Of a stretch of DNA of 64,000 nt, positions 1 through 64,000 are shown one piece after another; positions within the stretch are counted from its first letter, which is position 1; each line of letters opens with the position of its first letter. Location: contig NZ_CP010868.1 of assembly GCF_000875775.1 (NCBI RefSeq), forward strand, positions 868,001 to 932,000, read 5' to 3'. The position numbers and the translations under genes are program-made. Below the pieces are notes generated by a model. It did no database searches, was not told the DNA's origin, and saw only the letters and a program-made list of their open reading frames with translations. The DNA comes from Nitrosopumilus piranensis. Its GTDB lineage: Archaea > Thermoproteota > Nitrososphaeria > Nitrososphaerales > Nitrosopumilaceae.

Positions 1-332
1 CAACACTGGCAGCAAGAGAAAATCTCTTTGAACAATATACTGCTAAACTAAACAAAGACTACAAAGTTAATCCAACTGAACTGGCAAAACTATTTGATGG
101 ATATAGTGCCAGTGATATCAAAGATATATGCCAAGCTGCCCAGATTAAAACAGTTCATGAGATTTTCAATGCACCTGATTACCATGAACCAGTAGAAGGA
201 GAAGAACCAGTTCAACCAAGAGAGCTTACAACTGCTGATTTCAAAGATATTATGGCAAGAAGAAAACCAAGTGTTTCAACTGAAATGATTCGTGCATATC
301 ACAAATGGAGCGAGGAGTTCCAAGCACTATAG
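1..332 (+). CDS. AAA family ATPase, C-terminal part only
   Basis: Reading frame open from the window edge (first full codon at 3) to TAG at 330-332; the N-terminus is outside. The 109 visible residues hold the small helical AAA lid (FDGYSASDIKDICQAA, where S-A-S-D-I matches sensor-2-region helices) and a C-terminal helix after TTADFKDIMARRKPSVS. That ending resembles the Vps4/katanin (meiotic) clade. CdvC of the archaeal division machinery belongs to this clade, but without the Walker motifs I cannot say that this is CdvC. It lies 84 nt upstream of the carA start. Confidence 0.75.
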   Translation, partial: TLAARENLFEQYTAKLNKDYKVNPTELAKLFDGYSASDIKDICQAAQIKTVHEIFNAPDYHEPVEGEEPVQPRELTTADFKDIMARRKPSVSTEMIRAYHKWSEEFQAL

Positions 333-416
333 TCAAACTTTTTGCGATCAAAAATTATTATCTTTACTACGCATAAAACTTAAATTCACTTTCTTGCGGA
401 CTTTACGAGGGTCACA

Positions 417-1556
417 ATAACTACAAAGAAATCAATCCACGCAAACAAGCATGGAAAGCTGATCTTTGATGATGGTACTGTTTTTGATGGTGTAGGATTT
501 GGTTATTCAACGACTGTTTTTGGTGAAATTGTCTTTAACACTGGCATGGTTGGCTATACTGAAGCATTAACTGATCCCTCATACAATGGTCAAATCTTAA
601 CTTTGACTTATCCTCTTGTTGGAAATTACGGAGTTCCCGATCCAACTATTACTGATGATGATGGAATCCCAAAATTCTTTGAATCTGAACGAATCCAAAT
701 TCGCGGTCTTGTTGTACATGAACTCTCTCTTACTGCAAGTCATTGGAATCTCTCCATGACTCTTGATGAATGGATGTACAACGAAAAGGTTCCTGGAATC
801 TCTGGAATAGATACACGTGCAATAACAAAAAAACTTCGAAGCAGCGGAGTAATGATGGCAGCACTTGTAGTATCTGATTCTGAAATTGACGTTGAACAAG
901 TCAAAAAAGAATTGGCTTCTGCCACTCACTATAATTCTGAGCAATTTATGGATAAAGTTTCTACAAAGAAAGAGAAAATCTATGGAGATGGAAATGAGTC
1001 TGTAGTTGTAATTGACACTGGTGCAAAAAATGCAATTATTCGAAATGTCCGAAGCCTTGGCTACAAAGCAATTGTGGTTCCATGGGATACGCCTTATGAG
1101 AAAATAATGTCTTACAACCCCAAAGGAGTTGTTTTAAGCAGTGGTCCTGGGGATCCTCAAAAATGTCCTGCTACAATTGATACTGCCAAAAAATTAATTG
1201 AAAACAATGTTCCCACACTTGGAATTTGTTTAGGTGCACAAATTATTGGAATTGCTGGTAACACTGAAACTTACAAACTAAAGTATGGTCATAGAGGACA
1301 AAACAAACCTTGTATTAATTTAGAAACTAATCAGGTATATGTTACTAGTCAAAATCACGGTTATGGAATCAAACCTGAATCCCTAGAAAAATCTGATTTT
1401 AAATTATGGTTTACAAATGCAGATGATAAAACAGTAGAAGGAATAAAACACAAAAAACAAAATTGTGTTGCAGTACAGTTTCATCCTGAAGCTGCTCCTG
1501 GTCCCTTTGATTGCAAGTTTGTCTTTGAAGAATTAAAAGAACTAATGGAGGAATGA
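417..1556 (+). CDS. carA: carbamoyl-phosphate synthase small subunit, probable ATA start
   Basis: Glutaminase subunit that releases ammonia from glutamine for carbamoyl phosphate, feeding pyrimidine and arginine synthesis. The class I amidotransferase domain shows the nucleophile motif GICLGAQ (around residue 270) and the FHPEA motif near the end. The first ATG (546) falls inside the conserved N-terminal domain (NTGMVGYTEALTDPSYNG), but the frame continues with CarA-like sequence (HGKLIFDDGTVFDG) back to about 417. Between the upstream stop at 381 and 546 there is no ATG, GTG or TTG in frame. An ATA at 417, six bases after GAGG (407-410), gives 379 aa, the usual family length. It is followed 4 nt later by carB. 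Confidence 0.9.
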   Translation: MTTKKSIHANKHGKLIFDDGTVFDGVGFGYSTTVFGEIVFNTGMVGYTEALTDPSYNGQILTLTYPLVGNYGVPDPTITDDDGIPKFFESERIQIRGLVVHELSLTASHWNLSMTLDEWMYNEKVPGISGIDTRAITKKLRSSGVMMAALVVSDSEIDVEQVKKELASATHYNSEQFMDKVSTKKEKIYGDGNESVVVIDTGAKNAIIRNVRSLGYKAIVVPWDTPYEKIMSYNPKGVVLSSGPGDPQKCPATIDTAKKLIENNVPTLGICLGAQIIGIAGNTETYKLKYGHRGQNKPCINLETNQVYVTSQNHGYGIKPESLEKSDFKLWFTNADDKTVEGIKHKKQNCVAVQFHPEAAPGPFDCKFVFEELKELMEE

Positions 1557-1560
1557 ATAG

Positions 1561-4500
1561 TTGCCAAAAAATGAATCGTTAAAGAAAATCCTTGTACTGG
1601 GAAGTGGAGCTATCAAAATTGGAGAAGCCGGTGAATTTGATTATTCTGGAAGTCAATGTCTTAAAGCAATTCAAGAAGATGGAATCAAAAGTGTATTGAT
1701 TAATCCAAACATTGCAACAATTCAAACAGATACAAGATTTGCAGACCAAGTGTATCTCTTACCTGTAACTCCAAAGTATGTAGAATCAATAATTGAAAAG
1801 GAAAGACCTGACGGAATCATGTTGGCATATGGGGGGCAGACTGCTCTTAATTGTGGTGTCAAGCTAGAGGAAGCTGGAATTCTCAAAAAATACGATGTAA
1901 GTGTTCTTGGAACTCAGGTACAAGGCATCAAAAATACTGAAGATAGGCAGCTTTTCAAAGATCAAATGAAAGAGGCAGGAGTCCCTGTACTCAAAAGTAA
2001 GACTGTAACAAACTTTGAGGATGCAAAAAAGATTGCAGAGGAATTATCTTATCCTGTAATAATTAGAGTAGCATACACACTTGGTGGGCGTGGTGGTGGA
2101 ATTGCCCACAATGAGATTGAGCTGCATGAAATTGTAGAGCGTGGTCTTAAGGCCAGTCTGGTGGGTCAAGTTTTAATTGAAGAATACATTGGTCATTGGA
2201 AACAAATTGAATATGAGGTAATGCAAGATTATGATGGCAATAACGTAATTGTTTGTAATATGGAAAATGTCCTTTCAATGAAAGTTCACACTGGTGATAA
2301 TATTGTGGTTGCACCATCACAGACAATTGATAATCATGAATATCACATGTTGCGCTCTGCAGCATTACGTGCAACAAAGCATGTTGGAATAGTTGGTGAA
2401 TGTAACATCCAATATGCATTGGATTCTGATTCTGATAGATTTGTTGCAATTGAAATCAATCCACGTCTTTCACGTTCATCAGCTCTTGCAAGTAAAGCAA
2501 CTGGGTATCCACTGGCATACATGTCTGCAAAGATTGGATTGGGTTACAATTTATCTGAACTTGTAAATCGTATTACAAAAAATACGACTGCATGTTTTGA
2601 ACCCTCTCTTGATTATATTGTATGTAAACATCCGCGATGGGATTTTTCAAAGTTTGAACTAGTAAATAGAAAACTTGGAGTTACAATGAAATCTGTTGGT
2701 GAAGTAATGGCAGTTGGCAGAACCTTTGAAGAATCATTACAAAAGGCAATCAGAATGCTTGACATTGGAAATGACGGATTGGTTTTGAATCGTGTAAATG
2801 GTAAAACATACACTGAAGAAGAGATTGAAGATAAACTTTCACACCATGATGATCAAATATTATACAATGTTGCAATTGCGCTGAAGATGGGAATCTCTGT
2901 TGATAGGATCTATAAGCTGTCTGCAATTGATCCTTGGTTTATTGAAAAGATACAAAATATTGCAAATACAGAATCAAAACTCAAAGAATCAGAACTTGAT
3001 GAATCTATGATGTGGGAAGCAAAGAAGATGGGTTTCTCAGACAAGCAAATTGCTAGAGTAAAGGACAAAACTCCTGACGAAGTGCGTAAAATGCGTAAAA
3101 AACTAGGCGTAATTCCCTCTGTCAAGCAAATTGATACCCTTGCAGCAGAGTGGCCTGCAGTTACAAACTATCTTTATCTAACTTATGGTGGAAACTCTCA
3201 CGATGTAGAAGTTTCTCCTGATGAGAAAGGAATTCTAGTAGTTGGTGCGGGTCCATATAGAATTGGAAGTAGTGTGGAATTTGATTGGGGTACAGTCAAC
3301 ATGGTATGGGGGTTGCAAGAAAATGGTGAGAAAAATGTTTCAGTTGTCAACTGTAATCCTGAGACTGTTTCAACTGATTATGATATATGTACCAGATTAT
3401 ATTTTGAAGAATTAACTCAAGAAAGAATTCTTGATATTACAGAATTTGAAAATCCAAAAGGCGTAATCACTTGTGTTGGTGGACAGACTGCAAATAATCT
3501 GACTCCTGGTCTTGCACAACATGGAATTAACATTATGGGAACAAGTGCAATAGATGTTGATAGAGCTGAAGACCGCTCAAAGTTTAGTGCAGAGCTTGAC
3601 AAACTACACATACAGCAACCAAAATGGCAAGCATTCTCAAATCTTAATGAAGCAAAAAACTTTGCACAAGAAGTTGGATTCCCTGTAATTGTTAGACCTT
3701 CATATGTTTTATCTGGAGCTGCAATGAAAGTTGTATGGTCTCAAGATGAACTCAAAACATATGTCAAGGATGCAACCGATGTCTCCCCTGATCATCCAGT
3801 TGTAATATCAAAATTCATGCTAAATTCCCTTGAAGTAGATGTTGATGGAATAAGTAATGGAAAAGAAGTTGTAATTGGTGCAATAGTTGAGCACATTGAT
3901 TCAGCTGGTGTTCACTCTGGTGATGCAATGATGTGTATTCCTCCATGGCGTCTTAACAACAAAATTATTGAGACAATTAATGATTATACAAAAAAGATTG
4001 CATTAACATTTAATGTAAAAGGTCCATTTAACCTGCAATTTCTAATCCATGATAATCACGTTTATGTAATTGAGCTAAACATTAGGGCATCACGTTCTAT
4101 GCCGTTTGTCTCAAAATTGGTAAAAACCAACTTGATTTCTCTTGCATCTAAGGCTATTTTGGGCAAACCCCTGCCTAAGATCCCTGAAAACAAGTGGCAA
4201 AAGATTCACAACTATGGAATCAAGGTACCACAGTTTTCATTTATGCAATTAGATGGTGCAGACATTGCATTAGGAGTTGAGATGCAGTCAACAGGAGAGG
4301 CTGCATGCTTTGGTGATAGCTTCTATGATGCATTATCAAAAGGGCTGACTTCTGTTGGATATAATCTCCCTGACAAGGGAACTGCACTTGTAACTGTTGG
4401 GGGTGCTATAAACAAGGAAAAACTATTGCCAACTATTGCAAAACTCAAACACTTGGGATTCAAGATTTTAGCAACAGAACACACTGCAGAATTCTTTGAA

Positions 4501-4806
4501 GAAAAGGTTGGTGATGTTGAGATAGTACACAAAATTTCAGAGCCAGAACGAAAACCAAACATTTCTGATTTGCTCTATGAGAAAAAGATTGACTTTATCA
4601 TAAACATCCCAAGCACACTATCTTTGGAAAAATATGTTGGAATGCTTGATGATGAATATCAAATTCGAAGAAAGGCTTTGGAGCTTGGAATTCCAGTACT
4701 AACTACTATTGAGTTGGCAGATTCTTTTGTTAAGACACTAGAGTGGTTGCAAAACAATGAAACAACAAAAGACCCTATAGAACCATATGATCCAATTGAA
4801 TCATAA
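1561..4806 (+). CDS. carB: carbamoyl-phosphate synthase large subunit
   Basis: Makes carbamoyl phosphate from bicarbonate, ammonia and two ATP. 1081 aa from a TTG start, the expected full length, with two homologous ATP-grasp halves. Each half opens with a glycine-rich segment (VLGSGAIKIGEAGEFDYSG near residue 12 and VVGAGPYRIGSSVEFDWG near 560). The metal-binding EINPRLSRSSALAS and ELNIRASRSMPFVS motifs lie near 300 and 840. An MGS-like allosteric domain follows (about 940-1070). A GGAGG sequence lies 10-15 nt before the TTG inside the end of carA, so the two genes are cotranscribed. The 3' end overlaps the convergent phosphoesterase gene by 6 nt. Confidence 0.97.
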   Translation: MPKNESLKKILVLGSGAIKIGEAGEFDYSGSQCLKAIQEDGIKSVLINPNIATIQTDTRFADQVYLLPVTPKYVESIIEKERPDGIMLAYGGQTALNCGVKLEEAGILKKYDVSVLGTQVQGIKNTEDRQLFKDQMKEAGVPVLKSKTVTNFEDAKKIAEELSYPVIIRVAYTLGGRGGGIAHNEIELHEIVERGLKASLVGQVLIEEYIGHWKQIEYEVMQDYDGNNVIVCNMENVLSMKVHTGDNIVVAPSQTIDNHEYHMLRSAALRATKHVGIVGECNIQYALDSDSDRFVAIEINPRLSRSSALASKATGYPLAYMSAKIGLGYNLSELVNRITKNTTACFEPSLDYIVCKHPRWDFSKFELVNRKLGVTMKSVGEVMAVGRTFEESLQKAIRMLDIGNDGLVLNRVNGKTYTEEEIEDKLSHHDDQILYNVAIALKMGISVDRIYKLSAIDPWFIEKIQNIANTESKLKESELDESMMWEAKKMGFSDKQIARVKDKTPDEVRKMRKKLGVIPSVKQIDTLAAEWPAVTNYLYLTYGGNSHDVEVSPDEKGILVVGAGPYRIGSSVEFDWGTVNMVWGLQENGEKNVSVVNCNPETVSTDYDICTRLYFEELTQERILDITEFENPKGVITCVGGQTANNLTPGLAQHGINIMGTSAIDVDRAEDRSKFSAELDKLHIQQPKWQAFSNLNEAKNFAQEVGFPVIVRPSYVLSGAAMKVVWSQDELKTYVKDATDVSPDHPVVISKFMLNSLEVDVDGISNGKEVVIGAIVEHIDSAGVHSGDAMMCIPPWRLNNKIIETINDYTKKIALTFNVKGPFNLQFLIHDNHVYVIELNIRASRSMPFVSKLVKTNLISLASKAILGKPLPKIPENKWQKIHNYGIKVPQFSFMQLDGADIALGVEMQSTGEAACFGDSFYDALSKGLTSVGYNLPDKGTALVTVGGAINKEKLLPTIAKLKHLGFKILATEHTAEFFEEKVGDVEIVHKISEPERKPNISDLLYEKKIDFIINIPSTLSLEKYVGMLDDEYQIRRKALELGIPVLTTIELADSFVKTLEWLQNNETTKDPIEPYDPIES

Positions 4807-5553
4807 AACTTGATCAATAATTGATTCATTACCAATAATTGTCCCATCAAGTGTAACAATTCTTGCTTTTCCTACTGATTTTATCTTGTCAACTATTGGG
4901 GATATTGATTTTTTGTATTTCTTTCTATGAGTTGCATAAAAGTACTTGTTAAATGAAGGAATTATTGTAATTTCTAATTCCCCTGACTTGTTTGGAAAAA
5001 TTTCCTCTTTTTCTATTTTCATTGAAACCCAAACTCTTTGTCCATTTATTATGGAATCCTCTTGAAAGAAAACTGGGTGAACATGTCCCATGATAATTTT
5101 ATCAATATGAGAGAAATTCTCTGATGGCATCGTATGGCCATGAGTCAGCAATACATTTTCCTCAACAATCCCAGTTGAACTAATCATAGTAATATTTTGA
5201 GGTATCAGTCTTGAAATATTTGCATCATGATTTCCAGGAACTAACACAACATCACACTTTTGACTAATTTTCTCAAAAAACAGTGGAACTTCCTCCCATT
5301 CATTTTTTGAGATGCTTTTGATACTTGATTTTACATCTCCTAGTAAAATTACTGAATCCGGCTTTTCTGCATCGATAATCTGAGACAATTCTTGGATTGT
5401 TTCATTTATTGTAGAATTTTTTCCAATGAAAATCTCATTTGATGTCATACTACTTTCAAATCCAATATGCATGTCTGTTACAACTATATGCTTTTTTTCT
5501 CCATCTAAAATTAATGCAGGTTTTGATGGAATGATTCTAGTTTGCAGCATCAA
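4801..5553 (-). CDS. calcineurin-like metallophosphoesterase
   Basis: 250-aa protein with the full set of metallophosphoesterase motifs in order: TDMHIG (D-x-H, about residue 27), LLGDVKSS (about 95), VPGNHD (about 130), LTHGH (about 165) and GHVHP (about 180). These coordinate two metal ions. The compact size and HIVVTDMHIG start resemble the archaeal phosphoesterase family often found beside DNA helicases such as Lhr; no helicase is adjacent here. The substrate is unknown. It is divergent from the SWIM gene across 31 nt, so their promoters overlap. Confidence 0.85.
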   Translation of the reverse strand: MMLQTRIIPSKPALILDGEKKHIVVTDMHIGFESSMTSNEIFIGKNSTINETIQELSQIIDAEKPDSVILLGDVKSSIKSISKNEWEEVPLFFEKISQKCDVVLVPGNHDANISRLIPQNITMISSTGIVEENVLLTHGHTMPSENFSHIDKIIMGHVHPVFFQEDSIINGQRVWVSMKIEKEEIFPNKSGELEITIIPSFNKYFYATHRKKYKKSISPIVDKIKSVGKARIVTLDGTIIGNESIIDQVL

Positions 5554-5584
5554 AGTTATACTGCAGATATCTGATTAAACCCTT

Positions 5585-5887
5585 GTGAACAAAGACCCTG
5601 ATAGAATTGAATCTTTGGTTTCAGAAAAGCGTGTAAAACTTCATGTCTTTGAGCCTAGTCAAAGGAGAATTTGGACTGTAGTTGGAAAGGGTGAAGAACA
5701 CTGGGTTGATCCTGATAGTCTCTACTGTTCGTGTCCTGGATTTTATTTTGGGAAGTTAAATGGAAAAGAGATTTGCTATCATTTGGATTCTGTAAAACTT
5801 GCAAAATCTAAAAATAAAGTTGAAGAAATTATTTTTTCTGATGATGAGTTTTCTGATTTTCTTTCAGGACTGCTTTCAGATTTATGA
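5585..5887 (+). CDS. SWIM zinc-finger protein
   Basis: 100-aa protein from a GTG start. It contains a SWIM zinc finger, C-x-C-x(n)-C-x-H, seen as YCSCPGF followed by EICYHL (residues about 48-66), after an N-terminal beta-rich part (WTVVGKGEEHWVDPDS). Small archaeal SWIM proteins are known as partners of RadA paralogues (Sws1-like) and as DNA-binding modules. A role in recombination is inference from the family; no rad gene is next to it. Confidence 0.8.
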   Translation: MNKDPDRIESLVSEKRVKLHVFEPSQRRIWTVVGKGEEHWVDPDSLYCSCPGFYFGKLNGKEICYHLDSVKLAKSKNKVEEIIFSDDEFSDFLSGLLSDL

Positions 5888-5935
5888 TTACTTTTTGTTC
5901 GAATGTATTAATAACTAGAAACCTTATTGACAACT

Positions 5936-6187
5936 ATGGATGAAGAACAACAAAATTCTGAAATTGAAAAAATTGCTAATCTAATGGTACATGATGGTAT
6001 TTCTCCTGATGAACAAGATGCTGTCAAATTAGAAAAATACAAAAATATAGTCAAAGAAGATTGTAATCTAAATGATGAGGCTGCAATGAAGTTAGTTTAT
6101 GAGACGTTGTTGTTTAGAAAATTAAAAAGTTCAGATTCAGGTGATCTTTTAGACAAAGGTTCTGATTTTGGTGCTGGATTTAGTTGA
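5936..6187 (+). CDS. conserved small acidic protein, unknown function
   Basis: 83 aa from ATG 5936 (an in-frame TTG at 5927 would add three residues). A TATA-like TATTAATAAC at about 5905-5914 sits near -26 of this ATG, fitting a leaderless transcript. The sequence is rich in Asp/Glu/Lys with predicted helices (KIANLMVHDGISPDEQDAV, AAMKLVYETLLFRKL) and a flexible Gly/Ser tail. No family recognised. The convergent gene ends 3 nt away. Confidence 0.65.
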   Translation: MDEEQQNSEIEKIANLMVHDGISPDEQDAVKLEKYKNIVKEDCNLNDEAAMKLVYETLLFRKLKSSDSGDLLDKGSDFGAGFS

Positions 6188-6189
6188 GT

Positions 6190-6489
6190 TTATCCTAGTG
6201 GAATAGAGTCTATATCTTCTTGTGAGACTCCTTTCCAAAGACCTATCATTCCCTCTGGCTCTACTTCTTCAACTTTGGTTATTTGTTGAATTTTGATTTG
6301 ATCTGGTGTGGGTGGTCTCCATAACATTGCCATGTAATCTCCAACATTTCCTACTTTGTTTGGAGATGCCATTGTTATTTTCTCAGCTGGAAATCCTTTT
6401 GCAGTTAATGCATTAGTTGCTTTTTCTCTAAGATCCATTTTTCCATGTAAGAATAGATAGACATCTTTTTGAGTATCAATTTCTGCCAT
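6190..6489 (-). CDS. conserved hypothetical protein
   Basis: 99-aa soluble protein beginning MAEIDTQKDVYLFLHGK. It contains a short segment KGFPAEKITMASPNKVGNVGDYMAMLW and a Pro-rich middle (RPPTPDQIK). No catalytic or metal-binding motif is visible, and no family recognised. It is convergent with the preceding acidic protein and divergent from atpF (89 nt between starts). Confidence 0.65.
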   Translation of the reverse strand: MAEIDTQKDVYLFLHGKMDLREKATNALTAKGFPAEKITMASPNKVGNVGDYMAMLWRPPTPDQIKIQQITKVEEVEPEGMIGLWKGVSQEDIDSIPLG

Positions 6490-6578
6490 AAACTTACTGA
6501 TTTTTTAAACTAAATCAACCTTTCCAGATCTGACCCCTTCCAAAAAGGGTTAAATTAGAATGGCCAAAAATTTAATTT

Positions 6579-6872
6579 GTGAAAATATTCACTGTAGGAA
6601 GCAAATCATTTGTAACTAGTTTTCAGTTAGCAGGAGTTCCAGGTATTATTTCTGAATCCCCTCAAAAGGCTCTAGATGATATTAGGAAACTAACTGATGA
6701 TTCTGATGTGGGATTAGTTTTAGTTAGCGATGATATTACAGAATCTATCAATGATGAGTTGACTGCATTAAGAGCTGAAAAATCTACTTTGGTGTTTGCA
6801 TTACCTGCTACAGGAAGTGAAAAATCTGAAGTTGATTACCGAGTAATGTTAAAGAAGATTCTTGGTGTTTGA
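6579..6872 (+). CDS. atpF: A-type ATP synthase subunit F
   Basis: Central-stalk subunit of the archaeal A/V-type ATP synthase. 97 aa from a GTG start, the normal length. The Rossmann-like pattern of the family is clear: KIFTVGSKSFVTSFQLAGV, then VGLVLVSDDITESINDEL, then TLVFALPATGSEKSEVDYR ending in the helix VMLKKILGV. No other ATP synthase subunit lies in the window, so this subunit is encoded apart from any main cluster. Confidence 0.85.
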   Translation: MKIFTVGSKSFVTSFQLAGVPGIISESPQKALDDIRKLTDDSDVGLVLVSDDITESINDELTALRAEKSTLVFALPATGSEKSEVDYRVMLKKILGV

Positions 6873-6913
6873 TCTTTTAATCTACTTATACTCAATTTTC
6901 TTATCAATCAATC

Positions 6914-7942
6914 ATGAAAACTGCATCTGTTAAAGAACCATCAGTAATTTCTGTAAGTGAGACAGATAATCCTTCTTTAGGACCTGGTGATATTTTGGTT
7001 CAAATGCATGCATGTGGAATTTGTGGTTCTGATTTGGAAAAAGTATTTGGACAGTATGGCCAGCCCTCAATGCGTTTGGGTCATGAACCTGCAGGCATAG
7101 TTTTAGATGTTGGCTCTAATGTAACTGAATTCAAAAAGGGCGATAGGGTATTTACTCACCATCATGTTCCCTGTTATGATTGTCATTTTTGTTACCATGG
7201 AAATGAAACAATGTGTAAAAAATACTATGAAACCAATTTGTCTCCCTGTGGCTTGTCTGAACAATATGTTGTACCTGCATGGAATGTATCTCATGGTGGA
7301 GTTTTGAAAATATCTGATTCTACGAGTTTTGAGGAAGCTGCAATGATTGAACCCCTTGCATGTTGTGTAAGGGCATGGACAAAATTTCATTATCAGGAAG
7401 GAGACAGCACTGCAATCTTTGGAATAGGTCCTACTGGAATGATGCATGTTATGTTGGCTCATGCAAAAAAATTCTCAAAAATTTTCTGCTTTGATGTTAA
7501 TAATTTTAGATTGGATTTTGCAAAAAAATTCAATATCACAGAATCTATTCATTCTACAGATGATACTCGCAAGCAAAAGATTCTAGAGCACACTGATGGG
7601 AGGGGTGTTGATGTTGCAATCGTTGCAACCAGTAGTCTCAAAGCACTTGAGGATGCAATTGATATGGTCAGAAAGGGTGGATCAGTAATGATGTTTGGTG
7701 TTCCTTCAAAAGGCGCAACAATGGATTTGGATATGAGTAAAATCTATTCAAAAGAAATTACGCTTGTTACCAGTTATGCTGCATCTGATAGTGATACCAA
7801 GGAGGCACTAAATCTTATAGAGTCATCACAAATTGATGTTAAGCAGCTAATCACTCACACTTATCCAATTATTGATACTCAAAAAGCATTTGATCATGCG
7901 CGAAGTGGTGAAAACGCAATGAAGATAATCATAACAAAATAA
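6914..7942 (+). CDS. zinc-dependent medium-chain dehydrogenase
   Basis: 342-aa MDR-family NAD(P)-dependent polyol/alcohol dehydrogenase. It shows the catalytic zinc segment HACGICGSDLEK (Cys about 34) and GHEPAG, the structural zinc loop CYDCHFCYHGNETMC (about 85-100), and a cofactor-binding fold starting GIGPTGMMHVMLA (about 172). It resembles sorbitol/threonine/glucose dehydrogenase types; the substrate cannot be read from sequence. It lies 38 nt upstream of the LsrF-like aldolase on the same strand, suggesting a shared sugar or keto-compound pathway (inference). Confidence 0.85.
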   Translation: MKTASVKEPSVISVSETDNPSLGPGDILVQMHACGICGSDLEKVFGQYGQPSMRLGHEPAGIVLDVGSNVTEFKKGDRVFTHHHVPCYDCHFCYHGNETMCKKYYETNLSPCGLSEQYVVPAWNVSHGGVLKISDSTSFEEAAMIEPLACCVRAWTKFHYQEGDSTAIFGIGPTGMMHVMLAHAKKFSKIFCFDVNNFRLDFAKKFNITESIHSTDDTRKQKILEHTDGRGVDVAIVATSSLKALEDAIDMVRKGGSVMMFGVPSKGATMDLDMSKIYSKEITLVTSYAASDSDTKEALNLIESSQIDVKQLITHTYPIIDTQKAFDHARSGENAMKIIITK

Positions 7943-7980
7943 GAAAGGCTTAAGAAAGGCATTTTTAGATTCGAAAAGAT

Positions 7981-9015
7981 ATGGATTGGGGATTAAAAAA
8001 TAGATTATCCAATATAATTAAACCACATAATAATCGCGCACTAATGTTGGCAGTTGATCATGGATATTTTTTGGGTCCTACTGAAAAATTAGAGAACCCA
8101 AAAAAAGTGATTGCTCCTTTGCTAAAACATTGTGATTCCTTGATGCTTACAAGAGGTGTTCAAAGAACATCAGTACCTGCAGAGACTGATACTCCTATGG
8201 TACTTCGAGTATCTGGCGGCTCTAGTATTATTGGTGAGGATTTATCTCAAGAAGACATTACAGTATCCATTCAAGACGCAATTAGACTAAATGCAAGTGC
8301 TCTTGCCATGTCTATCTTTGTTGGCTCTAAATATGAATACCAAACAGTTGTAAATCTTGGAAAGTTAGTAAGTGAGGCTGAGCAATATGGAATTCCTGTT
8401 TTGGCTGTAACTGCAGTTGGAAAGGAACTGGGCAAAGATGCTAGATATCTTTCATTGGCATGTAGAATGGCAGCTGAACAAGGTGCACACATTGTCAAGA
8501 CTTACTATTGTGAAAATTTTGAAAAAGTAGTTGAATCATGTCCTGTTCCAATTATTGTTGCAGGTGGAAAGAAAATTCCAGAACGTGATGCATTGCAATT
8601 AACATACAATTCCATTAAAGGTGGAGCTGTTGGTGTTGATATGGGTAGAAACATTTGGCAATCTGATCATCCTGTTGCAATGATTAAAGCAGTTAGAGCA
8701 ATTGTTCATCAAAATGCTAGTGTTGATCAGGCATTCAAATTGTACCAAAAGTTAACTAACGAAAAATCAAGCAAAAAACAAAAGTCCAAAGGCAACAAAC
8801 CTAATCAGAACAAATCCAAAGGCAACAAACCTAATCAGAACAAATCCAAAGGCAACAAACCTAATCAGAACAAATCCAAAGGCAACAAACCTAATCAGAA
8901 CAAATCCAAAGGCAACAAACCTAATCAGAACAAATCCAAAGGCAACAAACCTAATCAGAACAAATCCAAAGGCAACAAACCTAATTCAAGCAAACCACAA
9001 TCTAAAAAGAACTGA
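7981..9015 (+). CDS. DhnA/LsrF-type class I aldolase with Lys-rich repeat tail
   Basis: TIM-barrel aldolase of the DhnA family (FbaB, AroA', LsrF). The catalytic domain (residues 1-260) closely follows the E. coli LsrF pattern as I remember it: DWGLKNRLSNI at the start, LAVDHGYFLGPT, MLTRGVQRTSVP, HIVKTYYCENFEKV (probable Schiff-base Lys), VAGGKKIPERDAL and GVDMGRNIWQSDHPVAM. LsrF handles phosphorylated autoinducer-2 breakdown products, but other family members are fructose-bisphosphate aldolases, so the substrate is open. Residues about 261-344 form a low-complexity basic tail made of GNKPNQNKSK repeats, absent from LsrF. It probably shares a transcript with the upstream dehydrogenase. Confidence 0.85.
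   Translation: MDWGLKNRLSNIIKPHNNRALMLAVDHGYFLGPTEKLENPKKVIAPLLKHCDSLMLTRGVQRTSVPAETDTPMVLRVSGGSSIIGEDLSQEDITVSIQDAIRLNASALAMSIFVGSKYEYQTVVNLGKLVSEAEQYGIPVLAVTAVGKELGKDARYLSLACRMAAEQGAHIVKTYYCENFEKVVESCPVPIIVAGGKKIPERDALQLTYNSIKGGAVGVDMGRNIWQSDHPVAMIKAVRAIVHQNASVDQAFKLYQKLTNEKSSKKQKSKGNKPNQNKSKGNKPNQNKSKGNKPNQNKSKGNKPNQNKSKGNKPNQNKSKGNKPNQNKSKGNKPNSSKPQSKKN
8791..8985 (+). repeat. 30-bp perfect tandem repeat, six full copies plus a partial seventh
   Basis: The unit starts GGCAACAAACCTAATCAGAA and continues CAAATCCAAA. Six copies at 8791-8970 are identical at every base, and a seventh breaks down after GGCAACAAACCTAATT. Each unit codes for GNKPNQNKSK in frame within the aldolase gene, adding about one positive charge every three residues. 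The repeats are contiguous with no spacers, so this is not CRISPR. Perfect identity points to recent slippage or unequal exchange. Confidence 0.97.
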
Positions 9016-9016
9016 T

Positions 9017-9421
9017 TCATCCATTAATCTTTGATAGGTGAATGTGAGCAATTTTCCATGTTGGTTGTTTTACTAAAACAAAAGTAGCTCTTCCTTGAAT
9101 TTCCATGTGTTCCCCAGTGAATGCTTTATTGTCAACTAACATTCCTTTTTGGTTTAATTCCATTGCAACAACTGCAGAATCTCCAAAAATACTGATCTTT
9201 GGCTTTTTAATTTCATAACTATAATCTGAAATACTAACAAACCTGAGTTCTTCTAATTCAATTGTATTTTGATAATCTTTTAGATCATATGGTGGTAAAT
9301 CACTAAAACTTGAAAATTTTGGATCGTTTAGATGAATATCCTTGAGGACTGATGTGTCTTTTGTAATCCCTGCTTGAAATAATGTGTCTATTATTTTGAT
9401 GATTTCTTCGCTATCTGACAA
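9017..9421 (-). CDS. SnoaL-like / NTF2-fold protein
   Basis: 134-aa protein with the cone-shaped NTF2-like pattern: N-terminal helix (EEIIKIIDTLFQAGITKD), an Asp/Pro-rich turn, then long strands (KISIFGDSAVVAMELNQKG, GRATFVLVKQPTWKIAHIHLS). The ending W-K-I-x-H-x-H-x-S is typical of SnoaL/DUF4440 domains. These bind small hydrophobic ligands or act as ketosteroid-isomerase-like enzymes. Ligand unknown. Convergent with the aldolase gene (1 nt apart). Confidence 0.75.
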   Translation of the reverse strand: MSDSEEIIKIIDTLFQAGITKDTSVLKDIHLNDPKFSSFSDLPPYDLKDYQNTIELEELRFVSISDYSYEIKKPKISIFGDSAVVAMELNQKGMLVDNKAFTGEHMEIQGRATFVLVKQPTWKIAHIHLSKING

Positions 9422-9507
9422 AAACAGTCATCTTCGAATATGAAAATAATCAGTTTAAGTCTTCTGCACAATTTTGGACAAAATCACGATTATTCTTTAG
9501 ATAATCT

Positions 9508-9515
9508 TTATTAAT
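9508..9515 (+). promoter_or_regulatory. TATA-like box of the branched-chain operon
   Basis: TTTATTAA lies 28-35 nt before ATG 9543. This is the position expected if transcription starts at or just before that ATG, giving a leaderless message that begins with the short leader ORF and continues into ilvB. Seen directly; the function is inferred from archaeal promoter spacing. Confidence 0.5.
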
Positions 9516-9542
9516 TATAGATTGATTGATTTTTTGATTTCA

Positions 9543-9602
9543 ATGAGCACAAGATTAACTGTAAAATTTGGCAAAGAATTGCCAGTTGTACTAACACTGT
9601 AA
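9543..9602 (+). CDS. possible Leu/Val-rich leader peptide upstream of ilvB
   Basis: A 19-codon ORF, MSTRLTVKFGKELPVVLTL, ends 31 nt before ilvB. Seven of the 19 residues are Leu or Val, mostly near the end (LPVVLTL), the composition expected of an attenuation leader for branched-chain synthesis. Its stop codon sits in the loop of a small hairpin: ACACT (9594-9598), GTAA, AGTGT (9603-9607). The AGTGT arm could alternatively pair weakly with ACAC at 9621-9624. No leader-peptide attenuation of this kind is known to me in archaea, so function is speculative. Confidence 0.4.
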   Translation: MSTRLTVKFGKELPVVLTL

Positions 9603-9633
9603 AGTGTGCTCAAAATTTTAACACATTAAAATT

Positions 9634-11346
9634 ATGGAGAGAAATTTGATGAATAATATGGAAAATATGATTGGTGCAAAGGCCTTGATGACGGCAATGG
9701 AAAAAGAAGGCGTCAAACAAGTATTTGGTTTACCGGGAGGTGCGAATCTTCCAATGTATGATGAATTTGCTAGATGTAATATTAGACACATCTTGGCAAG
9801 ACATGAGCAATCAGCAGCACACATGGCAGATGGCTTTGGCAGAGTAAGCAGAAAACCTGGAGTTTGCTTTGCCACTTCTGGACCTGGTGCTACTAACATA
9901 CTTACTGGCATTGCAACTGCACAAGCTGATTCTGCACCAATGGTTGCAGTAACTGGACAAGTATCTGTAGCTATGATTGGAAAAGACGCATTTCAAGAAA
10001 GTGATATTATTGGAATGGCAAACCCTGTTGTAAAATATGCATTTCAACCAAGAGATGCTGCAGAAATTCCTGAAGTTGTAAAAAAGGGATTCTTTATTGC
10101 TGAAACCGGAAGACCTGGACCTGTTCTTATCGACATTCCAAAAGATGTCCAACAAAACGAAGCTGAGATGGTTTTCCCTGATGAATTTAAAATCCAAGGT
10201 TACCATCCATGGTCTGATCCTGACATTGTAAATGTAGAAAAAGCAATTGACATGTTGTTACATTCTCAAAAACCTGTTATCTTAGCTGGTGGTGGAGCTA
10301 TCATATCTTCTGCATTTGCTGAATTACAAGCTGTTGCTGAAACATTAATGCTTCCTGTTGTAACTACTTTCAAAGGAAAAGGAGCTTTCCCTGAAAACCA
10401 TCCTCTATCATTAGGTCCTATTGGAATGCATGGTCATGCAGAAGCTAACAAAATTATGACTGAAGCTGATTGTGTGTTGGCAATTGGTACTAGATTTTCA
10501 GACCGCTCTGTTGGAACCTTTGAAGAGTTTGAAAAAGGATTAAAGATTATTCATATGGATGTTGATCCTGCTGAAATTGGCAAAAACCAGACTGCGCAAC
10601 TTGCAGTAGTTGGTGATGTTAGAGTCTCTCTTAGAATAATGGTAAAATTACTTTTGCAAAAAGCAATTAAAAAAACTGAAGAAACTCCCTGGGTAAAACA
10701 TGTCAAAGAGACCAAAGCATACTGGCAAGAAAATCTCAAACTTCATCCAGGTGAGATGGGTGCAGCTAAAATTTTACGCAAACTCAGAGAACTACTTCCA
10801 AAAGAATCAATCATTACAACTGAAGTAGGACAGCACCAAATGTGGGCATCATTATTTTATGATGTAATACAACCTGGAACTTTCTTTAGCTCCACCGGAC
10901 TTGGTACTATGGGTTGGGGATTTCCAGCTGCAATTGGTGCCAAAGTTGCAAGACCTGATGTTCCTGTTGTAGATATTGCAGGAGATGGAAGTTTTGCAAT
11001 GACTGAAAACTCTCTTGCAACTGCAGTGCTAGAAGACATCCCAGTAATTGTATTTGTATTAAACAACTTTACATTGGGAATGGTAGCTCAGTGGCAGAGA
11101 ACATTCTATGACAGAAGAATGATTGGTGTTGATCAAGGAAAATGCCCTGACTATGTAAAATTGGCACAATCATATGGTGCTCAAGGAATTAGGGCACAAT
11201 CAATGGATGAACTTGACAAGGCAATCCGAGATGCATTAAGCAGCGATGTTGCAACAGTAATTGATATTCCAATTGATCCTGAAGAAGATGTATTGCCATT
11301 TGTAGCACCTGGAACTTCGCTTAAGGAAATGATCTTACCATCGTAG
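9634..11346 (+). CDS. ilvB: acetolactate synthase, catalytic subunit
   Basis: TPP- and FAD-dependent enzyme making acetolactate and acetohydroxybutyrate, the first common step to Val, Leu and Ile. 570 aa, usual length. Features in order: VFGLPGGANLPMYDEF with catalytic-Glu segment RHEQSAAHMADGFGR (about residue 55), SGPGATNILTGIATA, FQESDIIGMANPVVKYAF, central FAD domain, and C-terminal TPP motif GDGSFAMTENSLATA...LNN (about 450-480). The start is set by ATG 9634, though in-frame ATGs at residues 6 and 9 are also possible. It overlaps the regulatory subunit gene by one base. Confidence 0.95.
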   Translation: MERNLMNNMENMIGAKALMTAMEKEGVKQVFGLPGGANLPMYDEFARCNIRHILARHEQSAAHMADGFGRVSRKPGVCFATSGPGATNILTGIATAQADSAPMVAVTGQVSVAMIGKDAFQESDIIGMANPVVKYAFQPRDAAEIPEVVKKGFFIAETGRPGPVLIDIPKDVQQNEAEMVFPDEFKIQGYHPWSDPDIVNVEKAIDMLLHSQKPVILAGGGAIISSAFAELQAVAETLMLPVVTTFKGKGAFPENHPLSLGPIGMHGHAEANKIMTEADCVLAIGTRFSDRSVGTFEEFEKGLKIIHMDVDPAEIGKNQTAQLAVVGDVRVSLRIMVKLLLQKAIKKTEETPWVKHVKETKAYWQENLKLHPGEMGAAKILRKLRELLPKESIITTEVGQHQMWASLFYDVIQPGTFFSSTGLGTMGWGFPAAIGAKVARPDVPVVDIAGDGSFAMTENSLATAVLEDIPVIVFVLNNFTLGMVAQWQRTFYDRRMIGVDQGKCPDYVKLAQSYGAQGIRAQSMDELDKAIRDALSSDVATVIDIPIDPEEDVLPFVAPGTSLKEMILPS

Positions 11347-11840
11347 TGATTAGTATGTGGGCAATTCTTTCTATTCTAGTTGAAAACAAGCCTGGAATTT
11401 TGTTCAAGGTTACTCACTTGTTTCGTGCCAGAAACTTTAACATCGATAGTATCTCTGTAGGTGTTACTGAGAATCCTGATTATTCTAAAATGACTATTAC
11501 CACATATGGTGATGAAAAGCAGGTAGACCAGATTGTAAAGCAACTTGATAAGATGATTGATACTGTAAAAGTAGAGCACTTAGATGAGCATAAAACTGTC
11601 TTTAGAGAACTTAGTATTTTTAAGATTAAACTAAGTAATGCTAATGATAGCATGGAGATTAACAAATTAGCAAATGCATATGGTGGCAAAGTACATGATG
11701 TCAAAAAGGACTCTATCATGGTAGAGTTGACTGCAACACCTGATCAAATCAAAGCATTTGAGGAATTGGCAAAACCATTTGGAATCATTGATGTTGCAAG
11801 GACTGGTGTTGCTGCATTGCAGAGGAGTGGCTCGTCCTGA
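11346..11840 (+). CDS. ilvN: acetolactate synthase, regulatory subunit
   Basis: 164-aa small subunit giving valine feedback control. The N-terminal ACT domain is clear (WAILSILVENKPGILFKVTHLFRARNFNIDSISVG), followed by the second ACT-like ALS_ss domain (RELSIFKIKLSN...IDVARTGVAAL). The GTG at 11346 overlaps the ilvB stop (TAGTG); ATG 11355 is an alternative start three codons in. The 3' end overlaps the next gene if that gene starts at CTG 11837. Confidence 0.93.
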   Translation: MISMWAILSILVENKPGILFKVTHLFRARNFNIDSISVGVTENPDYSKMTITTYGDEKQVDQIVKQLDKMIDTVKVEHLDEHKTVFRELSIFKIKLSNANDSMEINKLANAYGGKVHDVKKDSIMVELTATPDQIKAFEELAKPFGIIDVARTGVAALQRSGSS

Positions 11841-13348
11841 AAATTAGAATATTTGATACGACATTAAGAGATGGAGAGCAGACAATCGGTGTATCATTAT
11901 CTCCTGAACAAAAATTAACAATTGCAAAAAAACTTGATGAATTGGGAGTGGATGCAATTGAGGCAGGATTTCCAGTAATCTCTGAAGGTGAGTTAAAAGC
12001 AGTCAAGATGATAACATCTGCAGGATTATCATGTGAGATTGCAGGATTGACAAGAACTATCAAAAAAGATATTGATGCAGCAGTTGATGCTGGATTAAAC
12101 TATATCCATACATTCATTGCAACATCTGATATTCATTTAGAGCACAAACTCCAGATGACAAGAGATCAAGCACTTGAAAAGGCAATCGAGGCAGTAGAAT
12201 ACGGAAAGTCACGTGGTCTTCAAGTGGAATTTTCAGCAGAAGATGCTTCTAGAACTGATAGAGAATTTTTGAAAAAAGTATTTGGTGAAGTTGCAAAAGC
12301 AGGAGCTGATAGAGTCAATATTCCTGACACAGTTGGATACTCTACACCTGAATACATGGCAGAAATTACAAGAGATACAATAGAGGCCACAAAACTTCCA
12401 GTCAGTGTTCACTGTCACAATGACTTTGGATTGGCAGTTGCAAACTCTTTGGCTGGAATTCATGCAGGCGCATCATGTGCACATGTTACGATTAATGGTA
12501 TTGGTGAGAGGGCAGGCAATGCATCACTAGAAGAACTCTCCATGGCACTCAAATGCTTGCCCTATGAGCAAAAATATGAGACCAATATCAAATCTGAATT
12601 AATTTATGATACCTCTAGATTTATCTCAAAAACTGTTGGAATAATCGTTCAGCCAAACAAGGCAATCGTTGGAGCAAATGCATTTGGTCATGAATCTGGC
12701 ATCCACACACATGGTGTATTGAGCAATCCCCTCACATACGAGCCAATTAGCCCTGAATTGGTTGGACGAAGGAGATGGCTTCAAGTTGGAAAACATGCAG
12801 GTGTTCATGGAATGAATGCAATGCTAGCAGAGTATGGGGTAAAACCAACTGAAGAACAATCAAAACAAATCTTAGACAAAGTTAAGGTAATTGGTGACCA
12901 GGGAAAACAACTTACTGATGTTGAATTGTTATCTATTGCAAGTGATGTTATGGGTGAACAAGAACTCAAAAGAATTGTCCAATTGACTGGCTTTTCTGTA
13001 TCTACTGGAATTGGAACAATGCCTTATGCATTTGTAAAATTAAATGTAAATGGGGAAGATCATGTAGGAACTGATTATGGAGTAGGACCAGTTGATGCGG
13101 CATTAAATGCAATTCAAAAGATTACTGGAAAACTTTCAGAAATTCGAATCAAAGACTATGGGTTAGCATCAATTTCTGGTGGCTCTAGTGCATTATGTGA
13201 GGTTACAGTAAAAGTTGAAGATGCATTAGGAAACAAGGTTTCTGCAAAATCTGTTGGTGAGGATATTGTAACTACATCTGTCAAGGCAGTAATTGATGCC
13301 ATTAATCGAATAATGCTCAAGAAACTACTCCAAGAAAAGCAGGTTTAA
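11837..13348 (+). CDS. 2-isopropylmalate/citramalate synthase family, probable CTG start
   Basis: Condenses acetyl-CoA with a 2-oxo acid; by context most likely 2-isopropylmalate synthase (LeuA), though citramalate synthase (CimA) is not excluded. The DRE-TIM barrel shows FDTTLRDGEQTIGVSLSPEQK, HCHNDFGLAVANSLAG with NGIGERAGNASLEEL, and a C-terminal regulatory domain (about residues 370-500). The first canonical start in frame is TTG 11942, which would delete the catalytic DTTLRDGEQ segment. Between the upstream stop at 11789 and 11942 no ATG, GTG or TTG exists in frame. CTG 11837, after GAGGAG and overlapping the ilvN stop as CTGA, gives 503 aa. Confidence 0.9.
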   Translation: MKIRIFDTTLRDGEQTIGVSLSPEQKLTIAKKLDELGVDAIEAGFPVISEGELKAVKMITSAGLSCEIAGLTRTIKKDIDAAVDAGLNYIHTFIATSDIHLEHKLQMTRDQALEKAIEAVEYGKSRGLQVEFSAEDASRTDREFLKKVFGEVAKAGADRVNIPDTVGYSTPEYMAEITRDTIEATKLPVSVHCHNDFGLAVANSLAGIHAGASCAHVTINGIGERAGNASLEELSMALKCLPYEQKYETNIKSELIYDTSRFISKTVGIIVQPNKAIVGANAFGHESGIHTHGVLSNPLTYEPISPELVGRRRWLQVGKHAGVHGMNAMLAEYGVKPTEEQSKQILDKVKVIGDQGKQLTDVELLSIASDVMGEQELKRIVQLTGFSVSTGIGTMPYAFVKLNVNGEDHVGTDYGVGPVDAALNAIQKITGKLSEIRIKDYGLASISGGSSALCEVTVKVEDALGNKVSAKSVGEDIVTTSVKAVIDAINRIMLKKLLQEKQV

Positions 13349-13384
13349 CTAAATCCTAAAATTCTCTAATTATGAAGTGATACT

Positions 13385-14398
13385 ATGTATAAAATCTCAT
13401 TAATTACTGGTGATGGAATTGGTCCTGAGTTGTCTGAATCTGCAGTTTCTGTATTGAATACCATTAATGACAAACTTGATTTGAAATTTGACATTACAAA
13501 ATTATCTGCTGGAGATGCTACCCTCAAGCAAACAGGAAAAGCACTTCCTGATGAAACTGTTAATTCCATAAAACAATCTGATGCATGTTTGAAGGCACCT
13601 GTTGGAGAGAGTGCAGCTGATGTTATTGTAGTTTTGAGAAGGATGCTTGATCTTTATGCCAATATACGCCCTGCAAAGTCATACCCGCACATGCCTGCAT
13701 TGCGTGATGATATTGACATGGTTATAGTGCGAGAAAATACAGAAGATCTTTACACTGGAAAAGAATTTAGCTTGGGTGATTCTGCAGTAGCTTTGAGAAT
13801 AATTTCAGAAAATGCTTCAAAGAGAATTGCAAAATATGCCTTTGAATCTGCCAAACAACGCGATTCTATGAGAAAAGTAACATGCGTTCATAAATCAAAC
13901 GTGATGAGAGTAACAGATGGCTTGTTTGCCAGAGTATGTACTGAAGTCTCAAAAGATTATCCTGACATCGCATTTGAGCAAATGTATGTTGATGCATGCG
14001 CTATGAACTTGATTCGCCAACCCGAACAGTTTGATGTAATTGTTACAACCAATCTTTTTGGTGATATTTTGTCAGATGAATCATCACAAGTAGTTGGTGG
14101 TTTGGGAATGGCACCTGCTGCTAACATTGGTGACAACTTTGCATTGTTTGAACCTGTTCATGGGGCTGCATTTGATATTGCAGGACAAAACATTGCAAAC
14201 CCCTCATCGTTTCTATTATCTATCAAATTGATGCTTGATTGGTTGGGGCAAAAACACAATGACACAAAATGCTTTGAGGTGGCAGAAAGATTGGAATCTA
14301 CAATATTTGATTTAGTAAAAACAGGTGTTAAAACCAAAGATATTGGTGGGGATAAGACCACAACTGAATTTACATCTGAAATTACCAAAAATCTTTAA
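13385..14398 (+). CDS. leuB: 3-isopropylmalate dehydrogenase family protein
   Basis: NAD(P)-dependent beta-hydroxyacid oxidative decarboxylase, 337 aa. Motifs: ITGDGIGPE at the start, substrate-binding arginines in LYANIRPAKSYP and VIVRENTEDLYTG, the K-x-N-V-M-R segment (HKSNVMRVTDG), metal-binding DACAMNL and NLFGDILSDESS, and cofactor region EPVHGAAFDIAGQNIANP. Position after the synthase favours LeuB; homoisocitrate or isocitrate dehydrogenase cannot be ruled out. It ends the operon; leuC and leuD are not in the window. Confidence 0.88.
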   Translation: MYKISLITGDGIGPELSESAVSVLNTINDKLDLKFDITKLSAGDATLKQTGKALPDETVNSIKQSDACLKAPVGESAADVIVVLRRMLDLYANIRPAKSYPHMPALRDDIDMVIVRENTEDLYTGKEFSLGDSAVALRIISENASKRIAKYAFESAKQRDSMRKVTCVHKSNVMRVTDGLFARVCTEVSKDYPDIAFEQMYVDACAMNLIRQPEQFDVIVTTNLFGDILSDESSQVVGGLGMAPAANIGDNFALFEPVHGAAFDIAGQNIANPSSFLLSIKLMLDWLGQKHNDTKCFEVAERLESTIFDLVKTGVKTKDIGGDKTTTEFTSEITKNL

Positions 14399-14455
14399 TT
14401 CCAATTTTTGAAACTTTAGGTCTTTCTCTATATTCAGTATTTTTGAAAAAATATC

Positions 14456-14748
14456 CTGCGAATTTGTGACAAGTGTGAAACAATAATTACTGTTGATTCA
14501 ACTCTCCATGGGATTGGAAAATTATGACGAAGAGGGTCTGCTCAAAGTCATAAAGCTATTTGAATTATCTGAGAAAATTACAAAACTTACTTGGAATTGG
14601 AATAATTATAATGATTCAGTAATGCAGGCCCATGAGTTAATGAGTCAGGGACAAACTTTTTGTTGAAATATCTGAATATGAGAACTGACTTGGCTCTCAA
14701 CTTAGTGAATATCAGAAAAACAAAATTAACGAAGCGTGGAGAATTTAG
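14456..14748 (+). pseudogene. decayed small zinc-ribbon-type gene with two frameshifts and a stop
   Basis: Three overlapping frames read like one protein. Frame one from about 14456 gives RICDKCETIITVDSTLHGIGK. A shift near 14508-14530 leads to DEEGLLKVIKLFELSEKITK...QAHELMSQG. A second shift near 14650 leads to LFVEISEYEN, then a TGA, then LGSQLSEYQKNKINEAWRI before a TAG at 14746-14748. The order (CxxC, long helix, helix) is coherent across frames, which argues for a broken gene rather than chance ORFs. The longest intact piece is 52 codons at 14508-14666. Confidence 0.5.
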
Positions 14749-14815
14749 GAAAACTTATTCCATGCATGAAAAATCAAATCAAACCTTCTGAAATCTTGGA
14801 AAAAAACTGATTAGC

Positions 14816-15172
14816 TTAGTCTTTTCTCTTCTTTAAATCTGATTTTGGTGGATTTAGCGACCAAAAAAACATCGCAAGACACACTGGAATCATAATTAGA
14901 ACTGCTGCCACAACAGAGATTGCATAAAATCCTGAATCTAGTCCTGGTAGAAAGGGGCCTGGAAACACTGCATAAAACCACAAAAACCCTACAAAAATTA
15001 AAACAAGTCTATTCTTTCTAACAAGTTGTCTTACACTTAATTTCCTTTTGTGAATGTAGCATTCCTTACAACGTGTTCTGTCATCTATCATACATGATGT
15101 ACAACAATTTCTTTCACAAAAGTAACAAATTCTGTCTCCAAAACCTGATCCACAAAAATCACATTTGTACAC
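14816..15172 (-). CDS. zinc-binding membrane protein, B-box-like N-terminus
   Basis: 118 aa. The first 40 residues hold a Cys-rich cluster, CDFC...CYFCERNCCTSC...CKEC, able to bind two zinc ions in RING/B-box style. Two hydrophobic segments follow (about residues 55-72 and 82-104) and a basic tail (DLKKRKD). It probably exposes the zinc domain to the cytoplasm. Function unknown. Confidence 0.7.
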   Translation of the reverse strand: MYKCDFCGSGFGDRICYFCERNCCTSCMIDDRTRCKECYIHKRKLSVRQLVRKNRLVLIFVGFLWFYAVFPGPFLPGLDSGFYAISVVAAVLIMIPVCLAMFFWSLNPPKSDLKKRKD

Positions 15173-15253
15173 TAGATTAGATCCATCTCTTTAGATTTAT
15201 CTCTTTTTCAAAAATTCCCAATTTTTATTAATCGCGTTTTTAATAAATTCTTG

Positions 15254-15385
15254 ATGGCAAAATGCTGTATCTGTAAGATTGTTGAAGGCACACTCAAGAT
15301 CAAAGACGGGAATCCAAAGTACAAAGGAAAGCCTATCTGTAAAGAATGCCAGGGTTATCGAAAATTATTACTAGAGACAAAATAA
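15254..15385 (+). CDS. 43-aa zinc-ribbon microprotein
   Basis: ATG 15254 to TAA 15385: MAKCCICKIVEGTLKIKDG followed by KPICKECQGYRKLLLETK. Two C-x2-C knuckles (CCIC and CKEC) 26 residues apart form a minimal zinc ribbon. A T-rich AT stretch (TTTTTATTAATCGCG) upstream could hold its promoter. Convergent with the next gene, ending 1 nt away. Function unknown; one of about a dozen such proteins here. Confidence 0.65.
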   Translation: MAKCCICKIVEGTLKIKDGNPKYKGKPICKECQGYRKLLLETK

Positions 15386-15386
15386 T

Positions 15387-15632
15387 CTATTCAGATTTTG
15401 GCTTGTTTTTTTCTGCCCACTGCTCGTACATCTTGATTAATTCATCGACATCTTTTCCATTTTCAGAATATGTTACAATTACTCCGAAGTTTCCTTTCTT
15501 GTCGTGGCCTCTTGCAAAGTATCCCCAAAAAGAATCTGGCAGTTTTTGAAAACTACTTGAATCATGTGAAACGCCAATTAGATTATTTCCTATGACTTCT
15601 ACTACTTTTTTGGCATCTTCTTGCTCTATCAT
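15387..15632 (-). CDS. conserved small hypothetical protein
   Basis: 81 aa: an N-terminal helix (EDAKKVVEVIGNNLIGV), a central part SFWGYFARGHDKKGNFGVIVTYS that looks like paired strands, and a C-terminal amphipathic helix (VDELIKMYEQWAEKNKPKSE). No motif or family recognised. Followed by about 145 nt of AT-rich non-coding DNA upstream of its start. Confidence 0.6.
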   Translation of the reverse strand: MIEQEDAKKVVEVIGNNLIGVSHDSSSFQKLPDSFWGYFARGHDKKGNFGVIVTYSENGKDVDELIKMYEQWAEKNKPKSE

Positions 15633-15780
15633 GAACTTGTGTAATTCTATTACAATAAAAATCTGAATGATGTTAGTTATCTTTGACTGTAATCTGCCTA
15701 CTTTGTCGTTAATTTCGTGTATTTGTTAGGGAATCTTGTAATTTGGAGGTTTTTAAGAGATAATGCCCTATGAGTAGTAG

Positions 15781-15966
15781 ATGGTACTTTTATGGATAGG
15801 AGTTGCAGTGGGAATTTTAATAGCATTAATACTGATAGTTAAAGCAATTAAAACCTCTTCTCGTGATGTGCTTGGGGTGGATATGCATTGCAAAAAATGC
15901 GGTATCAAAATTAACGGGTTAAAATGTCCTAGGTGTGAAAAAAAATCAAAAACATTTGGAGTCTAG
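15781..15966 (+). CDS. membrane-anchored zinc-ribbon protein
   Basis: 61 aa. One N-terminal membrane helix (LLWIGVAVGILIALILIV), then a short linker and a C-terminal zinc ribbon CKKCGIKINGLKCPRCEKK with two C-x2-C pairs. The cytoplasmic ribbon would hang from a single helix. Function unknown. Confidence 0.7.
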   Translation: MVLLWIGVAVGILIALILIVKAIKTSSRDVLGVDMHCKKCGIKINGLKCPRCEKKSKTFGV

Positions 15967-16032
15967 CAATTGGTCTCAAACTTGATATTTCAAATTCTTT
16001 TGTGTAGTTAATTTAAAACAAAATCAACTATT

Positions 16033-17319
16033 TTATGGACTTAGTCTGTCAGGATCTCTTGGATATAATACCACTTCACGGACATTATCAATTCCAATTA
16101 GTGTGGTCATCAATCTATCTAACCCCATACCCCATCCTGAATGTGGGGGCATTCCCCAATCAAAGGCTTTGAGATGATCAGTAAATTGTGCAGGATCCAA
16201 GTCTTGCTCTTTTAGTCTTGCCTTGAGCATCTCTGGATTGTGCAGTCTTGTCCCACCTGAGGATAACTCTAGGTATCCAAACTGCAAGTCAAATGAACGA
16301 GACAGTTCTGGGTCTTCATCCTTTTCTCTGATGTAAAATGGTTTTAGCTTCATTGGCCAGTCAGTCAAAAAGAAAAATCCTGGATGATTGTCTCCAATAA
16401 TTCTAAGATGTGAGTCTAGTAAATCATCTCCAAATTCTACTTTTTCATCTGCACTCTTTAACTCCTCAATACATCGATTGTATGTGATTCTCTCAAATGG
16501 TGATTTTGGAACCTCTATAGTGTGACCAATAGTCTCTTGTTCTTTTTTACAATTCTCTGATGTATACTTGTAAACCTCCATTACTAGTGACTCTAAAACA
16601 TCCATCACATCATTGTAATCCATAAACGCAGCCTCGATATCTATGCTGGTAAATTCACTAAGGTGTCTTCCTGTATGGGAGTTTTCTGCTCGATAAAAGT
16701 TTGAAATCTCAAATACCCTTTCCAAACCAATTGTCATCTGCTCTTTGTATAGTTGTGGGCTTTGTGCAAGATACGCCTTTTTTCCAAAGTATTCTAGAGA
16801 AAATAGATTTGCTCCTCCTTCACTTGCACTGCCAATAATCTTTGGTGTGGTTATCTCTATGAATTTTTTTCCTGTTAGCGTTTTTCGTAGTGATTGCAAA
16901 ACATAATGTCTTAATTTAAAAATTGACGCAGTCTTTTGATTTCTCATATCTAGTGCGCGATGATTCAATCGTGTATCGATGTTGCTTTCCACTCTTCCAA
17001 TAGGATCCACTGGTAGGGGGTGAATTGCCTTTCCTAGCACTTCAATTTCTTCAGCTTTAATTTCAAATGCAAAATCTCTTGCCTTTGTTTCTTGTACAAT
17101 TCCTTTTACACTTACAACACTTTGACGATTAATCTCACCTAGATTATCATTTAATTCCCCTTTTACAATTACTTGGGAAATTCCTGACACATCACGTAGT
17201 GTGATAAATGACATCTTTCCTAACTTTCTCAAATCCTCAATCCATCCGCCCAAAACGACTTGCTTTCCAATTAACTCTGATGTCAGCTCTGAAATGTCAT
17301 GAGTTTTTACAAAGACCAT
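16033..17319 (-). CDS. aspS: aspartyl-tRNA synthetase, archaeal type
   Basis: Class II synthetase of 428 aa, the short archaeal form without the bacterial GAD insertion. The N-terminal OB-fold binds the anticodon (GKQVVLGGWIEDLRKLGKMSFITLRD, about residues 18-43). Catalytic motifs follow: motif 2 FRAENSHTGRHLSEFTSIDIE (about 207-230) and motif 3 GWGMGLDRLMTTLIG near the end. Whether it is discriminating (Asp only) or also charges tRNA-Asn was not resolved. Its start abuts the stop of the upstream NusA-like gene (TAATG). Confidence 0.95.
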   Translation of the reverse strand: MVFVKTHDISELTSELIGKQVVLGGWIEDLRKLGKMSFITLRDVSGISQVIVKGELNDNLGEINRQSVVSVKGIVQETKARDFAFEIKAEEIEVLGKAIHPLPVDPIGRVESNIDTRLNHRALDMRNQKTASIFKLRHYVLQSLRKTLTGKKFIEITTPKIIGSASEGGANLFSLEYFGKKAYLAQSPQLYKEQMTIGLERVFEISNFYRAENSHTGRHLSEFTSIDIEAAFMDYNDVMDVLESLVMEVYKYTSENCKKEQETIGHTIEVPKSPFERITYNRCIEELKSADEKVEFGDDLLDSHLRIIGDNHPGFFFLTDWPMKLKPFYIREKDEDPELSRSFDLQFGYLELSSGGTRLHNPEMLKARLKEQDLDPAQFTDHLKAFDWGMPPHSGWGMGLDRLMTTLIGIDNVREVVLYPRDPDRLSP

Positions 17320-17837
17320 TATTTTCTACCTTTATCCTCAAATTCTATCTCAATGTCAAGGTTTCGGGCATTTTTAACAATTTCAACAACCTTTTGTGTG
17401 TCAATTGGAAATCTTGGTGTCCATTTACCTGATACGACTGCCTTTGTTTTTTGCACTCCTCCTGGTGCCCAGACTGAATTAATTGATAGAATTTTGGTTG
17501 GAAAGAATAAATCCTCTATGAATTTTTTATCTGTCTCATCTGCCTCAACTAGCCAAATCTTTCCCTTAAATTGATCCTGAAGGAGCCTGTATAGTGTCCT
17601 ACTTTGCCTTATACTCATAATGTCATTTTTTGCCAAGGATAGGATAAAATTTCCCTGAAAATCTTTGCAAGAATATAATGTAAAGTTCTCAATCTCATTA
17701 TTTGATTTTGCAATTTTTGCTAGAATAATTGATGCGTTTACATCTGCTTGAGTTATCTCTCCTGACTCTACTTTCTTTTCACATTGGGGGCATAGCACTG
17801 CATTTTTTGCATCAAAGCCACATATTGGTAATTTCAT
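17319..17837 (-). CDS. NusA-like KH-domain protein
   Basis: 172-aa archaeal protein resembling the family annotated as NusA-like transcription factor. The N-terminus has two CxxC-type elements (ICGFDAKNAVLCPQCEKK). A central domain follows, then a KH-like fold at the C-terminus (KILSINSVWAPGGVQKTKAVVSG...VEIVKNARNLDIEIEFED). It overlaps aspS by one base on the same strand, so the two are translationally coupled; a role in RNA binding linked to translation is inferred. Confidence 0.7.
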   Translation of the reverse strand: MKLPICGFDAKNAVLCPQCEKKVESGEITQADVNASIILAKIAKSNNEIENFTLYSCKDFQGNFILSLAKNDIMSIRQSRTLYRLLQDQFKGKIWLVEADETDKKFIEDLFFPTKILSINSVWAPGGVQKTKAVVSGKWTPRFPIDTQKVVEIVKNARNLDIEIEFEDKGRK

Positions 17838-17918
17838 TTGAATCGCTTTTTACATTCTGATAGAGTTGTTTATATCCCTTAGTGCAAAACAAAAATTCTA
17901 GTTTGGATATGAAAGTAT

Positions 17919-18854
17919 ATGGCATTTCTAGCTGTTAATGGATTAACATCTAGATATGATTCCTCAAAAGGCTCAGTCTATGCAGTAGATGATGTTGACT
18001 TTTCATTAGATGATGGCGAATCAATAGGAATTGCAGGTGAGAGTGCATGTGGAAAGAGCACTTTGGGATTGTCTATCATTCGAATGTTGGTAGGTGGTAA
18101 AACACAAGGTGAGATCATCTTTGATGATGATCCGATATTGGATATTGATGAGAACATCTTTAATGAAAAATTTCGATGGAAGAAAATCTCTATGGTATTT
18201 CAAGGAGCAATGAACTCCCTTGATCCTGTTTTTACCATTAATGAACAATTTCTCGAAGTGCTCAAACAACATAATTTTGAAGGACACTCAAAACAGGTGA
18301 TATCTGATGCCATGAGTTCTGTCAATCTTGATGAGAATGTTCTCAAAAAATACCCTCATGAGCTTAGCGGCGGAATGAAACAAAGAGTTGTAATTGCTAT
18401 GGCCCTACTGCTAAAACCAAAATTTGTGATTGCCGATGAACCTACTACTGCTCTTGATGTTTTGATTCAAGCTCAAATTGTCAATCTCTTAAAATCTCTA
18501 AAAAAGTCAGGCATGTCATTTATGCTAATTACGCACGATTTGGCCGTACTATCTGAGATTGCCGACAAAATCGGTATAATGTATGGAGGCCAAATGGTAG
18601 AATTTGGCTCTTCTCAAGAAATCTACAAAAACCCAAAACATCCTTACACTCAAGGACTTTTAGAATCCATTCCAACACTAAAAGGAGGCAAACCAAAATA
18701 CATCAAAGGAATTCCCCCAAGCTTACTTGAGGCCCCGACACAATGCCGATTCATTGATAGATGTCCTTTAGTTATTGAAAAATGCAAACAACTCCCACCA
18801 AAATTTAAAACTGATACTGGATATGTTCGATGTTGGCTATATGAAGACAAGTAG
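17919..18854 (+). CDS. oligopeptide-type ABC transporter ATP-binding protein
   Basis: 311 aa, OppD/DppD type. Walker A GESACGKSTLG (about residue 43), Q-loop VFQGAMNSLDPVF, signature LSGGMKQRVVIAMAL (about 152), Walker B FVIADEPTTALD, and switch His in LITHDLAV. The C-terminal Opp extension has the Cys cluster C-RFIDRC-PLVIEKC, which in some relatives binds an iron-sulfur centre. No permease or binding-protein gene lies beside it, so its partners are elsewhere. Confidence 0.88.
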   Translation: MAFLAVNGLTSRYDSSKGSVYAVDDVDFSLDDGESIGIAGESACGKSTLGLSIIRMLVGGKTQGEIIFDDDPILDIDENIFNEKFRWKKISMVFQGAMNSLDPVFTINEQFLEVLKQHNFEGHSKQVISDAMSSVNLDENVLKKYPHELSGGMKQRVVIAMALLLKPKFVIADEPTTALDVLIQAQIVNLLKSLKKSGMSFMLITHDLAVLSEIADKIGIMYGGQMVEFGSSQEIYKNPKHPYTQGLLESIPTLKGGKPKYIKGIPPSLLEAPTQCRFIDRCPLVIEKCKQLPPKFKTDTGYVRCWLYEDK

Positions 18855-18855
18855 T

Positions 18856-19149
18856 CTATTTTGATTTTAGATATTCTTCATCAATTTTTTCTAAATACAC
18901 TTCTTGAATCTGTGCGATCTCTCTTTGTGTAGTGTTTCTACAAATTATTTTTGCGTATTTTATTAAATCTGGATTGTTTTGTGTCTTCTCAAACTCTTCA
19001 ATCTTTCTAAAAGACTCTTGTTCAAATTTCATAATGTCTCTGAGCTCTCTGCTTATCTCCTCTGTTTTCATCTTTTTATAATCTTTAGAATTTGATTTTC
19101 TAAAACTAATCTCGTCAATTAATTTTTGAATCTCATCAGACTCATCCAT
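18856..19149 (-). CDS. helical hypothetical protein
   Basis: 97 aa, highly charged and almost entirely helix-forming (SDEIQKLIDEISFRKS, EEISRELRDIMKFEQESFRKIEEFEK, REIAQIQEVYLEKIDEEYL), with a single Cys. It looks like a small coiled-coil protein. No family recognised. It ends 1 nt from the OppD-like gene on the other strand. Confidence 0.6.
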   Translation of the reverse strand: MDESDEIQKLIDEISFRKSNSKDYKKMKTEEISRELRDIMKFEQESFRKIEEFEKTQNNPDLIKYAKIICRNTTQREIAQIQEVYLEKIDEEYLKSK

Positions 19150-19180
19150 ACTTTTTGATAATTATGGTTATACAAAAAAG

Positions 19181-19276
19181 TTAATTTTGATTTTCTTTTT
19201 TATGCTCTAAAATATGTTTTAGTCCATTTGTCATACTAAGTGAATCTAAATCAATTTCACAATATGGGCACTTCAA
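19181..19276 (-). CDS. 31-aa C2H2 zinc-finger microprotein
   Basis: TTG 19276 to TAA 19181. The protein is a single finger, C-x2-C-x14-H-x3-H, seen as KCPYCEIDLDS then LKHILEHKKENQN. It starts 3 nt after the stop of the roadblock-like gene 19280-19654 on the same strand, so it should be cotranscribed with it. The near-classical finger and the tight spacing support it despite its length. Confidence 0.5.
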   Translation of the reverse strand: MKCPYCEIDLDSLSMTNGLKHILEHKKENQN

Positions 19277-19279
19277 TTT

Positions 19280-19654
19280 CTAAGAATGTTTTTTTACAAT
19301 TGGTAAACAGGAATCAATAATCCTGAGCACCTCTGATCTGATTACTTTTTTATCAATTGATATCCAAACTCTTTCCTTTTTTATTGCAAATGATATTGTT
19401 TGAACTTTTTTTCTTTCTTCCCATACAAACTCAATTTCGCCTAGATTTTTATCAAAAAATCCCTCCAAGTCAGTCTTGATGGCAATATGAGAGAATTGAT
19501 ACTGTGTGTTTTTTTCATTCAACAAGGGAATCAAATCTGGCCTTCTTTTATACGCCAATAAATCTCCACTTTCGCCTATTACTCCTACAAATCTAATGAA
19601 AGGACTAATTGATGCTATGGCATCACAGATCTCTTCATATTCTTTTTTTTCCAT
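19280..19654 (-). CDS. roadblock-like thaumarchaeal family protein (copy 1 of 4)
   Basis: 124 aa with the pattern shared by four proteins in this window: a helix, then I-R-F-V-G-V-I-G-E-S-G-D-L-L-A (residues about 20-35), a variable middle, strands QTISFAIKKERVWISIDKK, and a terminal helix. The layout resembles the roadblock/LC7 or profilin-like sensory fold; I suspect a DUF6659-type family but cannot verify this. This copy is the most divergent of the four. Confidence 0.65.
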   Translation of the reverse strand: MEKKEYEEICDAIASISPFIRFVGVIGESGDLLAYKRRPDLIPLLNEKNTQYQFSHIAIKTDLEGFFDKNLGEIEFVWEERKKVQTISFAIKKERVWISIDKKVIRSEVLRIIDSCLPIVKKHS

Positions 19655-19744
19655 TTACTGGTTCTGTTAAAATATGATATTTTAATGATTGTAACACTTT
19701 TTGATCTAGTTTTAATTAAATAATACATGAAAATAGTTTGAACA

Positions 19745-20377
19745 GTGGATTTTGTTGACCTTTTTCCATTTGCGCCTGAAGTAGGTTATCTTAGTTTAAC
19801 ACTTGTCAACTTTTTCGGATCACTTGTTCCATTTGTCCCATTACCTGGATTTCTACTACTAGCTACAATGTCTGTAGGTGATCAATTTGATCTGCACGTC
19901 TTGGCAATCTTGTCTGCAGTTTCAGCAACTGTTGCAAAACAGATCATATTCTATGTCAGCTATGGTGGACGAAAAATTATCAACGAAAAAACACGAAAAA
20001 GAATGCGCCCATTTGAAAGATTGGTAAAAAGATACGGCGCAGGTGCTGCATTTTTTGCAGCAGCTACACCTATCCCTGATGATTTAGTTTATGTTCCACT
20101 AGGACTTGCAAAATACAATCCAAAACGATTCTTTATTGCAACATTAACCGGAAAATTTGTTCTAAGTTATACTATTGTATTTGTATCACATTATCTTGGC
20201 TTGTCTTTAGTTGAGCCATTCTTAGAAGACATTGATGATGCTACTCCCGTTTACATTGGAATTATTATTTTTGGTGCTATGATGACTGCAGTTGTTGTAT
20301 TGCTTTTGAGACTAGATTGGCAAAGAATCCTTGGTCGATTTGCTCCATGGACATTAGATGAAAACAACAAAGACTAG
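19745..20377 (+). CDS. DedA/VTT-domain membrane protein
   Basis: 210 aa from GTG 19745. VTT (SNARE-associated) pattern: an N-terminal re-entrant segment (VNFFGSLVPFVPLPGFLLLA), the conserved basic stretch GGRKIINEKTRKRMRPFERLVKRYG, then AAFFAAATPIPDDLVYVPLGLAKYN with the F/x-P-I-P-x-D motif, and two more membrane helices. Family members are lipid scramblases or transporters in the cytoplasmic membrane. Convergent with the AAG gene (4 nt overlap). Confidence 0.85.
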   Translation: MDFVDLFPFAPEVGYLSLTLVNFFGSLVPFVPLPGFLLLATMSVGDQFDLHVLAILSAVSATVAKQIIFYVSYGGRKIINEKTRKRMRPFERLVKRYGAGAAFFAAATPIPDDLVYVPLGLAKYNPKRFFIATLTGKFVLSYTIVFVSHYLGLSLVEPFLEDIDDATPVYIGIIIFGAMMTAVVVLLLRLDWQRILGRFAPWTLDENNKD

Positions 20378-20931
20378 ATACTCATTTTAAAATTCCACAA
20401 CTTGTCTGTTGCCTCTCTAATCCCTATTCTAGGTGATGATATGATTTTTTTTGGCTTTATGCCTTCAACAATGTATAATTTTGAATTTTTTGTCAAATCT
20501 ACACCATAGTGCTTCTTGGTAATTTCTAATGCCTGAGTTAGTTTTGCAGGTCCATTTGTGAGATTTTTCAAATCTTTTTTCTTTCTATTTTGTAGCATTT
20601 TCTTTATTCCTTTTTCTGGCTCTATTGCACGAATCAAAACTGCACCTGCATCTGTTTTTGGATTTTTAGCGACTACATTAAAGCAATAGTACATTCCATA
20701 TGTAAAATAGACATAGGCAATCCCTACATCTCCAAACATTGCTTTGTTTCTATCAGTAATTTTCCTAAATGCATGACTTGCAGGATCGTCTTTGTGTCTA
20801 TAAGCTTCAGTTTCTGTAATTATCCCTGAAATTTCTGTTCTTCCTATTTTTCTAATAATTTTTTTGCCTAAAAGATTCTTTGCAACAGTAACTGTATCTT
20901 GAAGATAAAATTTCCTAGGAAGTGTACTCAA
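20374..20931 (-). CDS. 3-methyladenine DNA glycosylase, AAG/MPG family
   Basis: 185 aa. Removes alkylated purines in base excision repair. Family motifs: LLGKKIIRK near residue 18, GIITETEAYRHKDDPASHAFR (catalytic Glu region, about 33-53), FGDVGIAYVYFTYGMYYCFNVV and AGAVLIRAIEP, then NGPAKLTQAL. Full length for the family. The start lies within the end of the upstream UDG gene (17 nt overlap), so they form one operon. Confidence 0.92.
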   Translation of the reverse strand: MSTLPRKFYLQDTVTVAKNLLGKKIIRKIGRTEISGIITETEAYRHKDDPASHAFRKITDRNKAMFGDVGIAYVYFTYGMYYCFNVVAKNPKTDAGAVLIRAIEPEKGIKKMLQNRKKKDLKNLTNGPAKLTQALEITKKHYGVDLTKNSKLYIVEGIKPKKIISSPRIGIREATDKLWNFKMSI

Positions 20932-21505
20932 TATCTATCGGAACTTGTTTGTCATTTTTTAATTCTCTGATTAAATCAAAGAGTTTTGCAATGTCTCCCT
21001 CTAATGTAGAGATTAACTCTTGGTTGTATATTGTTGCAGCCGGATGAATTGTCAAAAAATACAATTGTTTGTCTTTTCTTACTAGTTTTCCTCTAAATTT
21101 TGTAATCTCTGATCCTCCTAAAATTGAATTAAAGGCAGTATTTCCTAAAACACAAATTATCTTTGGCTTTATTATTGAAATCTCTTTTTTAAGATATTCT
21201 TGACAGGTACTTCTCTCTTTTGTGCTTGGAACTCTGTTGTTTGGCGGTCTGCATTTTACAACATTTGTAATGTATACTTCATCTCTGGACACTCCTGCTT
21301 CTTCAAGTGCTGCTGAGAGTTTCTTTCCTGCTACTCCTACAAATGGTTCTCCGTTTTTGTCTTCATTTCTTCCTGGGGCTTCTCCTACAAACACTACTTC
21401 TGATTGAAAATTGCCCTTTCCTGGGACAGAATTTGTTCTTGTTTTACACAAATCACATTTTGTGCACTCTATTACTTTTTGTCTAACGGTTTCTAATCTT
21501 TCCAT
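20915..21505 (-). CDS. uracil-DNA glycosylase, family 4
   Basis: 196 aa. Excises uracil from DNA after cytosine deamination. Family 4 signs: iron-sulfur cysteines CTKCDLC (residues about 14-20) with further Cys at CRPPNNRVP and TCQEYL, active-site motif GEAPGRNEDKNGEPFVG, and motif HPAATIYNQ. Sits between tldD and the AAG glycosylase in a minus-strand operon; the two glycosylases suggest a DNA base repair unit. Confidence 0.93.
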   Translation of the reverse strand: MERLETVRQKVIECTKCDLCKTRTNSVPGKGNFQSEVVFVGEAPGRNEDKNGEPFVGVAGKKLSAALEEAGVSRDEVYITNVVKCRPPNNRVPSTKERSTCQEYLKKEISIIKPKIICVLGNTAFNSILGGSEITKFRGKLVRKDKQLYFLTIHPAATIYNQELISTLEGDIAKLFDLIRELKNDKQVPIDIEYTS

Positions 21506-22921
21506 CTAGTTCACGCTCTTTACAGTTGCAGTTCCTCTAATTGAAGGTCCTCCATTTCCCATAATCATTGATTGCATTGGATCTCCTTTACCGCAATTTG
21601 TAATTGGTCTTACTGTAAAGTCATTTCCACATGCGTCAATTGATTGGAAAAATTCTGGAGCAGTACCCATTACTATGACATCTCTTAGCAAATCTGTCAC
21701 TTCACCATTATCAATTTTTTGTGCATACTGGCATGATATACTCCAATTGTATCTCTTCATGTCTATTGATGGAATTTTCATATTTGAAATCAGATATCCA
21801 CTCTTTACTTCTTTTATCATTTCATCTACATTCCAATCTCCATTCCCAATACATGTACATGCCATTCTAATCAAAGGCATGAATCGGTAGTTTGTAGCCC
21901 TCATATTTCCAGTAGGTGTGACATTGAAAGTTTTTGCAGTCTCTCTGTTTTGCATATGATTTTTTAAAACTCCTTCTTTGACTAGAGTTGTCTTTTTGGT
22001 TTCAACTCCCTCATCATCAAAATGATACCATCCTAAACTTTCTTTAATGGTCGGATCATCAAACACGTTTAATTTTTCAGAACCTATTTTCTCTCCTAGT
22101 CTTCCTTTCCACCATGCCCCTCCAGCCCATGCCATTTCTTTTCCCAAAACCCTGTCTGCCTCTGATGGATGGCCTAAAATCTCATGTGTTAACAACGAAA
22201 CAAAATCAGGATTCATTACTACGGTTGCTTTTTCTTCTTTTGCAGGCTTTGCTGATAGCAATTCTGATGCTTTTTTTGTAATATTTTGTGCGCTTTTTTG
22301 GGCTTTGTTTGTAATTTGCTCCATTCCCCCTCTTCCTCCCTCTGTGATGTTTACTGATTGCGTTAATCCTGATTCATGTGCAGTAGCAATCATCTCAATT
22401 ACTACGTCTGAAAAATTTTGGAGAATTTGAGAACCTTCACTGCTTGTAAAATATTTTGAATTGTTAGTGTACCATGGGTTAACGACTGATTTGATAATTT
22501 TTGAAGTATCTGAAATAATTTTATCACATTCCATACCTATTTTGATTAATTTTTCTAATTCTGGTTTTTCTAAAATTGGATAGTCTATCTTTTTATTTAT
22601 AGCAGAGTTTGGGTAAAGGGAGAATTGTTCTTTTTTATTTTTTGCATGATGAGTTGAGTTTTTAATTGACTCGTCAATTGCATTTTTAATTTGCTCATTT
22701 GATTTTGGATTTGTAATTGAGCAAAAACTCCATGTCCCATCTTTTACTAGTCTGATTCCTATCCCTGAATCGTTAACTGATCTGACATACTCTGTTTGTC
22801 CATTTTCAATTAACGTTGATTTTCTTTCTTGCTCTTCAGCTCTTGCATCACAATATTGAACACCTGAATTCACTGCGTATTTTATTGCATAGTCTGCAAA
22901 TTCTTCTAACTGAGTATCCAT
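21506..22921 (-). CDS. tldD: TldD/PmbA family metalloprotease
   Basis: 471 aa. Zinc protease with the TldD motif THEILGHPSEADRVLG (HExxxH, about residue 245) and a further zinc-ligand Cys region (RMACTCIGNGDWNVDEM). In bacteria TldD/TldE clip unfolded peptides and mature small modified peptides. No TldE partner or peptide precursor is next to it. The stop directly abuts the UDG start. Confidence 0.92.
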   Translation of the reverse strand: MDTQLEEFADYAIKYAVNSGVQYCDARAEEQERKSTLIENGQTEYVRSVNDSGIGIRLVKDGTWSFCSITNPKSNEQIKNAIDESIKNSTHHAKNKKEQFSLYPNSAINKKIDYPILEKPELEKLIKIGMECDKIISDTSKIIKSVVNPWYTNNSKYFTSSEGSQILQNFSDVVIEMIATAHESGLTQSVNITEGGRGGMEQITNKAQKSAQNITKKASELLSAKPAKEEKATVVMNPDFVSLLTHEILGHPSEADRVLGKEMAWAGGAWWKGRLGEKIGSEKLNVFDDPTIKESLGWYHFDDEGVETKKTTLVKEGVLKNHMQNRETAKTFNVTPTGNMRATNYRFMPLIRMACTCIGNGDWNVDEMIKEVKSGYLISNMKIPSIDMKRYNWSISCQYAQKIDNGEVTDLLRDVIVMGTAPEFFQSIDACGNDFTVRPITNCGKGDPMQSMIMGNGGPSIRGTATVKSVN

Positions 22922-22961
22922 ATGCTATGAAACTTTATGGCATTCCTAAATCTTCTGGTGT

Positions 22962-23099
22962 CTACCTATTGGAAATTGCAGGCATGGTGAAATAGTATTC
23001 GTCTTCAAACTCATAGTCTGTCTTTCCTACTTTTCGTAGGAATTCAAAGTATTTTGTGCAGTTTTTGTAAAATTCTTTGTTTTTTTCGTGCTCATCCAT
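22962..23099 (-). CDS. 45-aa hypothetical protein
   Basis: ATG 23099 to TAG 22962. Charged helix MDEHEKNKEFYKNCTKYFEFLRKVG, then an acidic tail EFEDEYYFTMPAISNR. It precedes tldD on the same strand by 40 nt. No family recognised; codon use is in line with its neighbours, which is the main support. Confidence 0.4.
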   Translation of the reverse strand: MDEHEKNKEFYKNCTKYFEFLRKVGKTDYEFEDEYYFTMPAISNR

Positions 23100-23311
23100 A
23101 CTATATTTTGTCAAATTGACATTTTTTGAGGATTGTGAGTGATTTTAGTTCTCAGAGCTTATTTTCTTTAAGCAGTTTCTATAGGGGTGTCTTGGTTGGT
23201 CGCCTGTTTCAGATTTTGAAAGTGTTACGGAAAATATTGAGCCTTGGTCTGTATTGCTTTGTATTTTGTCTTTTCACCCAACCCCCTTCTTTTACTTTAG
23301 AGATTGCATGA

Positions 23312-23599
23312 ATAATTGCCGAGGCAGTTGATGGTGCTGAAGCAGTTGATTTCTATAAACAACATAATCCAGAAATTCTTTTACTTGATTTGGCTATGCC
23401 AAAAAAAGATGGTTTGGAAGTTGTACATGATGTAACTGCATTTGACTCTAATACAAAAATTATATTGGTTACTACAGGTGATGATCAAAAAATTACCAAT
23501 CAGTGTCTATCTTCTGGGGCCACATCTTACATTTCAAAACCTTTAGACTTTAACAGCGTACTAAAAGTACTTAGTAATATTTCAGGAAACGATAATTAG
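23312..23599 (+). pseudogene. CheY-like receiver domain lacking its N-terminus
   Basis: The frame carries receiver sequence from IAEAVDGAEAVDFYKQHN through LLLDLAMPKKDG (phosphoacceptor Asp) and IILVTTGDD to the conserved Lys in ISKPLDF. A TGA at 23309-23311 lies just before it, and the first strand with the paired acidic residues is missing. The first usable start is TTG 23390, which gives 69 aa and would also delete the phosphoacceptor Asp. Upstream (23100-23310) nothing resembles a receiver start. Probably a 5' truncation; a short dominant-negative product is a less likely alternative. Confidence 0.65.
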
Positions 23600-23629
23600 G
23601 ACACATTTTATTTAGAATTTGTAAAGAAT

Positions 23630-25447
23630 TTGTCTAAAATTGTCGCTGATACTAGTGTTGTTATTAATGGTCAATTAATTGTTCAGATTGAAAAAGGCTC
23701 TATTAGAAATTCTCAAGTGATAATCCCTCAAGCAGTTTTAGATGAACTACAATCCCAAGCATCAAACAAAAAAGAACAAGGATTTGTGGGACTAGAAAAA
23801 ATTCGTAAATTAAAAGAATTGTCTGGCAGTTTTGGATTGGAGGTAGTTTTAAAGGGAAACCATCTCTCCACTGATGAAATCAAACTTGCAGGAAGTGGAA
23901 GAATTGATGCAATAATTACTGATATGGCAAAACAAAACGATGCGATTCTTTACACCTCTGATAATGTCCAACATTTGGTTGCACAGGCAGAAGGTGTTCA
24001 AACTGTATTTCTAAAAGCACAAGTACAAAAACAGACTTTAGAATTTCTAAAGTTTTTTGATGATAAAACAATGAGCGTTCATCTAAAGGAGAATCAGCAA
24101 CCTCTTGCTAAAAGAGGCAAGCCTGGTGCCTTTTTACTAACAAAAATTAGTGATGACATTCTTTCACGAGATTATTTGGAGATGGTTTCATCCCAAATAT
24201 TAGATGTTGCAAATACTGATGACTCTAGTACCATTGAAATTTCTAAAACTGGTGCATCAGTAGTTCAGCTTGATGATTACAGAATTGCAATAACACATCC
24301 ACCTTTCTCTGAATCATTTGAGATTACAATTGTTCATCCAATAATACAACTATCCCTTGAAGACTATAACATGTCTGAAAAACTAATGGAGCGTTTATCC
24401 AACAGAGCTGAAGGAATTGTAATCTCGGGAGCTCCTGGCTCTGGAAAAAGTACACTGGCATCAGGTCTTGCCAATTTCTATCATAACAAAGGAAAAATTG
24501 TAAAAACCTTTGAATCTCCACGTGATTTGCAAGTTGAACCTGGAATAACTCAATATAGTAAACTTGATGGAAGTTTTGATAATACTGCTGACATCTTACT
24601 TTTGGTCCGTCCTGATTATACCATATTTGATGAAGTTCGAAGACGAGAAGACTTTAGAACATTTGCTGATTTGAGATTGACTGGTGTTGGAATGGTGGGA
24701 GTTGTTCATGCAAACTCTCCACTTGATGCAATTCAGAGATTCATTGGAAAAATTGAGTTAGGGATAATCCCCAATGTTTTGGATACTGTGGTCTTTGTCA
24801 AAGACGGACAAATCCAAAAGGTCTATGATTTGGAATTAAAGGTAAAGGTGCCTTCTGGTATGACAGAATCTGATCTTGCTAGACCTGTAATTGAAATCAG
24901 AAACTTTGATGATAACACGCTAGAGCATGAAATCTACACATTTGGAGAAGAAAATGTGATAGTTCCTGTTGGGAAAAGAACCAAAGTAGGAATAGAGAAA
25001 CTGGCAGAAGACAAAATTCGTGAGACTTTTAAAAAATATGATCCTCATGCTAAAGTTGAAATCCTTACTGATAATAGGGTCCGGGTGCTGGTAGATGAGC
25101 AGTACATCCCATCAATTATTGGAAGAGGTGGTTCCAACATTAATGAGATTGAAAAATCGCTTCAGGTTCATGTAGATGTTGTCAAAAAGGACTCTGAGCA
25201 CTTTGATTTAGATTCAAATGATCTACCGTTTACATTTTCAGAATCAAAGACTGCACTGATTCTAACTGTAAGCAAAGAGTACACTACAATGCATGCTGAC
25301 ATTTATGTTCATGACGAATATATCACGTCTGCTAGAATTGGAAAAAAGGGTCAAATTAAAATTCCAAAACGCTCTGATGTTGCAAGAAACTTGATGAAGC
25401 TTGCATCCTCACAAAACGACATCCAATTATTTCTCAAAGATTTTTAA
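23630..25447 (+). CDS. PINA-type ATPase (PIN + VirB11-like ATPase + KH)
   Basis: 605 aa from TTG 23630. Domains: PIN nuclease-like fold (1-130; VADTSVVINGQL, with Asp at DAIITD and SD), P-loop ATPase related to PilT/VirB11 (about 255-420; Walker A SGAPGSGKSTLAS, Walker B ILLLVRPDYTIFDE), and a KH domain near 500 (IPSIIGRGGSNINEIEKSL). The Sulfolobus homologue PINA forms hexamers and promotes Holliday junction migration. A DNA-repair role is family knowledge. Convergent with the DtxR gene. Confidence 0.88.
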   Translation: MSKIVADTSVVINGQLIVQIEKGSIRNSQVIIPQAVLDELQSQASNKKEQGFVGLEKIRKLKELSGSFGLEVVLKGNHLSTDEIKLAGSGRIDAIITDMAKQNDAILYTSDNVQHLVAQAEGVQTVFLKAQVQKQTLEFLKFFDDKTMSVHLKENQQPLAKRGKPGAFLLTKISDDILSRDYLEMVSSQILDVANTDDSSTIEISKTGASVVQLDDYRIAITHPPFSESFEITIVHPIIQLSLEDYNMSEKLMERLSNRAEGIVISGAPGSGKSTLASGLANFYHNKGKIVKTFESPRDLQVEPGITQYSKLDGSFDNTADILLLVRPDYTIFDEVRRREDFRTFADLRLTGVGMVGVVHANSPLDAIQRFIGKIELGIIPNVLDTVVFVKDGQIQKVYDLELKVKVPSGMTESDLARPVIEIRNFDDNTLEHEIYTFGEENVIVPVGKRTKVGIEKLAEDKIRETFKKYDPHAKVEILTDNRVRVLVDEQYIPSIIGRGGSNINEIEKSLQVHVDVVKKDSEHFDLDSNDLPFTFSESKTALILTVSKEYTTMHADIYVHDEYITSARIGKKGQIKIPKRSDVARNLMKLASSQNDIQLFLKDF

Positions 25448-25922
25448 AATTTTCAATAATTTTTGGATTTGCCTTTAGAAATGTAATGAATTTTCTTAAT
25501 TGTTTGCTTGTTTTTGGATTCAAATGATGTTCTATTCCTTCTGTATCTTGATTTGCAGTATCATATCCGATACCTAGTATTTCAAAAAACTCTAACAGTA
25601 TCCCATGTTTTTGTTTAATGCCTTCAGCTACTTGAGTTCCCCTGTCTGTTAGATTGATTCCATGATATTTTTCATATTCTAGATATCCACCTTCATCAAG
25701 TCTTTGTAGCATCTTAGTTACACTTGGAGCACTTACATTCATGTATCTTGAAATATCTAGAGTAGTTGCATATCCCTTTAATTCCACTAACTCTAAAATA
25801 ATTTCCAAGTAATCCTCCATTCTGGCACTGGAACGAGTTTTTTCTGATTGGTGTGCAGCTTTGATGGAATCTAGTCTCTTTGAGTTTTTAGATTTCATGT
25901 AATCTTTGTATCTAAATCCCAT
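25434..25922 (-). CDS. DtxR/MntR-family metal-dependent regulator
   Basis: 162 aa. The winged helix starts MEDYLEIILELVELKGYATTLDISRYMNVSAPSVTKML (about residue 35 on), followed by EKYHGINLTDRGTQVAEG and the dimerisation/metal segment ending DTEGIEHHLNP. This follows MntR closely. A 34-residue basic N-terminal extension precedes the usual start, so internal Met35 could be the true start. It likely senses Mn(II) or Fe(II); no transporter target is adjacent. Confidence 0.87.
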   Translation of the reverse strand: MGFRYKDYMKSKNSKRLDSIKAAHQSEKTRSSARMEDYLEIILELVELKGYATTLDISRYMNVSAPSVTKMLQRLDEGGYLEYEKYHGINLTDRGTQVAEGIKQKHGILLEFFEILGIGYDTANQDTEGIEHHLNPKTSKQLRKFITFLKANPKIIENFKNL

Positions 25923-26034
25923 CTACTATAATTGAGTGTCTTTTTTGTGGATTTTAGGTTACTCTTTGTTGACTCAGAAGTAATCGTTGTTGATCTTTGA
26001 ATCTTAACTATTTTCTTCTAGATTACACTTAGGA

Positions 26035-26391
26035 ATGGCAGACCCCCTAAAGGAACGACTAGAAAAACTACGAAAAATCTCTGAATCTGCAAAACGCAGA
26101 GCAAATTTGTATTCTGATGTTGCAAAAATAGATGATAAACATACTGCCCGTTCATTAGGTGCATTACAAAAGGCCCCTGCACCTGGCAAAAAACTCCAAA
26201 AAATTGGATTTTTGATGTTGTGGGTACCAGAGCCAACAGGTGTTACTTGTGCTATAGGAGGTCCAATGATTGTTGCAGGTAGATATCTTGAAAAGAAATA
26301 CAACAGCGCAACAATTAATGATATTGGTCACCAGACAAAAAACACATTTTCTTCAATTAGTGATTTTAAAACATCTGTAATGAATCACTGA
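26035..26391 (+). CDS. conserved hypothetical protein with Gly-rich hydrophobic segment
   Basis: 118 aa: charged N-terminal helix (PLKERLEKLRKISESAKRR), a middle hydrophobic stretch (FLMLWVPEPTGVTCAIGGPMIVAGRYL, about residues 62-90) that could be one membrane pass, and a polar tail. No family recognised. Head-on with the next gene (2 nt apart). Confidence 0.6.
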   Translation: MADPLKERLEKLRKISESAKRRANLYSDVAKIDDKHTARSLGALQKAPAPGKKLQKIGFLMLWVPEPTGVTCAIGGPMIVAGRYLEKKYNSATINDIGHQTKNTFSSISDFKTSVMNH

Positions 26392-26393
26392 CT

Positions 26394-27140
26394 CTAGATG
26401 AAAATATCTTTTCCTGAATTAATTGATGGCTTTTTTGGCACATCAAATATCTCAAATGAATCTAGATATTTCAAATGCTTTGAAATTGATTTCTCATCTA
26501 GTGTGATCAGTATTCTGTCATTATGTTTGATTTCATATTGTGAAATGTCTGATGGAAATCTTTGACCATTTAGATAAACCTGAACTGATTTTTTTCCTTC
26601 TGCACAAAACTCATTAGTATTTTTTGAAAAATCATACTCTACAAAAATACATTTTTCTGAAACCTCTAACCCCATTGATACAAAGAGCATCTCTAATGGT
26701 ACTCCTGTTGCATGCTTGTGAATGAGATATGGATTATGATCCTCAAAGTGAATGTATTTGCTTGATAGTTGAAACTGTGGCAAGCCAAAGTTCAGTTGCT
26801 CTCCGTCTACTACGACAAGTATTGCTGCATGGGCATGATCACTTCCATACTCGCCAACACTGTATTGATTTGCCAATATTTGCTCAGGACTCATGTTTAG
26901 TGTGCTTTGAACAATTTCTGAATCAATTTCACTTTGGTTGATAAAATAATATGAAAAGAATCCTGATGACACAATTACAAATGCAATTATGGCTATCGCC
27001 AGACTCTTGTTTTTTGGTCTTGGCGGTATCTCTTCATGTTTAATTGGTTCATGATATGTTGAATTACTTTCTTCATATCGTCCAGGAAGACTGTAATCTG
27101 AATCAATGTCTTTTGGAAGTGTTTTGTCTTCAGGCAACAT
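26394..27140 (-). CDS. membrane-anchored His-rich extracellular protein
   Basis: 248 aa. Cytoplasmic acidic N-terminus of about 45 residues, one membrane helix (SLAIAIIAFVIVSSGFFSYYF), then an outer domain with a His-rich pattern: DHAHAAILVVVDGEQLNF, KYIHFEDHNPYLIHKHATG, and two Cys (CIFVEYD, FCAEGK). I recall similar outer modules fused to thiol-disulfide proteins in related archaea. Metal binding is plausible from the His spacing; function unknown. Confidence 0.65.
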   Translation of the reverse strand: MLPEDKTLPKDIDSDYSLPGRYEESNSTYHEPIKHEEIPPRPKNKSLAIAIIAFVIVSSGFFSYYFINQSEIDSEIVQSTLNMSPEQILANQYSVGEYGSDHAHAAILVVVDGEQLNFGLPQFQLSSKYIHFEDHNPYLIHKHATGVPLEMLFVSMGLEVSEKCIFVEYDFSKNTNEFCAEGKKSVQVYLNGQRFPSDISQYEIKHNDRILITLDEKSISKHLKYLDSFEIFDVPKKPSINSGKDIFI

Positions 27141-27221
27141 TACAATTGATTATTGTTTCTATAAATGTCCTAAATTCTAAAAATAATTAACGTATTTTAA
27201 AAGGCGTATCCAAATTGTATC

Positions 27222-27713
27222 GTGACTACTAGGGCACAAGCACTAATTCCTATCACAATTGCTGCAGTAATTATTGGGGTTGTGGGCTTGATGTCTCTTC
27301 CTAGTGAGAGTAAACTAGAGTCAGTTGAATTCCCACGTGGTACGATCAAAGTTGATGATGTCCCGCTTGAGGTCCAAATTGCAGACACTGAACCCAGACG
27401 TGTTCGTGGCTTGATGTTTCAAGATCAATTACCTTACGATCAAGGTATGATCTTCGTCTTTAGTGAACCTGGACTATACTCTTTGTGGATGCTTAACATG
27501 CAATTTCCACTTGATATGATCTGGTTTGATGAACATGGCAAAGTAGTTCACATAGAGCAAGATGTTCCTCCATGCAAAGCTGCTCTGGAAATTGCTACAT
27601 GTCAAAGTGTAGTGCCTGAAAATGAGGCACTTTATGTTCTTGAAGTAACTGCTGGATTTATTGAACAAAATAATATTACAAAAGATTCTGTTTTGACTAT
27701 AATTTCAATTTAG
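27222..27713 (+). CDS. DUF192 protein, membrane-anchored
   Basis: 163 aa from GTG 27222. N-terminal membrane helix (ALIPITIAAVIIGVVGLMSL), then a DUF192 domain on the outside: VEIADT-like VQIADTEPRRVRGLMFQDQLPYDQGMIFVF, SLWMLNMQFPLDMIWFDEHGKVVHI, and EALYVLEVTAGF. Biochemical role of DUF192 is unknown. It begins 82 nt from the divergent His-rich gene; the next gene follows 22 nt downstream. Confidence 0.82.
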   Translation: MTTRAQALIPITIAAVIIGVVGLMSLPSESKLESVEFPRGTIKVDDVPLEVQIADTEPRRVRGLMFQDQLPYDQGMIFVFSEPGLYSLWMLNMQFPLDMIWFDEHGKVVHIEQDVPPCKAALEIATCQSVVPENEALYVLEVTAGFIEQNNITKDSVLTIISI

Positions 27714-27735
27714 GATTGCAAAACCTTATTTCTCA

Positions 27736-28386
27736 ATGCTAAAGTTGTTTGTTGTGAACAAGTTAATTGTAATTCCAATTATTCTTGGCATTGCAGCTAT
27801 TGCATTATCTGCAATGTTAATTCCTGAAGAGCCAACTGAATCTCTGTCAACTCCAATTTATGATTCTGGTTTTACTTATTATGACATTGAGAAAATTCAA
27901 AATTCCTTAAAAGAACATGATGTCTTTGTTTCATCTCCTACTGCAATAACTGATCACACTGTTAGTAGATATTGTACGTTTTTTGAAAAAGGATTTGCAA
28001 AAAATGTGGAATACTGTACAACTACAGCTGTTTTAGATTCTAATGGAAACACAATTGGAAATATTAACATTGGTGGAAGTACTGCATCTCCAATTCTTGC
28101 AATAGTTAACCTTGAAACTGATACTTTGGAATCAGACAAGGAAAAAACATTTGCAATCTTTGAGACCGTGATTCAAACACTAGTATGTGAGTGCTGGGGA
28201 GAAGAGGAATCAAACTTTCAATCCATTTCTGACTGGATAGGTGCTGTGCACACCTTTTACAATGATTCTGATAAGCGTAATATCAAATCAAAAATTGATA
28301 ATTTGGCCAATACTGAAATTGTTTTGGAAATTACCTCAATGGATAGTTCTGTGTTGCAGACATTAATTATTCTAAAGCACGTCTAA
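27736..28386 (+). CDS. membrane-anchored extracellular protein, unknown
   Basis: 216 aa. N-terminal membrane anchor (IVIPIILGIAAIALSAMLI), then an outer domain with four Cys in pairs (YCTFFEKGFAKNVEYC; VCECWGEEE), suggesting disulfides. Strand-rich and without a recognised motif. It sits between the DUF192 and TSUP genes on one strand with short gaps (22 and 23 nt), so the three likely form an operon. Confidence 0.6.
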   Translation: MLKLFVVNKLIVIPIILGIAAIALSAMLIPEEPTESLSTPIYDSGFTYYDIEKIQNSLKEHDVFVSSPTAITDHTVSRYCTFFEKGFAKNVEYCTTTAVLDSNGNTIGNINIGGSTASPILAIVNLETDTLESDKEKTFAIFETVIQTLVCECWGEEESNFQSISDWIGAVHTFYNDSDKRNIKSKIDNLANTEIVLEITSMDSSVLQTLIILKHV

Positions 28387-28409
28387 TTATATACGACAAA
28401 ATTCTTTGA

Positions 28410-29195
28410 TTGGCAAATACAATGATTGATCATCTTTGGTTTATTCTTTTAGGATTTGTGGCAGGTGTGCTCGGTTCTATGATTGGATTAGGTGGGGGAA
28501 TTATTGTGGTTCCTGTTTTGACTTTTTTGGGATTTCCTCCAACTACTGCGGCAAGTAACAGTCTATTTGCAGCTCTTAGCAATGCTGTTGCATCTACTAT
28601 TTCGTATTCTAGACAGAAACGAATTGAATACTCTTTGGGATTAAAACTTGGCTTGCTGTCTATTCCTGGAACTGTTTTGGGTGCAGTTGTATCAAGTGAT
28701 GTTGCTCCTGATATTTTTAAAATATTGTTTGGTTTTGTACTGATTGCATCTGCAGCTTACATCTTCTTGAGAAAACGAATCGAAACAAAAGAAAAAAAGA
28801 CTTCGATACAAATGATGGTCTTTGTTGCAGGTGCTAGTTTCTTTGCAGGAATAATATCATCTTTTTTTGGAATAGGAGGCGGTATTGTGTTTGTTCCATT
28901 AATGGTAGTTGGGATGGGAATGGCAATGAAAAAAGCTGCACCAACATCTCAAATGATATTGTTGTTTGCCTCATCTTCTGGTGTGATAGTTCATAGTCTT
29001 TTGGGACACCCTGACTTTATTCAAGCTGGATTTCTTGCAATTGGTTCCTTTATTGGAGGACTGGTTGGTGCCAGACTATCTATTGATATCAAAGAGAGAT
29101 ATCTGCAAATTCTAGTCTCTGTTGTAATTTTGATTGCTGCAGGAAAACTATTCTTTGACTCTGCTACTGGAAACTCTGTTTTACTGGGATTTTAG
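28410..29195 (+). CDS. TSUP/TauE-SafE family anion permease
   Basis: 261 aa from TTG 28410. Two-repeat topology of the sulfite/organosulfur exporter family: GVLGSMIGLGGGIIVVPVLTFLG near residue 20 and again GIISSFFGIGGGIVFVPLMVVG near 150, each followed by an AAxxS/TSQ motif. About eight membrane helices. Substrate undetermined (sulfite, sulfoacetate or similar are known for the family). Confidence 0.88.
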   Translation: MANTMIDHLWFILLGFVAGVLGSMIGLGGGIIVVPVLTFLGFPPTTAASNSLFAALSNAVASTISYSRQKRIEYSLGLKLGLLSIPGTVLGAVVSSDVAPDIFKILFGFVLIASAAYIFLRKRIETKEKKTSIQMMVFVAGASFFAGIISSFFGIGGGIVFVPLMVVGMGMAMKKAAPTSQMILLFASSSGVIVHSLLGHPDFIQAGFLAIGSFIGGLVGARLSIDIKERYLQILVSVVILIAAGKLFFDSATGNSVLLGF

Positions 29196-29239
29196 GCTCG
29201 GAATTTTTTAGTGCTTTTATACAAATTTTGTAATGTATA

Positions 29240-29295
29240 TTGTTCGTCAGGTCTTATGGCCTGAGGGCGGGGGAGACTAGTCGGCTCTCCTGTAT
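29240..29295 (+). ncRNA. candidate GC-rich structured small RNA
   Basis: A GC-rich island in AT-rich intergenic DNA. Stem 1: CAGGTC (29248-29253), loop TTAT, GGCCTG (29258-29263), six pairs with one G-U. Stem 2: GGAGA (29272-29276) with TCTCC (29286-29290), joined by a G-rich linker. TTTTATAC at about 29213-29220 could be its TATA box. The following USP gene has its own TATA-like TTTATTAATATAC, so this is not simply its leader. It could also be a 3' hairpin of the permease message. Confidence 0.4.
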
Positions 29296-29398
29296 CTTTA
29301 TTCAAATTATTTTAAAAACCATTCAAATCTTTTTGAATTCACAATTGAAAATCATATTTTCTATTTATTAATATACAGTCATGAAGAATAGAACATAA

Positions 29399-29827
29399 AT
29401 GACAAAAAGAATTATGGTTTGCTTAGATGGTTCTAAAAATTCACTTAGGGGATTAGACAAAGCAATTTCGTTTGCAAAACAATCTGATACTATTATTGTT
29501 GGTGTCCATAGCGATACTAGCTTTAGTGCTTTTTCTGCTGTTCGTGCACCTATACTTCCAATGAAAAAATGGAAGCAGAAAGCAAAAGCGTTAATGAATA
29601 TTGCCAAGAAAAAAGTAGAAAAAAACAAAATTGAATTTGAAGGAATTGTAATTGCTGGCCATACTTCTGGTATTGATTTAACTACATTTGCTAATAATCC
29701 TGCAAACAAGATTGATCAAATTGTAATAGGCTCGCGTGGAATGGGATTTCCTAAAGAACTATTCTTTGGCAGTACCTCTAATTTTGTATTACACAAAGCA
29801 AAGGCTCCGGTAACTATAGTAAAATAA
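29399..29827 (+). CDS. universal stress protein (UspA family)
   Basis: 142 aa with the Usp fold: first strand RIMVCLDGSKNSLRGLDKAI, central helix, IVIAGHTSGIDLTTFA, and the ATP-binding-type motif IVIGSRGMGFPKELFFGSTSNFVLHKAKAPVTIV (G-2x-G-9x-G-S/T). A TATA-like box at about 29362-29374 fits a leaderless start. The second USP (43333-43773) is only distantly similar. Confidence 0.9.
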   Translation: MTKRIMVCLDGSKNSLRGLDKAISFAKQSDTIIVGVHSDTSFSAFSAVRAPILPMKKWKQKAKALMNIAKKKVEKNKIEFEGIVIAGHTSGIDLTTFANNPANKIDQIVIGSRGMGFPKELFFGSTSNFVLHKAKAPVTIVK

Positions 29828-29937
29828 TCTCTAAAAACTTGATTTGAAAAAAATTTGGTATAATTTTTGAAAGCCGCAGACGTGTGAACGAGAAAAAATT
29901 ATCTCTTCAATGATTGCGCAAGAGAATAACCCTCATC

Positions 29938-30033
29938 TTGGATTGTGATCTGTGCAAAAAACTACAAGAAAAACAAGCCAAATTTACTAAAGAACCTGGA
30001 TTTAAAAAAGAAAGATTGTTGCTAACCAAGTAA
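29938..30033 (+). CDS. possible 31-aa CxxC peptide
   Basis: TTG 29938 to TAA 30033 reads LDCDLCKKLQEKQAKF then TKEPGFKKERLLLTK. It has one C-x2-C and resembles half of a zinc ribbon; it may be a remnant. The rest of 29828-30021 shows no other ORF. It overlaps the 3' end of the opposite 49-aa gene by 12 nt. Confidence 0.25.
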   Translation: MDCDLCKKLQEKQAKFTKEPGFKKERLLLTK

Positions 30034-30171
30034 ATTGCTAGCAACAAGATATGCTCCTGCACCCATGCCAATCATTGCACCAATACCCATGCAGATAAGA
30101 TCGAATTTCACGACCTTTCTAAATGGAGCATGAACAGTTTTATCCCAGTTTGAGATTTGTTGTGTTTTCAT
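30022..30171 (-). CDS. 49-aa membrane microprotein, cassette copy A
   Basis: ATG 30171 to TAG 30022. A basic amphipathic start (MKTQQISNWDKTVHAPFRK) is followed by one Gly-rich membrane helix (FDLICMGIGAMIGMGAGAYLVAS). It is 43/49 identical to the protein at 47578-47727. The GxG/GxxxG-rich helix favours tight helix packing, so it may oligomerise or join a complex (inference). The palindromic site at 30225-30244 has an AGCTTAC half 61 nt before this start, and the structured RNA element lies beyond it, in the other direction. Confidence 0.75.
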   Translation of the reverse strand: MKTQQISNWDKTVHAPFRKVVKFDLICMGIGAMIGMGAGAYLVASNLLG

Positions 30172-30224
30172 GATTATACTATGATGTTGTTTTACATAGT
30201 ATGTAGTAACAATGTTGGATTACC

Positions 30225-30244
30225 GGTAAGCTGATCAGCTTACC
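30225..30244. promoter_or_regulatory. perfect 20-bp palindrome between divergent transcripts, copy A
   Basis: GGTAAGCTGATCAGCTTACC is fully self-complementary. Core TAAGCT-N4-AGCTTA. It lies between the 49-aa gene (minus) and the structured RNA (plus), directly upstream of the TATA-like AATATATGG at 30247-30255. The position suggests an operator or activator site acting on one or both directions. Related sites occur upstream of other genes in 30-48 kb. Confidence 0.75.
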
Positions 30245-30280
30245 AAAATATATGGTTACAATCAATTTACAATTTGTTAT

Positions 30281-30341
30281 GCGAGAACACCGTTTCCCTA
30301 GACCAGACCAACTCTGTGAACTTTTTTCACAGCGTTCTCGC
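30281..30341 (+). ncRNA. structured leader RNA element, copy A
   Basis: 61-nt element. Closing stem GCGAGAAC (30281-30288) with GTTCTCGC (30334-30341), eight perfect pairs. A 25-nt unpaired 5' strand contains CCCTAGACCAG. Inner hairpin CTGTGAA (30314-30320), loop CTTTT, TTCACAG (30326-30332). The TATA-like box at 30247-30255 places the 5' end near 30275-30281. The copy at 47430-47489 keeps the same architecture with a compensatory pair change. It sits 57 nt before the TTG of a membrane protein gene, so it may be a cis-acting leader (riboswitch-like) or a separate sRNA. Confidence 0.7.
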
Positions 30342-30397
30342 TATTTTAATAAAGAAATTCTAAATATTTTTTTGATTAATTATGAGGTGAAAGTTTT

Positions 30398-30805
30398 TTG
30401 AATTATGTTAATCTGTTTCAAAAGTTTGATTCAAAATTCGTAGACTATGCAATAATTGGGGTTGTCTTGTTATTTTTTATCGGCATTCTTGCATTTGAAT
30501 ACAAGACAATTGGGTTATCTGAACCACTGCTATTGATTCCCATTGAATGGAAATCTTTCTTTGATGGATTGATATGGCCATTGGTTGTATTGTTGATACT
30601 TGATTTGGTATTAAAATACAAAAAAGTAAATGATCCAAAAAAATTTGTAAAAAAGTATTGGATTGACATTGTAATGTTGATATTAATTCCGATATTTTCT
30701 GCATTCAAATTTCTTAAAATTGGTTTGAGTTTAATCAAAAAACTAAAGACTGCAAAAATGAGCGCAAAGGCTCTGCATAAGACAAAAAAAGTAGTTAAGA
30801 AATAA
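30398..30805 (+). CDS. small polytopic membrane protein downstream of the RNA element
   Basis: 135 aa from TTG 30398, supported by a strong Shine-Dalgarno sequence GAGGTGA at about 30385-30391. Three to four hydrophobic segments (DYAIIGVVLLFFIGILAF; FDGLIWPLVVLLILDLVL; WIDIVMLILIPIFSAFKFL) and a Lys-rich cytoplasmic tail (KKLKTAKMSAKALHKTKKVVKK). The layout recalls an ion-channel N-terminal part but no pore motif is seen. It follows the structured RNA on the same strand. Confidence 0.7.
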   Translation: MNYVNLFQKFDSKFVDYAIIGVVLLFFIGILAFEYKTIGLSEPLLLIPIEWKSFFDGLIWPLVVLLILDLVLKYKKVNDPKKFVKKYWIDIVMLILIPIFSAFKFLKIGLSLIKKLKTAKMSAKALHKTKKVVKK

Positions 30806-30914
30806 GTGTCTGTGCCTGACAAATCAATTTTGTATGCAAATTCCATATGAACTCCTTTTGCTGGTATGAATCAATAGAATTTTTTTTATGTAAGAAAACA
30901 AAATTTTTGTCATA

Positions 30915-31025
30915 GTTGACTACAAGTATCTTGGATGTCCAAAGTGCAAAGAAGTGGGTCTGTACTGCACTGTTCGCCGAAAAAAAGTAGAAAAGATACT
31001 TGAAGAAGATCAAATTCCTTCCTAA
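30915..31025 (+). CDS. 36-aa zinc-knuckle peptide, start unclear
   Basis: The frame VDYKYLGCPKCKEVGLYCTV then RRKKVEKILEEDQIPS ends at TAA 31023-31025. It has a C-x2-C plus another Cys. No ATG, GTG or TTG opens this frame: ATA 30912 or GTT 30915 are the only nearby options, so it may use a non-canonical start or be a 5'-truncated remnant. It follows the membrane protein gene by about 110 nt. Confidence 0.35.
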   Translation, partial: VDYKYLGCPKCKEVGLYCTVRRKKVEKILEEDQIPS

Positions 31026-31044
31026 GGTTGTTCGCTCTAAGAAA

Positions 31045-31611
31045 TTAGTAGGGGGTTCCCTTTTCCCTTTGATTCTTAAATGCTGTAAGGTACCATTCAA
31101 ACTCATCTAGAAAACGCTCAATTCTTTTCTCGTATTCTTGATGCAAAAGATTCCCTGATTCATCTATTGCCTCATGTACTTTTGAAATTTGAAGAGAAGA
31201 AGGAATTGAAGGGGAACCTAATTCTGCAAAAATCTGTCGCAAGTGCTGTGCTGCATTAATTCCTCCAAAGGCACCCACAGAATAGGAAACTATGGCAGAA
31301 GGTTTGAAAAAGTATTCTTCCAGACAATAGTCAAGAGTATTTTTTAATGCGGCAGATGTGGTGTGATTGTATTCTGGAGTGATTGGCACGTATCCGTCAG
31401 CAGAAATTATCATGTTTTGCAGTTTTTGAAATTTTGGCTCTGGATTTTTCATTTCTTTGTACATTCTATCTAGAATCGGTAAATCCAACTGCATTGGATC
31501 CACTAATGATACCGTGTGACCTCTATCCTTAATCTTTTCTATGATGTACTGACTAACTCTTTTACCATTTCTGTCACTTCTCACAGAACCTAAAATTATT
31601 GCTATATTCAT
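31045..31611 (-). CDS. NADPH-dependent FMN reductase family protein
   Basis: 188 aa flavodoxin-like reductase. Start MNIAIILGSVRSDRNGKRVSQ holds the phosphate-binding G-S-x-R motif; ADGYVPITPEYNHTTSAALKNTLDY is the hallmark P-E-Y-N-x-x family motif (about residues 72-95); then FFKPSAIVSYSVGAFGGINA. Such enzymes reduce flavins, quinones or azo compounds in the cytoplasm. Minus strand, downstream of the TFB and coiled-coil genes. Confidence 0.88.
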   Translation of the reverse strand: MNIAIILGSVRSDRNGKRVSQYIIEKIKDRGHTVSLVDPMQLDLPILDRMYKEMKNPEPKFQKLQNMIISADGYVPITPEYNHTTSAALKNTLDYCLEEYFFKPSAIVSYSVGAFGGINAAQHLRQIFAELGSPSIPSSLQISKVHEAIDESGNLLHQEYEKRIERFLDEFEWYLTAFKNQREKGTPY

Positions 31612-31668
31612 GTCAAAAAATATTCAACTAATTTCATAAAGTTTTCTCTTTTTTGATTACTAAATAAT

Positions 31669-31857
31669 CTAAACTAATTCCAAGGATAGTTTATGAATCT
31701 CTTTTTGTTTTTCAAGCATTTCTTTGATCTTTTCAGATAATGCTAAACTATGTGGACTAGTTGATTCAATGTCTCTGTATTCTGCAGCAAGCTTTTCGTA
31801 TTCTTTTTGAAGATCTTCATAATACTTTATTTTTTCATTATTTTGTGTTTGAGTCAT
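31669..31857 (-). CDS. short coiled-coil protein (copy 1 of 2)
   Basis: 62 aa from ATG 31857 (a longer frame to 31884 would overlap the TFB stop; the shorter start aligns with its paralogue MTQ...). Nearly all heptad-like helix: KYYEDLQKEYEKLAAEYRD, SEKIKEMLEKQKEIHKLSLEL. The paralogue at 41771-41962 shares YEnLQKEYkqL and the EKIKEL-KQK-I-eLS pattern. Follows TFB closely on the same strand. Function unknown; possibly a partner of a local regulator. Confidence 0.7.
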   Translation of the reverse strand: MTQTQNNEKIKYYEDLQKEYEKLAAEYRDIESTSPHSLALSEKIKEMLEKQKEIHKLSLELV

Positions 31858-31873
31858 ACAATTCACTTTTGTT

Positions 31874-32815
31874 TTATGCCTCAATGTCTATGCTTTTTAG
31901 GTATTTTGCAGCAAATGGTCTAAGTAGTCTTGTCATTTTACGAATTGTAACAGTGCTGATGTTTGTTTTTTTAGAAATTTTCTGCATGGAAATATGTTCA
32001 TCATAATTAATGGCAGAAAGATAAAGTGATGCAGCTGTGATTCCAATTGGATTTTTCCCTACATGCAAATTCTCTTTTTTTAGATCATAGATTATTTTTG
32101 CTGCCAGTCTTGCAGTTTTTTCACTAACTGCTAATGTATTTGAAATTTTGGAGACATAGTCTGTATTAAAGGAACTTACTTTAAGTTCTAGATTTTTTAC
32201 AAGTCTTTTGTATGTTCGTGAAAGCTTCTTTTTGCTGATATCTGCTACTTTTGATGTATCGTCCATACTTCTTGGAATTCCTAATTGTTTACATGCAGCG
32301 TAAACGGATGCTGCCATCATGGATGGAATGGAACTTCCTCGTATGATGTCCTTGCTTACTGCCTTTCTGTAAATATAGGCTGCATGCTCTTTTCCATTCT
32401 CTGGGATGCTGAGCTTACTGGCATATGCATCTAGTACTGTAAATGCTCTCATCAAATTTCTTTCCTTACTGCTATTTTTACTCCGTGAATCCCATAACCT
32501 CATTCTTGAGAAATGGGCCTTGTTATCGGACAAAATTCTTTTTCCTACTGCATCAATATTTTTTTTAGAAATTACTGAAGATTTTGACATGTTTGACATT
32601 GCAATTTTTGAGGGAGGTCCGTTACGTACATTTTTGAGATAATCTTCATTTGTAAAAGTACCTGGTCCATTAGTTTGATCAACTATTTTTTCTTTTAACA
32701 CCATCCCGCAATCACTACAACATACTTCTCCTGTATTGATGTCTGTAATGGGTGATGTGTGTTTATTCTTAAAACAATACTCTAGTATTTGCTTCATGGG
32801 TGTTATTGATGACAA
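31874..32815 (-). CDS. tfb: transcription initiation factor TFB
   Basis: 313-aa archaeal TFIIB homologue. N-terminal zinc ribbon of unusual form (CFKNKH...GEVCCSDCGMVLKEKIVD, first pair C-x4-H or C with an additional ligand), B-finger/linker region (about 50-110), then two cyclin-like repeats (about 115-205: AAYIYRKAV...MAASVYAACKQLGIPRSMDD; 215-310: AKIIYDLKKENLHVGKNPIGITAASLYLSA) with a C-terminal HTH. It recruits RNA polymerase to TBP-bound promoters. Thaumarchaea carry several TFB copies. Two AGCTTAT motifs 19 bp apart lie just upstream (32841, 32860). Confidence 0.93.
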   Translation of the reverse strand: MSSITPMKQILEYCFKNKHTSPITDINTGEVCCSDCGMVLKEKIVDQTNGPGTFTNEDYLKNVRNGPPSKIAMSNMSKSSVISKKNIDAVGKRILSDNKAHFSRMRLWDSRSKNSSKERNLMRAFTVLDAYASKLSIPENGKEHAAYIYRKAVSKDIIRGSSIPSMMAASVYAACKQLGIPRSMDDTSKVADISKKKLSRTYKRLVKNLELKVSSFNTDYVSKISNTLAVSEKTARLAAKIIYDLKKENLHVGKNPIGITAASLYLSAINYDEHISMQKISKKTNISTVTIRKMTRLLRPFAAKYLKSIDIEA

Positions 32816-32840
32816 AATGTTATTATGATTTGTAAAATTG

Positions 32841-32866
32841 TTAGCTTATTTTCAATTAATTAGCTT
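32841..32866. promoter_or_regulatory. two AGCTTAT half-sites 19 bp apart upstream of tfb
   Basis: AGCTTAT at 32841-32847 and 32860-32866. Read on the minus strand toward tfb they are ATAAGCT, with one TAAGCT 50 nt before the tfb start, where the left half of a TAAGCT-N4-AGCTTA palindrome centred on the -41 class would lie. The 19-bp phasing equals that of the pair upstream of the SNF transporter. May indicate autoregulation of tfb. Confidence 0.45.
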
Positions 32867-33141
32867 ATAAAACTTAGGCATATTATATACAACAAAATTT
32901 TAAGATCATAAAACTAGAAAATATTTTTTTAAAATAATTGTATCTTTTTCTGTAGTGCTATTGTTTTGATTTTTAAAAACGCCTGTTTACATCCTATGGG
33001 TAATGTTTTCTTCCAATCTGCCATTTTTCTAGTCGTTTTCTTTCATAATCTTCTAAATCCTTATTTTTAGACATTGAGCATAAAATACATCATCATCATC
33101 TATAACTAATTATCAACAAATTATTTGAAATTAAACAAATC
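32867..33141. other. AT-rich intergenic stretch
   Basis: Apart from the 26-codon ORF on the minus strand (32994-33074), I see no gene here. A TATATAC at about 32884-32890 could start a plus-strand transcript, but no ORF or stable fold follows. GATGATGATG-type repeats (ATCATCATCATC, near 33088-33100) are short and probably incidental. Confidence 0.4.
32994..33074 (-). CDS. possible 26-aa basic helical peptide
   Basis: ATG 33074 to TAG 32994 encodes MSKNKDLEDYERKRLEKWQI followed by GRKHYP, a strongly charged amphipathic helix with a clean codon structure. It is too short to be certain. It lies in the AT-rich gap between tfb and the Lrp-like gene. Confidence 0.3.
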   Translation of the reverse strand: MSKNKDLEDYERKRLEKWQIGRKHYP

Positions 33142-33148
33142 AGCTTAT
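33142..33148 (+). promoter_or_regulatory. AGCTTAT site, 41 nt before the Lrp-like start
   Basis: AGCTTAT beginning exactly 41 nt before ATG 33183, preceded at the expected palindrome spacing by TAAACA (degenerate TAAGCT). An AT-rich TAATAATAATAG lies between it and the gene as a possible TATA region. Confidence 0.5.
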
Positions 33149-33182
33149 GAAGTAATAATAATAGTTTTTAACAAAAACACCC

Positions 33183-33425
33183 ATGGGAGTTTGTTTTCTA
33201 CTAGTTACTTGCACAGTAAATAAAAATATAGAGACGGCAGAAACTATTAGAAAATTACCTGGTGTCAAAGAAGCAATCCCTGTAATTGGCGCATATGATT
33301 GTATTGTAAAAACCGAGATGGACTCTGACGATGTCAAAAATTTTGTCTTATCTAGCATACGTCCTCTAGATAACGTACGAAGTGTTATTACACTATATGA
33401 TGCGCCACCATTAATTCTATCATGA
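33183..33425 (+). CDS. stand-alone Lrp/AsnC effector-binding domain
   Basis: 80 aa. The alpha-beta ACT-like (RAM) domain of Lrp/AsnC regulators without a DNA-binding part: CFLLVTCTVNKNIETAETIRKLPGVKEAIPVIGAYDCIVKTEMDS then VLSSIRPLDNVRSVITLYD. It binds amino acids or modulates full-length Lrp proteins in the family. The stop overlaps the next start (ATGA). Confidence 0.88.
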   Translation: MGVCFLLVTCTVNKNIETAETIRKLPGVKEAIPVIGAYDCIVKTEMDSDDVKNFVLSSIRPLDNVRSVITLYDAPPLILS

Positions 33426-33589
33426 CGTTTGATGATTCCAAGTTAAGCGTATACATTTTTGAGGATTCTATAGTAATAAAAAATCACAAAGATATTGCAA
33501 AACAATTTCCTAGATGTGGTATCACTAAGATAGAATCATTTGTGCTGGATATGGTTAAACGTGGAAAATTAGATGATTTGTTGTGTTAG
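33422..33589 (+). CDS. 55-aa protein coupled to the Lrp-like gene
   Basis: ATG 33422 overlaps the previous stop codon (ATGA), a sign of translational coupling. Sequence MTFDDSKLSVYIFEDSIVIK, then NHKDIAKQFPRCGITKIESF and a basic C-terminus (VKRGKLDDLLC). No family recognised. It probably acts with the Lrp-like domain. Confidence 0.6.
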   Translation: MTFDDSKLSVYIFEDSIVIKNHKDIAKQFPRCGITKIESFVLDMVKRGKLDDLLC

Positions 33590-33671
33590 ATGAAATATTA
33601 TCAAAAAACTGTTTAAAATAAAGGAAAAGTTTTGGATGATTGTTTATTATCTTCGTTGACCAAAACCCAAA

Positions 33672-33887
33672 CTATTCTTCTCGGGCTTTGTCGTGAGTCC
33701 AATAGTATGCAATCTTTGATGGGATTAGCCAAAATTTCTTTGTTCCACCATCAATTTCTACAAGATCTGATGATTCATCAAACTTGACATTATGTTTGTG
33801 AAGTTCAAATTTTTCACCAGTGTCTGACATTACCATTAGCTCACCTTTCTCGTCAACCATTTTTTGTAGTTGTTTCAATTTTGTCAT
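33672..33887 (-). CDS. conserved small beta-rich protein
   Basis: 71 aa, N-terminal helix KLKQLQKMVDEKG, then strands (GELMVMSDTGEKFELHKHNVKF, DLVEIDGGTKKFWLIPSKIAYYWTHD). It looks like a small beta-barrel or SH3-like fold; no family recognised. Confidence 0.6.
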   Translation of the reverse strand: MTKLKQLQKMVDEKGELMVMSDTGEKFELHKHNVKFDESSDLVEIDGGTKKFWLIPSKIAYYWTHDKAREE

Positions 33888-33951
33888 GCATTAATTTAGC
33901 TCCAGAATTACTTTAGTTCTAATATCAAAATCAGCTGAAATTAACAAGTGC

Positions 33952-33958
33952 AGCTTAG
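33952..33958 (+). promoter_or_regulatory. AGCTTAG site upstream of roadblock-like copy 2
   Basis: AGCTTAG begins 42 nt before ATG 33994, the start preferred from paralogue alignment. GTATATGA lies between them at a TATA-like distance. Fits the -41/-42 class. Confidence 0.45.
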
Positions 33959-33993
33959 ATGCGTATATGAATTTAAATCACAAAAAAATATTA

Positions 33994-34374
33994 ATGTCTA
34001 CACAGATTATCCCTAAATCATTAGATCATGCATGTGATGTTTTACTTGCAAACAATTCAGTAAGATATGTGGGCATTCTCGATAATATGGGCAATCTTAT
34101 ATTTGACAAAAAACAAAGAGAACTTGAATTACCTATATCTGATGAAAAATCACGTTCCCTATACATAAAATCTGTTTTGGGTATTTTATTTGAAAAAGAT
34201 TTTGATAATAATGTTGGTCCATTAAGATACATTGTTAGCCATAGAACAAAAATTGATATGATATCAATTCCTATATTTGGTTATGTTGTGATGATCTCAA
34301 TTGAACCAAATGAAAATTGTGATGTGATTGCAAATAGTGCCATAATGATATTTGAAAAATTGTTAAAAAATTAA
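33994..34374 (+). CDS. roadblock-like thaumarchaeal family protein (copy 2 of 4)
   Basis: 126 aa from ATG 33994; an in-frame ATG at 33967 would add nine residues. The later start aligns MSTQIIPKSLDHAC with the start of the copy at 50204 and gives the conserved promoter spacing. Core: SVRYVGILDNMGNLIFD, NNVGPLRYIVSHRTKIDMISIPIFGYVVMISIEPN, then a terminal helix. The fold resembles roadblock/LC7 sensors. Function unknown. Confidence 0.7.
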   Translation: MSTQIIPKSLDHACDVLLANNSVRYVGILDNMGNLIFDKKQRELELPISDEKSRSLYIKSVLGILFEKDFDNNVGPLRYIVSHRTKIDMISIPIFGYVVMISIEPNENCDVIANSAIMIFEKLLKN

Positions 34375-34443
34375 TTGCTTACATTGTACAAAAACAATTA
34401 ATTTTATTAAGATTTAAAATATTTTTTTAATTATAATCTTCAA

Positions 34444-34450
34444 AGCTTAG
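34444..34450 (+). promoter_or_regulatory. AGCTTAG site upstream of a zinc-ribbon gene
   Basis: AGCTTAG begins 45 nt before ATG 34489 (or 15 nt before ATG 34459). Consistent with the family of sites only if the downstream start is used. Confidence 0.35.
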
Positions 34451-34488
34451 GAGTTTTTATGTATTTTCGTATTCTAGAACAATTACAA

Positions 34489-34668
34489 ATGAATCTGTAT
34501 GACAAAAAAGTAATAAAATGTTCAAACTGCAAAAAAACAGTTGGGGAAATAGATATGGATGTCCAAATAGTAGATGTACTGTGCAAAAAATGTAAAAAAA
34601 AGATAGCCCAAAATGAGACTTCATACAATTATCTTGATAAACGAATGATTGAGACAATTATGCCATAA
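34489..34668 (+). CDS. zinc-ribbon protein
   Basis: 59 aa from ATG 34489 (ATG 34459 would add ten residues, MYFRILEQLQ). Zinc ribbon CSNCKKTVGEIDMDVQIVDV then CKKCKKK, two C-x2-C pairs, and a helical end (YNYLDKRMIETIMP). Function unknown. Confidence 0.65.
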   Translation: MNLYDKKVIKCSNCKKTVGEIDMDVQIVDVLCKKCKKKIAQNETSYNYLDKRMIETIMP

Positions 34669-34694
34669 GCTCAAAAAATGATTTTAAACATACT

Positions 34695-34701
34695 AGCTTA
34701 T
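34695..34701 (+). promoter_or_regulatory. AGCTTAT site, 41 nt before the 34736 gene
   Basis: AGCTTAT starts 41 nt before ATG 34736, preceded by TAAACA at palindrome spacing exactly as at 33142. ACTATATC lies about 13 nt further on, a good TATA position for a leaderless or short-leader message. Confidence 0.55.
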
Positions 34702-34735
34702 GAATTACTATATCACTTAACTTTGGAATAAGACT

Positions 34736-35008
34736 ATGGAAAAATTGCTTCATTCTGAGAAGTCCAGTCTTTTACATGAAAAAAATGTCAAAAAACAAAA
34801 ACTTTTTGATACATGTAAGTTGGGAGGGCGATGGAAACGCACAGATAGTTTTACACCTCATCATTATGTTGCATTAGGTGATGGCGCATCATTGAACTTG
34901 AGCATGATTGGTGCCAACTATACTGAATTATTTAGATTCAAAAAGAATTCAGAAATTATAATCAAAGATAGTATTGCAGAATTTTATGAAGAGGATTTGA
35001 TTCGGTAG
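34736..35008 (+). CDS. hypothetical protein upstream of MscS-like gene
   Basis: 90 aa. Polar helical N-terminus (EKLLHSEKSSLLHEKNVKKQ), then DTCKLGGRWKRTDSFTPHHYVALGDG and a small beta part ending in EIIIKDSIAEFYEEDLIR. No family recognised. It ends 2 nt before the MscS-like gene, so they are cotranscribed. Confidence 0.6.
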   Translation: MEKLLHSEKSSLLHEKNVKKQKLFDTCKLGGRWKRTDSFTPHHYVALGDGASLNLSMIGANYTELFRFKKNSEIIIKDSIAEFYEEDLIR

Positions 35009-35010
35009 AT

Positions 35011-35526
35011 TTGTCTGAAATACTTTTTGCTGGATTATCTCTAGTCATAACTGGTATCTTGTATTTTTTTACAAGACAAATAATCAATCAAAAATTACAG
35101 GACCTTCAAGGCTCAGATAAGCTGTTGGGGTTAATTCTTATTTTTATTACCTTGGGTGAGATACTTTATCTAGGTATACACTTTGGATTATTTGATATTG
35201 CATTAGAATTGATTACCTCAATTGGTGCCGTAGCTGTAGTTATTGGAATAGCATTACAAAATCAATTAAAAAATACTGTTTCAGGTATTAGCATATTTTT
35301 GAATAGTCAAATCAATGTAGGTGATACAATAGAATTTGATTATGTTAAATGTAAAATTACAAGATTACATTTAACAAAAATTACTGCGATATCTGATGAG
35401 GGTATACGAGTTATCATACCTAATCATAAACTTAGCGAAGAGATGATCCAAATATATCCAAAAAAACTTAACACAATTCAAGCAAAAAATAAAAAATTTG
35501 AGAATTTTAATAAAATAAATAGCTGA
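35011..35526 (+). CDS. short MscS-family mechanosensitive channel
   Basis: 171 aa from TTG 35011. Three hydrophobic helices; the pore helix and start of the MscS beta domain are clear in LITSIGAVAVVIGIALQNQLKNTVSGISIFLNSQINVGDTIEFD (about residues 68-112). It then has only a short beta part and lacks the large C-terminal vestibule of E. coli MscS. Probably opens under membrane tension during osmotic downshift. Confidence 0.82.
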   Translation: MSEILFAGLSLVITGILYFFTRQIINQKLQDLQGSDKLLGLILIFITLGEILYLGIHFGLFDIALELITSIGAVAVVIGIALQNQLKNTVSGISIFLNSQINVGDTIEFDYVKCKITRLHLTKITAISDEGIRVIIPNHKLSEEMIQIYPKKLNTIQAKNKKFENFNKINS

Positions 35527-35539
35527 AATTATTATTTGA

Positions 35540-35546
35540 AGCTTAT
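35540..35546 (+). promoter_or_regulatory. AGCTTAT site, 42 nt before the 35582 gene
   Basis: AGCTTAT starts 42 nt before ATG 35582; GTTATAAC follows about 11 nt downstream as a likely TATA box. Confidence 0.5.
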
Positions 35547-35581
35547 AATTTGTTATAACTAAATATGCTGTAGTTGTTTTA

Positions 35582-35773
35582 ATGAGAAAACTTTTAGATC
35601 CTCATCATGATTACCTCAAAACTGAAGAAAATGTTAAAAAATATCTTAATTCGTTGTCTGATTCACAATTAAAACTATATTTTGAAGCAATAGAATTTAC
35701 CCCATTTCCATTAATGCTTATTCAAGAATATTCAAAACGTTTTTCTAAAAATCGTCAAAAAACACGTAAATGA
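35582..35773 (+). CDS. 63-aa hypothetical protein
   Basis: Charged helical protein: LLDPHHDYLKTEENVKKYLN, SDSQLKLYFEAIEFTPFPLML and a basic tail KRFSKNRQKTRK. No motif recognised. The promoter has the AGCTTAT site and it is followed by the FilR1-like regulator. Confidence 0.55.
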   Translation: MRKLLDPHHDYLKTEENVKKYLNSLSDSQLKLYFEAIEFTPFPLMLIQEYSKRFSKNRQKTRK

Positions 35774-35861
35774 AAATCACGTTGAAAAATAATTTTTCAA
35801 AATATTTTGAAATGTATTATAAAATATATTTAATAAGGATACACAAACTACTCCTGTAATT

Positions 35862-36656
35862 ATGGATAAATATGAAGTTGTATCTGCAAATTTTTTAGAA
35901 TTAGCAAGTGAACAACGACTAAAGATTCTTTCACATCTTAGCACCCATCCCTTACGAGTATCAGTTTTAGCTAAAAAAATTAATGTTACCTCTCAAGAAA
36001 TCCATAGAAATCTTGAGCGATTATCAAATTCAGGATTTGTAAAGAAAGGTGTTGATGAGCATTTTCATATTACCACAATTGGACAGCTGATGTTGAGTCA
36101 AATGCCATTGATGTTTTTTATAACAAAGAATCAAAAGTATTTTGCCAGTCATGATGTGGGCGTATTGCCAATCAAATTTAGTCGAAGACTTGGGGTGCTT
36201 GAAAATTGTGAACACATCAAAGGTGTTACAAATGTTTTAAACAAGTGGAAAAGCATTTACAAAAATTCTAAAGAATTTGTTTATGATATTACCAATGAAA
36301 TGCCTCTTGGCATGGATGAAATTCTGTTAAAAAGAATAAAAAATGGTGTAAAATACCGACATATAGTCAGTAAAGATCTAGATGAGCCTGAAGACAGGAC
36401 TTCGAATTTACAGAAATTGGGATATTATGATTTTATCCAGAAAGGAAAAATTGAGAGAAAGGAGCTTTCTAAAACTAAAACTGTTTTAATTTTAAATGAA
36501 AATGAAGCTGGAATTGTTTTCCCTACTTCTGATGGGGAACCTGATCTACGACACATGTTTTATGGCGATGGAACTATGTTCCTAGATTGGTGTATTGATT
36601 ATTTTGATTTTTATTGGAAAAAATCTAAAAAAATAAGCAAATTCCCAAAACGATAA
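35862..36656 (+). CDS. FilR1-like winged-helix regulator (copy 1 of 2)
   Basis: 264 aa. ArsR-like winged helix at the N-terminus (NFLELASEQRLKILSHLSTHPLRVSVLAKKINVTSQEIHRNLERLSNSGFVKK), followed by the FilR1/DUF1724-type effector domain (EFVYDITNEMPLGMDEILLKRIKNGVKYRHIV ... GIVFPTSDGEPDLRHMFYGDG). Paralogue at 48775-49578. A TATA-like ATATATTTAATAAGG lies about 30-45 nt before the start. A candidate reader of the AGCTTA sites (inference). Confidence 0.85.
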   Translation: MDKYEVVSANFLELASEQRLKILSHLSTHPLRVSVLAKKINVTSQEIHRNLERLSNSGFVKKGVDEHFHITTIGQLMLSQMPLMFFITKNQKYFASHDVGVLPIKFSRRLGVLENCEHIKGVTNVLNKWKSIYKNSKEFVYDITNEMPLGMDEILLKRIKNGVKYRHIVSKDLDEPEDRTSNLQKLGYYDFIQKGKIERKELSKTKTVLILNENEAGIVFPTSDGEPDLRHMFYGDGTMFLDWCIDYFDFYWKKSKKISKFPKR

Positions 36657-36694
36657 ACTATATTTTGTAATCTGTTCTCAAATGTGATAATTGA

Positions 36695-36701
36695 AGCTTA
36701 T
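36695..36701 (+). promoter_or_regulatory. AGCTTAT site, 61 nt before the cupredoxin start
   Basis: AGCTTAT begins 61 nt before ATG 36756, the same spacing as at the 49-aa gene copy A and the distal site of the SNF transporter. GATATAC lies at a TATA distance from the start. Confidence 0.45.
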
Positions 36702-36755
36702 TTTCATAATTCGTGTTTACCTAGTATGATATACAATCGATTCAAAAAGTAAGTA

Positions 36756-37406
36756 ATGAAAAACCAAAACGACAAATTTGGAATTATTATGTCCGTTGCT
36801 ATAACTGCAGTACTTCTTGGTGTTGTGGGAAGTGTAAGTGCCACAAATGATGGCTCTATTCAACCACAAGGTCAGGCTATTATTGATAGAACCACCAATG
36901 AGATACAAGACATTCCAAATTCCATGCAAGATGTCACATCTAATGCTTTAAAAAATACTGAAGATATTATTTCTGAAATTCCAGATGTCGCTGAAGAGAT
37001 AATTGAAGAATCTAATTCAGTATCTGAATTTGTAGATAATACCGGAGATATTATTGAAGATACTATGCCTGAAGTTCCTGTAGTTGTCAAACAAACTGAA
37101 GGAAAACTATTGGAAATGGTTAGTATTCCTCAAGATACAGGCGTTCCTGGTTGTGAAGAGTCAGACACATGCTACTTACCTATACATGCGACAATGAATT
37201 CTGGAGGAGAAGTAATATGGACTAATCATGACTCTATTCCACACACTGTAACATCTGGAAATCCTAGTGAAGGTCCCGATGGAATATTTGATAGTGGATT
37301 AATCATGCCTGGAAAAACATATTCAGTTCAACTGGATCTTGCATTTGAGTATGACTACTTTTGTATAGTGCATCCTTGGATGCAAGGTACAATCACAATC
37401 CAATGA
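36756..37406 (+). CDS. membrane-anchored cupredoxin (plastocyanin-like)
   Basis: 216 aa. N-terminal signal/anchor (IIMSVAITAVLLGVVGSVSA), an acidic helical spacer (about residues 35-115), then a blue-copper domain. All type 1 ligands are visible: His in SIPHTVTSG, then C, H and M in YFCIVHPWMQG at the C-terminus. Thaumarchaea use such proteins as electron carriers outside the membrane; the partner here is unknown. Confidence 0.87.
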   Translation: MKNQNDKFGIIMSVAITAVLLGVVGSVSATNDGSIQPQGQAIIDRTTNEIQDIPNSMQDVTSNALKNTEDIISEIPDVAEEIIEESNSVSEFVDNTGDIIEDTMPEVPVVVKQTEGKLLEMVSIPQDTGVPGCEESDTCYLPIHATMNSGGEVIWTNHDSIPHTVTSGNPSEGPDGIFDSGLIMPGKTYSVQLDLAFEYDYFCIVHPWMQGTITIQ

Positions 37407-37532
37407 TTTTTTCATTTTTTGGGTACATTCAAGATTTTGTTTTAACTTGTGGTAATGTCAAACATATTTGATATTGTTTGGTACAAATTAAAAATTAGAT
37501 AGAGATTTGTATGGATGGAAATTACTTAACCC

Positions 37533-38753
37533 ATGTCTGAGGAATTTGTATTTAATATTCTTGTGTTGTTAGTGTCTGCAATTATTCTTGGAGAAGTTTT
37601 TAAACGAATTAAATTACCTGCAATGGTTGGCCATCTTTTAGCGGGAGTTATAATTGGACCGACATTGCTTGGAATTGTTCATATCGATGACTCTTTTCTA
37701 GTGTTCATTGATCTTGCAGTATTTTTCTTGATGTTTTTAGCTGGTTTGGAATTGCATCCAGAAGAAATCAAAAAGGCAGGAAAACGTGGTATTGTTTTAT
37801 CTCTACTTGCTTTTAGCATTCCATTTTTGGCAACATATGGTTTGATGGATGCATTAGGACAACCAATGATTACATCAATGTTTGTTTCGCTGACTCTGGC
37901 AATTACTGCAGTACCCGTAAGTGCAGTAGTATTGATGGAATTTAAGCTATTGAAAAGTAAACTTGGTACCACTGTGATGACTGCAGGCATCATCAATGAT
38001 ATTTTATCCCTAGTTATCTTGGCAATAATTCTACAAATGGCAGTTAATGGAACTGACAGTGCTAGTCCTGAAGAATCTTTGGATATGATGAAAGTTGCAC
38101 TATCTACTGCAAAAATAGCTGCATTTGTAGGTGGCATATTTTTGGTTGATTATTTGCTAAATAGATTTAGCCGCCAGGTTCCTAGAAAACTGATTCCTAT
38201 TTTCTCAAAATTAAAGACAAGAGAATCTGGCTTTGCAATATTGCTGATTGTGACATTTGGTATTTCCCTTTTAGCTGAAATGGCAGGACTTCATTTTATT
38301 ATTGGAACATTTTTTGCAGGTTTGATAATATATAGAAAAATCATTGGCAAAGAACATTTTGAAACCATTAATGATGTATATAGTAAAATTACATTTGGAT
38401 TTTTCTCGCCAATATTTTTTGCATTCATAGGAACAGAATTACATGCTCAGTCTTTGTCCGGCTCAATTCCATTATTTTTGATGCTGTTGGCAGTAGCTAT
38501 TGCTGGAAAGGTAGGCGGAGGATTTCTTGGAGCAAAAATTGTTGGCTTTTCAACACAAAAAAGCAAAGTCATTGGTTATCTTATGAATAGTAGAGGAATG
38601 GTTGAACTTGTTATCGCAGTTATTGGGTTAGAGGCAGGCATTATCGATGAGACAATGTTTTCAATAATAGTTGCTGTTGGATTTATTACTACAATTCTTG
38701 CACCCATAATGTCTAGAGTTTCTATAAAACACTCAAAGGAAAGTTTTTCATAG
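37533..38753 (+). CDS. CPA2-family cation/proton antiporter
   Basis: 406 aa, about 12 membrane helices. Typical Kef/NapA-like start (LVSAIILGEVFKRIKLPAMVGHLLAGVIIGPTLLG), GLELHPEEIKK, the ion-binding region around GIINDILSLVIL (N-D pair), and ending GMVELVIAVIGLEAG. No TrkA-N domain, so it is a bare transporter for Na+ or K+ against H+. Stands alone, convergent with the SNF gene. Confidence 0.9.
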   Translation: MSEEFVFNILVLLVSAIILGEVFKRIKLPAMVGHLLAGVIIGPTLLGIVHIDDSFLVFIDLAVFFLMFLAGLELHPEEIKKAGKRGIVLSLLAFSIPFLATYGLMDALGQPMITSMFVSLTLAITAVPVSAVVLMEFKLLKSKLGTTVMTAGIINDILSLVILAIILQMAVNGTDSASPEESLDMMKVALSTAKIAAFVGGIFLVDYLLNRFSRQVPRKLIPIFSKLKTRESGFAILLIVTFGISLLAEMAGLHFIIGTFFAGLIIYRKIIGKEHFETINDVYSKITFGFFSPIFFAFIGTELHAQSLSGSIPLFLMLLAVAIAGKVGGGFLGAKIVGFSTQKSKVIGYLMNSRGMVELVIAVIGLEAGIIDETMFSIIVAVGFITTILAPIMSRVSIKHSKESFS

Positions 38754-38779
38754 AAATTAAAATTTAATGATTAGAAACC

Positions 38780-40096
38780 TTAAAAATTTTCAGATAAAAT
38801 TGATGATACAACTGTAAGTATTATTAACATTGGTGCAACAAATTTTAACACATGAATAGTCCAATCTGGAAAATTATATCTTGAATTTTTGTTTAAATTT
38901 TCTAAAATTCTTTTCTTTTTCATAAACCACGCTACTGAAATTACAAACACCAATTCTGCAATTGTAATGCCATATGTTCCAAAGATCTTATCTAAAAGAT
39001 CTAGAAATTTTTCTTCTTGAAATTCAAGTGATATTGGTGAATAACTCAAGGCAGATGGAATTCCAAACATCAGTACCAATACCAACACAAAAAATGCAGC
39101 TTTTCTCCTTGATGTTCTAAATGATTCTTGAACTGATGCCATTGGAACTTGGAACAAACCTATTGCTGATGTAATTCCTGCAACAAACAGTAGTGAAAAA
39201 AATATTGCGCCAATTTGCATTCCGTAATCAATATTTGAAAAAATTTCTGGTAGAATATTAAATACTAATGGTAATCCTTGTGAAGGACTTTGGGCGTTTG
39301 AAAATACTAGAGAAAATATTATAATTCCTGCCAAAATGGACACTCCTGTATTTGTTACAATTATGGTTGATGTGGGTTTAAGTAAGAACTGCCTTTTGCC
39401 CAAATAGCTGCCATATGTCAGCATTGCTCCTGAACCTAATGACAGTGAAAAGAAAGCCTGCCCTAAGGCTGTAGTCCAGATCTCAGGATTGACCAAAGAT
39501 GAAAAATCTGGCCTCAAAAAATACGTAATGCCTTCCATTGCATTTGGAAGTGTTATTGCATAAATTGTAAAAGGAATTAGTATGGCAATCAAAAAAACTA
39601 CTGCAATTTTATTAAATTTCTCGATTCCGTGAATTACACCTTTATTGACAATGGACACTACGATTAATGTCACTACTACAAAAGAGATTAATGAAAAATA
39701 TGTCTGGGCTAAATCTTCAAAACCAAGTACGTTTGAAACCAAAAAACTTGATAGATAAAATCCAATCCAACCAATGATTACCAAATAATAGCTTAGTATT
39801 ACAAGCGAAACTGAAGCAATTAGAACACCAAACCACTTTAACTTTGTTCTAATTCTTTTAAGACTATTAACAATTGATGATTGAAAATATTTTCCAACTG
39901 AAAATTCCAACATCATGAGAATTACACCTAGCCCTACAACTACTATCAAAAAAGGAACAAGAAATGCTCCTCCCCCATTTTCTCCCACGATGTAAGGAAA
40001 TCTCCATATGTTTGCCACTCCTACTGCTGATCCAATACATGCTAAAATGAAACCACTAGTTGATTTCCATTCTTCTCGTTTTACTTCTGATTCCAA
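38780..40096 (-). CDS. SNF-family Na+-dependent symporter
   Basis: 438 aa from TTG 40096, 11-12 membrane helices. Hallmark TM1 motif GFILACIGSAVGVANIWRFPYIVGENGGGAFLVPF (Na+ and substrate site), TM6 FFSLSLGSGAMLTYGSYL and TM8 GITSAIGLFQVPMAS. LeuT-fold transporters move amino acids or similar compounds with Na+; the substrate cannot be told. Two AGCTTAA sites lie 42 and 61 nt upstream. Confidence 0.9.
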   Translation of the reverse strand: MESEVKREEWKSTSGFILACIGSAVGVANIWRFPYIVGENGGGAFLVPFLIVVVGLGVILMMLEFSVGKYFQSSIVNSLKRIRTKLKWFGVLIASVSLVILSYYLVIIGWIGFYLSSFLVSNVLGFEDLAQTYFSLISFVVVTLIVVSIVNKGVIHGIEKFNKIAVVFLIAILIPFTIYAITLPNAMEGITYFLRPDFSSLVNPEIWTTALGQAFFSLSLGSGAMLTYGSYLGKRQFLLKPTSTIIVTNTGVSILAGIIIFSLVFSNAQSPSQGLPLVFNILPEIFSNIDYGMQIGAIFFSLLFVAGITSAIGLFQVPMASVQESFRTSRRKAAFFVLVLVLMFGIPSALSYSPISLEFQEEKFLDLLDKIFGTYGITIAELVFVISVAWFMKKKRILENLNKNSRYNFPDWTIHVLKFVAPMLIILTVVSSILSENF

Positions 40097-40131
40097 CTAT
40101 ATTTTTTTTTCAAAAAAACAAAAAAATACAA

Positions 40132-40157
40132 TTAAGCTATTGTTGTTAAATTAAGCT
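40132..40157 (-). promoter_or_regulatory. two phased AGCTTAA sites upstream of the SNF gene
   Basis: Minus-strand AGCTTAA begins at 40138 and at 40157, that is 42 and 61 nt before the TTG start at 40096, 19 bp apart. It is the only promoter here holding both spacing classes in the gene's orientation. Confidence 0.55.
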
Positions 40158-40303
40158 TGAGATTTTACATGTTAGATGTATATCTTAATGGGTATTCTAA
40201 AAAATATACTTGAAAATAAATCATAAAACACATTGACATTTGTTGAAATAATATTTTCTAAACTACATGTAATGTTTAAGAGAAGTCATTTACAATATAG
40301 TTT

Positions 40304-40567
40304 ATGGCAAATGTTACAATCAAAGCAGAGGAAAACGGTCCTCTACTAGTAGTGGTAGATAAAAAAACAACTGTTACCTTGTGTAGATGTGGCGGATCTC
40401 AAACCCAGCCTAGTTGTGACGGTGCACATGAAAAAATTGGGTTTAAAGCAGAAGGATCTGAAATTGAAATTCACAAACATCCTGAATCTAAAATGAAACC
40501 AAAATCTCTACGACATGGTGAAGGAAAATCTTTTTCAAAAATGAAAGAAGAAGTGGGATTGAAATAA
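40304..40567 (+). CDS. CDGSH iron-sulfur domain protein
   Basis: 87 aa. The CDGSH motif reads LCRCGGSQTQPSCDGAHEKIGF (residues about 27-49), giving the three Cys and one His that hold a 2Fe-2S cluster. Polar His/Lys-rich C-terminal extension. Likely a small redox or cluster-transfer protein. TTTACAATATAG lies at a TATA-like distance. Confidence 0.9.
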   Translation: MANVTIKAEENGPLLVVVDKKTTVTLCRCGGSQTQPSCDGAHEKIGFKAEGSEIEIHKHPESKMKPKSLRHGEGKSFSKMKEEVGLK

Positions 40568-40578
40568 TTTTGACCTAA

Positions 40579-41394
40579 TCATCTATTTCTTCTACGTTTT
40601 AGATAATCTGAAATTATTTTTCCTGCAAATTCGTCAGGTGAAAGTTCTTTTTTATTTGATTGTGATGCAAGCTTTTTTGCGTTTGTCTTTGATAGTTTAA
40701 TTGATAATTTTTGTTTGATTCGCATAGTTCTTGCACGCTTTAGCAATTTTTGATGAGATGATTTTGGTGATTGGGATAATGCTTGGATGTATCTTCTTCG
40801 TAAACTTGGATCTAGTTTTGAAATTTGCCCTGCAATTTTTTCAGCTTTTTTTATGTTTGGGGTTATCTGGTAAAGTTTTGTCATTTCGTCTCGTGAAACT
40901 AATTGTGGAACAAGTGCCTTTAATTTGTCTGGAACTCCTGCAAATCCCAAGTATTTGTTAAGTGTGGGAATTGACATGCCCATTGATTTTGCAGCAGCTG
41001 ATTTTCCTACATGTTCAGCTAAAAATTTACAAGAATCTGCAATCTCTTTGTGATTCATATCCTTTCTATGGATATTTTCAACTACTGATGCTGCTTTTGC
41101 ATTCTCAAGATCATACGATGTTTGTTTTGTGAGAACGTGAACTGGAATTTTCTTTGCACCTAACCTCTTCATTGCAGCAAGTCTTCTTTGCCCTGACATT
41201 AGCAAGAATGTGTTTTTACTTTCTTTTTGAACTAGAGGTGGATTCAACAATCCCTCATTTTTAATGGATTTTGCTAACTCTGCAATGTTTTCTCTATCGA
41301 GTTTTCGTGCCTGAGCCTCTTTCCATACTCTGATCTGCTTTATTGGAATCTCTCTTAACCTGTATGAAATTGTAGGTTTGTATCTTCGCACCAC
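40579..41394 (-). CDS. ParB/Spo0J-like protein
   Basis: 271 aa. N-terminal ParB-type domain (IPIKQIRVWKEAQARKLDRENIAELAKSIKNEGLLNPPLV, MSGQRRLAAMKRLGAKKIPVHV with the G-x-R-R nucleotide motif, about residues 67-72), then a helix-turn-helix (KSAAAKSMGMSIPTLNKYLGFAGVP, about 130-155) and a very basic tail (LKRRRNR). No ParA is adjacent. Role in chromosome organisation or as a regulator is family inference. Confidence 0.85.
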   Translation of the reverse strand: MVRRYKPTISYRLREIPIKQIRVWKEAQARKLDRENIAELAKSIKNEGLLNPPLVQKESKNTFLLMSGQRRLAAMKRLGAKKIPVHVLTKQTSYDLENAKAASVVENIHRKDMNHKEIADSCKFLAEHVGKSAAAKSMGMSIPTLNKYLGFAGVPDKLKALVPQLVSRDEMTKLYQITPNIKKAEKIAGQISKLDPSLRRRYIQALSQSPKSSHQKLLKRARTMRIKQKLSIKLSKTNAKKLASQSNKKELSPDEFAGKIISDYLKRRRNR

Positions 41395-41654
41395 TACCTC
41401 AAAAACATCGTCTTTAATGTAACTCTTGGTCTATTGAAAATAATTAAAACTCTAATTCTTTCAACCAATTTTTCATTAAAAAAATATAAATTAATTTCCT
41501 GAAACTAATTCCCAAATAAACTCAAAAAACTCTCTTATCATGCCACCTTATTCTTTGAAAATATAGTTAACTGTCAATCTAAAAAACCCTTGACTTGAAT
41601 ATAATAACTTTCAACCAGAAATTTCAAATTTTCTATAGTTTAAGATACCTTTCC
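41395..41654. other. AT-rich intergenic stretch, no gene seen
   Basis: About 260 bp upstream of the ParB-like gene, very AT-rich, with short A/T runs. No ORF with a recognisable protein pattern and no convincing stem-loop was found. Confidence 0.5.
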
Positions 41655-41762
41655 ATGAAAGGTTTATGTTCAAAATGTCATTCTTCCGGAATTTCACTAG
41701 TGATTGACAAAGAAACTTCTCAAGCAATTTGTGAAGTGTGCAAAACAGTATTCTTGATCTAG
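41655..41762 (+). CDS. 35-aa zinc-ribbon microprotein
   Basis: ATG 41655 to TAG 41762: MKGLCSKCHSSGISLVIDKE then TSQAICEVCKTVFLI. Two C-x2-C knuckles 18 residues apart, a minimal ribbon. TTTAAGATACC lies just upstream. Convergent with the coiled-coil gene, 8 nt apart. Confidence 0.6.
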   Translation: MKGLCSKCHSSGISLVIDKETSQAICEVCKTVFLI

Positions 41763-41770
41763 TCTTATGA

Positions 41771-41962
41771 CTAGGATAATTTTGAAGAGAGCTCTTGGAT
41801 CGCTTTTTGCTTTGTAGTTAATTCTTTAATTTTTTCTTGGAGTTTGGAATCCTCAGAATTTTTTGATTTGATATATTCATACTCTTCTAAAAGTTGCTTG
41901 TACTCTTTTTGTAGATTCTCATAATCTTCCAACTTTTCTTTGCTGTGCTCTATCTGAGTCAA
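41771..41962 (-). CDS. short coiled-coil protein (copy 2 of 2)
   Basis: 63 aa, MTQIEHSKEKLEDYENLQKE, then YKQLLEEYEYIKSKN and LQEKIKELTTKQKAIQELSS. Paralogue of 31669-31857. Heptad-rich throughout; probably dimerises. Function unknown. Confidence 0.7.
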   Translation of the reverse strand: MTQIEHSKEKLEDYENLQKEYKQLLEEYEYIKSKNSEDSKLQEKIKELTTKQKAIQELSSKLS

Positions 41963-42036
41963 TGAATTTTTGTAAATTTCTTATTTGAAATAGGTTCTTG
42001 ACAAAAAAATTTGTTTTGAGATAAATTTTTTTAAAA

Positions 42037-42189
42037 TTACTCTATGCCTGCACCTCCTGTGGGTTTTTTGTTAAATTCTTGTAATTTTCTAGAACATGCA
42101 AGCATCTCTTCTCGCGTGTGCCTGTTTTTTTCACGCTTGCACATAGGACAAATCTCTTCAGATGATGATGGTTTTGGTGGTTTACTCAT
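42037..42189 (-). CDS. 50-aa Cys/His microprotein
   Basis: ATG 42189 to TAA 42037: MSKPPKPSSSEEICPMCKRE, then KNRHTREEMLACSRKLQEFN and a Pro/Gly tail. C-x2-C plus His and a later Cys could bind one zinc. Coding sense is this strand; the overlapping plus-strand ORF looks like a shadow. Confidence 0.55.
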   Translation of the reverse strand: MSKPPKPSSSEEICPMCKREKNRHTREEMLACSRKLQEFNKKPTGGAGIE

Positions 42190-42366
42190 CATAACATGCT
42201 ATTATACAATTATCCCTTATAGTATTTTTGATGATGTGGTTTTTTTGGAATTTGTTTTTTATGATCGCTTTTAAAAAATAGATCAAAATTATGGTTGTAT
42301 TTGTTGAGTTTTCATTAAAAATTTCTGATAATGTTATTAATTACTGGCAATTTTATTTTTGAGTTA

Positions 42367-42696
42367 ATGGCAGCAAAAAAACGTTCTATCGCTAGAAAGG
42401 TAAAACGAGGAGTAAAAAAACCAGTTCGCAAAGCCAAAAAGACTGCAAGAAGAGTTGCTACAAAAGTAAAGAAAAGAACTACAAAAGCCAAGAAAACTGT
42501 TAGAAAAGCAAAGAGTGCTGTTAGTAAGGCAAAAAGAAGAGCACAACAAGTAGCAAACAAAAGAAAAAGAGAACTTCAAAAATCAAACAACAAAGTCAAA
42601 AGCATGAAAAAGGCATTGAGAACTGCTGAAAAATCTGCACGCAAAAAGAAGGCAGATTATCAAAAAGCTCTAAAGAGAGCTTCACAAACCAAATAA
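42367..42696 (+). CDS. histone H1-like Lys/Ala-rich protein
   Basis: 109 aa from ATG 42367; a longer frame from 42331 adds a hydrophobic 12-residue piece that does not fit. Composition is mainly Lys, Arg, Ala (MAAKKRSIARKVKRGVKKP, then RKAKKTARRVATKVKKRTTK) with helix-forming repeats and a final KRASQTK. It resembles the H1 C-terminal-domain type of DNA-compacting proteins. Nucleic-acid binding is very likely; the exact role is unknown. Confidence 0.75.
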   Translation: MAAKKRSIARKVKRGVKKPVRKAKKTARRVATKVKKRTTKAKKTVRKAKSAVSKAKRRAQQVANKRKRELQKSNNKVKSMKKALRTAEKSARKKKADYQKALKRASQTK

Positions 42697-42722
42697 CTTT
42701 TTTATTTTTTTATTTTGATTTT
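42697..42722 (+). terminator. oligo-T terminator after the H1-like gene
   Basis: Runs of T (CTTTTTTATTTTTTTATTTTG) directly after the stop codon, matching the U-rich tracts at which archaeal RNA polymerase terminates. No hairpin needed or seen. Confidence 0.5.
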
Positions 42723-42751
42723 AGATTATATTGTAAAATATGTGAGAATTA

Positions 42752-42868
42752 TTACTTTTCGGACTTTTTGTAGCACTCTTCACATAATACAGGTTCATTT
42801 GCCCTAAAAATTAATTTGGAATCTTTTTCTTTTGCTCCACATTTGAAACATTCATCAACTCTTACCAT
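42752..42868 (-). CDS. 38-aa zinc-ribbon microprotein
   Basis: ATG 42868 to TAA 42752: MVRVDECFKCGAKEKDSKLI, then FRANEPVLCEECYKKSEK. Two C-x2-C pairs separated by 19 residues. The neat ribbon spacing supports it as a real gene. Function unknown. Confidence 0.6.
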   Translation of the reverse strand: MVRVDECFKCGAKEKDSKLIFRANEPVLCEECYKKSEK

Positions 42869-43023
42869 AAATTTTTGTACATCTTTTCTTTAATAAGTTT
42901 GAATGTTTTAGAATCAAAACTAATCGGTATTTGTAAAAAATATTAAAACTTTAGAATTAATGAAACTACAAAATAATTAACCACATTAGAATTGGTTTAA
43001 TACTATTTCAACTAAATTCAATT

Positions 43024-43320
43024 ATGTCTATTCGTAAACCTGTGATTAGAAAACCAAAGGTTCCAAAAATCAAAAAACCCCTAATTTCAAAGCGCAAAGG
43101 TGTTGTTAAAAAAAAGCCCACTCTTTCTATGGGTAGAATTACTGCAAAAACCCAGAAACCTTCCAATTTAGGAAAAAAAAGTACTACTAGGACCTTGGGT
43201 ACGTGTTATCGAGAAGAAAACTGTAAAGGGGTTTTGTATAGGAAGATAACCAAAACTCAGTGTAGACGTGAGGGTGGAAAAAGTTGGAGAAAAATTGGTG
43301 GCCCATGTGAGAAATTATAA
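43024..43320 (+). CDS. basic protein with C-terminal Cys motif
   Basis: 98 aa. A very basic Pro/Lys-rich N-terminal half (RKPVIRKPKVPKIKKPLISK), then a compact C-terminal part with four Cys (TCYREENCKGVLYRKITKTQCRREGGKSWRKIGGPCEKL). Probably binds nucleic acid or sits in a larger complex. TTTAATACTATTT about 30 nt upstream could be the TATA region. Confidence 0.65.
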   Translation: MSIRKPVIRKPKVPKIKKPLISKRKGVVKKKPTLSMGRITAKTQKPSNLGKKSTTRTLGTCYREENCKGVLYRKITKTQCRREGGKSWRKIGGPCEKL

Positions 43321-43332
43321 TTTTATAAAATT

Positions 43333-43773
43333 CTAAGGGATATACAAAAATGGACATGGAGCCTTCTTAAAGACTGCATCAACTGTACTGTTGTAATACA
43401 ATCTTTCAGCATGAGTTCCTATCTTTGATTTACTCATTACAATAAGATCCACATTTTGATCCTTTGCAAATTCTATAATTGATTTTGATTCAAGATCACT
43501 TTTTATAATTTTAGAACTGGCTTGTATTCCTAATTTGTCGGCTTCTTTTTTTAGACGTTCATGATATTTCTTATTTTTTTCCTTTTCTTGCTCCATCTCT
43601 TTTCTATCGGATTTTGTTTTAAAAAATCCAAATGTTGCTTTGTCATGTATACATGTTAAGAATATGATTTTAGAGCAGTCTTTGTCAATTAATGGAAATA
43701 TCTTTTTTACAGCTTTTTCACTGCTAGGTGTGGCATCATATGGAATTAAAATTTTTTTAATTTTTATTGTCAT
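43333..43773 (-). CDS. universal stress protein (second copy)
   Basis: 146 aa UspA-fold protein: KKILIPYDATPSSEKAVKKI, central charged helix (DRKEMEQEKEKNKKYHERLKKEADKLG), VDLIVMSKSKIGTHAERLYYNSTVDAVFKKAPCPFLYIP. The G-2x-G-9x-G motif of ATP binders is reduced to a variant (SKIGTHAERLYYNST), so it may not bind ATP. Confidence 0.85.
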   Translation of the reverse strand: MTIKIKKILIPYDATPSSEKAVKKIFPLIDKDCSKIIFLTCIHDKATFGFFKTKSDRKEMEQEKEKNKKYHERLKKEADKLGIQASSKIIKSDLESKSIIEFAKDQNVDLIVMSKSKIGTHAERLYYNSTVDAVFKKAPCPFLYIP

Positions 43774-44014
43774 ATGATATGTATGCTGTTAATTCTATTT
43801 AATGATTGGAATTCTGTATGATGTATTCAACACCGATTAATTAGATGCCTGAATGTTTTTTAACACTGACAATAAAATTAATGTGTGATTCCTGATTTTA
43901 CAAAATTATTCAAATATTTTCATAGTATTTCTGATGATTCTTCTATCCAAAATTACTTTGATGTAAATCTTCCTAGTTGTCTTAAAATGTTGAGATTCAA
44001 AAATATGATTTGAC

Positions 44015-45706
44015 ATGAAGGCCTCTGATCTATTAGTTAAGTGTCTGGAATCTGAGGGAGTTGAATACATCTTTGGAATTCCTGGTGAAGAGAATGCTGA
44101 TTTGATGATGTCCCTCTCCAAATCAAAAATTAAATTCATTCTAACTAGGCATGAACAAGGTGCTGCATTTATGGCAGATGTATATGGTAGATTGACGGGC
44201 AGAGTTGGTGTTTGCCTTGCTACACTTGGACCTGGTGCCACTAATCTTGTGACAGGTGTTGCAAATGCGAATATGGATAGATCCAGATTACTAGCAATTA
44301 CGGGCCAAACTGACTCTCATCTTTTGCATAAAGAATCTCATCAAAATCTCAATGTTGTAAAAATGTTTGAACCTATTACAAAATGGAGCTGGTCTATACG
44401 AAACGCAAAAAATATTCCAGAAATTGTACGAAGAGCCTTTAAGATTGCACTTACTGAAAAACCTGGGGCAACTCACATTGAACTTCCACAAGATATTGCA
44501 AAGCGAAAGTCAGATATCCCTCCAATTGGATTTCAGAATATTTTTAGACCAAAGGCAAACCATGACCAAATAAAAAAAGCAGCAACAATGATCTTGAATG
44601 CGAAAAAACCTCTTTTGTTTGTAGGAAATGGATGTGCTAGAGAAGATGAAAGTGCACAAATTAGAAAATTTGTAGAGCAAACAAAAATTTTTTCAATTAA
44701 CACATTCATGGGAAAAGGAGTTATTCCTGATGATTGTGAGACCCATCTTCAGACAATTGGAATTAAAGATGCAGATCATGCTTTGAAAGCAGTGTTAGAG
44801 GCTGATGTAATCATTTCAGTAGGATATGATTTGGTTGAATACTCTCCAAAGATGTGGAACTCTGATCTAAACAAGCAAATTATTCATATTGATTTTACTC
44901 CCTCTGAGGTTTATACATTTTATCGACCTGATGTTGAAATTGATTCTGATATTGGCTCTGCCATGGATTCTATTTTAGAAGAAATTGAAAAATTGCAATT
45001 AGAAAACCCTTCACTTGCATCTTTCCCACGCAAAAACGGTCCTGAAATTTTCAAAAAGATCCGTGCAGAAGTAATTGAGAGAATTAACACTTTCAATGAT
45101 GATGATTCATATCCAATCAAACCAGAAAAATTGATTTTTAGTGTACGTGAATCTTTTGACCCTGATGATGTTGTGATTTCTGATGTTGGAACTCACAAAT
45201 TGTGGATTGCAAAAATTTATCAAACATTTGAACCAAATACTTGCATCATTCCTAATGGCTTTGCATCTATGGGATTTGCACTACCTGGCGCTATATCTGC
45301 AAAGTTAGTTTTTCCAAAAAAATCAATTGTTGCAATGACTGGAGATGGTGGATTTTTAATGAATGTACAAGAAATAGAGACTGCAGTACGACTGAAACTA
45401 CCAATAATTGTTATTGTTTGGGTAGATAATGATTACAATTTGATCTCTATTAAACAAAAACATGAATTTGGTAAAAGTGTCTTTACTGAATTTGGCAACC
45501 CAAATTTTGTTCAGATAGCAGAAAGTTTTGGGGCCAAAGGATTTCAAGTAAAATCTACTCAGGATTTCTCAAAAGTTTTGAAAGAAGCAAAATTAATTAC
45601 AGATAAACCAATAATAATTGCAGTCGATGTTGACTATTCTAGAAATGAGGTTTTACTTGATGATTCATTTCCACCTTATGTAAAATCACTTAATGATAAA
45701 AAATGA
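44015..45706 (+). CDS. acetolactate synthase-like TPP enzyme (AlsS type)
   Basis: 563 aa TPP enzyme, paralogue of ilvB. Catalytic Glu region RHEQGAAFMADVYGRLTG (about residue 47), LGPGATNLVTGVANA, KESHQNLNVVKMFEPITKWSW, C-terminal TPP motif TGDGGFLMNVQEIETA...DNDYN (about 445-480). The RHEQ/HQ-N pattern resembles catabolic AlsS more than anabolic IlvB, and there is no regulatory-subunit gene. Product could be acetolactate or another 2-oxo acid derivative. Confidence 0.85.
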   Translation: MKASDLLVKCLESEGVEYIFGIPGEENADLMMSLSKSKIKFILTRHEQGAAFMADVYGRLTGRVGVCLATLGPGATNLVTGVANANMDRSRLLAITGQTDSHLLHKESHQNLNVVKMFEPITKWSWSIRNAKNIPEIVRRAFKIALTEKPGATHIELPQDIAKRKSDIPPIGFQNIFRPKANHDQIKKAATMILNAKKPLLFVGNGCAREDESAQIRKFVEQTKIFSINTFMGKGVIPDDCETHLQTIGIKDADHALKAVLEADVIISVGYDLVEYSPKMWNSDLNKQIIHIDFTPSEVYTFYRPDVEIDSDIGSAMDSILEEIEKLQLENPSLASFPRKNGPEIFKKIRAEVIERINTFNDDDSYPIKPEKLIFSVRESFDPDDVVISDVGTHKLWIAKIYQTFEPNTCIIPNGFASMGFALPGAISAKLVFPKKSIVAMTGDGGFLMNVQEIETAVRLKLPIIVIVWVDNDYNLISIKQKHEFGKSVFTEFGNPNFVQIAESFGAKGFQVKSTQDFSKVLKEAKLITDKPIIIAVDVDYSRNEVLLDDSFPPYVKSLNDKK

Positions 45707-45718
45707 TTTTTTAATTAT

Positions 45719-46615
45719 CTAATTCGTCAAAAAGCCTCTTTCTAACAATTTGGATATTGTAGTAGAACTTGCACATATTGGGGAACCGGTTGTTTTCTTT
45801 TTTGCCAACTCTAATCCTTTTTCACAGGTTATCATATCAAAAGAAACACCATATCTTTCTTGGATTGCTGGAGGTGCTATGCCATCATATATGAAAAATT
45901 CTCTGTAATCGATATTGTTTTGCATGATTGTTTCTAGAGTGTAATCAGAACTATCTGATGTGAATATGAATGTGTATTTTCCGGGTTCTTTTGGAGTCCA
46001 TGTGTATGTTGCATAATCACTTTGTTTAGGACCTACTGACAATTTTTCAAATCCTTGAAATGCAAGCTCCGGTCCTTTGTAAATTGATAAACCAAAATTT
46101 GTTTCAGGAGGATTGCCTTCTCCAATATTTGCTACCTTGTTTGTAATGTATAGTGGTTGTTTTGTTGTAGGTGCTGTGTTTTTTCCTTCAATGTTTGAAA
46201 ATAATATTGATTCTAATGTCCAATCAAAATCAGGTTGTGTGTGACCTGTTTTGACAATAACTGTTCCAATAATGTGTGGATATTCTGGATCATGATATTG
46301 ATATATTCCATTTAGTCTGAAAGTAAATGACCCCTGTTCACCTGGTGGTATGTGACCAGTATCAAAATTTCCTGCTACTCTTTCATCGTCTTCAGATTGA
46401 ATGGTAACTATTTGATGTGAAAATATGTCTTTGTTAATCCAAGTTATGCTATCTTCTACTATGATGGTAATTGTGTGAGGTTCTAAACATTTGTTTCCTA
46501 ACTGACATTCTTTTTGATATGCACCTGATACAATGTCTACCTCATAATTTTCTGCAAAGGCTGGAGATATTACAAACATCACTAGCAATGATGAAAGAAT
46601 TAGGATGCTCTTCAT
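45719..46615 (-). CDS. secreted cupredoxin-fold protein without type 1 copper ligands, plus CARDB-like domain
   Basis: 298 aa. Signal peptide (MKSILILSSLLVMFVISPAFA). Cupredoxin-like domain about residues 25-120: first His kept (IFSHQIVT) but the ligand loop reads YQYHDPEYPHIIG, where the canonical Cys, His and Met are Asp, Tyr and Ile. Two new His remain. A CARDB-like beta domain follows (about 130-220), then the C-terminal segment with two Cys (MITCEKGLEL...GSPICASSTTISKLLERGF) that I recognise from other thaumarchaeal secreted proteins. Confidence 0.75.
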   Translation of the reverse strand: MKSILILSSLLVMFVISPAFAENYEVDIVSGAYQKECQLGNKCLEPHTITIIVEDSITWINKDIFSHQIVTIQSEDDERVAGNFDTGHIPPGEQGSFTFRLNGIYQYHDPEYPHIIGTVIVKTGHTQPDFDWTLESILFSNIEGKNTAPTTKQPLYITNKVANIGEGNPPETNFGLSIYKGPELAFQGFEKLSVGPKQSDYATYTWTPKEPGKYTFIFTSDSSDYTLETIMQNNIDYREFFIYDGIAPPAIQERYGVSFDMITCEKGLELAKKKTTGSPICASSTTISKLLERGFLTN

Positions 46616-46676
46616 TATCTATAGATCTATTTTGAAACTACTTAAATGGTTTCTAGTTTTCATTTAGCAATAACGA

Positions 46677-47030
46677 TTATTCTTTTAGTTGCTTTGTTGC
46701 ATACTCAATTATTTTCGCGTACTCTGCATTGGGTTCTGTGCTTATCAACAACAACTCGCTTCCACTAATTGGAATAGTAATCAGTGTTACTTTGTCATAT
46801 TCTATTGTAGCTGATTTTTCATTTCCAATTCTATATGAAAGATTTGTAGCCTTTGACCATCTATCCAAAGTATAATGAATTGACATCTGTATCTCGTCGT
46901 CTTTTAGCATTTTGTCTTCTGAATCTCTATTAATGCTTGCAACAATTTCGCTTTTTGTATTTGTGATACCGCAAAACCTTATTTTTGAATCAAAATCAAT
47001 TATATTTTGACACAGATTTTCGTAATTCAT
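46677..47030 (-). CDS. roadblock-like thaumarchaeal family protein (copy 3 of 4)
   Basis: 117 aa: helix NYENLCQNIIDFDS, core KIRFCGITNTKSEIVASINR, ATIEYDKVTLITIPISGSELLLISTEPNAEYAKIIEYA. Same layout as the copies at 33994 and 50204. Function unknown; small sensory or adaptor protein by fold. Confidence 0.7.
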   Translation of the reverse strand: MNYENLCQNIIDFDSKIRFCGITNTKSEIVASINRDSEDKMLKDDEIQMSIHYTLDRWSKATNLSYRIGNEKSATIEYDKVTLITIPISGSELLLISTEPNAEYAKIIEYATKQLKE

Positions 47031-47103
47031 TTGATTTCTTTGTTTAATATGGTATTAAAATCTGATGTTATAAAATGAAGATTCTTTTTTTGCCCCAAAT
47101 CCA

Positions 47104-47286
47104 TTATGCTACCTCTGAAAATATTGGTCTATAATTCATATCTGCTAATCTACATTTCATGTGAATTTGCTCATCAGTCTCTACCTTGCATTTTTCACAA
47201 CCAAACTTTATTGGATTTGTACAAACAGAACATTTTTGCTTTATAGTCTGTACCTTCCCACATTTTCTACAACAATCTACTCTCAT
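47104..47286 (-). CDS. 60-aa double zinc-ribbon protein
   Basis: Cys-rich: CCRKCGKVQTIKQKCSVC then FGCEKCKVETDEQIHMKC, at least four C-x2-C-type knuckles, enough for two zinc ions. A strong Shine-Dalgarno (GGAGG, minus strand) precedes the ATG just after the 36-aa membrane gene's stop. It is the last gene of operon B, led by the structured RNA. Confidence 0.7.
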   Translation of the reverse strand: MRVDCCRKCGKVQTIKQKCSVCTNPIKFGCEKCKVETDEQIHMKCRLADMNYRPIFSEVA

Positions 47287-47298
47287 TTTACATTCCTC

Positions 47299-47409
47299 CT
47301 ATAATATCAGCGAAAAAACTACTACTGAAACCACTGCTAGTACAATGAATCCATAGTAAGTTTTTTTGTGGCGTGGTATAGATTGTGATTTTTGCTTATT
47401 TTGAAACAT
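47299..47409 (-). CDS. 36-aa membrane peptide downstream of RNA copy B
   Basis: ATG 47409 to TAG 47299: basic start MFQNKQKSQSIPRHKKTYYG followed by one membrane helix (FIVLAVVSVVVFSLIL). A GGGGGAT sequence shortly before the ATG acts as ribosome site. A longer frame from 47517 runs back through the structured RNA and is rejected. The start lies 21 nt after the RNA's closing stem. Confidence 0.65.
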   Translation of the reverse strand: MFQNKQKSQSIPRHKKTYYGFIVLAVVSVVVFSLIL

Positions 47410-47429
47410 GATAATCCCCCTTTGATACA

Positions 47430-47489
47430 GCAAGAACCCTGTGAAAAGAATCACAGGTTTGTACTTGTCTAGGGTAGCATTGTTCTTGC
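47430..47489 (-). ncRNA. structured leader RNA element, copy B
   Basis: Minus strand 5' to 3': closing stem GCAAGAAC (47489-47482) with GTTCTTGC (47437-47430), a 25-nt unpaired strand containing CCCTAGACAAG (16 of 25 bases shared with copy A), and inner hairpin CCTGTGA-TTCTTT-TCACAGG. Relative to copy A the third pair of the closing stem changes from G-C to A-U on both sides. A TATATG box sits 13 nt after the AGCT of the palindrome on this strand, as in copy A. The Shine-Dalgarno of the 36-aa gene follows immediately. Confidence 0.7.
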
Positions 47490-47525
47490 ATAGTATGGAT
47501 ACGTTGTCTTTGATCATATACCTTG

Positions 47526-47543
47526 GTCAGCTAATTAGCTTAC
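47526..47543. promoter_or_regulatory. near-perfect palindrome between divergent transcripts, copy B
   Basis: GTCAGCTAATTAGCTTAC: TCAGCT-N4-AGCTTA, one mismatch from the copy A core. AGCTTAC starts 41 nt before the 49-aa gene's ATG (plus strand); on the minus strand AGCT lies 43 nt before the RNA's closing stem (44 in copy A). Confidence 0.7.
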
Positions 47544-47577
47544 GATACTCTATCTTCAACTAGTACAAATCACAATT

Positions 47578-47727
47578 ATGAAAACACAGCAAATCTCAAA
47601 CTGGGATAAAATGGTTCATGCTCCATTTAGAAAGATCGTAAAATTCGATCTTATCTGCATGGGTATTGGTGCAGTAATGGGTATGGGTGCAGGAGCCTAT
47701 CTTGTTGCTAGCGGAATCTTAGGCTAG
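47578..47727 (+). CDS. 49-aa membrane microprotein, cassette copy B
   Basis: MKTQQISNWDKMVHAPFRK, then FDLICMGIGAVMGMGAGAYL and VASGILG. 43/49 residues match copy A; differences are mostly conservative and lie in or near the helix. One Gly-rich membrane helix after a basic amphipathic segment. Its promoter region holds the palindrome, and the structured RNA runs in the other direction. Confidence 0.75.
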   Translation: MKTQQISNWDKMVHAPFRKIVKFDLICMGIGAVMGMGAGAYLVASGILG

Positions 47728-47769
47728 CAACACACTTCTTTTTTATAATAACTAACACAGAAAAAAGCT

Positions 47770-48738
47770 ATGAAATTTCGTACAGTAGAACCATCTTACA
47801 CTTCAAAGGATGGATGCCGATTAGTGTGGCAAGGCGTGGATGAAGATGATGCTGATGTTGTCATATTAAACAAAGAAGAACTCGCCAAACTAGTTGAGAT
47901 ATTAAAACAAAATAAAACTGGCGAAGTTGAGCTAGAAGACCAAACCAGCTTTATTCGAATAAACTCTGATGTTACCCAGTTTAGCTTAACCAATCATGAT
48001 TTACTTGAAGCCAATACCTCTGAAATTCAAGAACAGATTTTAGAATTTGCCAAAGTTCCACATGAACCACAATATGTTTACATTGGAACTAAAGAATTCT
48101 ATCCTTCTGTCTGGATTCGAGATGATTCAAAACAAAAAGAGGATGCTCCTAAAAAGACATCAAAGCAGTCATTGATTCAGGCCATATTGTCCTCTGAACC
48201 TGAAAAACTCAGACAAGATCTTTCCCCTACTGACTTGTTTAGAGTATTTGCAACTAGACGTTCCACTAGAAAATTTGATAAGACAAAAGTGGAGGACTGG
48301 AAGATTGACAAGATTTTATCTGCAGCTGATGTTGCACCAACTGCTGGTAATTTTCAAGGATTTCAGGTGTTTCTTGTTAAAAACAAGTCTGCCAAAGAAG
48401 CACTAGTTGAGGCTGCAAACAAGCAACCATACGTAAATGCTCCTGTCGTTTTGGTGTTTTGTACAGACCCTTCTAGAGTAAATCTGAAATTTCCGCCTGA
48501 TATTTTGGAAAAATTCTCCCTACAAGATGCAACTATTGCTGCAGCATTTTCATTACTTGCAGCATCTGGGGTTGGGTTGAGTACAATTTGGATAGGCATG
48601 TTTGATGAGGAAAAAGTAAAGAAAATTTTGGGCACTGATCTCAGACCTTCATCTATCTTGTGTATTGGGTATCCTGACAAGAAAAAATCCCCAAAATCTA
48701 GAAGAAAACTCAAAGAACTGATCAAGGTAATAGAGTAA
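47770..48738 (+). CDS. nitroreductase-family protein with N-terminal extension
   Basis: 322 aa. Residues 1-155 are an unrecognised beta-rich domain; 160-315 form an FMN-dependent nitroreductase-like domain (LFRVFATRRSTRKFDKTKVEDWKIDKILSAADVAPTAGNFQGFQVFLV; AAAFSLLAASGVGLSTIWIGMFDEEKV). Such enzymes reduce nitro groups, flavins or quinones. It lies 42 nt after the 49-aa gene on the same strand and could be cotranscribed. Confidence 0.82.
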   Translation: MKFRTVEPSYTSKDGCRLVWQGVDEDDADVVILNKEELAKLVEILKQNKTGEVELEDQTSFIRINSDVTQFSLTNHDLLEANTSEIQEQILEFAKVPHEPQYVYIGTKEFYPSVWIRDDSKQKEDAPKKTSKQSLIQAILSSEPEKLRQDLSPTDLFRVFATRRSTRKFDKTKVEDWKIDKILSAADVAPTAGNFQGFQVFLVKNKSAKEALVEAANKQPYVNAPVVLVFCTDPSRVNLKFPPDILEKFSLQDATIAAAFSLLAASGVGLSTIWIGMFDEEKVKKILGTDLRPSSILCIGYPDKKKSPKSRRKLKELIKVIE

Positions 48739-48774
48739 ACTGGAATCATTTTTATTTTGTATTGAGGACTAGCC

Positions 48775-49578
48775 ATGATGGCAGATCTTATTGATGAAAC
48801 TGCAGATTATGTGTTAGAGCTTGCAAGTTCTCAGAGATTAAATATTTTGATCAGTTTGCTAAACAAAGAACTGACTCCTACTGCATTTGCAAAAGAGATT
48901 GATGCAACAAAACAAGAAGTTCACAGAAATTTTCTTCGTCTAGAAAAATCGGGTCTGATAAAAAAGAAGGTTAATGGAAAATATACACTTACTACATTTG
49001 GGCAAACAATATGCACACAGGTACCTTCACTTGTATTTTTATCTCAAAACAGGAAATATTTTGAAGAGCATACCCTTGGTGATGTTCCACACAAGTTCCA
49101 AATGCGTTGCGGACAACTAACAAACTCCCAGTATGTTAAAGGCGTTTCAAAAGTTTTAGAACAGTGGAAACAAATCTACAAAAATTCTGATGAATACATC
49201 TATGAGATTTTATCTGAGGTCCCACTAGACTTGATTGAACCACTAGTAAAAAAAGTCAAAAAAGGAATAAAGTTCAACTATGTTTTCTCAGAGTCCGCTG
49301 TTGTACCAAAAGGCAGAAAGGCATTACTAAAAAAATTGGGCTTTTACGAGCTTATGGAAAAAGGATTAATTGAAAGGAAGATGGAAAAAAATGTCCAGAC
49401 TGTTGTGGTACTAAATGAGAAAGAGGCATGTTTGATGTTTCCTACTTTGGATGGAGAGTCTGATATTAGCGAGATGTTTTATTCTGATGATCCGATGTTT
49501 CATGAATGGTGTCTTGACTATTTCAGATACTCCTGGTATGGCTCAGACGTATTTAGAGAAAGCAAACTAAAAGAGTAA
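48775..49578 (+). CDS. FilR1-like winged-helix regulator (copy 2 of 2)
   Basis: 267 aa. ArsR-like HTH (VLELASSQRLNILISLLNKELTPTAFAKEIDATKQEVHRNFLRLEKSGLIKKKVNG), then the FilR1-type domain (SDEYIYEILSEVPLDLIEPLVKKVKKGIKFNYVFSES ... ACLMFPTLDGESDISEMFYSDDPMFHEWCLDYFRYSW). Clear paralogue of 35862-36656, so each lies a few kb from one of the two duplicated cassettes. Confidence 0.85.
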   Translation: MMADLIDETADYVLELASSQRLNILISLLNKELTPTAFAKEIDATKQEVHRNFLRLEKSGLIKKKVNGKYTLTTFGQTICTQVPSLVFLSQNRKYFEEHTLGDVPHKFQMRCGQLTNSQYVKGVSKVLEQWKQIYKNSDEYIYEILSEVPLDLIEPLVKKVKKGIKFNYVFSESAVVPKGRKALLKKLGFYELMEKGLIERKMEKNVQTVVVLNEKEACLMFPTLDGESDISEMFYSDDPMFHEWCLDYFRYSWYGSDVFRESKLKE

Positions 49579-49615
49579 TGTATGTGTTATATGGACAAAT
49601 TAAATTTGTATTTTC

Positions 49616-49831
49616 ATGGATAAAGACACGATTCAAGAGATAGTTAATTTTATCAATTCCCGATATGATGATGACTTGCCTGGACCTGTCAAATTTATAG
49701 TAAAAAGAAAAGCCAAGAAGATTGAAAAACTAGATGTCAATGACATTCCAGAATCCATTAGAAAATGCACTATTGAAGAGTTTATTCTGATTCTAAAAGA
49801 TGCCTATTCTAAAAAGGAATTACGATTTTAA
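49616..49831 (+). CDS. conserved small helical protein
   Basis: 71 aa: MDKDTIQEIVNFINSRYDDD, PVKFIVKRKAKKIEKLDVND and TIEEFILILKDAYSKKELRF. Soluble, charged, helical. No motif or family recognised. Follows the FilR1-like gene by 37 nt. Confidence 0.6.
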   Translation: MDKDTIQEIVNFINSRYDDDLPGPVKFIVKRKAKKIEKLDVNDIPESIRKCTIEEFILILKDAYSKKELRF

Positions 49832-49977
49832 TCTCAAAATGAAGGGGCAAATGGTGAATGTCTCTTGTTTCTTATCTTCACAGCTGACTATCTTCAGAAT
49901 GAAATCAACTGGTTCTCTTTGAACAAATCTTTATCAATTTGTATCTAATTGATAAACACATTTACTAATCACTTATC

Positions 49978-50196
49978 ATGAAACAAACTTCAAAATTCAA
50001 AACTATCTCTAAAAAACATGTTCAAAAGAAAAAAAATCATTTATACAATAACGATAACAGCTTTATTGGCGTGGAATGTCCTTATTGTGAATCAAATGGT
50101 AGTTTCATCTTTTGGTCTCAATCTGATACTGTCGGACACTGTCCTCAATGTTCTAAGAATTGGGTAGAATACCAAGGAATGATATGGACCTTTTGA
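49978..50196 (+). CDS. zinc-ribbon protein
   Basis: 72 aa. Basic N-terminus (KQTSKFKTISKKHVQKKKNH), then a ribbon VECPYCESNGSFIFWSQSDT with GHCPQCSKNWVEYQG: two C-x2-C pairs. It resembles ribbons that bind RNA or protein. Overall function unknown; the next gene starts 7 nt downstream. Confidence 0.7.
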   Translation: MKQTSKFKTISKKHVQKKKNHLYNNDNSFIGVECPYCESNGSFIFWSQSDTVGHCPQCSKNWVEYQGMIWTF

Positions 50197-50203
50197 TTAG
50201 AAG

Positions 50204-50602
50204 ATGATGAAGATGTTATCTACAAAAGATATCCAAAAACTTGATTTGGCATGTACTGAACTTTCAAAAGATGAAAAAATTAGACATGTTGGAGTGATCA
50301 ATGAGCTTGGACATCTTGTTGCAGGGGGATTCAAAAAAGGAGTTACTGCATTATTGACTGAAGAACGATTAAGGATGCTGTATATGCAGATGCAGCTTGA
50401 TTTTAACATGAGACAAGAACTAGATGATCTTTTGGGCCCAATAGACTATATTGCATCAAGACGATCAAAATTACTAATCATTAGTGTTCCAATAGGTGAA
50501 AACTTGGTGTTAATTGCAGCAGAACCTGATGCAGATGACAAAAAAATAATCAAACATGCCGAAGAACTGTTTGATGATATCTCAATTAATACTCTAAAAT
50601 GA
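50204..50602 (+). CDS. roadblock-like thaumarchaeal family protein (copy 4 of 4)
   Basis: 132 aa: KLDLACTELSKDEKIRHVGVINELGHLVAGGFKKG, then DDLLGPIDYIASRRSKLLIISVPIGENLVLIAAEPDADDKKIIKHAEELFDDI. The closest relative in the window is the copy at 33994 (shared GP-x-x-Y-I and S-R-R/H-R-T-K). Small sensory or adaptor fold; function unknown. Confidence 0.72.
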   Translation: MMKMLSTKDIQKLDLACTELSKDEKIRHVGVINELGHLVAGGFKKGVTALLTEERLRMLYMQMQLDFNMRQELDDLLGPIDYIASRRSKLLIISVPIGENLVLIAAEPDADDKKIIKHAEELFDDISINTLK

Positions 50603-50631
50603 CTGTATTTTAGCAAAAAAGGAAAAACTCT

Positions 50632-50745
50632 TTGTCATACAGAACAGTAAAACAAGAATCGTGTAAGCACTCTGCATCAGTAAAGATGCCTGGATTAAAA
50701 AATAAACGTGAATGTATTTTATGTCACAAAATTTTTGATGGCTAA
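50632..50745 (+). CDS. 37-aa Cys/His microprotein
   Basis: TTG 50632 to TAA 50745: MSYRTVKQESCKHSASVKMP, then GLKNKRECILCHKIFDG. Ligand set C-x-H and C-x2-C-H could hold one zinc. AAGGAAAA lies 8-15 nt upstream as a possible ribosome site. Confidence 0.5.
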   Translation: MSYRTVKQESCKHSASVKMPGLKNKRECILCHKIFDG

Positions 50746-50828
50746 ACTTTTGAGTAGATGAAATGATTTGGTGTTATAGGCATGAATAATTTAAGAACAT
50801 ACAAAAAGCAAGAGGAACTTCAATACTT

Positions 50829-51764
50829 ATGAAATTCTTTTTTATTTTTCTCCTTTTGTTCTTCCTTTCTACAAATTATGCATTTGCACAAAGTGTTTCT
50901 CAAACTGAAATTGAAAATTTTTATGGAAATTTTACTTTATCTCTAGAATCCCCTGAAGACTATGTTGAACAAATTACCAAAAATCTAGCTGCTGGTTCAA
51001 GTGTGTATGATCTAGCTTTGTATATGCTTAGTATGGCAGTTTATGCTGTATTTGTCTGGCACTTTTACAGATTCATCTCACGACGTGAGATTATTCCAAT
51101 TGACTATGACAAATATGGTACAGATGGAAAATTATCTGTTACAAGAATAGCTGCATATGCTGCAGCACATGTCTTTTTATTTCCTTTAATTATTTTTGTC
51201 TGGTTTTTGGTTTACTCATTTTTCATGTTTATCCTTGCAAAAGACATGCCAATTGATGTGGTCGTACTTGTTTCAATTTCCATAATTGGCGCCACACGAA
51301 TCACATCCTATTACAAAGAAGATCTTGCTAAAGATGTTGGAAAATTACTTCCATTTGCATTGTTGGGTATATTCCTTACCAGCGCCGCATTTTATACTGA
51401 CACATCAAACTTTTTCTCAATTGAGGAAATAGAATCAAAATTATCCGGATTGCCAATACTGCTCTCAAGAATAATTGAATTTGTAATCATTATTGTGGCA
51501 ATTGAAGTAATACTTAGAACATTATTCTTGATTAAACGCAAACTAATTCCTACCATAGAAGAAAAACTAGAAGAGCAAATTGAAGATCAGATTGATGAAA
51601 AAATAAAAACACATGTTGAAAAAATAGAAAAGAATCAAAAAAATCTTGAAAAGAAGATAGAAGAGGAAACTGATAGCATTGAAAAGAAGATAGAAAAAGA
51701 AACTGATGATATCGAGAAAAAAATTCAAAAAGACTCATCACAAGACAGTACTTTAGGAAAATAA
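50829..51764 (+). CDS. membrane protein with signal peptide and long C-terminal coiled coil
   Basis: 311 aa. N-terminal signal-like segment (FFFIFLLLFFLSTNYAFA), about five further membrane helices (residues 60-235), then a charged heptad-rich tail of about 75 residues (EEKLEEQIEDQIDEKIKTHV, EKKIEEETDSIEKKIEKETD) ending in the cytoplasm. No channel motif recognised. The tail probably oligomerises. Confidence 0.68.
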   Translation: MKFFFIFLLLFFLSTNYAFAQSVSQTEIENFYGNFTLSLESPEDYVEQITKNLAAGSSVYDLALYMLSMAVYAVFVWHFYRFISRREIIPIDYDKYGTDGKLSVTRIAAYAAAHVFLFPLIIFVWFLVYSFFMFILAKDMPIDVVVLVSISIIGATRITSYYKEDLAKDVGKLLPFALLGIFLTSAAFYTDTSNFFSIEEIESKLSGLPILLSRIIEFVIIIVAIEVILRTLFLIKRKLIPTIEEKLEEQIEDQIDEKIKTHVEKIEKNQKNLEKKIEEETDSIEKKIEKETDDIEKKIQKDSSQDSTLGK

Positions 51765-51955
51765 TCTCAATTACTGCAGGCTCAACTAATGCAGTTTATG
51801 GGTATTTTTTAAAATTTTAAGTAAAATCAAAAAAATATGTCCTTGTTAACTGGAAAATAAATTGACCTGATTAAGAATGAAATCAACTAGATGTTTGATT
51901 TTAAAATCAACTCAAAATCATTTTCTCTTTTATACACCTTGTTCTTAGTCAATAC
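51765..51955. other. intergenic stretch, promoter of the Cys-rich gene
   Basis: Mostly AT-rich with nothing coding that I can support. TTTTATACACC at about 51929-51939 lies 17-27 nt before ATG 51956, a good TATA box for a leaderless message. Confidence 0.4.
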
Positions 51956-52120
51956 ATGCGATGTCCTAATTGTGGAAACCAAGCAAGCTGGAGAGATCCA
52001 AACTGTAACAAATGCGATGCAACCTTACACCAAAAAAACTGTAAGGGCAAATCTCCTGACTGTAAATGTCATGGAATAAATGATCAGATTTGGACGCAGA
52101 AAAAATCTTCACAGGTCTGA
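51956..52120 (+). CDS. 54-aa Cys-rich zinc protein
   Basis: ATG 51956 to TGA 52120: MRCPNCGNQASWRDPNCNKC, then DATLHQKNCKGKSPDCKCHG. Eight Cys with two C-x2-C pairs followed by a C-x6-C-x-C-H group, probably two zinc sites. The ORF lies in another frame than a longer spurious one here. Leaderless start indicated by the TATA box. Confidence 0.65.
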   Translation: MRCPNCGNQASWRDPNCNKCDATLHQKNCKGKSPDCKCHGINDQIWTQKKSSQV

Positions 52121-52155
52121 CACTTGTATAAATATGATAATCTCCGAGAAAAATA

Positions 52156-54318
52156 ATGAAAGTATCACTAATTTACAATCAATCAAAAATTGATCCACAA
52201 GATGTTATCAACGTCTTTGGAATGACTACAAAAGAGCACTATAGTCAAAAAGCAGTTGAAAGAGTTGCACGGGCTTTAGAAAAAGGCGGTCATACAGTTA
52301 AGGTCATTGAAGGAGATATTCACTTGGCAGATGAGCTTCGTGAATTTATGCCAAAAGTAGTTGCAGGGGACACTCCTGGTATGGTGTTTAACATGGCATA
52401 TGGAATTCAAGGTCAGAACAGGTACACACATGTTCCTGCGATGATGGAAATGCTTGGAATTCCATACATTGGATCTGGTCCTGCAGGTCATGCAATTGTT
52501 CAAGACAAAGTCATGACAAAAATTGTTCTGCAAAAAAATAATATCCCTACCCCGGGATTTTGGGTATTCAAAACACCTGAAGATACATTTGATGATTTAG
52601 TTTTTCCTGTAATTGTAAAACCAAAATTGGAATCAACTTCGATGGGTATGGAAGTTGTTGATAATTGGGATGATCTTCGGGCTGCAGTTAAAGTACAAAT
52701 TGAAAAATTTCAACAAGACATTTTGGTTGAACAATTTATTTCTGGACGAGAGTTTGCCGTTGGGTTAATTGGTAATAATCCAAACATTGAGGTTTTACCC
52801 ATAGTTGAAATTAATCTAGACAACCCTGATCAAATCCAAACCATAACTGACAAAAAGAAAAAGGGAGGTGTTGATAAAACGTGCCCTGCAAATCTCTCAA
52901 AAGAAAAAACAGAAGAGATGAAACAGATGTGTATCAACGCATTCACTTCTTTGGGACTAAATGATTACAGCAGAGTTGATTTTAGAATGGATAAAGATGA
53001 GAATCTCTACATTCTAGAGTTAAACTCCATGGCAAGTTTGGGAGTGGGAGGATCTCTGTATTATGCTGCAAAGACTGCTGGATATACTTATGAATCAATG
53101 ATTAACAAAATTCTTGATGTGGCAGTAATGCGATACTTTGGTTCATTGCATCAGGTGCTAGATGATGATCCTGACATGACTCAACCCTTGCGTGTAATAG
53201 CACGTACATATCTTAGAAGTCATTTACACAGTTTTAAGGAGACACTTAGGGATTTTGTCAATCTGAATACTCATGTGTATAATATTGAGCATGTAAATAA
53301 ACTAGGAAGCATACTTTCTAAGCGACTTAAACATTTAGGATTCAGCGAACACATCCATAATCAGACCGACATTGGAGATATTCGTTTTTTTAAGAATCAT
53401 AATGACCAAAAAAGTGACGTCTTGATCATTTCCCATTTAGATACTCATTACGGCCCTAATGACTTGATATCGTACTATGAAGATGGTGATAGAATACATG
53501 GCTCAGGAATTGCTGAAAGCAAGGGCGGCCTAACCGTAATGTTGGGTGCATTACATGCACTACGCTTTGCAAAACGCCTTCGTAAAGTAAAATGTGCTGT
53601 ATTGCTTACAACTGATGACAGTCTTGGTGGTAAATTTAGCAAAAAACTAGTTCAACAATATTCTAAAAAATCAAAGTATATCTTGGGATTAAAATCTGCC
53701 AGCAAAGATGGTGGAATAATTACAACGTGTTATGGGAGAACCGATTACCAAATCCGTTTTACTTCAAATGAAACGGCTGATGATGTGCATGGTATAATCC
53801 CAATGTTAGGCAAAAAAATTTCTGCAATTGAAAAACTATCAAAAGATGAAAAAGATTATCGCATAAGAACCACCTCGGTTGTGGCACAAGGAACGCATGG
53901 TCATACTCCTAACTATGCATCACTTTCATTGATATGCAGCTACAAAACTAGTCAACTAGGAGCTACACTTGATTCAAAAATACGTTCCATTATGAAAAAA
54001 CGTGAAACTGGACAAATAAAACTTGAAGCTGAAATTAACCAAATACAAACTCGACCGCCCGTAATTGAAGAAAAGTCTGACAAAAAATTCTATGAGATGG
54101 TAGAAGATTTAGCTAAAAAGCATGAAATCAAAATAAAGAGACATCAACAAATAATGTCCTCTGATATTAGTAATGTACCTTCCAGACTTCCAGCACTTGA
54201 TGGATTTGGTCCACTTGGGCACAAATACCGCTCTGCCAAAGAATACATAATTCATGATAGCATCGTTGAGCGTTCTGCGTTATTGACCTCAATTCTTTAC
54301 AAATGCAGTGAAAAATGA
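52156..54318 (+). CDS. ATP-grasp ligase fused to M20-like peptidase domain
   Basis: 720 aa. Residues 1-310: D-Ala-D-Ala-ligase-type ATP-grasp (GMVFNMAYGIQGQNRYTHVPAMMEMLGIPYIGSGP; PVIVKPKLESTSMGM; metal-binding DFRMDKDENLYILELNSMASLG). Residues 330-720: M20-type domain with SHLDTHYGP, GSGIAESKGGLTVMLG and TTDDSLGGKFSK. The usual M20 acidic residues are kept as acids but changed (D to E, E-E to D-D). One half would form amide bonds and the other break them or remove an acyl group. This lineage has no peptidoglycan, so the substrate is unknown. First gene of the 52-59 kb cluster. Confidence 0.82.
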   Translation: MKVSLIYNQSKIDPQDVINVFGMTTKEHYSQKAVERVARALEKGGHTVKVIEGDIHLADELREFMPKVVAGDTPGMVFNMAYGIQGQNRYTHVPAMMEMLGIPYIGSGPAGHAIVQDKVMTKIVLQKNNIPTPGFWVFKTPEDTFDDLVFPVIVKPKLESTSMGMEVVDNWDDLRAAVKVQIEKFQQDILVEQFISGREFAVGLIGNNPNIEVLPIVEINLDNPDQIQTITDKKKKGGVDKTCPANLSKEKTEEMKQMCINAFTSLGLNDYSRVDFRMDKDENLYILELNSMASLGVGGSLYYAAKTAGYTYESMINKILDVAVMRYFGSLHQVLDDDPDMTQPLRVIARTYLRSHLHSFKETLRDFVNLNTHVYNIEHVNKLGSILSKRLKHLGFSEHIHNQTDIGDIRFFKNHNDQKSDVLIISHLDTHYGPNDLISYYEDGDRIHGSGIAESKGGLTVMLGALHALRFAKRLRKVKCAVLLTTDDSLGGKFSKKLVQQYSKKSKYILGLKSASKDGGIITTCYGRTDYQIRFTSNETADDVHGIIPMLGKKISAIEKLSKDEKDYRIRTTSVVAQGTHGHTPNYASLSLICSYKTSQLGATLDSKIRSIMKKRETGQIKLEAEINQIQTRPPVIEEKSDKKFYEMVEDLAKKHEIKIKRHQQIMSSDISNVPSRLPALDGFGPLGHKYRSAKEYIIHDSIVERSALLTSILYKCSEK

Positions 54319-54393
54319 GAATTGGGTACATTGGAAAAAATAGACCTATCTCCATTCATATGGCAAATATGGTAACTAGGAAGGGAATAACCA

Positions 54394-56040
54394 TTGAAAG
54401 ATAAATTTGGAATAATTGTTAATCGACTCATTTACGGCTTTACTTTTGCATTTTTGTATCAAATTGTAATTGGAATTGCAACATCTCTACTTTCATTGCC
54501 TCTTACCGGCAACGTTCAGGATCTCATATATGGTGTAGAAAAAATAAATTCTCAAGAAGGAGTCTTATTTGTTGCTTGGTGGATAATCTCCACAATCATC
54601 ATTACAGTTATTGCACTAGTAATAATTAGATACAAAAAATATCTCTCGCCATACAAAGATGAAAAAGACATTGAAGTTCCACCAAAAATTACTACAATTA
54701 CTGCAATAATTATTGGCGCTTCTATCTCATTTCTCTTCTTCTTACTTGATGCAATTATTGGTTTAGTGGTAACCCCTGGTTCCCAAACAGATGTCGCAGC
54801 AATCTACGAGTCTGCACTTGTTGGTGATTTCACCCCGCTGTTTGTTAGCATTATTTTTTCAATAATTGCAGGATTCATCATTGTAGGAATTGCAAGTAAG
54901 ACATCAAAAGTAAAAGAACTCACAAAAGACATTGGATTGCAAGACATCACTGGGATTAAACGAATTATGAACATGACTAAAACTCAAAAAACTACCCTAT
55001 CTGATACAATCGGTCAACGCCCTGGAGCCTTAATTCATGTAGGAGAAAAAAAGGTAGATCATGTTACAATCAACCTAATTGAATATGATGCTGAAAACAT
55101 CAATCAAGTACAAAATGCTTCTATTGAGCAATGTTTAGAGTCTAAAAACAAACAAAATGTTTCTTGGATTGATATTATTGGAATTCATGACCCAAAAATC
55201 ATAAAAACATTTGGAGATAGTTTTGATCTTCATCCACTCCACCAATCAAACATAATGAACACTGAATTAAGGCCATCAATTGAAGTATCTGATAATCATA
55301 TTTTGGTGATGCTAAAAATGCCTCATTACAGCAATGAAACTGGAAAGCTAGAATTAGAACAAGTCTCAATCATTATATCTGAAAATCACCTTGTGACATT
55401 TCAAGAAACTCCTGATGATTTCTTTGATCAAATTCGTAAGCGATTGCAAGACAAATCAGGATCTATTAGAAAACTCAAGAGTGATTATCTGGCATATGCG
55501 ATAATTGATGCAATTGTTGACAGCTATTTTTTGGTAATAGAACAAGTCGGTGACATCACTGAAGACATAGAGGAAGAATTAATGAAAAACCCTACTGCTG
55601 AAACTATGCAGACCATTCAAACATTAAAGCGCAGAATGATAGCACTAAGAAAATCAATCTGGCCTGCTAGAGAGATTGTAGATTCTTTAATACGTGAAGA
55701 TACGATTTTCATTTCTGAAAATACTAAAACCTATCTTCGTGATGTTTACAATCATGTGATCCAAGTAACTGATTCTATTGAAGGGTTACGTGATGTGATT
55801 GGGGGTATGCTTGACACATATCTGTCTAGCGTAAGTAATAGAATGAATGAAGTCATGAAGACTCTTACAATTATTGCGTCCATATTCATTCCAATTACAT
55901 TCATAGCTGGAATTTATGGTACTAATTTTTCATATGTACCAGAACTGGCATGGGAAGGAAGTTACTTTGTAATGCTTGGTGCGATGGGAATTATCTCTAT
56001 TACCATGATTGCATATTTCAAAAAGAAACGGTGGATGTAG
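54394..56040 (+). CDS. CorA-type divalent metal channel with N-terminal membrane extension
   Basis: 548 aa from TTG 54394. An added N-terminal module (residues 1-170) with four membrane helices precedes a standard CorA cytoplasmic domain (about 190-480) and two C-terminal helices. The signature loop is YGTNF rather than Y-G-M-N-F (IAGIYGTNFSYVPELAWEGSY). CorA moves Mg2+ or other divalent ions; the altered signature may change selectivity. Ends 9 nt before the K+ channel gene. Confidence 0.87.
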   Translation: MKDKFGIIVNRLIYGFTFAFLYQIVIGIATSLLSLPLTGNVQDLIYGVEKINSQEGVLFVAWWIISTIIITVIALVIIRYKKYLSPYKDEKDIEVPPKITTITAIIIGASISFLFFLLDAIIGLVVTPGSQTDVAAIYESALVGDFTPLFVSIIFSIIAGFIIVGIASKTSKVKELTKDIGLQDITGIKRIMNMTKTQKTTLSDTIGQRPGALIHVGEKKVDHVTINLIEYDAENINQVQNASIEQCLESKNKQNVSWIDIIGIHDPKIIKTFGDSFDLHPLHQSNIMNTELRPSIEVSDNHILVMLKMPHYSNETGKLELEQVSIIISENHLVTFQETPDDFFDQIRKRLQDKSGSIRKLKSDYLAYAIIDAIVDSYFLVIEQVGDITEDIEEELMKNPTAETMQTIQTLKRRMIALRKSIWPAREIVDSLIREDTIFISENTKTYLRDVYNHVIQVTDSIEGLRDVIGGMLDTYLSSVSNRMNEVMKTLTIIASIFIPITFIAGIYGTNFSYVPELAWEGSYFVMLGAMGIISITMIAYFKKKRWM

Positions 56041-56049
56041 TGAAGTATA

Positions 56050-56853
56050 GTGGTTAGCAGTATACTTCAAAGAACTTATGAAATTCTTGAAGGTACTACT
56101 AATGACAAATTAGCCAAGGGGTTTCAGATTTTCATTATATCTTTAATTTCCGTAAATGTACTTGTAGTGATTATTGAAACTGAGGAATCTGTTTTAGATG
56201 AATATGGTTATTTCTTTACCCCCTTTGAAGTCTTTTCTATCATTGTTTTTACAGGAGAATATGCTGGACGACTAATTGTTTGCAAACTCAATCCAAAATA
56301 TCAGAATAAAAAATTTGCATTACTACGATTAGTTTTTTCTCCCATGATGTTAGTTGATTTAGCTGCAATTTTGCCATTCTTCTTGCCATTTATTGTCACA
56401 GATGTAAGATTCATCAGAATCATCAGGTTGTTGAGATTATTCAGATTATTCAAACTTGCAAGATATTCTGAACCAATGCAAACATTGGGCGAAGTATTCA
56501 AGTCAAAAGCAGGTGATTTGGCTGTAGCATTCTTTATCTTGTTCATTGTCTTGATTTTTGCTTCTAGCTTGATGTATCATGCAGAACATCAGGCTCAGCC
56601 TGAAGTATTCTCTAGTATTCCTACTTCTATGTGGTGGGGAGTGATCACCTTGACTACCATTGGCTATGGTGATGTATACCCAATCACTTTGGCTGGAAAA
56701 ATAATTGGTGCAGGTGTTGCAATTCTTGGAATAGCAGTTTATGCAATTCCTACAGGTATCATGGCCTCTGCATTTACAGAGGAATTGAGGAGAAGACGTG
56801 AAACAGAAAACAAGAAATGTCCTCACTGTGGCAAGGACATTACAGGAATATGA
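56050..56853 (+). CDS. voltage-gated-type potassium channel
   Basis: 267 aa from GTG 56050. Six membrane helices; S4-like segment with regularly spaced Arg (VRFIRIIRLLRLFRLFKLARYSE, about residues 118-140); selectivity filter TLTTIGYGDVYP (about 203). Short C-terminal zinc motif CPHCGKDITGI. Passes K+ across the cytoplasmic membrane. Tightly linked between corA and ggt (9 and 15 nt gaps). Confidence 0.92.
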   Translation: MVSSILQRTYEILEGTTNDKLAKGFQIFIISLISVNVLVVIIETEESVLDEYGYFFTPFEVFSIIVFTGEYAGRLIVCKLNPKYQNKKFALLRLVFSPMMLVDLAAILPFFLPFIVTDVRFIRIIRLLRLFRLFKLARYSEPMQTLGEVFKSKAGDLAVAFFILFIVLIFASSLMYHAEHQAQPEVFSSIPTSMWWGVITLTTIGYGDVYPITLAGKIIGAGVAILGIAVYAIPTGIMASAFTEELRRRRETENKKCPHCGKDITGI

Positions 56854-56868
56854 TATGGAGATTAAAAA

Positions 56869-58500
56869 TTGGATATTAGACAAATAGAAAGCTCATTCAA
56901 ACCAACTTCAAACAAAAAATGTGCCGTTGGCAAAAAGGGAATGGTTGCATCAGCATTTCCTGATGCTACAAAGGCTGGAATTGAGATGCTCAAAAAAGGT
57001 GGCAATGCAATTGATGCTGCATGTGCTACTGCACTAGCATTAGGTGTTTGTGAACCTCAAGCATCTGGAATTGGAGGACAATCTATGGCAATTATTCAAT
57101 ATAATGGAAAATCACATGCCATTGATGGTTCTAGCCGTGCTCCATCCCTTGCTCATTCATCTAGATTTAGAAAAAAAAGACATCGACGTTTAGGATACAG
57201 AGCTACTACTATTCCAAGCACTTTAGCTACAATTGGATTTTTGCATGATAGATATGGTAAATTAGAATGGCAAAAGATAGTTGCTCCTTCTATTAGAATT
57301 GCAAAAAAAGGTTACAAAATTACCAAACTACAACATGATTTGCAAGAAAGAGAATTGAAAAACTTTCTTTCAATAAAATCAAAATCTGGGGCAAAATATT
57401 TTCTCAAAGATGGTGTTGTTCCATATGATGTTGGAGATACATTCATTCAACCTGATCTAGCTTATACTCTTGAAGTAATTTCAGAATACGGGTACAGTGT
57501 TTTTTACCATGGCTCAATTGCAAAAGCAATTGCAAAAGACATGGAAGAAAATAGAGGATTGATACGAGAAGAAGATTTGTCCTATATGCCTGAACCAATT
57601 ATACGAAAACCCTTAAGCAGAAAATATCGACATGTTACAGTTTCAACTTTGCCTCCACCTGCAGCTGGAAGAACACTACTGCTTACACTCATGATGCTTA
57701 ATCACTTACCATCAAAATTCTTGCGTAGCTCAAAACCTAGTTCATATCACTTTGTTGCCGAGACATTTAGAAAGGCATTCTTGCATCGATTGCAACGCCC
57801 ATTTAATCGTCATACTTATGACCAAATCACAGACAAGTTCCACCTCCAGCGCTCTTTTGCAAAACAGATGGCAGAGTCAATTCACAACTCTATGGATGCG
57901 ACCCTGCCTATGATTGATCCTGAATTTGGCGGAGAAGATACTACCCACCTATCCACAATGGATGCAGAAGGAAATGCTGTTGGTATTACTCAGTCAGTAG
58001 AGCTTGCATATGGCTCAAAAGCTGCAGCTGACGGTTTAGGATTTTTGTACAATAATTACATGTCTGCATTTGAATTTACAAATCCAAACCATCCTTACTA
58101 TATACGCCCAAACGCAATTCCTTGGACATCTGTTTCTCCGGCATTAATTTTTAATGATTCTAAACTTTGGATGGTAGTTGGAAGTCCTGGTAGCCAGAGA
58201 ATATTTTCTACAGTGACACAATTTCTATCAAGAATTATTGATGGCAATTTGCCAATGAGTGATGCAATTATCAGACCACGCTTTCATTGCTCTATTGGTG
58301 GAACTGTTAGCATTGAGGATGGTGGATTTCGTAAAGAAGTAGTTGATTTTCTCAAAGAAATGGGATATGAAATCTCAGTCAAGGAGAGATACTCATTTTA
58401 CCATGGTGCTATTCATGCAGCCATGAAAATGCAAACTAAAAACGGTTTTCAAGGAGTAGCTGAAGTCAGGCGTGATGGAACAGCAGAAGGATTAGATTGA
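56869..58500 (+). CDS. gamma-glutamyltransferase family protein
   Basis: 543 aa from TTG 56869. N-terminal nucleophile hydrolase: GMVASAFPDATKAGIEMLKKGGNAIDAACATALALGVCEPQASGIGG at the start, autoprocessing/catalytic Thr in EDTTHLSTMDAEGNAVGITQSVE (about residue 360), and GSPGSQRIF near 440. No signal peptide, so it appears cytoplasmic, unlike periplasmic GGT. It splits or transfers gamma-glutamyl groups, e.g. of glutathione-like peptides. The stop overlaps the next start (TTGA). Confidence 0.9.
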   Translation: MDIRQIESSFKPTSNKKCAVGKKGMVASAFPDATKAGIEMLKKGGNAIDAACATALALGVCEPQASGIGGQSMAIIQYNGKSHAIDGSSRAPSLAHSSRFRKKRHRRLGYRATTIPSTLATIGFLHDRYGKLEWQKIVAPSIRIAKKGYKITKLQHDLQERELKNFLSIKSKSGAKYFLKDGVVPYDVGDTFIQPDLAYTLEVISEYGYSVFYHGSIAKAIAKDMEENRGLIREEDLSYMPEPIIRKPLSRKYRHVTVSTLPPPAAGRTLLLTLMMLNHLPSKFLRSSKPSSYHFVAETFRKAFLHRLQRPFNRHTYDQITDKFHLQRSFAKQMAESIHNSMDATLPMIDPEFGGEDTTHLSTMDAEGNAVGITQSVELAYGSKAAADGLGFLYNNYMSAFEFTNPNHPYYIRPNAIPWTSVSPALIFNDSKLWMVVGSPGSQRIFSTVTQFLSRIIDGNLPMSDAIIRPRFHCSIGGTVSIEDGGFRKEVVDFLKEMGYEISVKERYSFYHGAIHAAMKMQTKNGFQGVAEVRRDGTAEGLD

Positions 58501-59270
58501 ATAAACTTCCTGTCTTACTATCAATTCCACATGGGGGATTGAAAAAACCTGCAGAACTTGAGGGACACCTGTCAATTACCAATAAGGACTTGTTTGATGA
58601 TTCTGATCCTTTTGTAATTGAAATGTATGACTTGCAAGATAAAGTTCAGCGTGTAATAAAAACAGACATTGCAAGGACATTTGTTGATCTCAATCGTTCA
58701 CTACAGGACATGCCTCCAAACAACCCTGATGGGTTAATTAAGAGCTCAACGTGTTATGAAAAACCAATCTATATCGTAGGAAAAGAACCTGATGAATCTC
58801 TTAGAACTCTGTTAATTGAATTGTATTACCTACCCTACCATAGGGCAATTCAAAAAAGCTTTACAGAACTTGATTTACAACTATGTCTTGATTGCCATTC
58901 TATGGCATCAACTGCTCCTGGTATTTCTCCTGATGGAAAAGACAAGAAAAGACCATTGTTTTGCCTCTCAAATCAAGATGGCTCTACATCTTCTAACGAG
59001 ATGATTGAATTGCTTGCTGATTGTATCTCTGAATATTACTCTATTGACAGGAAAGATATTTCATTAAATGATCCATTCCATGGAGGACACATCACTAAAA
59101 CATATGGGAACAATCCCATTCCTTGGATTCAAGTTGAGATGAATCGAAGTCTCTACTTGTCTGATCCTTGGTTTGATGAAAACTCTCTATCTGTAGATTT
59201 TACACATCTTCAAAAACTCAACAAACAATTTGAAAATTCTTTGAATGCCTACTTTTCAAAGATTGTGTGA
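58497..59270 (+). CDS. N-formylglutamate amidohydrolase family protein
   Basis: 257 aa from TTG 58497 overlapping the GGT stop. FGase (HutG-type) motifs: LSIPHGGLKKP, DIARTFVDLNRSLQDMPPN, LCLDCHSMASTAPG and QVEMNRSLYL, matching the zinc-binding H, E/D and H pattern. Family members hydrolyse N-acyl amino acids such as N-formylglutamate. Coupling to GGT suggests shared handling of a glutamyl compound (inference). Confidence 0.87.
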   Translation: MNKLPVLLSIPHGGLKKPAELEGHLSITNKDLFDDSDPFVIEMYDLQDKVQRVIKTDIARTFVDLNRSLQDMPPNNPDGLIKSSTCYEKPIYIVGKEPDESLRTLLIELYYLPYHRAIQKSFTELDLQLCLDCHSMASTAPGISPDGKDKKRPLFCLSNQDGSTSSNEMIELLADCISEYYSIDRKDISLNDPFHGGHITKTYGNNPIPWIQVEMNRSLYLSDPWFDENSLSVDFTHLQKLNKQFENSLNAYFSKIV

Positions 59271-59397
59271 TTTTATCTTGATTCTTGATATGAATTTCAT
59301 GTTGGTACTTGATTGTTGTTGAACTATCTGTTATGATTCAAAATTGATCAATTAGCTGTCTTAATAGGCATAAATAGTCAAGTAGCTTTATTCTCTC

Positions 59398-60705
59398 ATG
59401 GGATTATCTAATCCAGAACTTAATGGATTACGAGTATTTACCCCATCTTCAATTCTTGATAACACAATAGGGTTTTTTGAATTTTTACGATATGAAACAA
59501 AATCTCTAAGGGATACAAACGCAGTCATAAAAGATGATTTTTTAGAACTAATCCCAAAAAGCACAAAAATAAAGAAAGCTTCCAAACTTAAAAAATCTGA
59601 AATTTCAAAACAATTTAATGAATTTATAAAGAATTTGGATCGAACGCTTTTTGTAAAAAACACTCCCGATGAAATTGTTGATATAAAGTGGGAAAGAATA
59701 GATAGCTTTTGCAAATTATTACGATTAATTGAAAGAAGTGATGAACGTAAGGTTCGTTGGGCACTGTATCATGTTTTTGCAACTGGCAAAACAAAAATCT
59801 CAAAACAAAATTTGAATGACCTTTTGAAAGACTTTAAGATAAAGAACTTGGACAAAGTTCTTGCAAAAATTATCAAGACTGAGACATTATCTGGATTGGA
59901 TGCAACTTATGATGGAAAAATATTCACTATTAATCACAAATCTGGCGATAAACTTGTTTCACATTATTTAGCTGATGCAATTGAAGAACCATCAAGACGT
60001 TCTCCTGGTGAGTTAGAAGAAGAGATATTGGATTTAATTGATGAAGGATCTTATTCCAATCAAGAAATATCTCAAGCATTATTGCTTGATGAAGGACTTG
60101 TATCCCGAACAATTAGTAAGCTACGAGATCAAGATAAGATTATACTTTCAAGTTTTGGTCAACGTGGAACAAGATACTTTACAACAAATTGCGATAATTG
60201 TCCTTTTGGAACAACAAAGGCATCGTGTAGAAAAGAGGCAATATCATACATTGCATCTGCTTTTATGCAAGACTTTGGATTGGATCTTTCTGCAAGTGAC
60301 TTTGAGTCTGTGGAAGCAAATCAGGCACTTTTAAAAATTAAAAGAATTGTAATGATGGCAAGAAAAGAAAAAAACACCAAACTTGAGCGTAATTTGAGTC
60401 AAAATCTGGAATTTTTACTATCTAAAGTAGTTGATAAATTCACCGAGATTGAATCTCCTGACAAAAAATCTTTGAATGTGCCTGAAATCAAGATGGAAAT
60501 CACTTCAGACATATCAAAACTGCCACTTTTGTATCAGTTAGGTCTAAAAAAAGGAGCCAGAGGTGGAATACACCTAATGGATGAGATGCTCCATTTAGCA
60601 TCAAAATCTATCAAAACAGAAGACAGACTAAAAATCAAAAAACATGCTTTAAACGAGACAAACAAATTCCTAAAAAACATCGGCCTCGATAAAAAAGACT
60701 CCTAG
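59398..60705 (+). CDS. winged-helix regulator-like protein with Cys cluster
   Basis: 435 aa. N-terminal 190 residues of unrecognised helical domain, winged helix at about 200-260 (PGELEEEILDLIDEGSYSNQEISQALLLDEGLVSRTISKLRDQDKIILSSFG), then a Cys cluster (CDNCPFGTTKASC) that could bind zinc or iron-sulfur, and a helical C-terminus. DNA binding is likely; targets unknown. TTTATT and AATAGG elements lie just upstream. Confidence 0.7.
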   Translation: MGLSNPELNGLRVFTPSSILDNTIGFFEFLRYETKSLRDTNAVIKDDFLELIPKSTKIKKASKLKKSEISKQFNEFIKNLDRTLFVKNTPDEIVDIKWERIDSFCKLLRLIERSDERKVRWALYHVFATGKTKISKQNLNDLLKDFKIKNLDKVLAKIIKTETLSGLDATYDGKIFTINHKSGDKLVSHYLADAIEEPSRRSPGELEEEILDLIDEGSYSNQEISQALLLDEGLVSRTISKLRDQDKIILSSFGQRGTRYFTTNCDNCPFGTTKASCRKEAISYIASAFMQDFGLDLSASDFESVEANQALLKIKRIVMMARKEKNTKLERNLSQNLEFLLSKVVDKFTEIESPDKKSLNVPEIKMEITSDISKLPLLYQLGLKKGARGGIHLMDEMLHLASKSIKTEDRLKIKKHALNETNKFLKNIGLDKKDS

Positions 60706-60827
60706 GTATTTCATTAGGAATTTTTTATCCAACGCAATTGAATCTAATGTTTCAACTTTCATACTGTGTGATTGAATTGTTTTTTCTCAAAATCATCTTT
60801 TTATACAAACAATTCCCAAAATAATGG

Positions 60828-61565
60828 ATGCCATTGAATCGTAAATTATTGTTATTGATTCCAGTTCTGATGTTTGTTGGAGTTGGATTTTATTCTGTTT
60901 CTGCTGAATCCCTTGTTCCTTCATGGATAAAAAACACTGCACTATGGTATGGTGAGGGTTCTATCTCTGAGCAAGAATTCTTGGACTCTATGCAGTTCCT
61001 AATTAATAATAATATTATATTTTTAGACAAGGTTGAAAAAGGCAAGGTCCTAGATCCGATTATTACATCTGATGATGTTATTGTCACAAAACCTAGAATC
61101 AATCAGTGCTCTGTATTGTACCAAGCATACAAAAATGTTGGAAAAATACAGTTTGTTGCAAAATATGATCACATTACATTTATCAATACATGTGTAAAAC
61201 TCTACCAAGATCCTATATGGAATTATCAAGGAGAAGATAGAGTAGACAAACTCAATGAGCGATTTATGGAACTCAATCAAACCCTAAAAGAGGAGAGAGC
61301 AAAACTGTCATACGCCACATCAATTAAAATCATCTCAAAGACAGATATCGGGCAAGGAAAGTATGATGTAAAATTCAACGCATGTGCAGGAGATAAGAGA
61401 ATTGACAAGGCAAAGATTCTTGTAAAATCTGAAATTGAGGCAGTTCAGGTAGGTACCAGCAAAGATATTCCTGAAAACTCTTGCAGAACATATGTAACAC
61501 AACTACATGCAAAAAATCCGGCAAATATTCAGGCTAGTGTACTAGAAGAAGTTTTTGTTGAATAA
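60828..61565 (+). CDS. secreted protein with thaumarchaeal W-I-K-N domain
   Basis: 245 aa. Signal peptide (LLLLIPVLMFVGVGFYSVSA). A short module VPSWIKNTALWYGEGSISEQEFLDSMQFLINNNII (about residues 30-65) is a widely used archaeal cell-surface module. A helical central part and a beta-rich end follow, with several Cys for disulfides. Function unknown. An ATG at 60824 in another frame is ignored. Confidence 0.72.
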   Translation: MPLNRKLLLLIPVLMFVGVGFYSVSAESLVPSWIKNTALWYGEGSISEQEFLDSMQFLINNNIIFLDKVEKGKVLDPIITSDDVIVTKPRINQCSVLYQAYKNVGKIQFVAKYDHITFINTCVKLYQDPIWNYQGEDRVDKLNERFMELNQTLKEERAKLSYATSIKIISKTDIGQGKYDVKFNACAGDKRIDKAKILVKSEIEAVQVGTSKDIPENSCRTYVTQLHAKNPANIQASVLEEVFVE

Positions 61566-61580
61566 CTAATCTATCTTAAT

Positions 61581-62033
61581 TTATCTTGGAGGCTCTTTTT
61601 TAATTCTATAGATGTTTTTCTTTGATAGGACGATAGGTTCACCACTGTTATCAGTGCCTTCGTAATCTACCCCAATCTTTCCAAACTCATCGTCAATGTC
61701 TTCAACTTGTGAAATCGTAAATTTTAATTTCAGTACTTCGTCTGTGTATAGTGGTTTGAGAAATCTTGTGTTTCTGTTTTTCCACTCTGGGTCTCCATCT
61801 GTTCCAAGAAATACAATATGATTCCCATAAATCTGGTTCAGTCTTGAAAATTCCCCTTCCATTCTAGATAATATTGCTCTGCCTGAAACTATTTGCTGTT
61901 CTCCTTTTTGCTTGTCTTCTAGGAATGCATTTCTTACTCTAGAAAAATTCAGGTATTCCTCTAATTCCTTGTCTGAAATACTACATGTAGAATGAAATGT
62001 GTCTCCTACTCTGAATTCCGAAAATTTCTTCAT
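61581..62033 (-). CDS. MaoC-like hot-dog protein
   Basis: 150 aa: FRVGDTFHSTCSISDKELEEYLNFS, RAILSRMEGEFSRLNQIYGNHIVFLGT, then LKPLYTDEVLKLKFTISQVEDIDDEFGKIGVDYEGTDNSGE, the two-strand pattern of MaoC dehydratases. The catalytic D-x4-H of hydratases is not evident, so activity is uncertain. It starts 2 nt after the SDR gene's stop on the same strand. Confidence 0.72.
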   Translation of the reverse strand: MKKFSEFRVGDTFHSTCSISDKELEEYLNFSRVRNAFLEDKQKGEQQIVSGRAILSRMEGEFSRLNQIYGNHIVFLGTDGDPEWKNRNTRFLKPLYTDEVLKLKFTISQVEDIDDEFGKIGVDYEGTDNSGEPIVLSKKNIYRIKKEPPR

Positions 62034-62035
62034 TC

Positions 62036-63802
62036 TTATCTTGATTCATCAACACAGAAAGTAACTTCAGCTGATGAAGCAGCGCTATCTGAAACAAGGA
62101 AATTAATTGCATCTGCAATTCTCTCATTATTTGGCTCTCCACCTGTTACAGTTCCTGGGAAAACCGAAAACATTCTGATTTTAGATTTTAATACATCGCT
62201 TAATTCCTGATTGACTGTTGTTGTAAATGGTCTTAATGCTCCTCTGAAAACTTCTACCTGTGCTCTTTGCGTTCCTGTAGTCTTTCTTCCAACTGGCAAG
62301 TCTGGACCGATGATCATAATTGCTCCCTTTGCATCCTTGTAAAGGCGTGGGTCTTTTCCTCCACCTGGGACAAACTGTTCTAGTGCTCTTTGTGCTACTG
62401 TTGCAGGAGTTACAATGAATTTTGCAACAAGTTCATCCCATCCTGCCCTTGTTAACTCTGTTAATTTTCCAACTTCTGGCAGTTTTCCTGTAGTATGAAT
62501 TACAGCTAGAACTTCTCCGATGTTGGTCTTGGCTGTGTTTAGCCACCTTTCAACTTCCTCAGGATTTGTAATATCTACTACATGTGAATGGAATTTTCCG
62601 CTAATTTGTTCTTGAATCTCCGTTGGAGTGGTTTTTGAAATAAAGCATGCAACTTTGCCGCCATTTTTCTCAACATGGTCTGCCAAAAATTCAACTCTTT
62701 CAGAATCTGCTTTGTCAGTTGCATCAACTGTAAAGATTACTGCTTTTCCTGCAAAGTCTGGTTGATGAACTCCTGGTGTTGTAGTTCCAATATGTGGTCT
62801 TACTGGATAAAATACTCTGTCTCCTGGAATTACTTTACCGTTTAGAATTTCTGCAATTTTATCATCACACAAATTGAGAACTGATTCTGCAACTTGTGTT
62901 TGTTTTAGGAATTCTTGGTCTGCAATCATGTGTGATGTGTTGTTTTGAATCTTTCCTGCCAGCTTTTGAATTTGTTCTAATAATTTTGTAAATGTCTCAG
63001 TTAGCTTAGCAACATCTCTGCCGTTTGCTAGTTTTTCTGCTGTTTTTGCAATCCCTTCCTTGTCTACACCATCTGCTAGTATGCATTCTAACAAGTCATC
63101 TTTTGCTTCTTCAACTTCAACTGGACTAAGGTCTTCAAATCCACTAACTCTCATGAATTCTGCTGCTGCTTTTGGATAAACTGTTTTGTAAATTCTGTCC
63201 GAGTGAACAGGTCCGGGATTTGTTGCAATTGATATGATTCCTTTGTCAGTTAACTCCCATGACATTGCTTCGGCAAGTCTGTTCTTTGCACCTTGTGATG
63301 CAGTGTATGGACTTCTAAATCTGTAAGGTCTTTGCTCTAGTGGCCTCTCTTCTGTAAAGAATGTTGAAATTGTTATTATTTTTCCTCCTTCTTTCATTAC
63401 TTTTAGTGCTTGAACTGAACCCCAGAATGTTCCTGTTAAATGAATTCCAATTGTACTTTTGAATTCATCTAGTGGCGCATTTGCAAAACATGTTACTGGA
63501 CCTGAAACTCCAGCATTATTAATTATGTAATCTACATTGGTTCCTTCATTTTTTAGAGTATCAAACATTTCATTCATTGCTGTTTCATCAGCAACATCTA
63601 CACCTGCAAAAATTTTGACTGTTGCATTTACCCCTTGTGGGATTTTTCCTTCAAGTTCTGTTGCTGCTTCTTGTAGGGGTTCCTTTCTTCTACCAAGAAT
63701 AATTACACTGGCCCCGTTTTCTACAAATTTTGTTGCAATGGCTTTTCCAATACCTGTTCCGCTTCCTGTAACTAGTGCGACTTTGTCTTGGAATTTTAGC
63801 AT
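62036..63802 (-). CDS. tandem short-chain dehydrogenase, atypical active site
   Basis: 588 aa. First SDR domain (1-270): VTGSGTGIGKAIA nucleotide site, NNAG, and the active-site segment SPYTASQGAKNRLAEAMSWEL. There the Y-x3-K Lys is Gln; the nearest Lys is at +7. A second, degenerate Rossmann-like domain (about 350-585; VIFTVDATDKADSERVEFLAD...VIHTTGKLPEVGKL) lacks the catalytic triad. Together with the MaoC-like gene it resembles a hydratase/dehydrogenase pair of acyl-CoA or hydroxyacid metabolism; exact reaction unknown. Confidence 0.8.
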   Translation of the reverse strand: MLKFQDKVALVTGSGTGIGKAIATKFVENGASVIILGRRKEPLQEAATELEGKIPQGVNATVKIFAGVDVADETAMNEMFDTLKNEGTNVDYIINNAGVSGPVTCFANAPLDEFKSTIGIHLTGTFWGSVQALKVMKEGGKIITISTFFTEERPLEQRPYRFRSPYTASQGAKNRLAEAMSWELTDKGIISIATNPGPVHSDRIYKTVYPKAAAEFMRVSGFEDLSPVEVEEAKDDLLECILADGVDKEGIAKTAEKLANGRDVAKLTETFTKLLEQIQKLAGKIQNNTSHMIADQEFLKQTQVAESVLNLCDDKIAEILNGKVIPGDRVFYPVRPHIGTTTPGVHQPDFAGKAVIFTVDATDKADSERVEFLADHVEKNGGKVACFISKTTPTEIQEQISGKFHSHVVDITNPEEVERWLNTAKTNIGEVLAVIHTTGKLPEVGKLTELTRAGWDELVAKFIVTPATVAQRALEQFVPGGGKDPRLYKDAKGAIMIIGPDLPVGRKTTGTQRAQVEVFRGALRPFTTTVNQELSDVLKSKIRMFSVFPGTVTGGEPNNERIADAINFLVSDSAASSAEVTFCVDESR

Positions 63803-63898
63803 AGATAAAGTCTCAAATCTTTTGTAATATTTAATTGGATTGATCCCTGAAAATTTTTTCTTGATATCTTTATTTGTGGGTATGATTCATGATTCTTG
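63803..63898. promoter_or_regulatory. intergenic promoter region between divergent genes
   Basis: About 95 bp between the divergent SDR gene and the gene at 63899. TTTATTTG at about 63870 is a TATA-like element about 28 nt before ATG 63899. Confidence 0.35.
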
Positions 63899-64000
63899 AT
63901 GCATGATACAGAGCCAGATACATTTGTCTATCAGACATGGCCTGAGAAATTTAGTAGTATGTTAAAGGAGATCGGTGTGGATTCAGAATCAAAAGAAATT
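63899..64000 (+). CDS. N-terminal part of an unknown protein
   Basis: ATG 63899, frame open to the window edge: MHDTEPDTFVYQTWPEKFSS, then MLKEIGVDSESKEI. 34 residues visible; no family recognised. An in-frame TTG at 63896 is an alternative start. Confidence 0.6.
   Translation, partial: MHDTEPDTFVYQTWPEKFSSMLKEIGVDSESKEI

Follow-up and report, generated by a model that had tools for sequence, protein, structure and literature searches.

Candidate beta-amino-acid enzymes packed with cation channels in an accessory gene cluster of Nitrosopumilaceae

Organisation of the gene cluster

Why are the genes of two ion channels packed together with enzymes of glutamyl-compound families in a marine ammonia-oxidizing archaeon (AOA)? 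The question is raised by a 64,000-nt stretch of the Nitrosopumilus piranensis genome (NZ_CP010868.1, 868,001-932,000; hereafter the window, whose numbering is used for all positions), in which a sequence-only reading described a four-gene operon encoding CorA, a K+ channel, a gamma-glutamyltransferase (GGT)-like enzyme and an N-formylglutamate amidohydrolase-like enzyme (FGase). The following genes are concerned.

52156-54318, plus strand: ATP-grasp ligase fused to an M20-like half (LIG); PF07478 E 1.1e-32, PF01546 E 1.6e-11
54394-56040, plus strand: accessory CorA-type channel, 548 aa, start TTG; PF01544 and TIGR00383 above cut-off
56050-56853, plus strand: K+ channel of the voltage-sensor type (KCH), start GTG; PF00520 E 9.6e-32
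56869-58500, plus strand: cytoplasmic GGT-family Ntn hydrolase; PF01019 E 2.1e-117, TIGR00066 above cut-off
58497-59270, plus strand: cytoplasmic FGase-family amidohydrolase; PF05013 149.4 bits against a cut-off of 28.9

The coordinates agree with the tight packing described for the last four genes, with gaps of 9 nt (CorA–KCH) and 15 nt (KCH–GGT), a 4-nt overlap of GGT and FGase, and all genes on the plus strand. The stop codon of LIG lies 75 nt 5' of CorA, just where the ATP-grasp/M20 gene had been placed, and the family calls for all five proteins stand up in Pfam and TIGRFAM profile scores. The membership of the cluster had to be redrawn: the four genes do belong to it, but a unit of four is too small, and the ATP-grasp/M20 gene is part of the real unit too.

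Distribution of the cluster

Among 200 genomes of the class surveyed for co-occurrence, the same 32 encode both the LIG fusion and GGT, neither gene occurring outside this set, and 31 of the 32 also encode FGase; the cluster is therefore more than a chance assembly. The LIG–GGT–FGase trio is patchily distributed and confined to Nitrosopumilaceae, the only family in which a scan of genome contigs with one protein gave matches. Its genes overlap or are separated by tiny gaps even where the channels are absent. LIG itself falls into two divergent clades (about 54-58% versus 78-85% identity).

The channels are missing in 8 of the 32 trio genomes, and the long CorA occurs without the trio in 4 of the genomes surveyed. 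Since many trios lack channels, the trio is the core, and the channels form a second module. Nevertheless, within the genus the long CorA was found in 18 of 25 trio genomes versus 0 of 20 others (Fisher test, phylogeny ignored), and the complete five-gene order was seen again in at least 9 further genomes or MAGs from about four genera, in some cases with a CNNM gene inserted. In N. maritimus SCM1, the trio, the channels and the CNNM protein are encoded by a single run of six genes that overlap or lie no more than 13 nt apart. The gene orders found were ligase-CorA-Kch-GGT-FGase, ligase-CNNM-CorA-Kch-GGT-FGase, ligase-GGT-FGase-CNNM-CorA and ligase-GGT-FGase-CorA-Kch. The trio and the channels stand side by side in several genera, with the order of the genes varying, so their juxtaposition probably arose more than once. 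The earlier suggestion of an enzyme-channel link thus keeps its footing in contiguity and co-occurrence, although the channels stand outside the core; restriction of the cluster to close strains would have spoken against the link, and the cluster occurs in several genera, though of one family only.

The neighbourhoods of the trio are mosaic and rearranged, with GGT copies duplicated and broken in places, and genes for CPA2 exchangers, a Na+:dicarboxylate symporter and Usp are found repeatedly around the cluster. Within the genus, genomes with the trio are on the whole larger than those without it (median 1.7 versus 1.45 Mb).

Sequence features of the enzymes and channels

LIG combines a Ddl-type ATP-grasp domain (residues 1-~330, Dala_Dala_lig_C) with an M20-like domain (residues ~350-720, Peptidase_M20). 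The ATP/Mg and catalytic residues R273, D275, E288 and N290 are present in 36 of 36 LIG sequences, matching solved Ddl enzymes in the alignment. The protein scores 150.8 bits against TIGR01205 (D-alanine-D-alanine ligase), below the cut-off of 245.65, and since this score does not make it a Ddl, a role in peptidoglycan recycling was dropped. Other ATP-grasp matches in AOA, located beside an NTPase and a GNAT or fused to a methyltransferase, belong to different clades and were set aside.

Among solved structures, carboxypeptidase G2 (CPG2) is the nearest relative of the M20 half. Compared with the CPG2 site, H112 is kept, while D141 is replaced by E, E175 by D, E176 by S, E200 by K and H385, a position aligned by eye, by R. 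Of the six residues that make up the dinuclear zinc site, five are thus changed, uniformly in 36 sequences (the S in 35), and the M20 half carries, as judged from these residues, an invariant, re-engineered, non-peptidase site. The structure predicted for LIG on the basis of seven aligned sequences was of insufficient quality for use (pLDDT 44.6).

The GGT-family protein scores well above the cut-off of PF01019 (393.5 versus 27 bits) and above that of TIGR00066 (373.2 versus 357.85 bits). The catalytic self-processing Thr358, which aligns to the start of solved small subunits, is kept in 38 of 38 sequences. Alignment with the E. coli enzyme shows Ser at the position of R114, the residue holding the glutamyl alpha-carboxylate, in all 38 sequences, and the corresponding Arg has been lost in the Bradyrhizobium GGT as well. 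The sequence has no hydrophobic signal segment, so there is no sign of extracellular salvage. In FGase, the family motif residues of PF05013 are invariant in 34 sequences; the score against TIGR02017 (N-formylglutamate deformylase HutG) is far below the cut-off (97 versus 278.75 bits), and no relatives were found in the viral contigs searched. The replaced Arg of GGT and the low deformylase score of FGase make gamma-glutamyl or N-acyl-alpha-glutamate substrates doubtful, and with them the glutamyl chemistry first ascribed to the two enzymes.

The CorA-type channel (TIGR00383 291.7 bits, cut-off 200.75) has an N-terminal hydrophobic extension and carries GTN in place of the GMN signature, as do 26 of 27 orthologues; a separate housekeeping CorA (G000:C1:581508-582467) carries GMN. 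KCH, above the cut-off for Ion_trans (PF00520), has an arginine-rich S4-like helix and the filter motif TIGYGD, present in 22 of 22 sequences.

Relatives of the ligase and GGT, and KamA

Phylogenetically, the sister of the AOA ligase is a group of rhizobial ligases (97/94), and the AOA GGT clades with that of Bradyrhizobium (100/99). The Bradyrhizobium genes lie in an operon with KamA, and KamA adjoins the ligase in Mesorhizobium as well; neither KamA nor GGT was found in the neighbourhoods of the remaining rhizobial ligases. The rhizobial relatives sit on plasmids amid insertion sequences. Among non-AOA Thermoproteota, the nearest ligases directly adjoin KamA (G191 and 17 of 18 further loci). 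The AOA ligase and GGT are thus sisters of those in a KamA-containing operon, and the substrate suggested by the ligase is a beta-amino acid.

Nearly all Nitrosopumilaceae have KamA, whereas the trio is patchily distributed, and KamA does not adjoin it in this family; KamA (G000:C1 about 213,180-214,520; SCM1 orthologue at C1 about 1,619,400-1,620,740) is paired with GlnA beside a divergent MscS channel elsewhere in the genome, an arrangement retained in SCM1 and others. Six of six AOA KamA proteins have Arg in place of the first lysine-binding Asp (Asp293 of lysine 2,3-aminomutase). The choice between Arg and Asp at this site we take, partly from the aminomutase literature, to reflect substrate specificity, and Arg at the first position is as expected for an acidic substrate. 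The Nitrosopumilus KamA is far below the cut-off of TIGR04368 (glutamate 2,3-aminomutase; 84.3 versus 650 bits).

Possible function of the cluster

Altogether, this gene set of some marine AOA probably serves to form and recycle a beta-amino-acid derivative, for example one of beta-glutamate, the dominant solute in AOA cells, and, since the enzymes are packed with channels, it may link organic with ionic salt balance. The explanation that we favour, tentatively and with less than even confidence, is that the genes form an accessory unit for osmo-adaptation with two modules, one of beta-glutamate amide or dipeptide osmolyte enzymes and one for cation transport. The trio would produce and recycle a beta-amino-acid amide or short peptide, the amino acid most likely being beta-glutamate, which the ATP-grasp half would couple to another amino acid or an amine at the cost of ATP. 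The M20-like half, no standard metallopeptidase any longer, would bind the substrate or product or have a new activity. Cleavage of the derivative by the GGT-like and FGase-like enzymes would release free, anionic beta-glutamate again. The second module (CorA-GTN, the K+ channel and, in some strains, CNNM) would move cations following the charge of the solute pool. Co-transcription would tie cation flux on salt shifts to the interchange of an anionic solute balanced by K+ and one of lower charge. The substrate, product and direction of the proposed unit, its ion selectivity and its co-transcription we infer.

At 730 mM, beta-glutamate ranks first in abundance among the identified metabolites of N. 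maritimus SCM1 (PMC8269262), and in methanogens glutamates track K+, and a zwitterion is known to take over from these anions and their K+ (PMC1224877). These observations make a K+-balanced anionic store, as imagined in the sequence-only reading, plausible, whereas the glutamyl chemistry proposed there is doubtful as stated. Our literature search returned no paper joining Nitrosopumilus with GGT, or FGase, GGT and ATP-grasp together, and none naming genes of beta-glutamate synthesis or turnover in these archaea; no mention of glutamyl compounds or dipeptides was found in Nitrosopumilus metabolome papers.

It is also conceivable, though rather unlikely, that the trio and the channel pair are unrelated modules of a shared variable genomic island, joined as strains with large genomes repeatedly exchanged genes. 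The genomes carrying either module alone, the mosaic neighbourhoods with damaged GGT copies and the larger trio genomes would suit such an island; the overlapping or nearly overlapping stops and starts of the six SCM1 genes, with similar packing in other genera, the persistence of the channels beside trio genes across several orders and the skewed occurrence of the long CorA within the genus argue against it. Alternatively, the trio might make a small peptidic natural product, or a compound resembling a metallophore, that contains a beta-amino acid and has a non-osmotic role, the channels being passengers. Patchy presence, extra copies, the two divergent ligase clades and plasmid-borne rhizobial relatives fit this idea, which we nonetheless consider improbable: the trio contains no export, carrier-protein or NRPS genes, two product-class hydrolases in one operon better suit an internal recycled solute, and beta-glutamate is already a bulk solute.

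Classical gamma-glutamyl turnover, in which GGT and FGase would degrade gamma-glutamyl thiols, peptides or F420/folate tails and the ligase would remake them, is very improbable. It draws on the TIGR00066 score of GGT and on the kinship of the M20 half with carboxypeptidase G2, but the carboxylate-holding Arg is gone in AOA and Bradyrhizobium alike, the zinc site is largely replaced, GGT has no signal segment, and the genes are missing in most relatives of the family, which use such cofactors too.

Returning to the two-module osmo-adaptation unit, a more specific version of it is doubtful in its entirety, yet worth stating: an undescribed AOA beta-glutamate amide or dipeptide system, made up of the ligase with its repurposed M20 domain and of GGT- and FGase-type recyclers and co-expressed with CorA-GTN and the K+ channel, would trade anionic beta-glutamate balanced by K+ for a less charged derivative when salinity changes, its ligase clade being a branch of a wider KamA-paired beta-amino-acid ligase family in archaea and rhizobia. 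The operon and the KamA-GlnA-MscS locus provide candidate genes for making, derivatising and balancing the beta-glutamate pool of cells that are among the most abundant in the sea, and the general rule pointed to is that Ddl-like ligases of this branch use beta-amino acids.

Comparison with known systems

The operon for NAGGN (N-acetylglutaminylglutamine amide) encodes a GNAT-fused ATP-grasp protein, an asparagine-synthase-like enzyme and an M42 hydrolase. It resembles the present cluster in having an ATP-grasp protein and a hydrolase in a dipeptide-osmolyte operon, but these three hallmarks are absent from the five proteins studied here. The methanogen N-epsilon-acetyl-beta-lysine operon (ablA-ablB) produces a beta-amino-acid osmolyte via a KamA enzyme, as in our proposal; it uses an acetyltransferase instead of an ATP-grasp ligase and is devoid of GGT, FGase and channels. 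The Rlo system of Pseudomonas (7TM/ATP-grasp/retropepsin) was set aside, resembling the Bradyrhizobium operon in its 7TM part only.

The KamA-ligase-ligase loci of other Thermoproteota (L168, L174-L191) are closer, with a Ddl-like ATP-grasp ligase about 40% identical to that of AOA and adjoining KamA. They differ in their lysine-type KamA (Asp/Asp), in a second, convergent ligase in most cases, and in lacking GGT, FGase and the M20 half. The plasmid operon of Bradyrhizobium barranii 323S2 (L155), known from this one strain, has the order KamA-GGT-7TM_transglut-ATP-grasp. Unlike the AOA cluster, it includes KamA itself, has a 7TM protein in place of FGase, and lacks the M20 half and the channels, while rhizobial KamAs, that of Bradyrhizobium included, share with the Nitrosopumilus enzyme the Arg at the first lysine-Asp position.

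Gene Cluster and Its Distribution

The genome carrying the cluster, assigned to the Nitrosopumilus group, is complete (1,713,078 bases; the window is G000:C1:868001-932000). On the basis of Pfam and NCBIfam, the following genes were recognised:

52156-54318, +, LIG, ATP-grasp/M20 fusion protein
54394-56040, +, CorA
56050-56853, +, KCH, K+ channel
56869-58500, +, GGT, GGT-family protein
58497-59270, +, FGA, FGase-family protein

Their successive spacings are 75, 9, 15 and -4 nt; the coordinates, gaps and overlap in the sequence-only reading, which had proposed an operon of ion channels and glutamyl-compound enzymes, were exact on re-reading of the window. A convergent pair encoding an SNF-type Na+ symporter and a Na+/H+ exchanger lies at 37533-40096.

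An identical set of 32 among the 200 class genomes carried LIG, at about 40% identity or more, and the GGT subfamily, at 54% or more; FGA was found in 31 of them, plus one fragment in G104. All genomes with the LIG-GGT-FGA trio belong to Nitrosopumilaceae. The accessory CorA with an N-terminal extension (long CorA) was detected in 28 genomes, 24 of them with the trio, and KCH in 22, 20 of them with the trio; a gene missing from an incomplete MAG is weak evidence of absence. Within the genus, long CorA was present in 18 of 25 trio genomes versus none of 20 others (Fisher p = 3e-7, kinship ignored). These counts define LIG-GGT-FGA as the core and CorA-KCH as a second, looser module. The wider sample covered 398 genomes of the phylum, and bacteria through plasmids only.

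Gene Order and Its Interpretation

The tightly packed trio stands alone in G129, G149, G116, G103, G176, G158, G144 and two MAGs (L144 and L150, the latter ending at a contig end). The channels are inserted within it in the window, G075, G060, G058, G019 and the Nitrosarchaeum MAG HKST03, and together with a CNNM/CorC gene in G044, G050, G056 and G110. In G044, which we take to be N. maritimus SCM1, the string reads LIG(-4)CNNM(-4)CorA(3)KCH(13)GGT(-4)FGA (spacing in nt). Channels lie 3' of FGA in G007 (CNNM-CorA) and G180 (CorA-KCH), the channel pair lies apart from the trio in G122, G059, G052 and others, and G037 and G132 carry the pair in genomes lacking the trio. Further repeated neighbours encode two CPA2 exchangers, a Na+:dicarboxylate symporter, Usp and PRC-barrel proteins; CPA2 cation exchanger, PRC-barrel and AsnC-like genes repeatedly lie just 3' of GGT-FGase (L096, L097, L101, L102, L107, L119).

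The recurrence of the same partners in several gene orders argues that the enzyme-channel link is under selection, and speaks against a plain genomic island in which gene exchange within a variable region brought trio and channels together. Such exchange is nevertheless a live rival, although we consider it rather unlikely. Additional and broken GGT copies occur at L119, L120 (G059), L098 (G119), L142 (Ww602) and L117 (G178), where two LIG clades are also combined with differing GGT clades; both features point to exchange inside this region. Some of the extra GGT copies are adjoined by hexapeptide-repeat genes.

Features of the Encoded Proteins

Judging from their residues or family scores, LIG, GGT and FGA differ from what their family names imply. 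The catalytic Arg, Asp, Glu and Asn of the LIG ATP-grasp half are invariant in 36 sequences, and at the dinuclear zinc site of its M20 half five of six residues are uniformly changed in the same number (D141->E, E175->D, E176->S, E200->K and H385->R in carboxypeptidase G2 numbering, the last position aligned by eye). Since the replacement is uniform, it suggests a conserved new use of the M20 half rather than decay. The catalytic Thr of GGT is retained in 38 sequences, which carry Ser where E. coli GGT has the Arg holding the glutamyl alpha-carboxylate. FGA retains the family motif residues and scores 97 bits versus a deformylase cut-off of 278.75. A search of GGT and FGA for an export-type hydrophobic segment revealed none. 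In the accessory CorA signature, GTN replaces GMN in 26 of 27 sequences; GMN is present in the housekeeping CorA that the window's genome also encodes. The accessory protein may have a selectivity other than for Mg2+. The hydrophobic N-terminal extension was observed in the window's copy (54394-56040).

Relatives of the Ligase and GGT, and a Possible Role of Beta-Glutamate

The closest bacterial relatives of the ligase among the plasmids searched are rhizobial (43% identity). On the trees, ligases of ammonia-oxidizing archaea (AOA) group with rhizobial ligases (97/94), and AOA GGTs cluster with that of Bradyrhizobium, apart from other archaeal and bacterial GGTs (100/99). Bradyrhizobium barranii carries KamA (an aminomutase-family gene), GGT, 7TM and ligase in that order, with little or no spacing. 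The closest ligases in other Thermoproteota directly adjoin KamA (G191 and 17 of 18 further loci). At L168, L174-L175 and L177-L191, in many of these Thermoproteota, KamA adjoins a Ddl-like ligase, mostly with a second, convergent one, and L168 also carries a GNAT gene. These loci probably represent a beta-lysine ligase system, of which we found no published description; their KamA has both Asp residues typical of lysine 2,3-aminomutase. In KamA of Bradyrhizobium, Mesorhizobium and Nitrosopumilus, the first of these positions is Arg, which would suit an acidic substrate.

KamA is almost universal in Nitrosopumilaceae. In the window's genome (L167:6655-11454, G000:C1 about 211,650-216,450) and SCM1 (L169), it precedes a glutamine synthetase gene, which is one of two GlnA copies, and is divergent from an MscS channel gene, making this a candidate beta-glutamate/beta-glutamine locus of AOA.

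Taking sequence, synteny and literature together, we tentatively propose that beta-glutamate would be made by KamA, joined to another amino acid or amine by LIG and released again by GGT and FGA, with the channels carrying counter-ions; this is a possible scheme, somewhat more credible than the plain island. Within the scheme, the substrate and product, the reaction direction, co-transcription and the ion selectivity are inferences. Beta-glutamate reaches 730 mM in N. maritimus SCM1 (PMC8269262). In methanogens, glutamates match K+, zwitterions take over at high salt, and beta-glutamine is made by a glutamine synthetase (PMC1224877).
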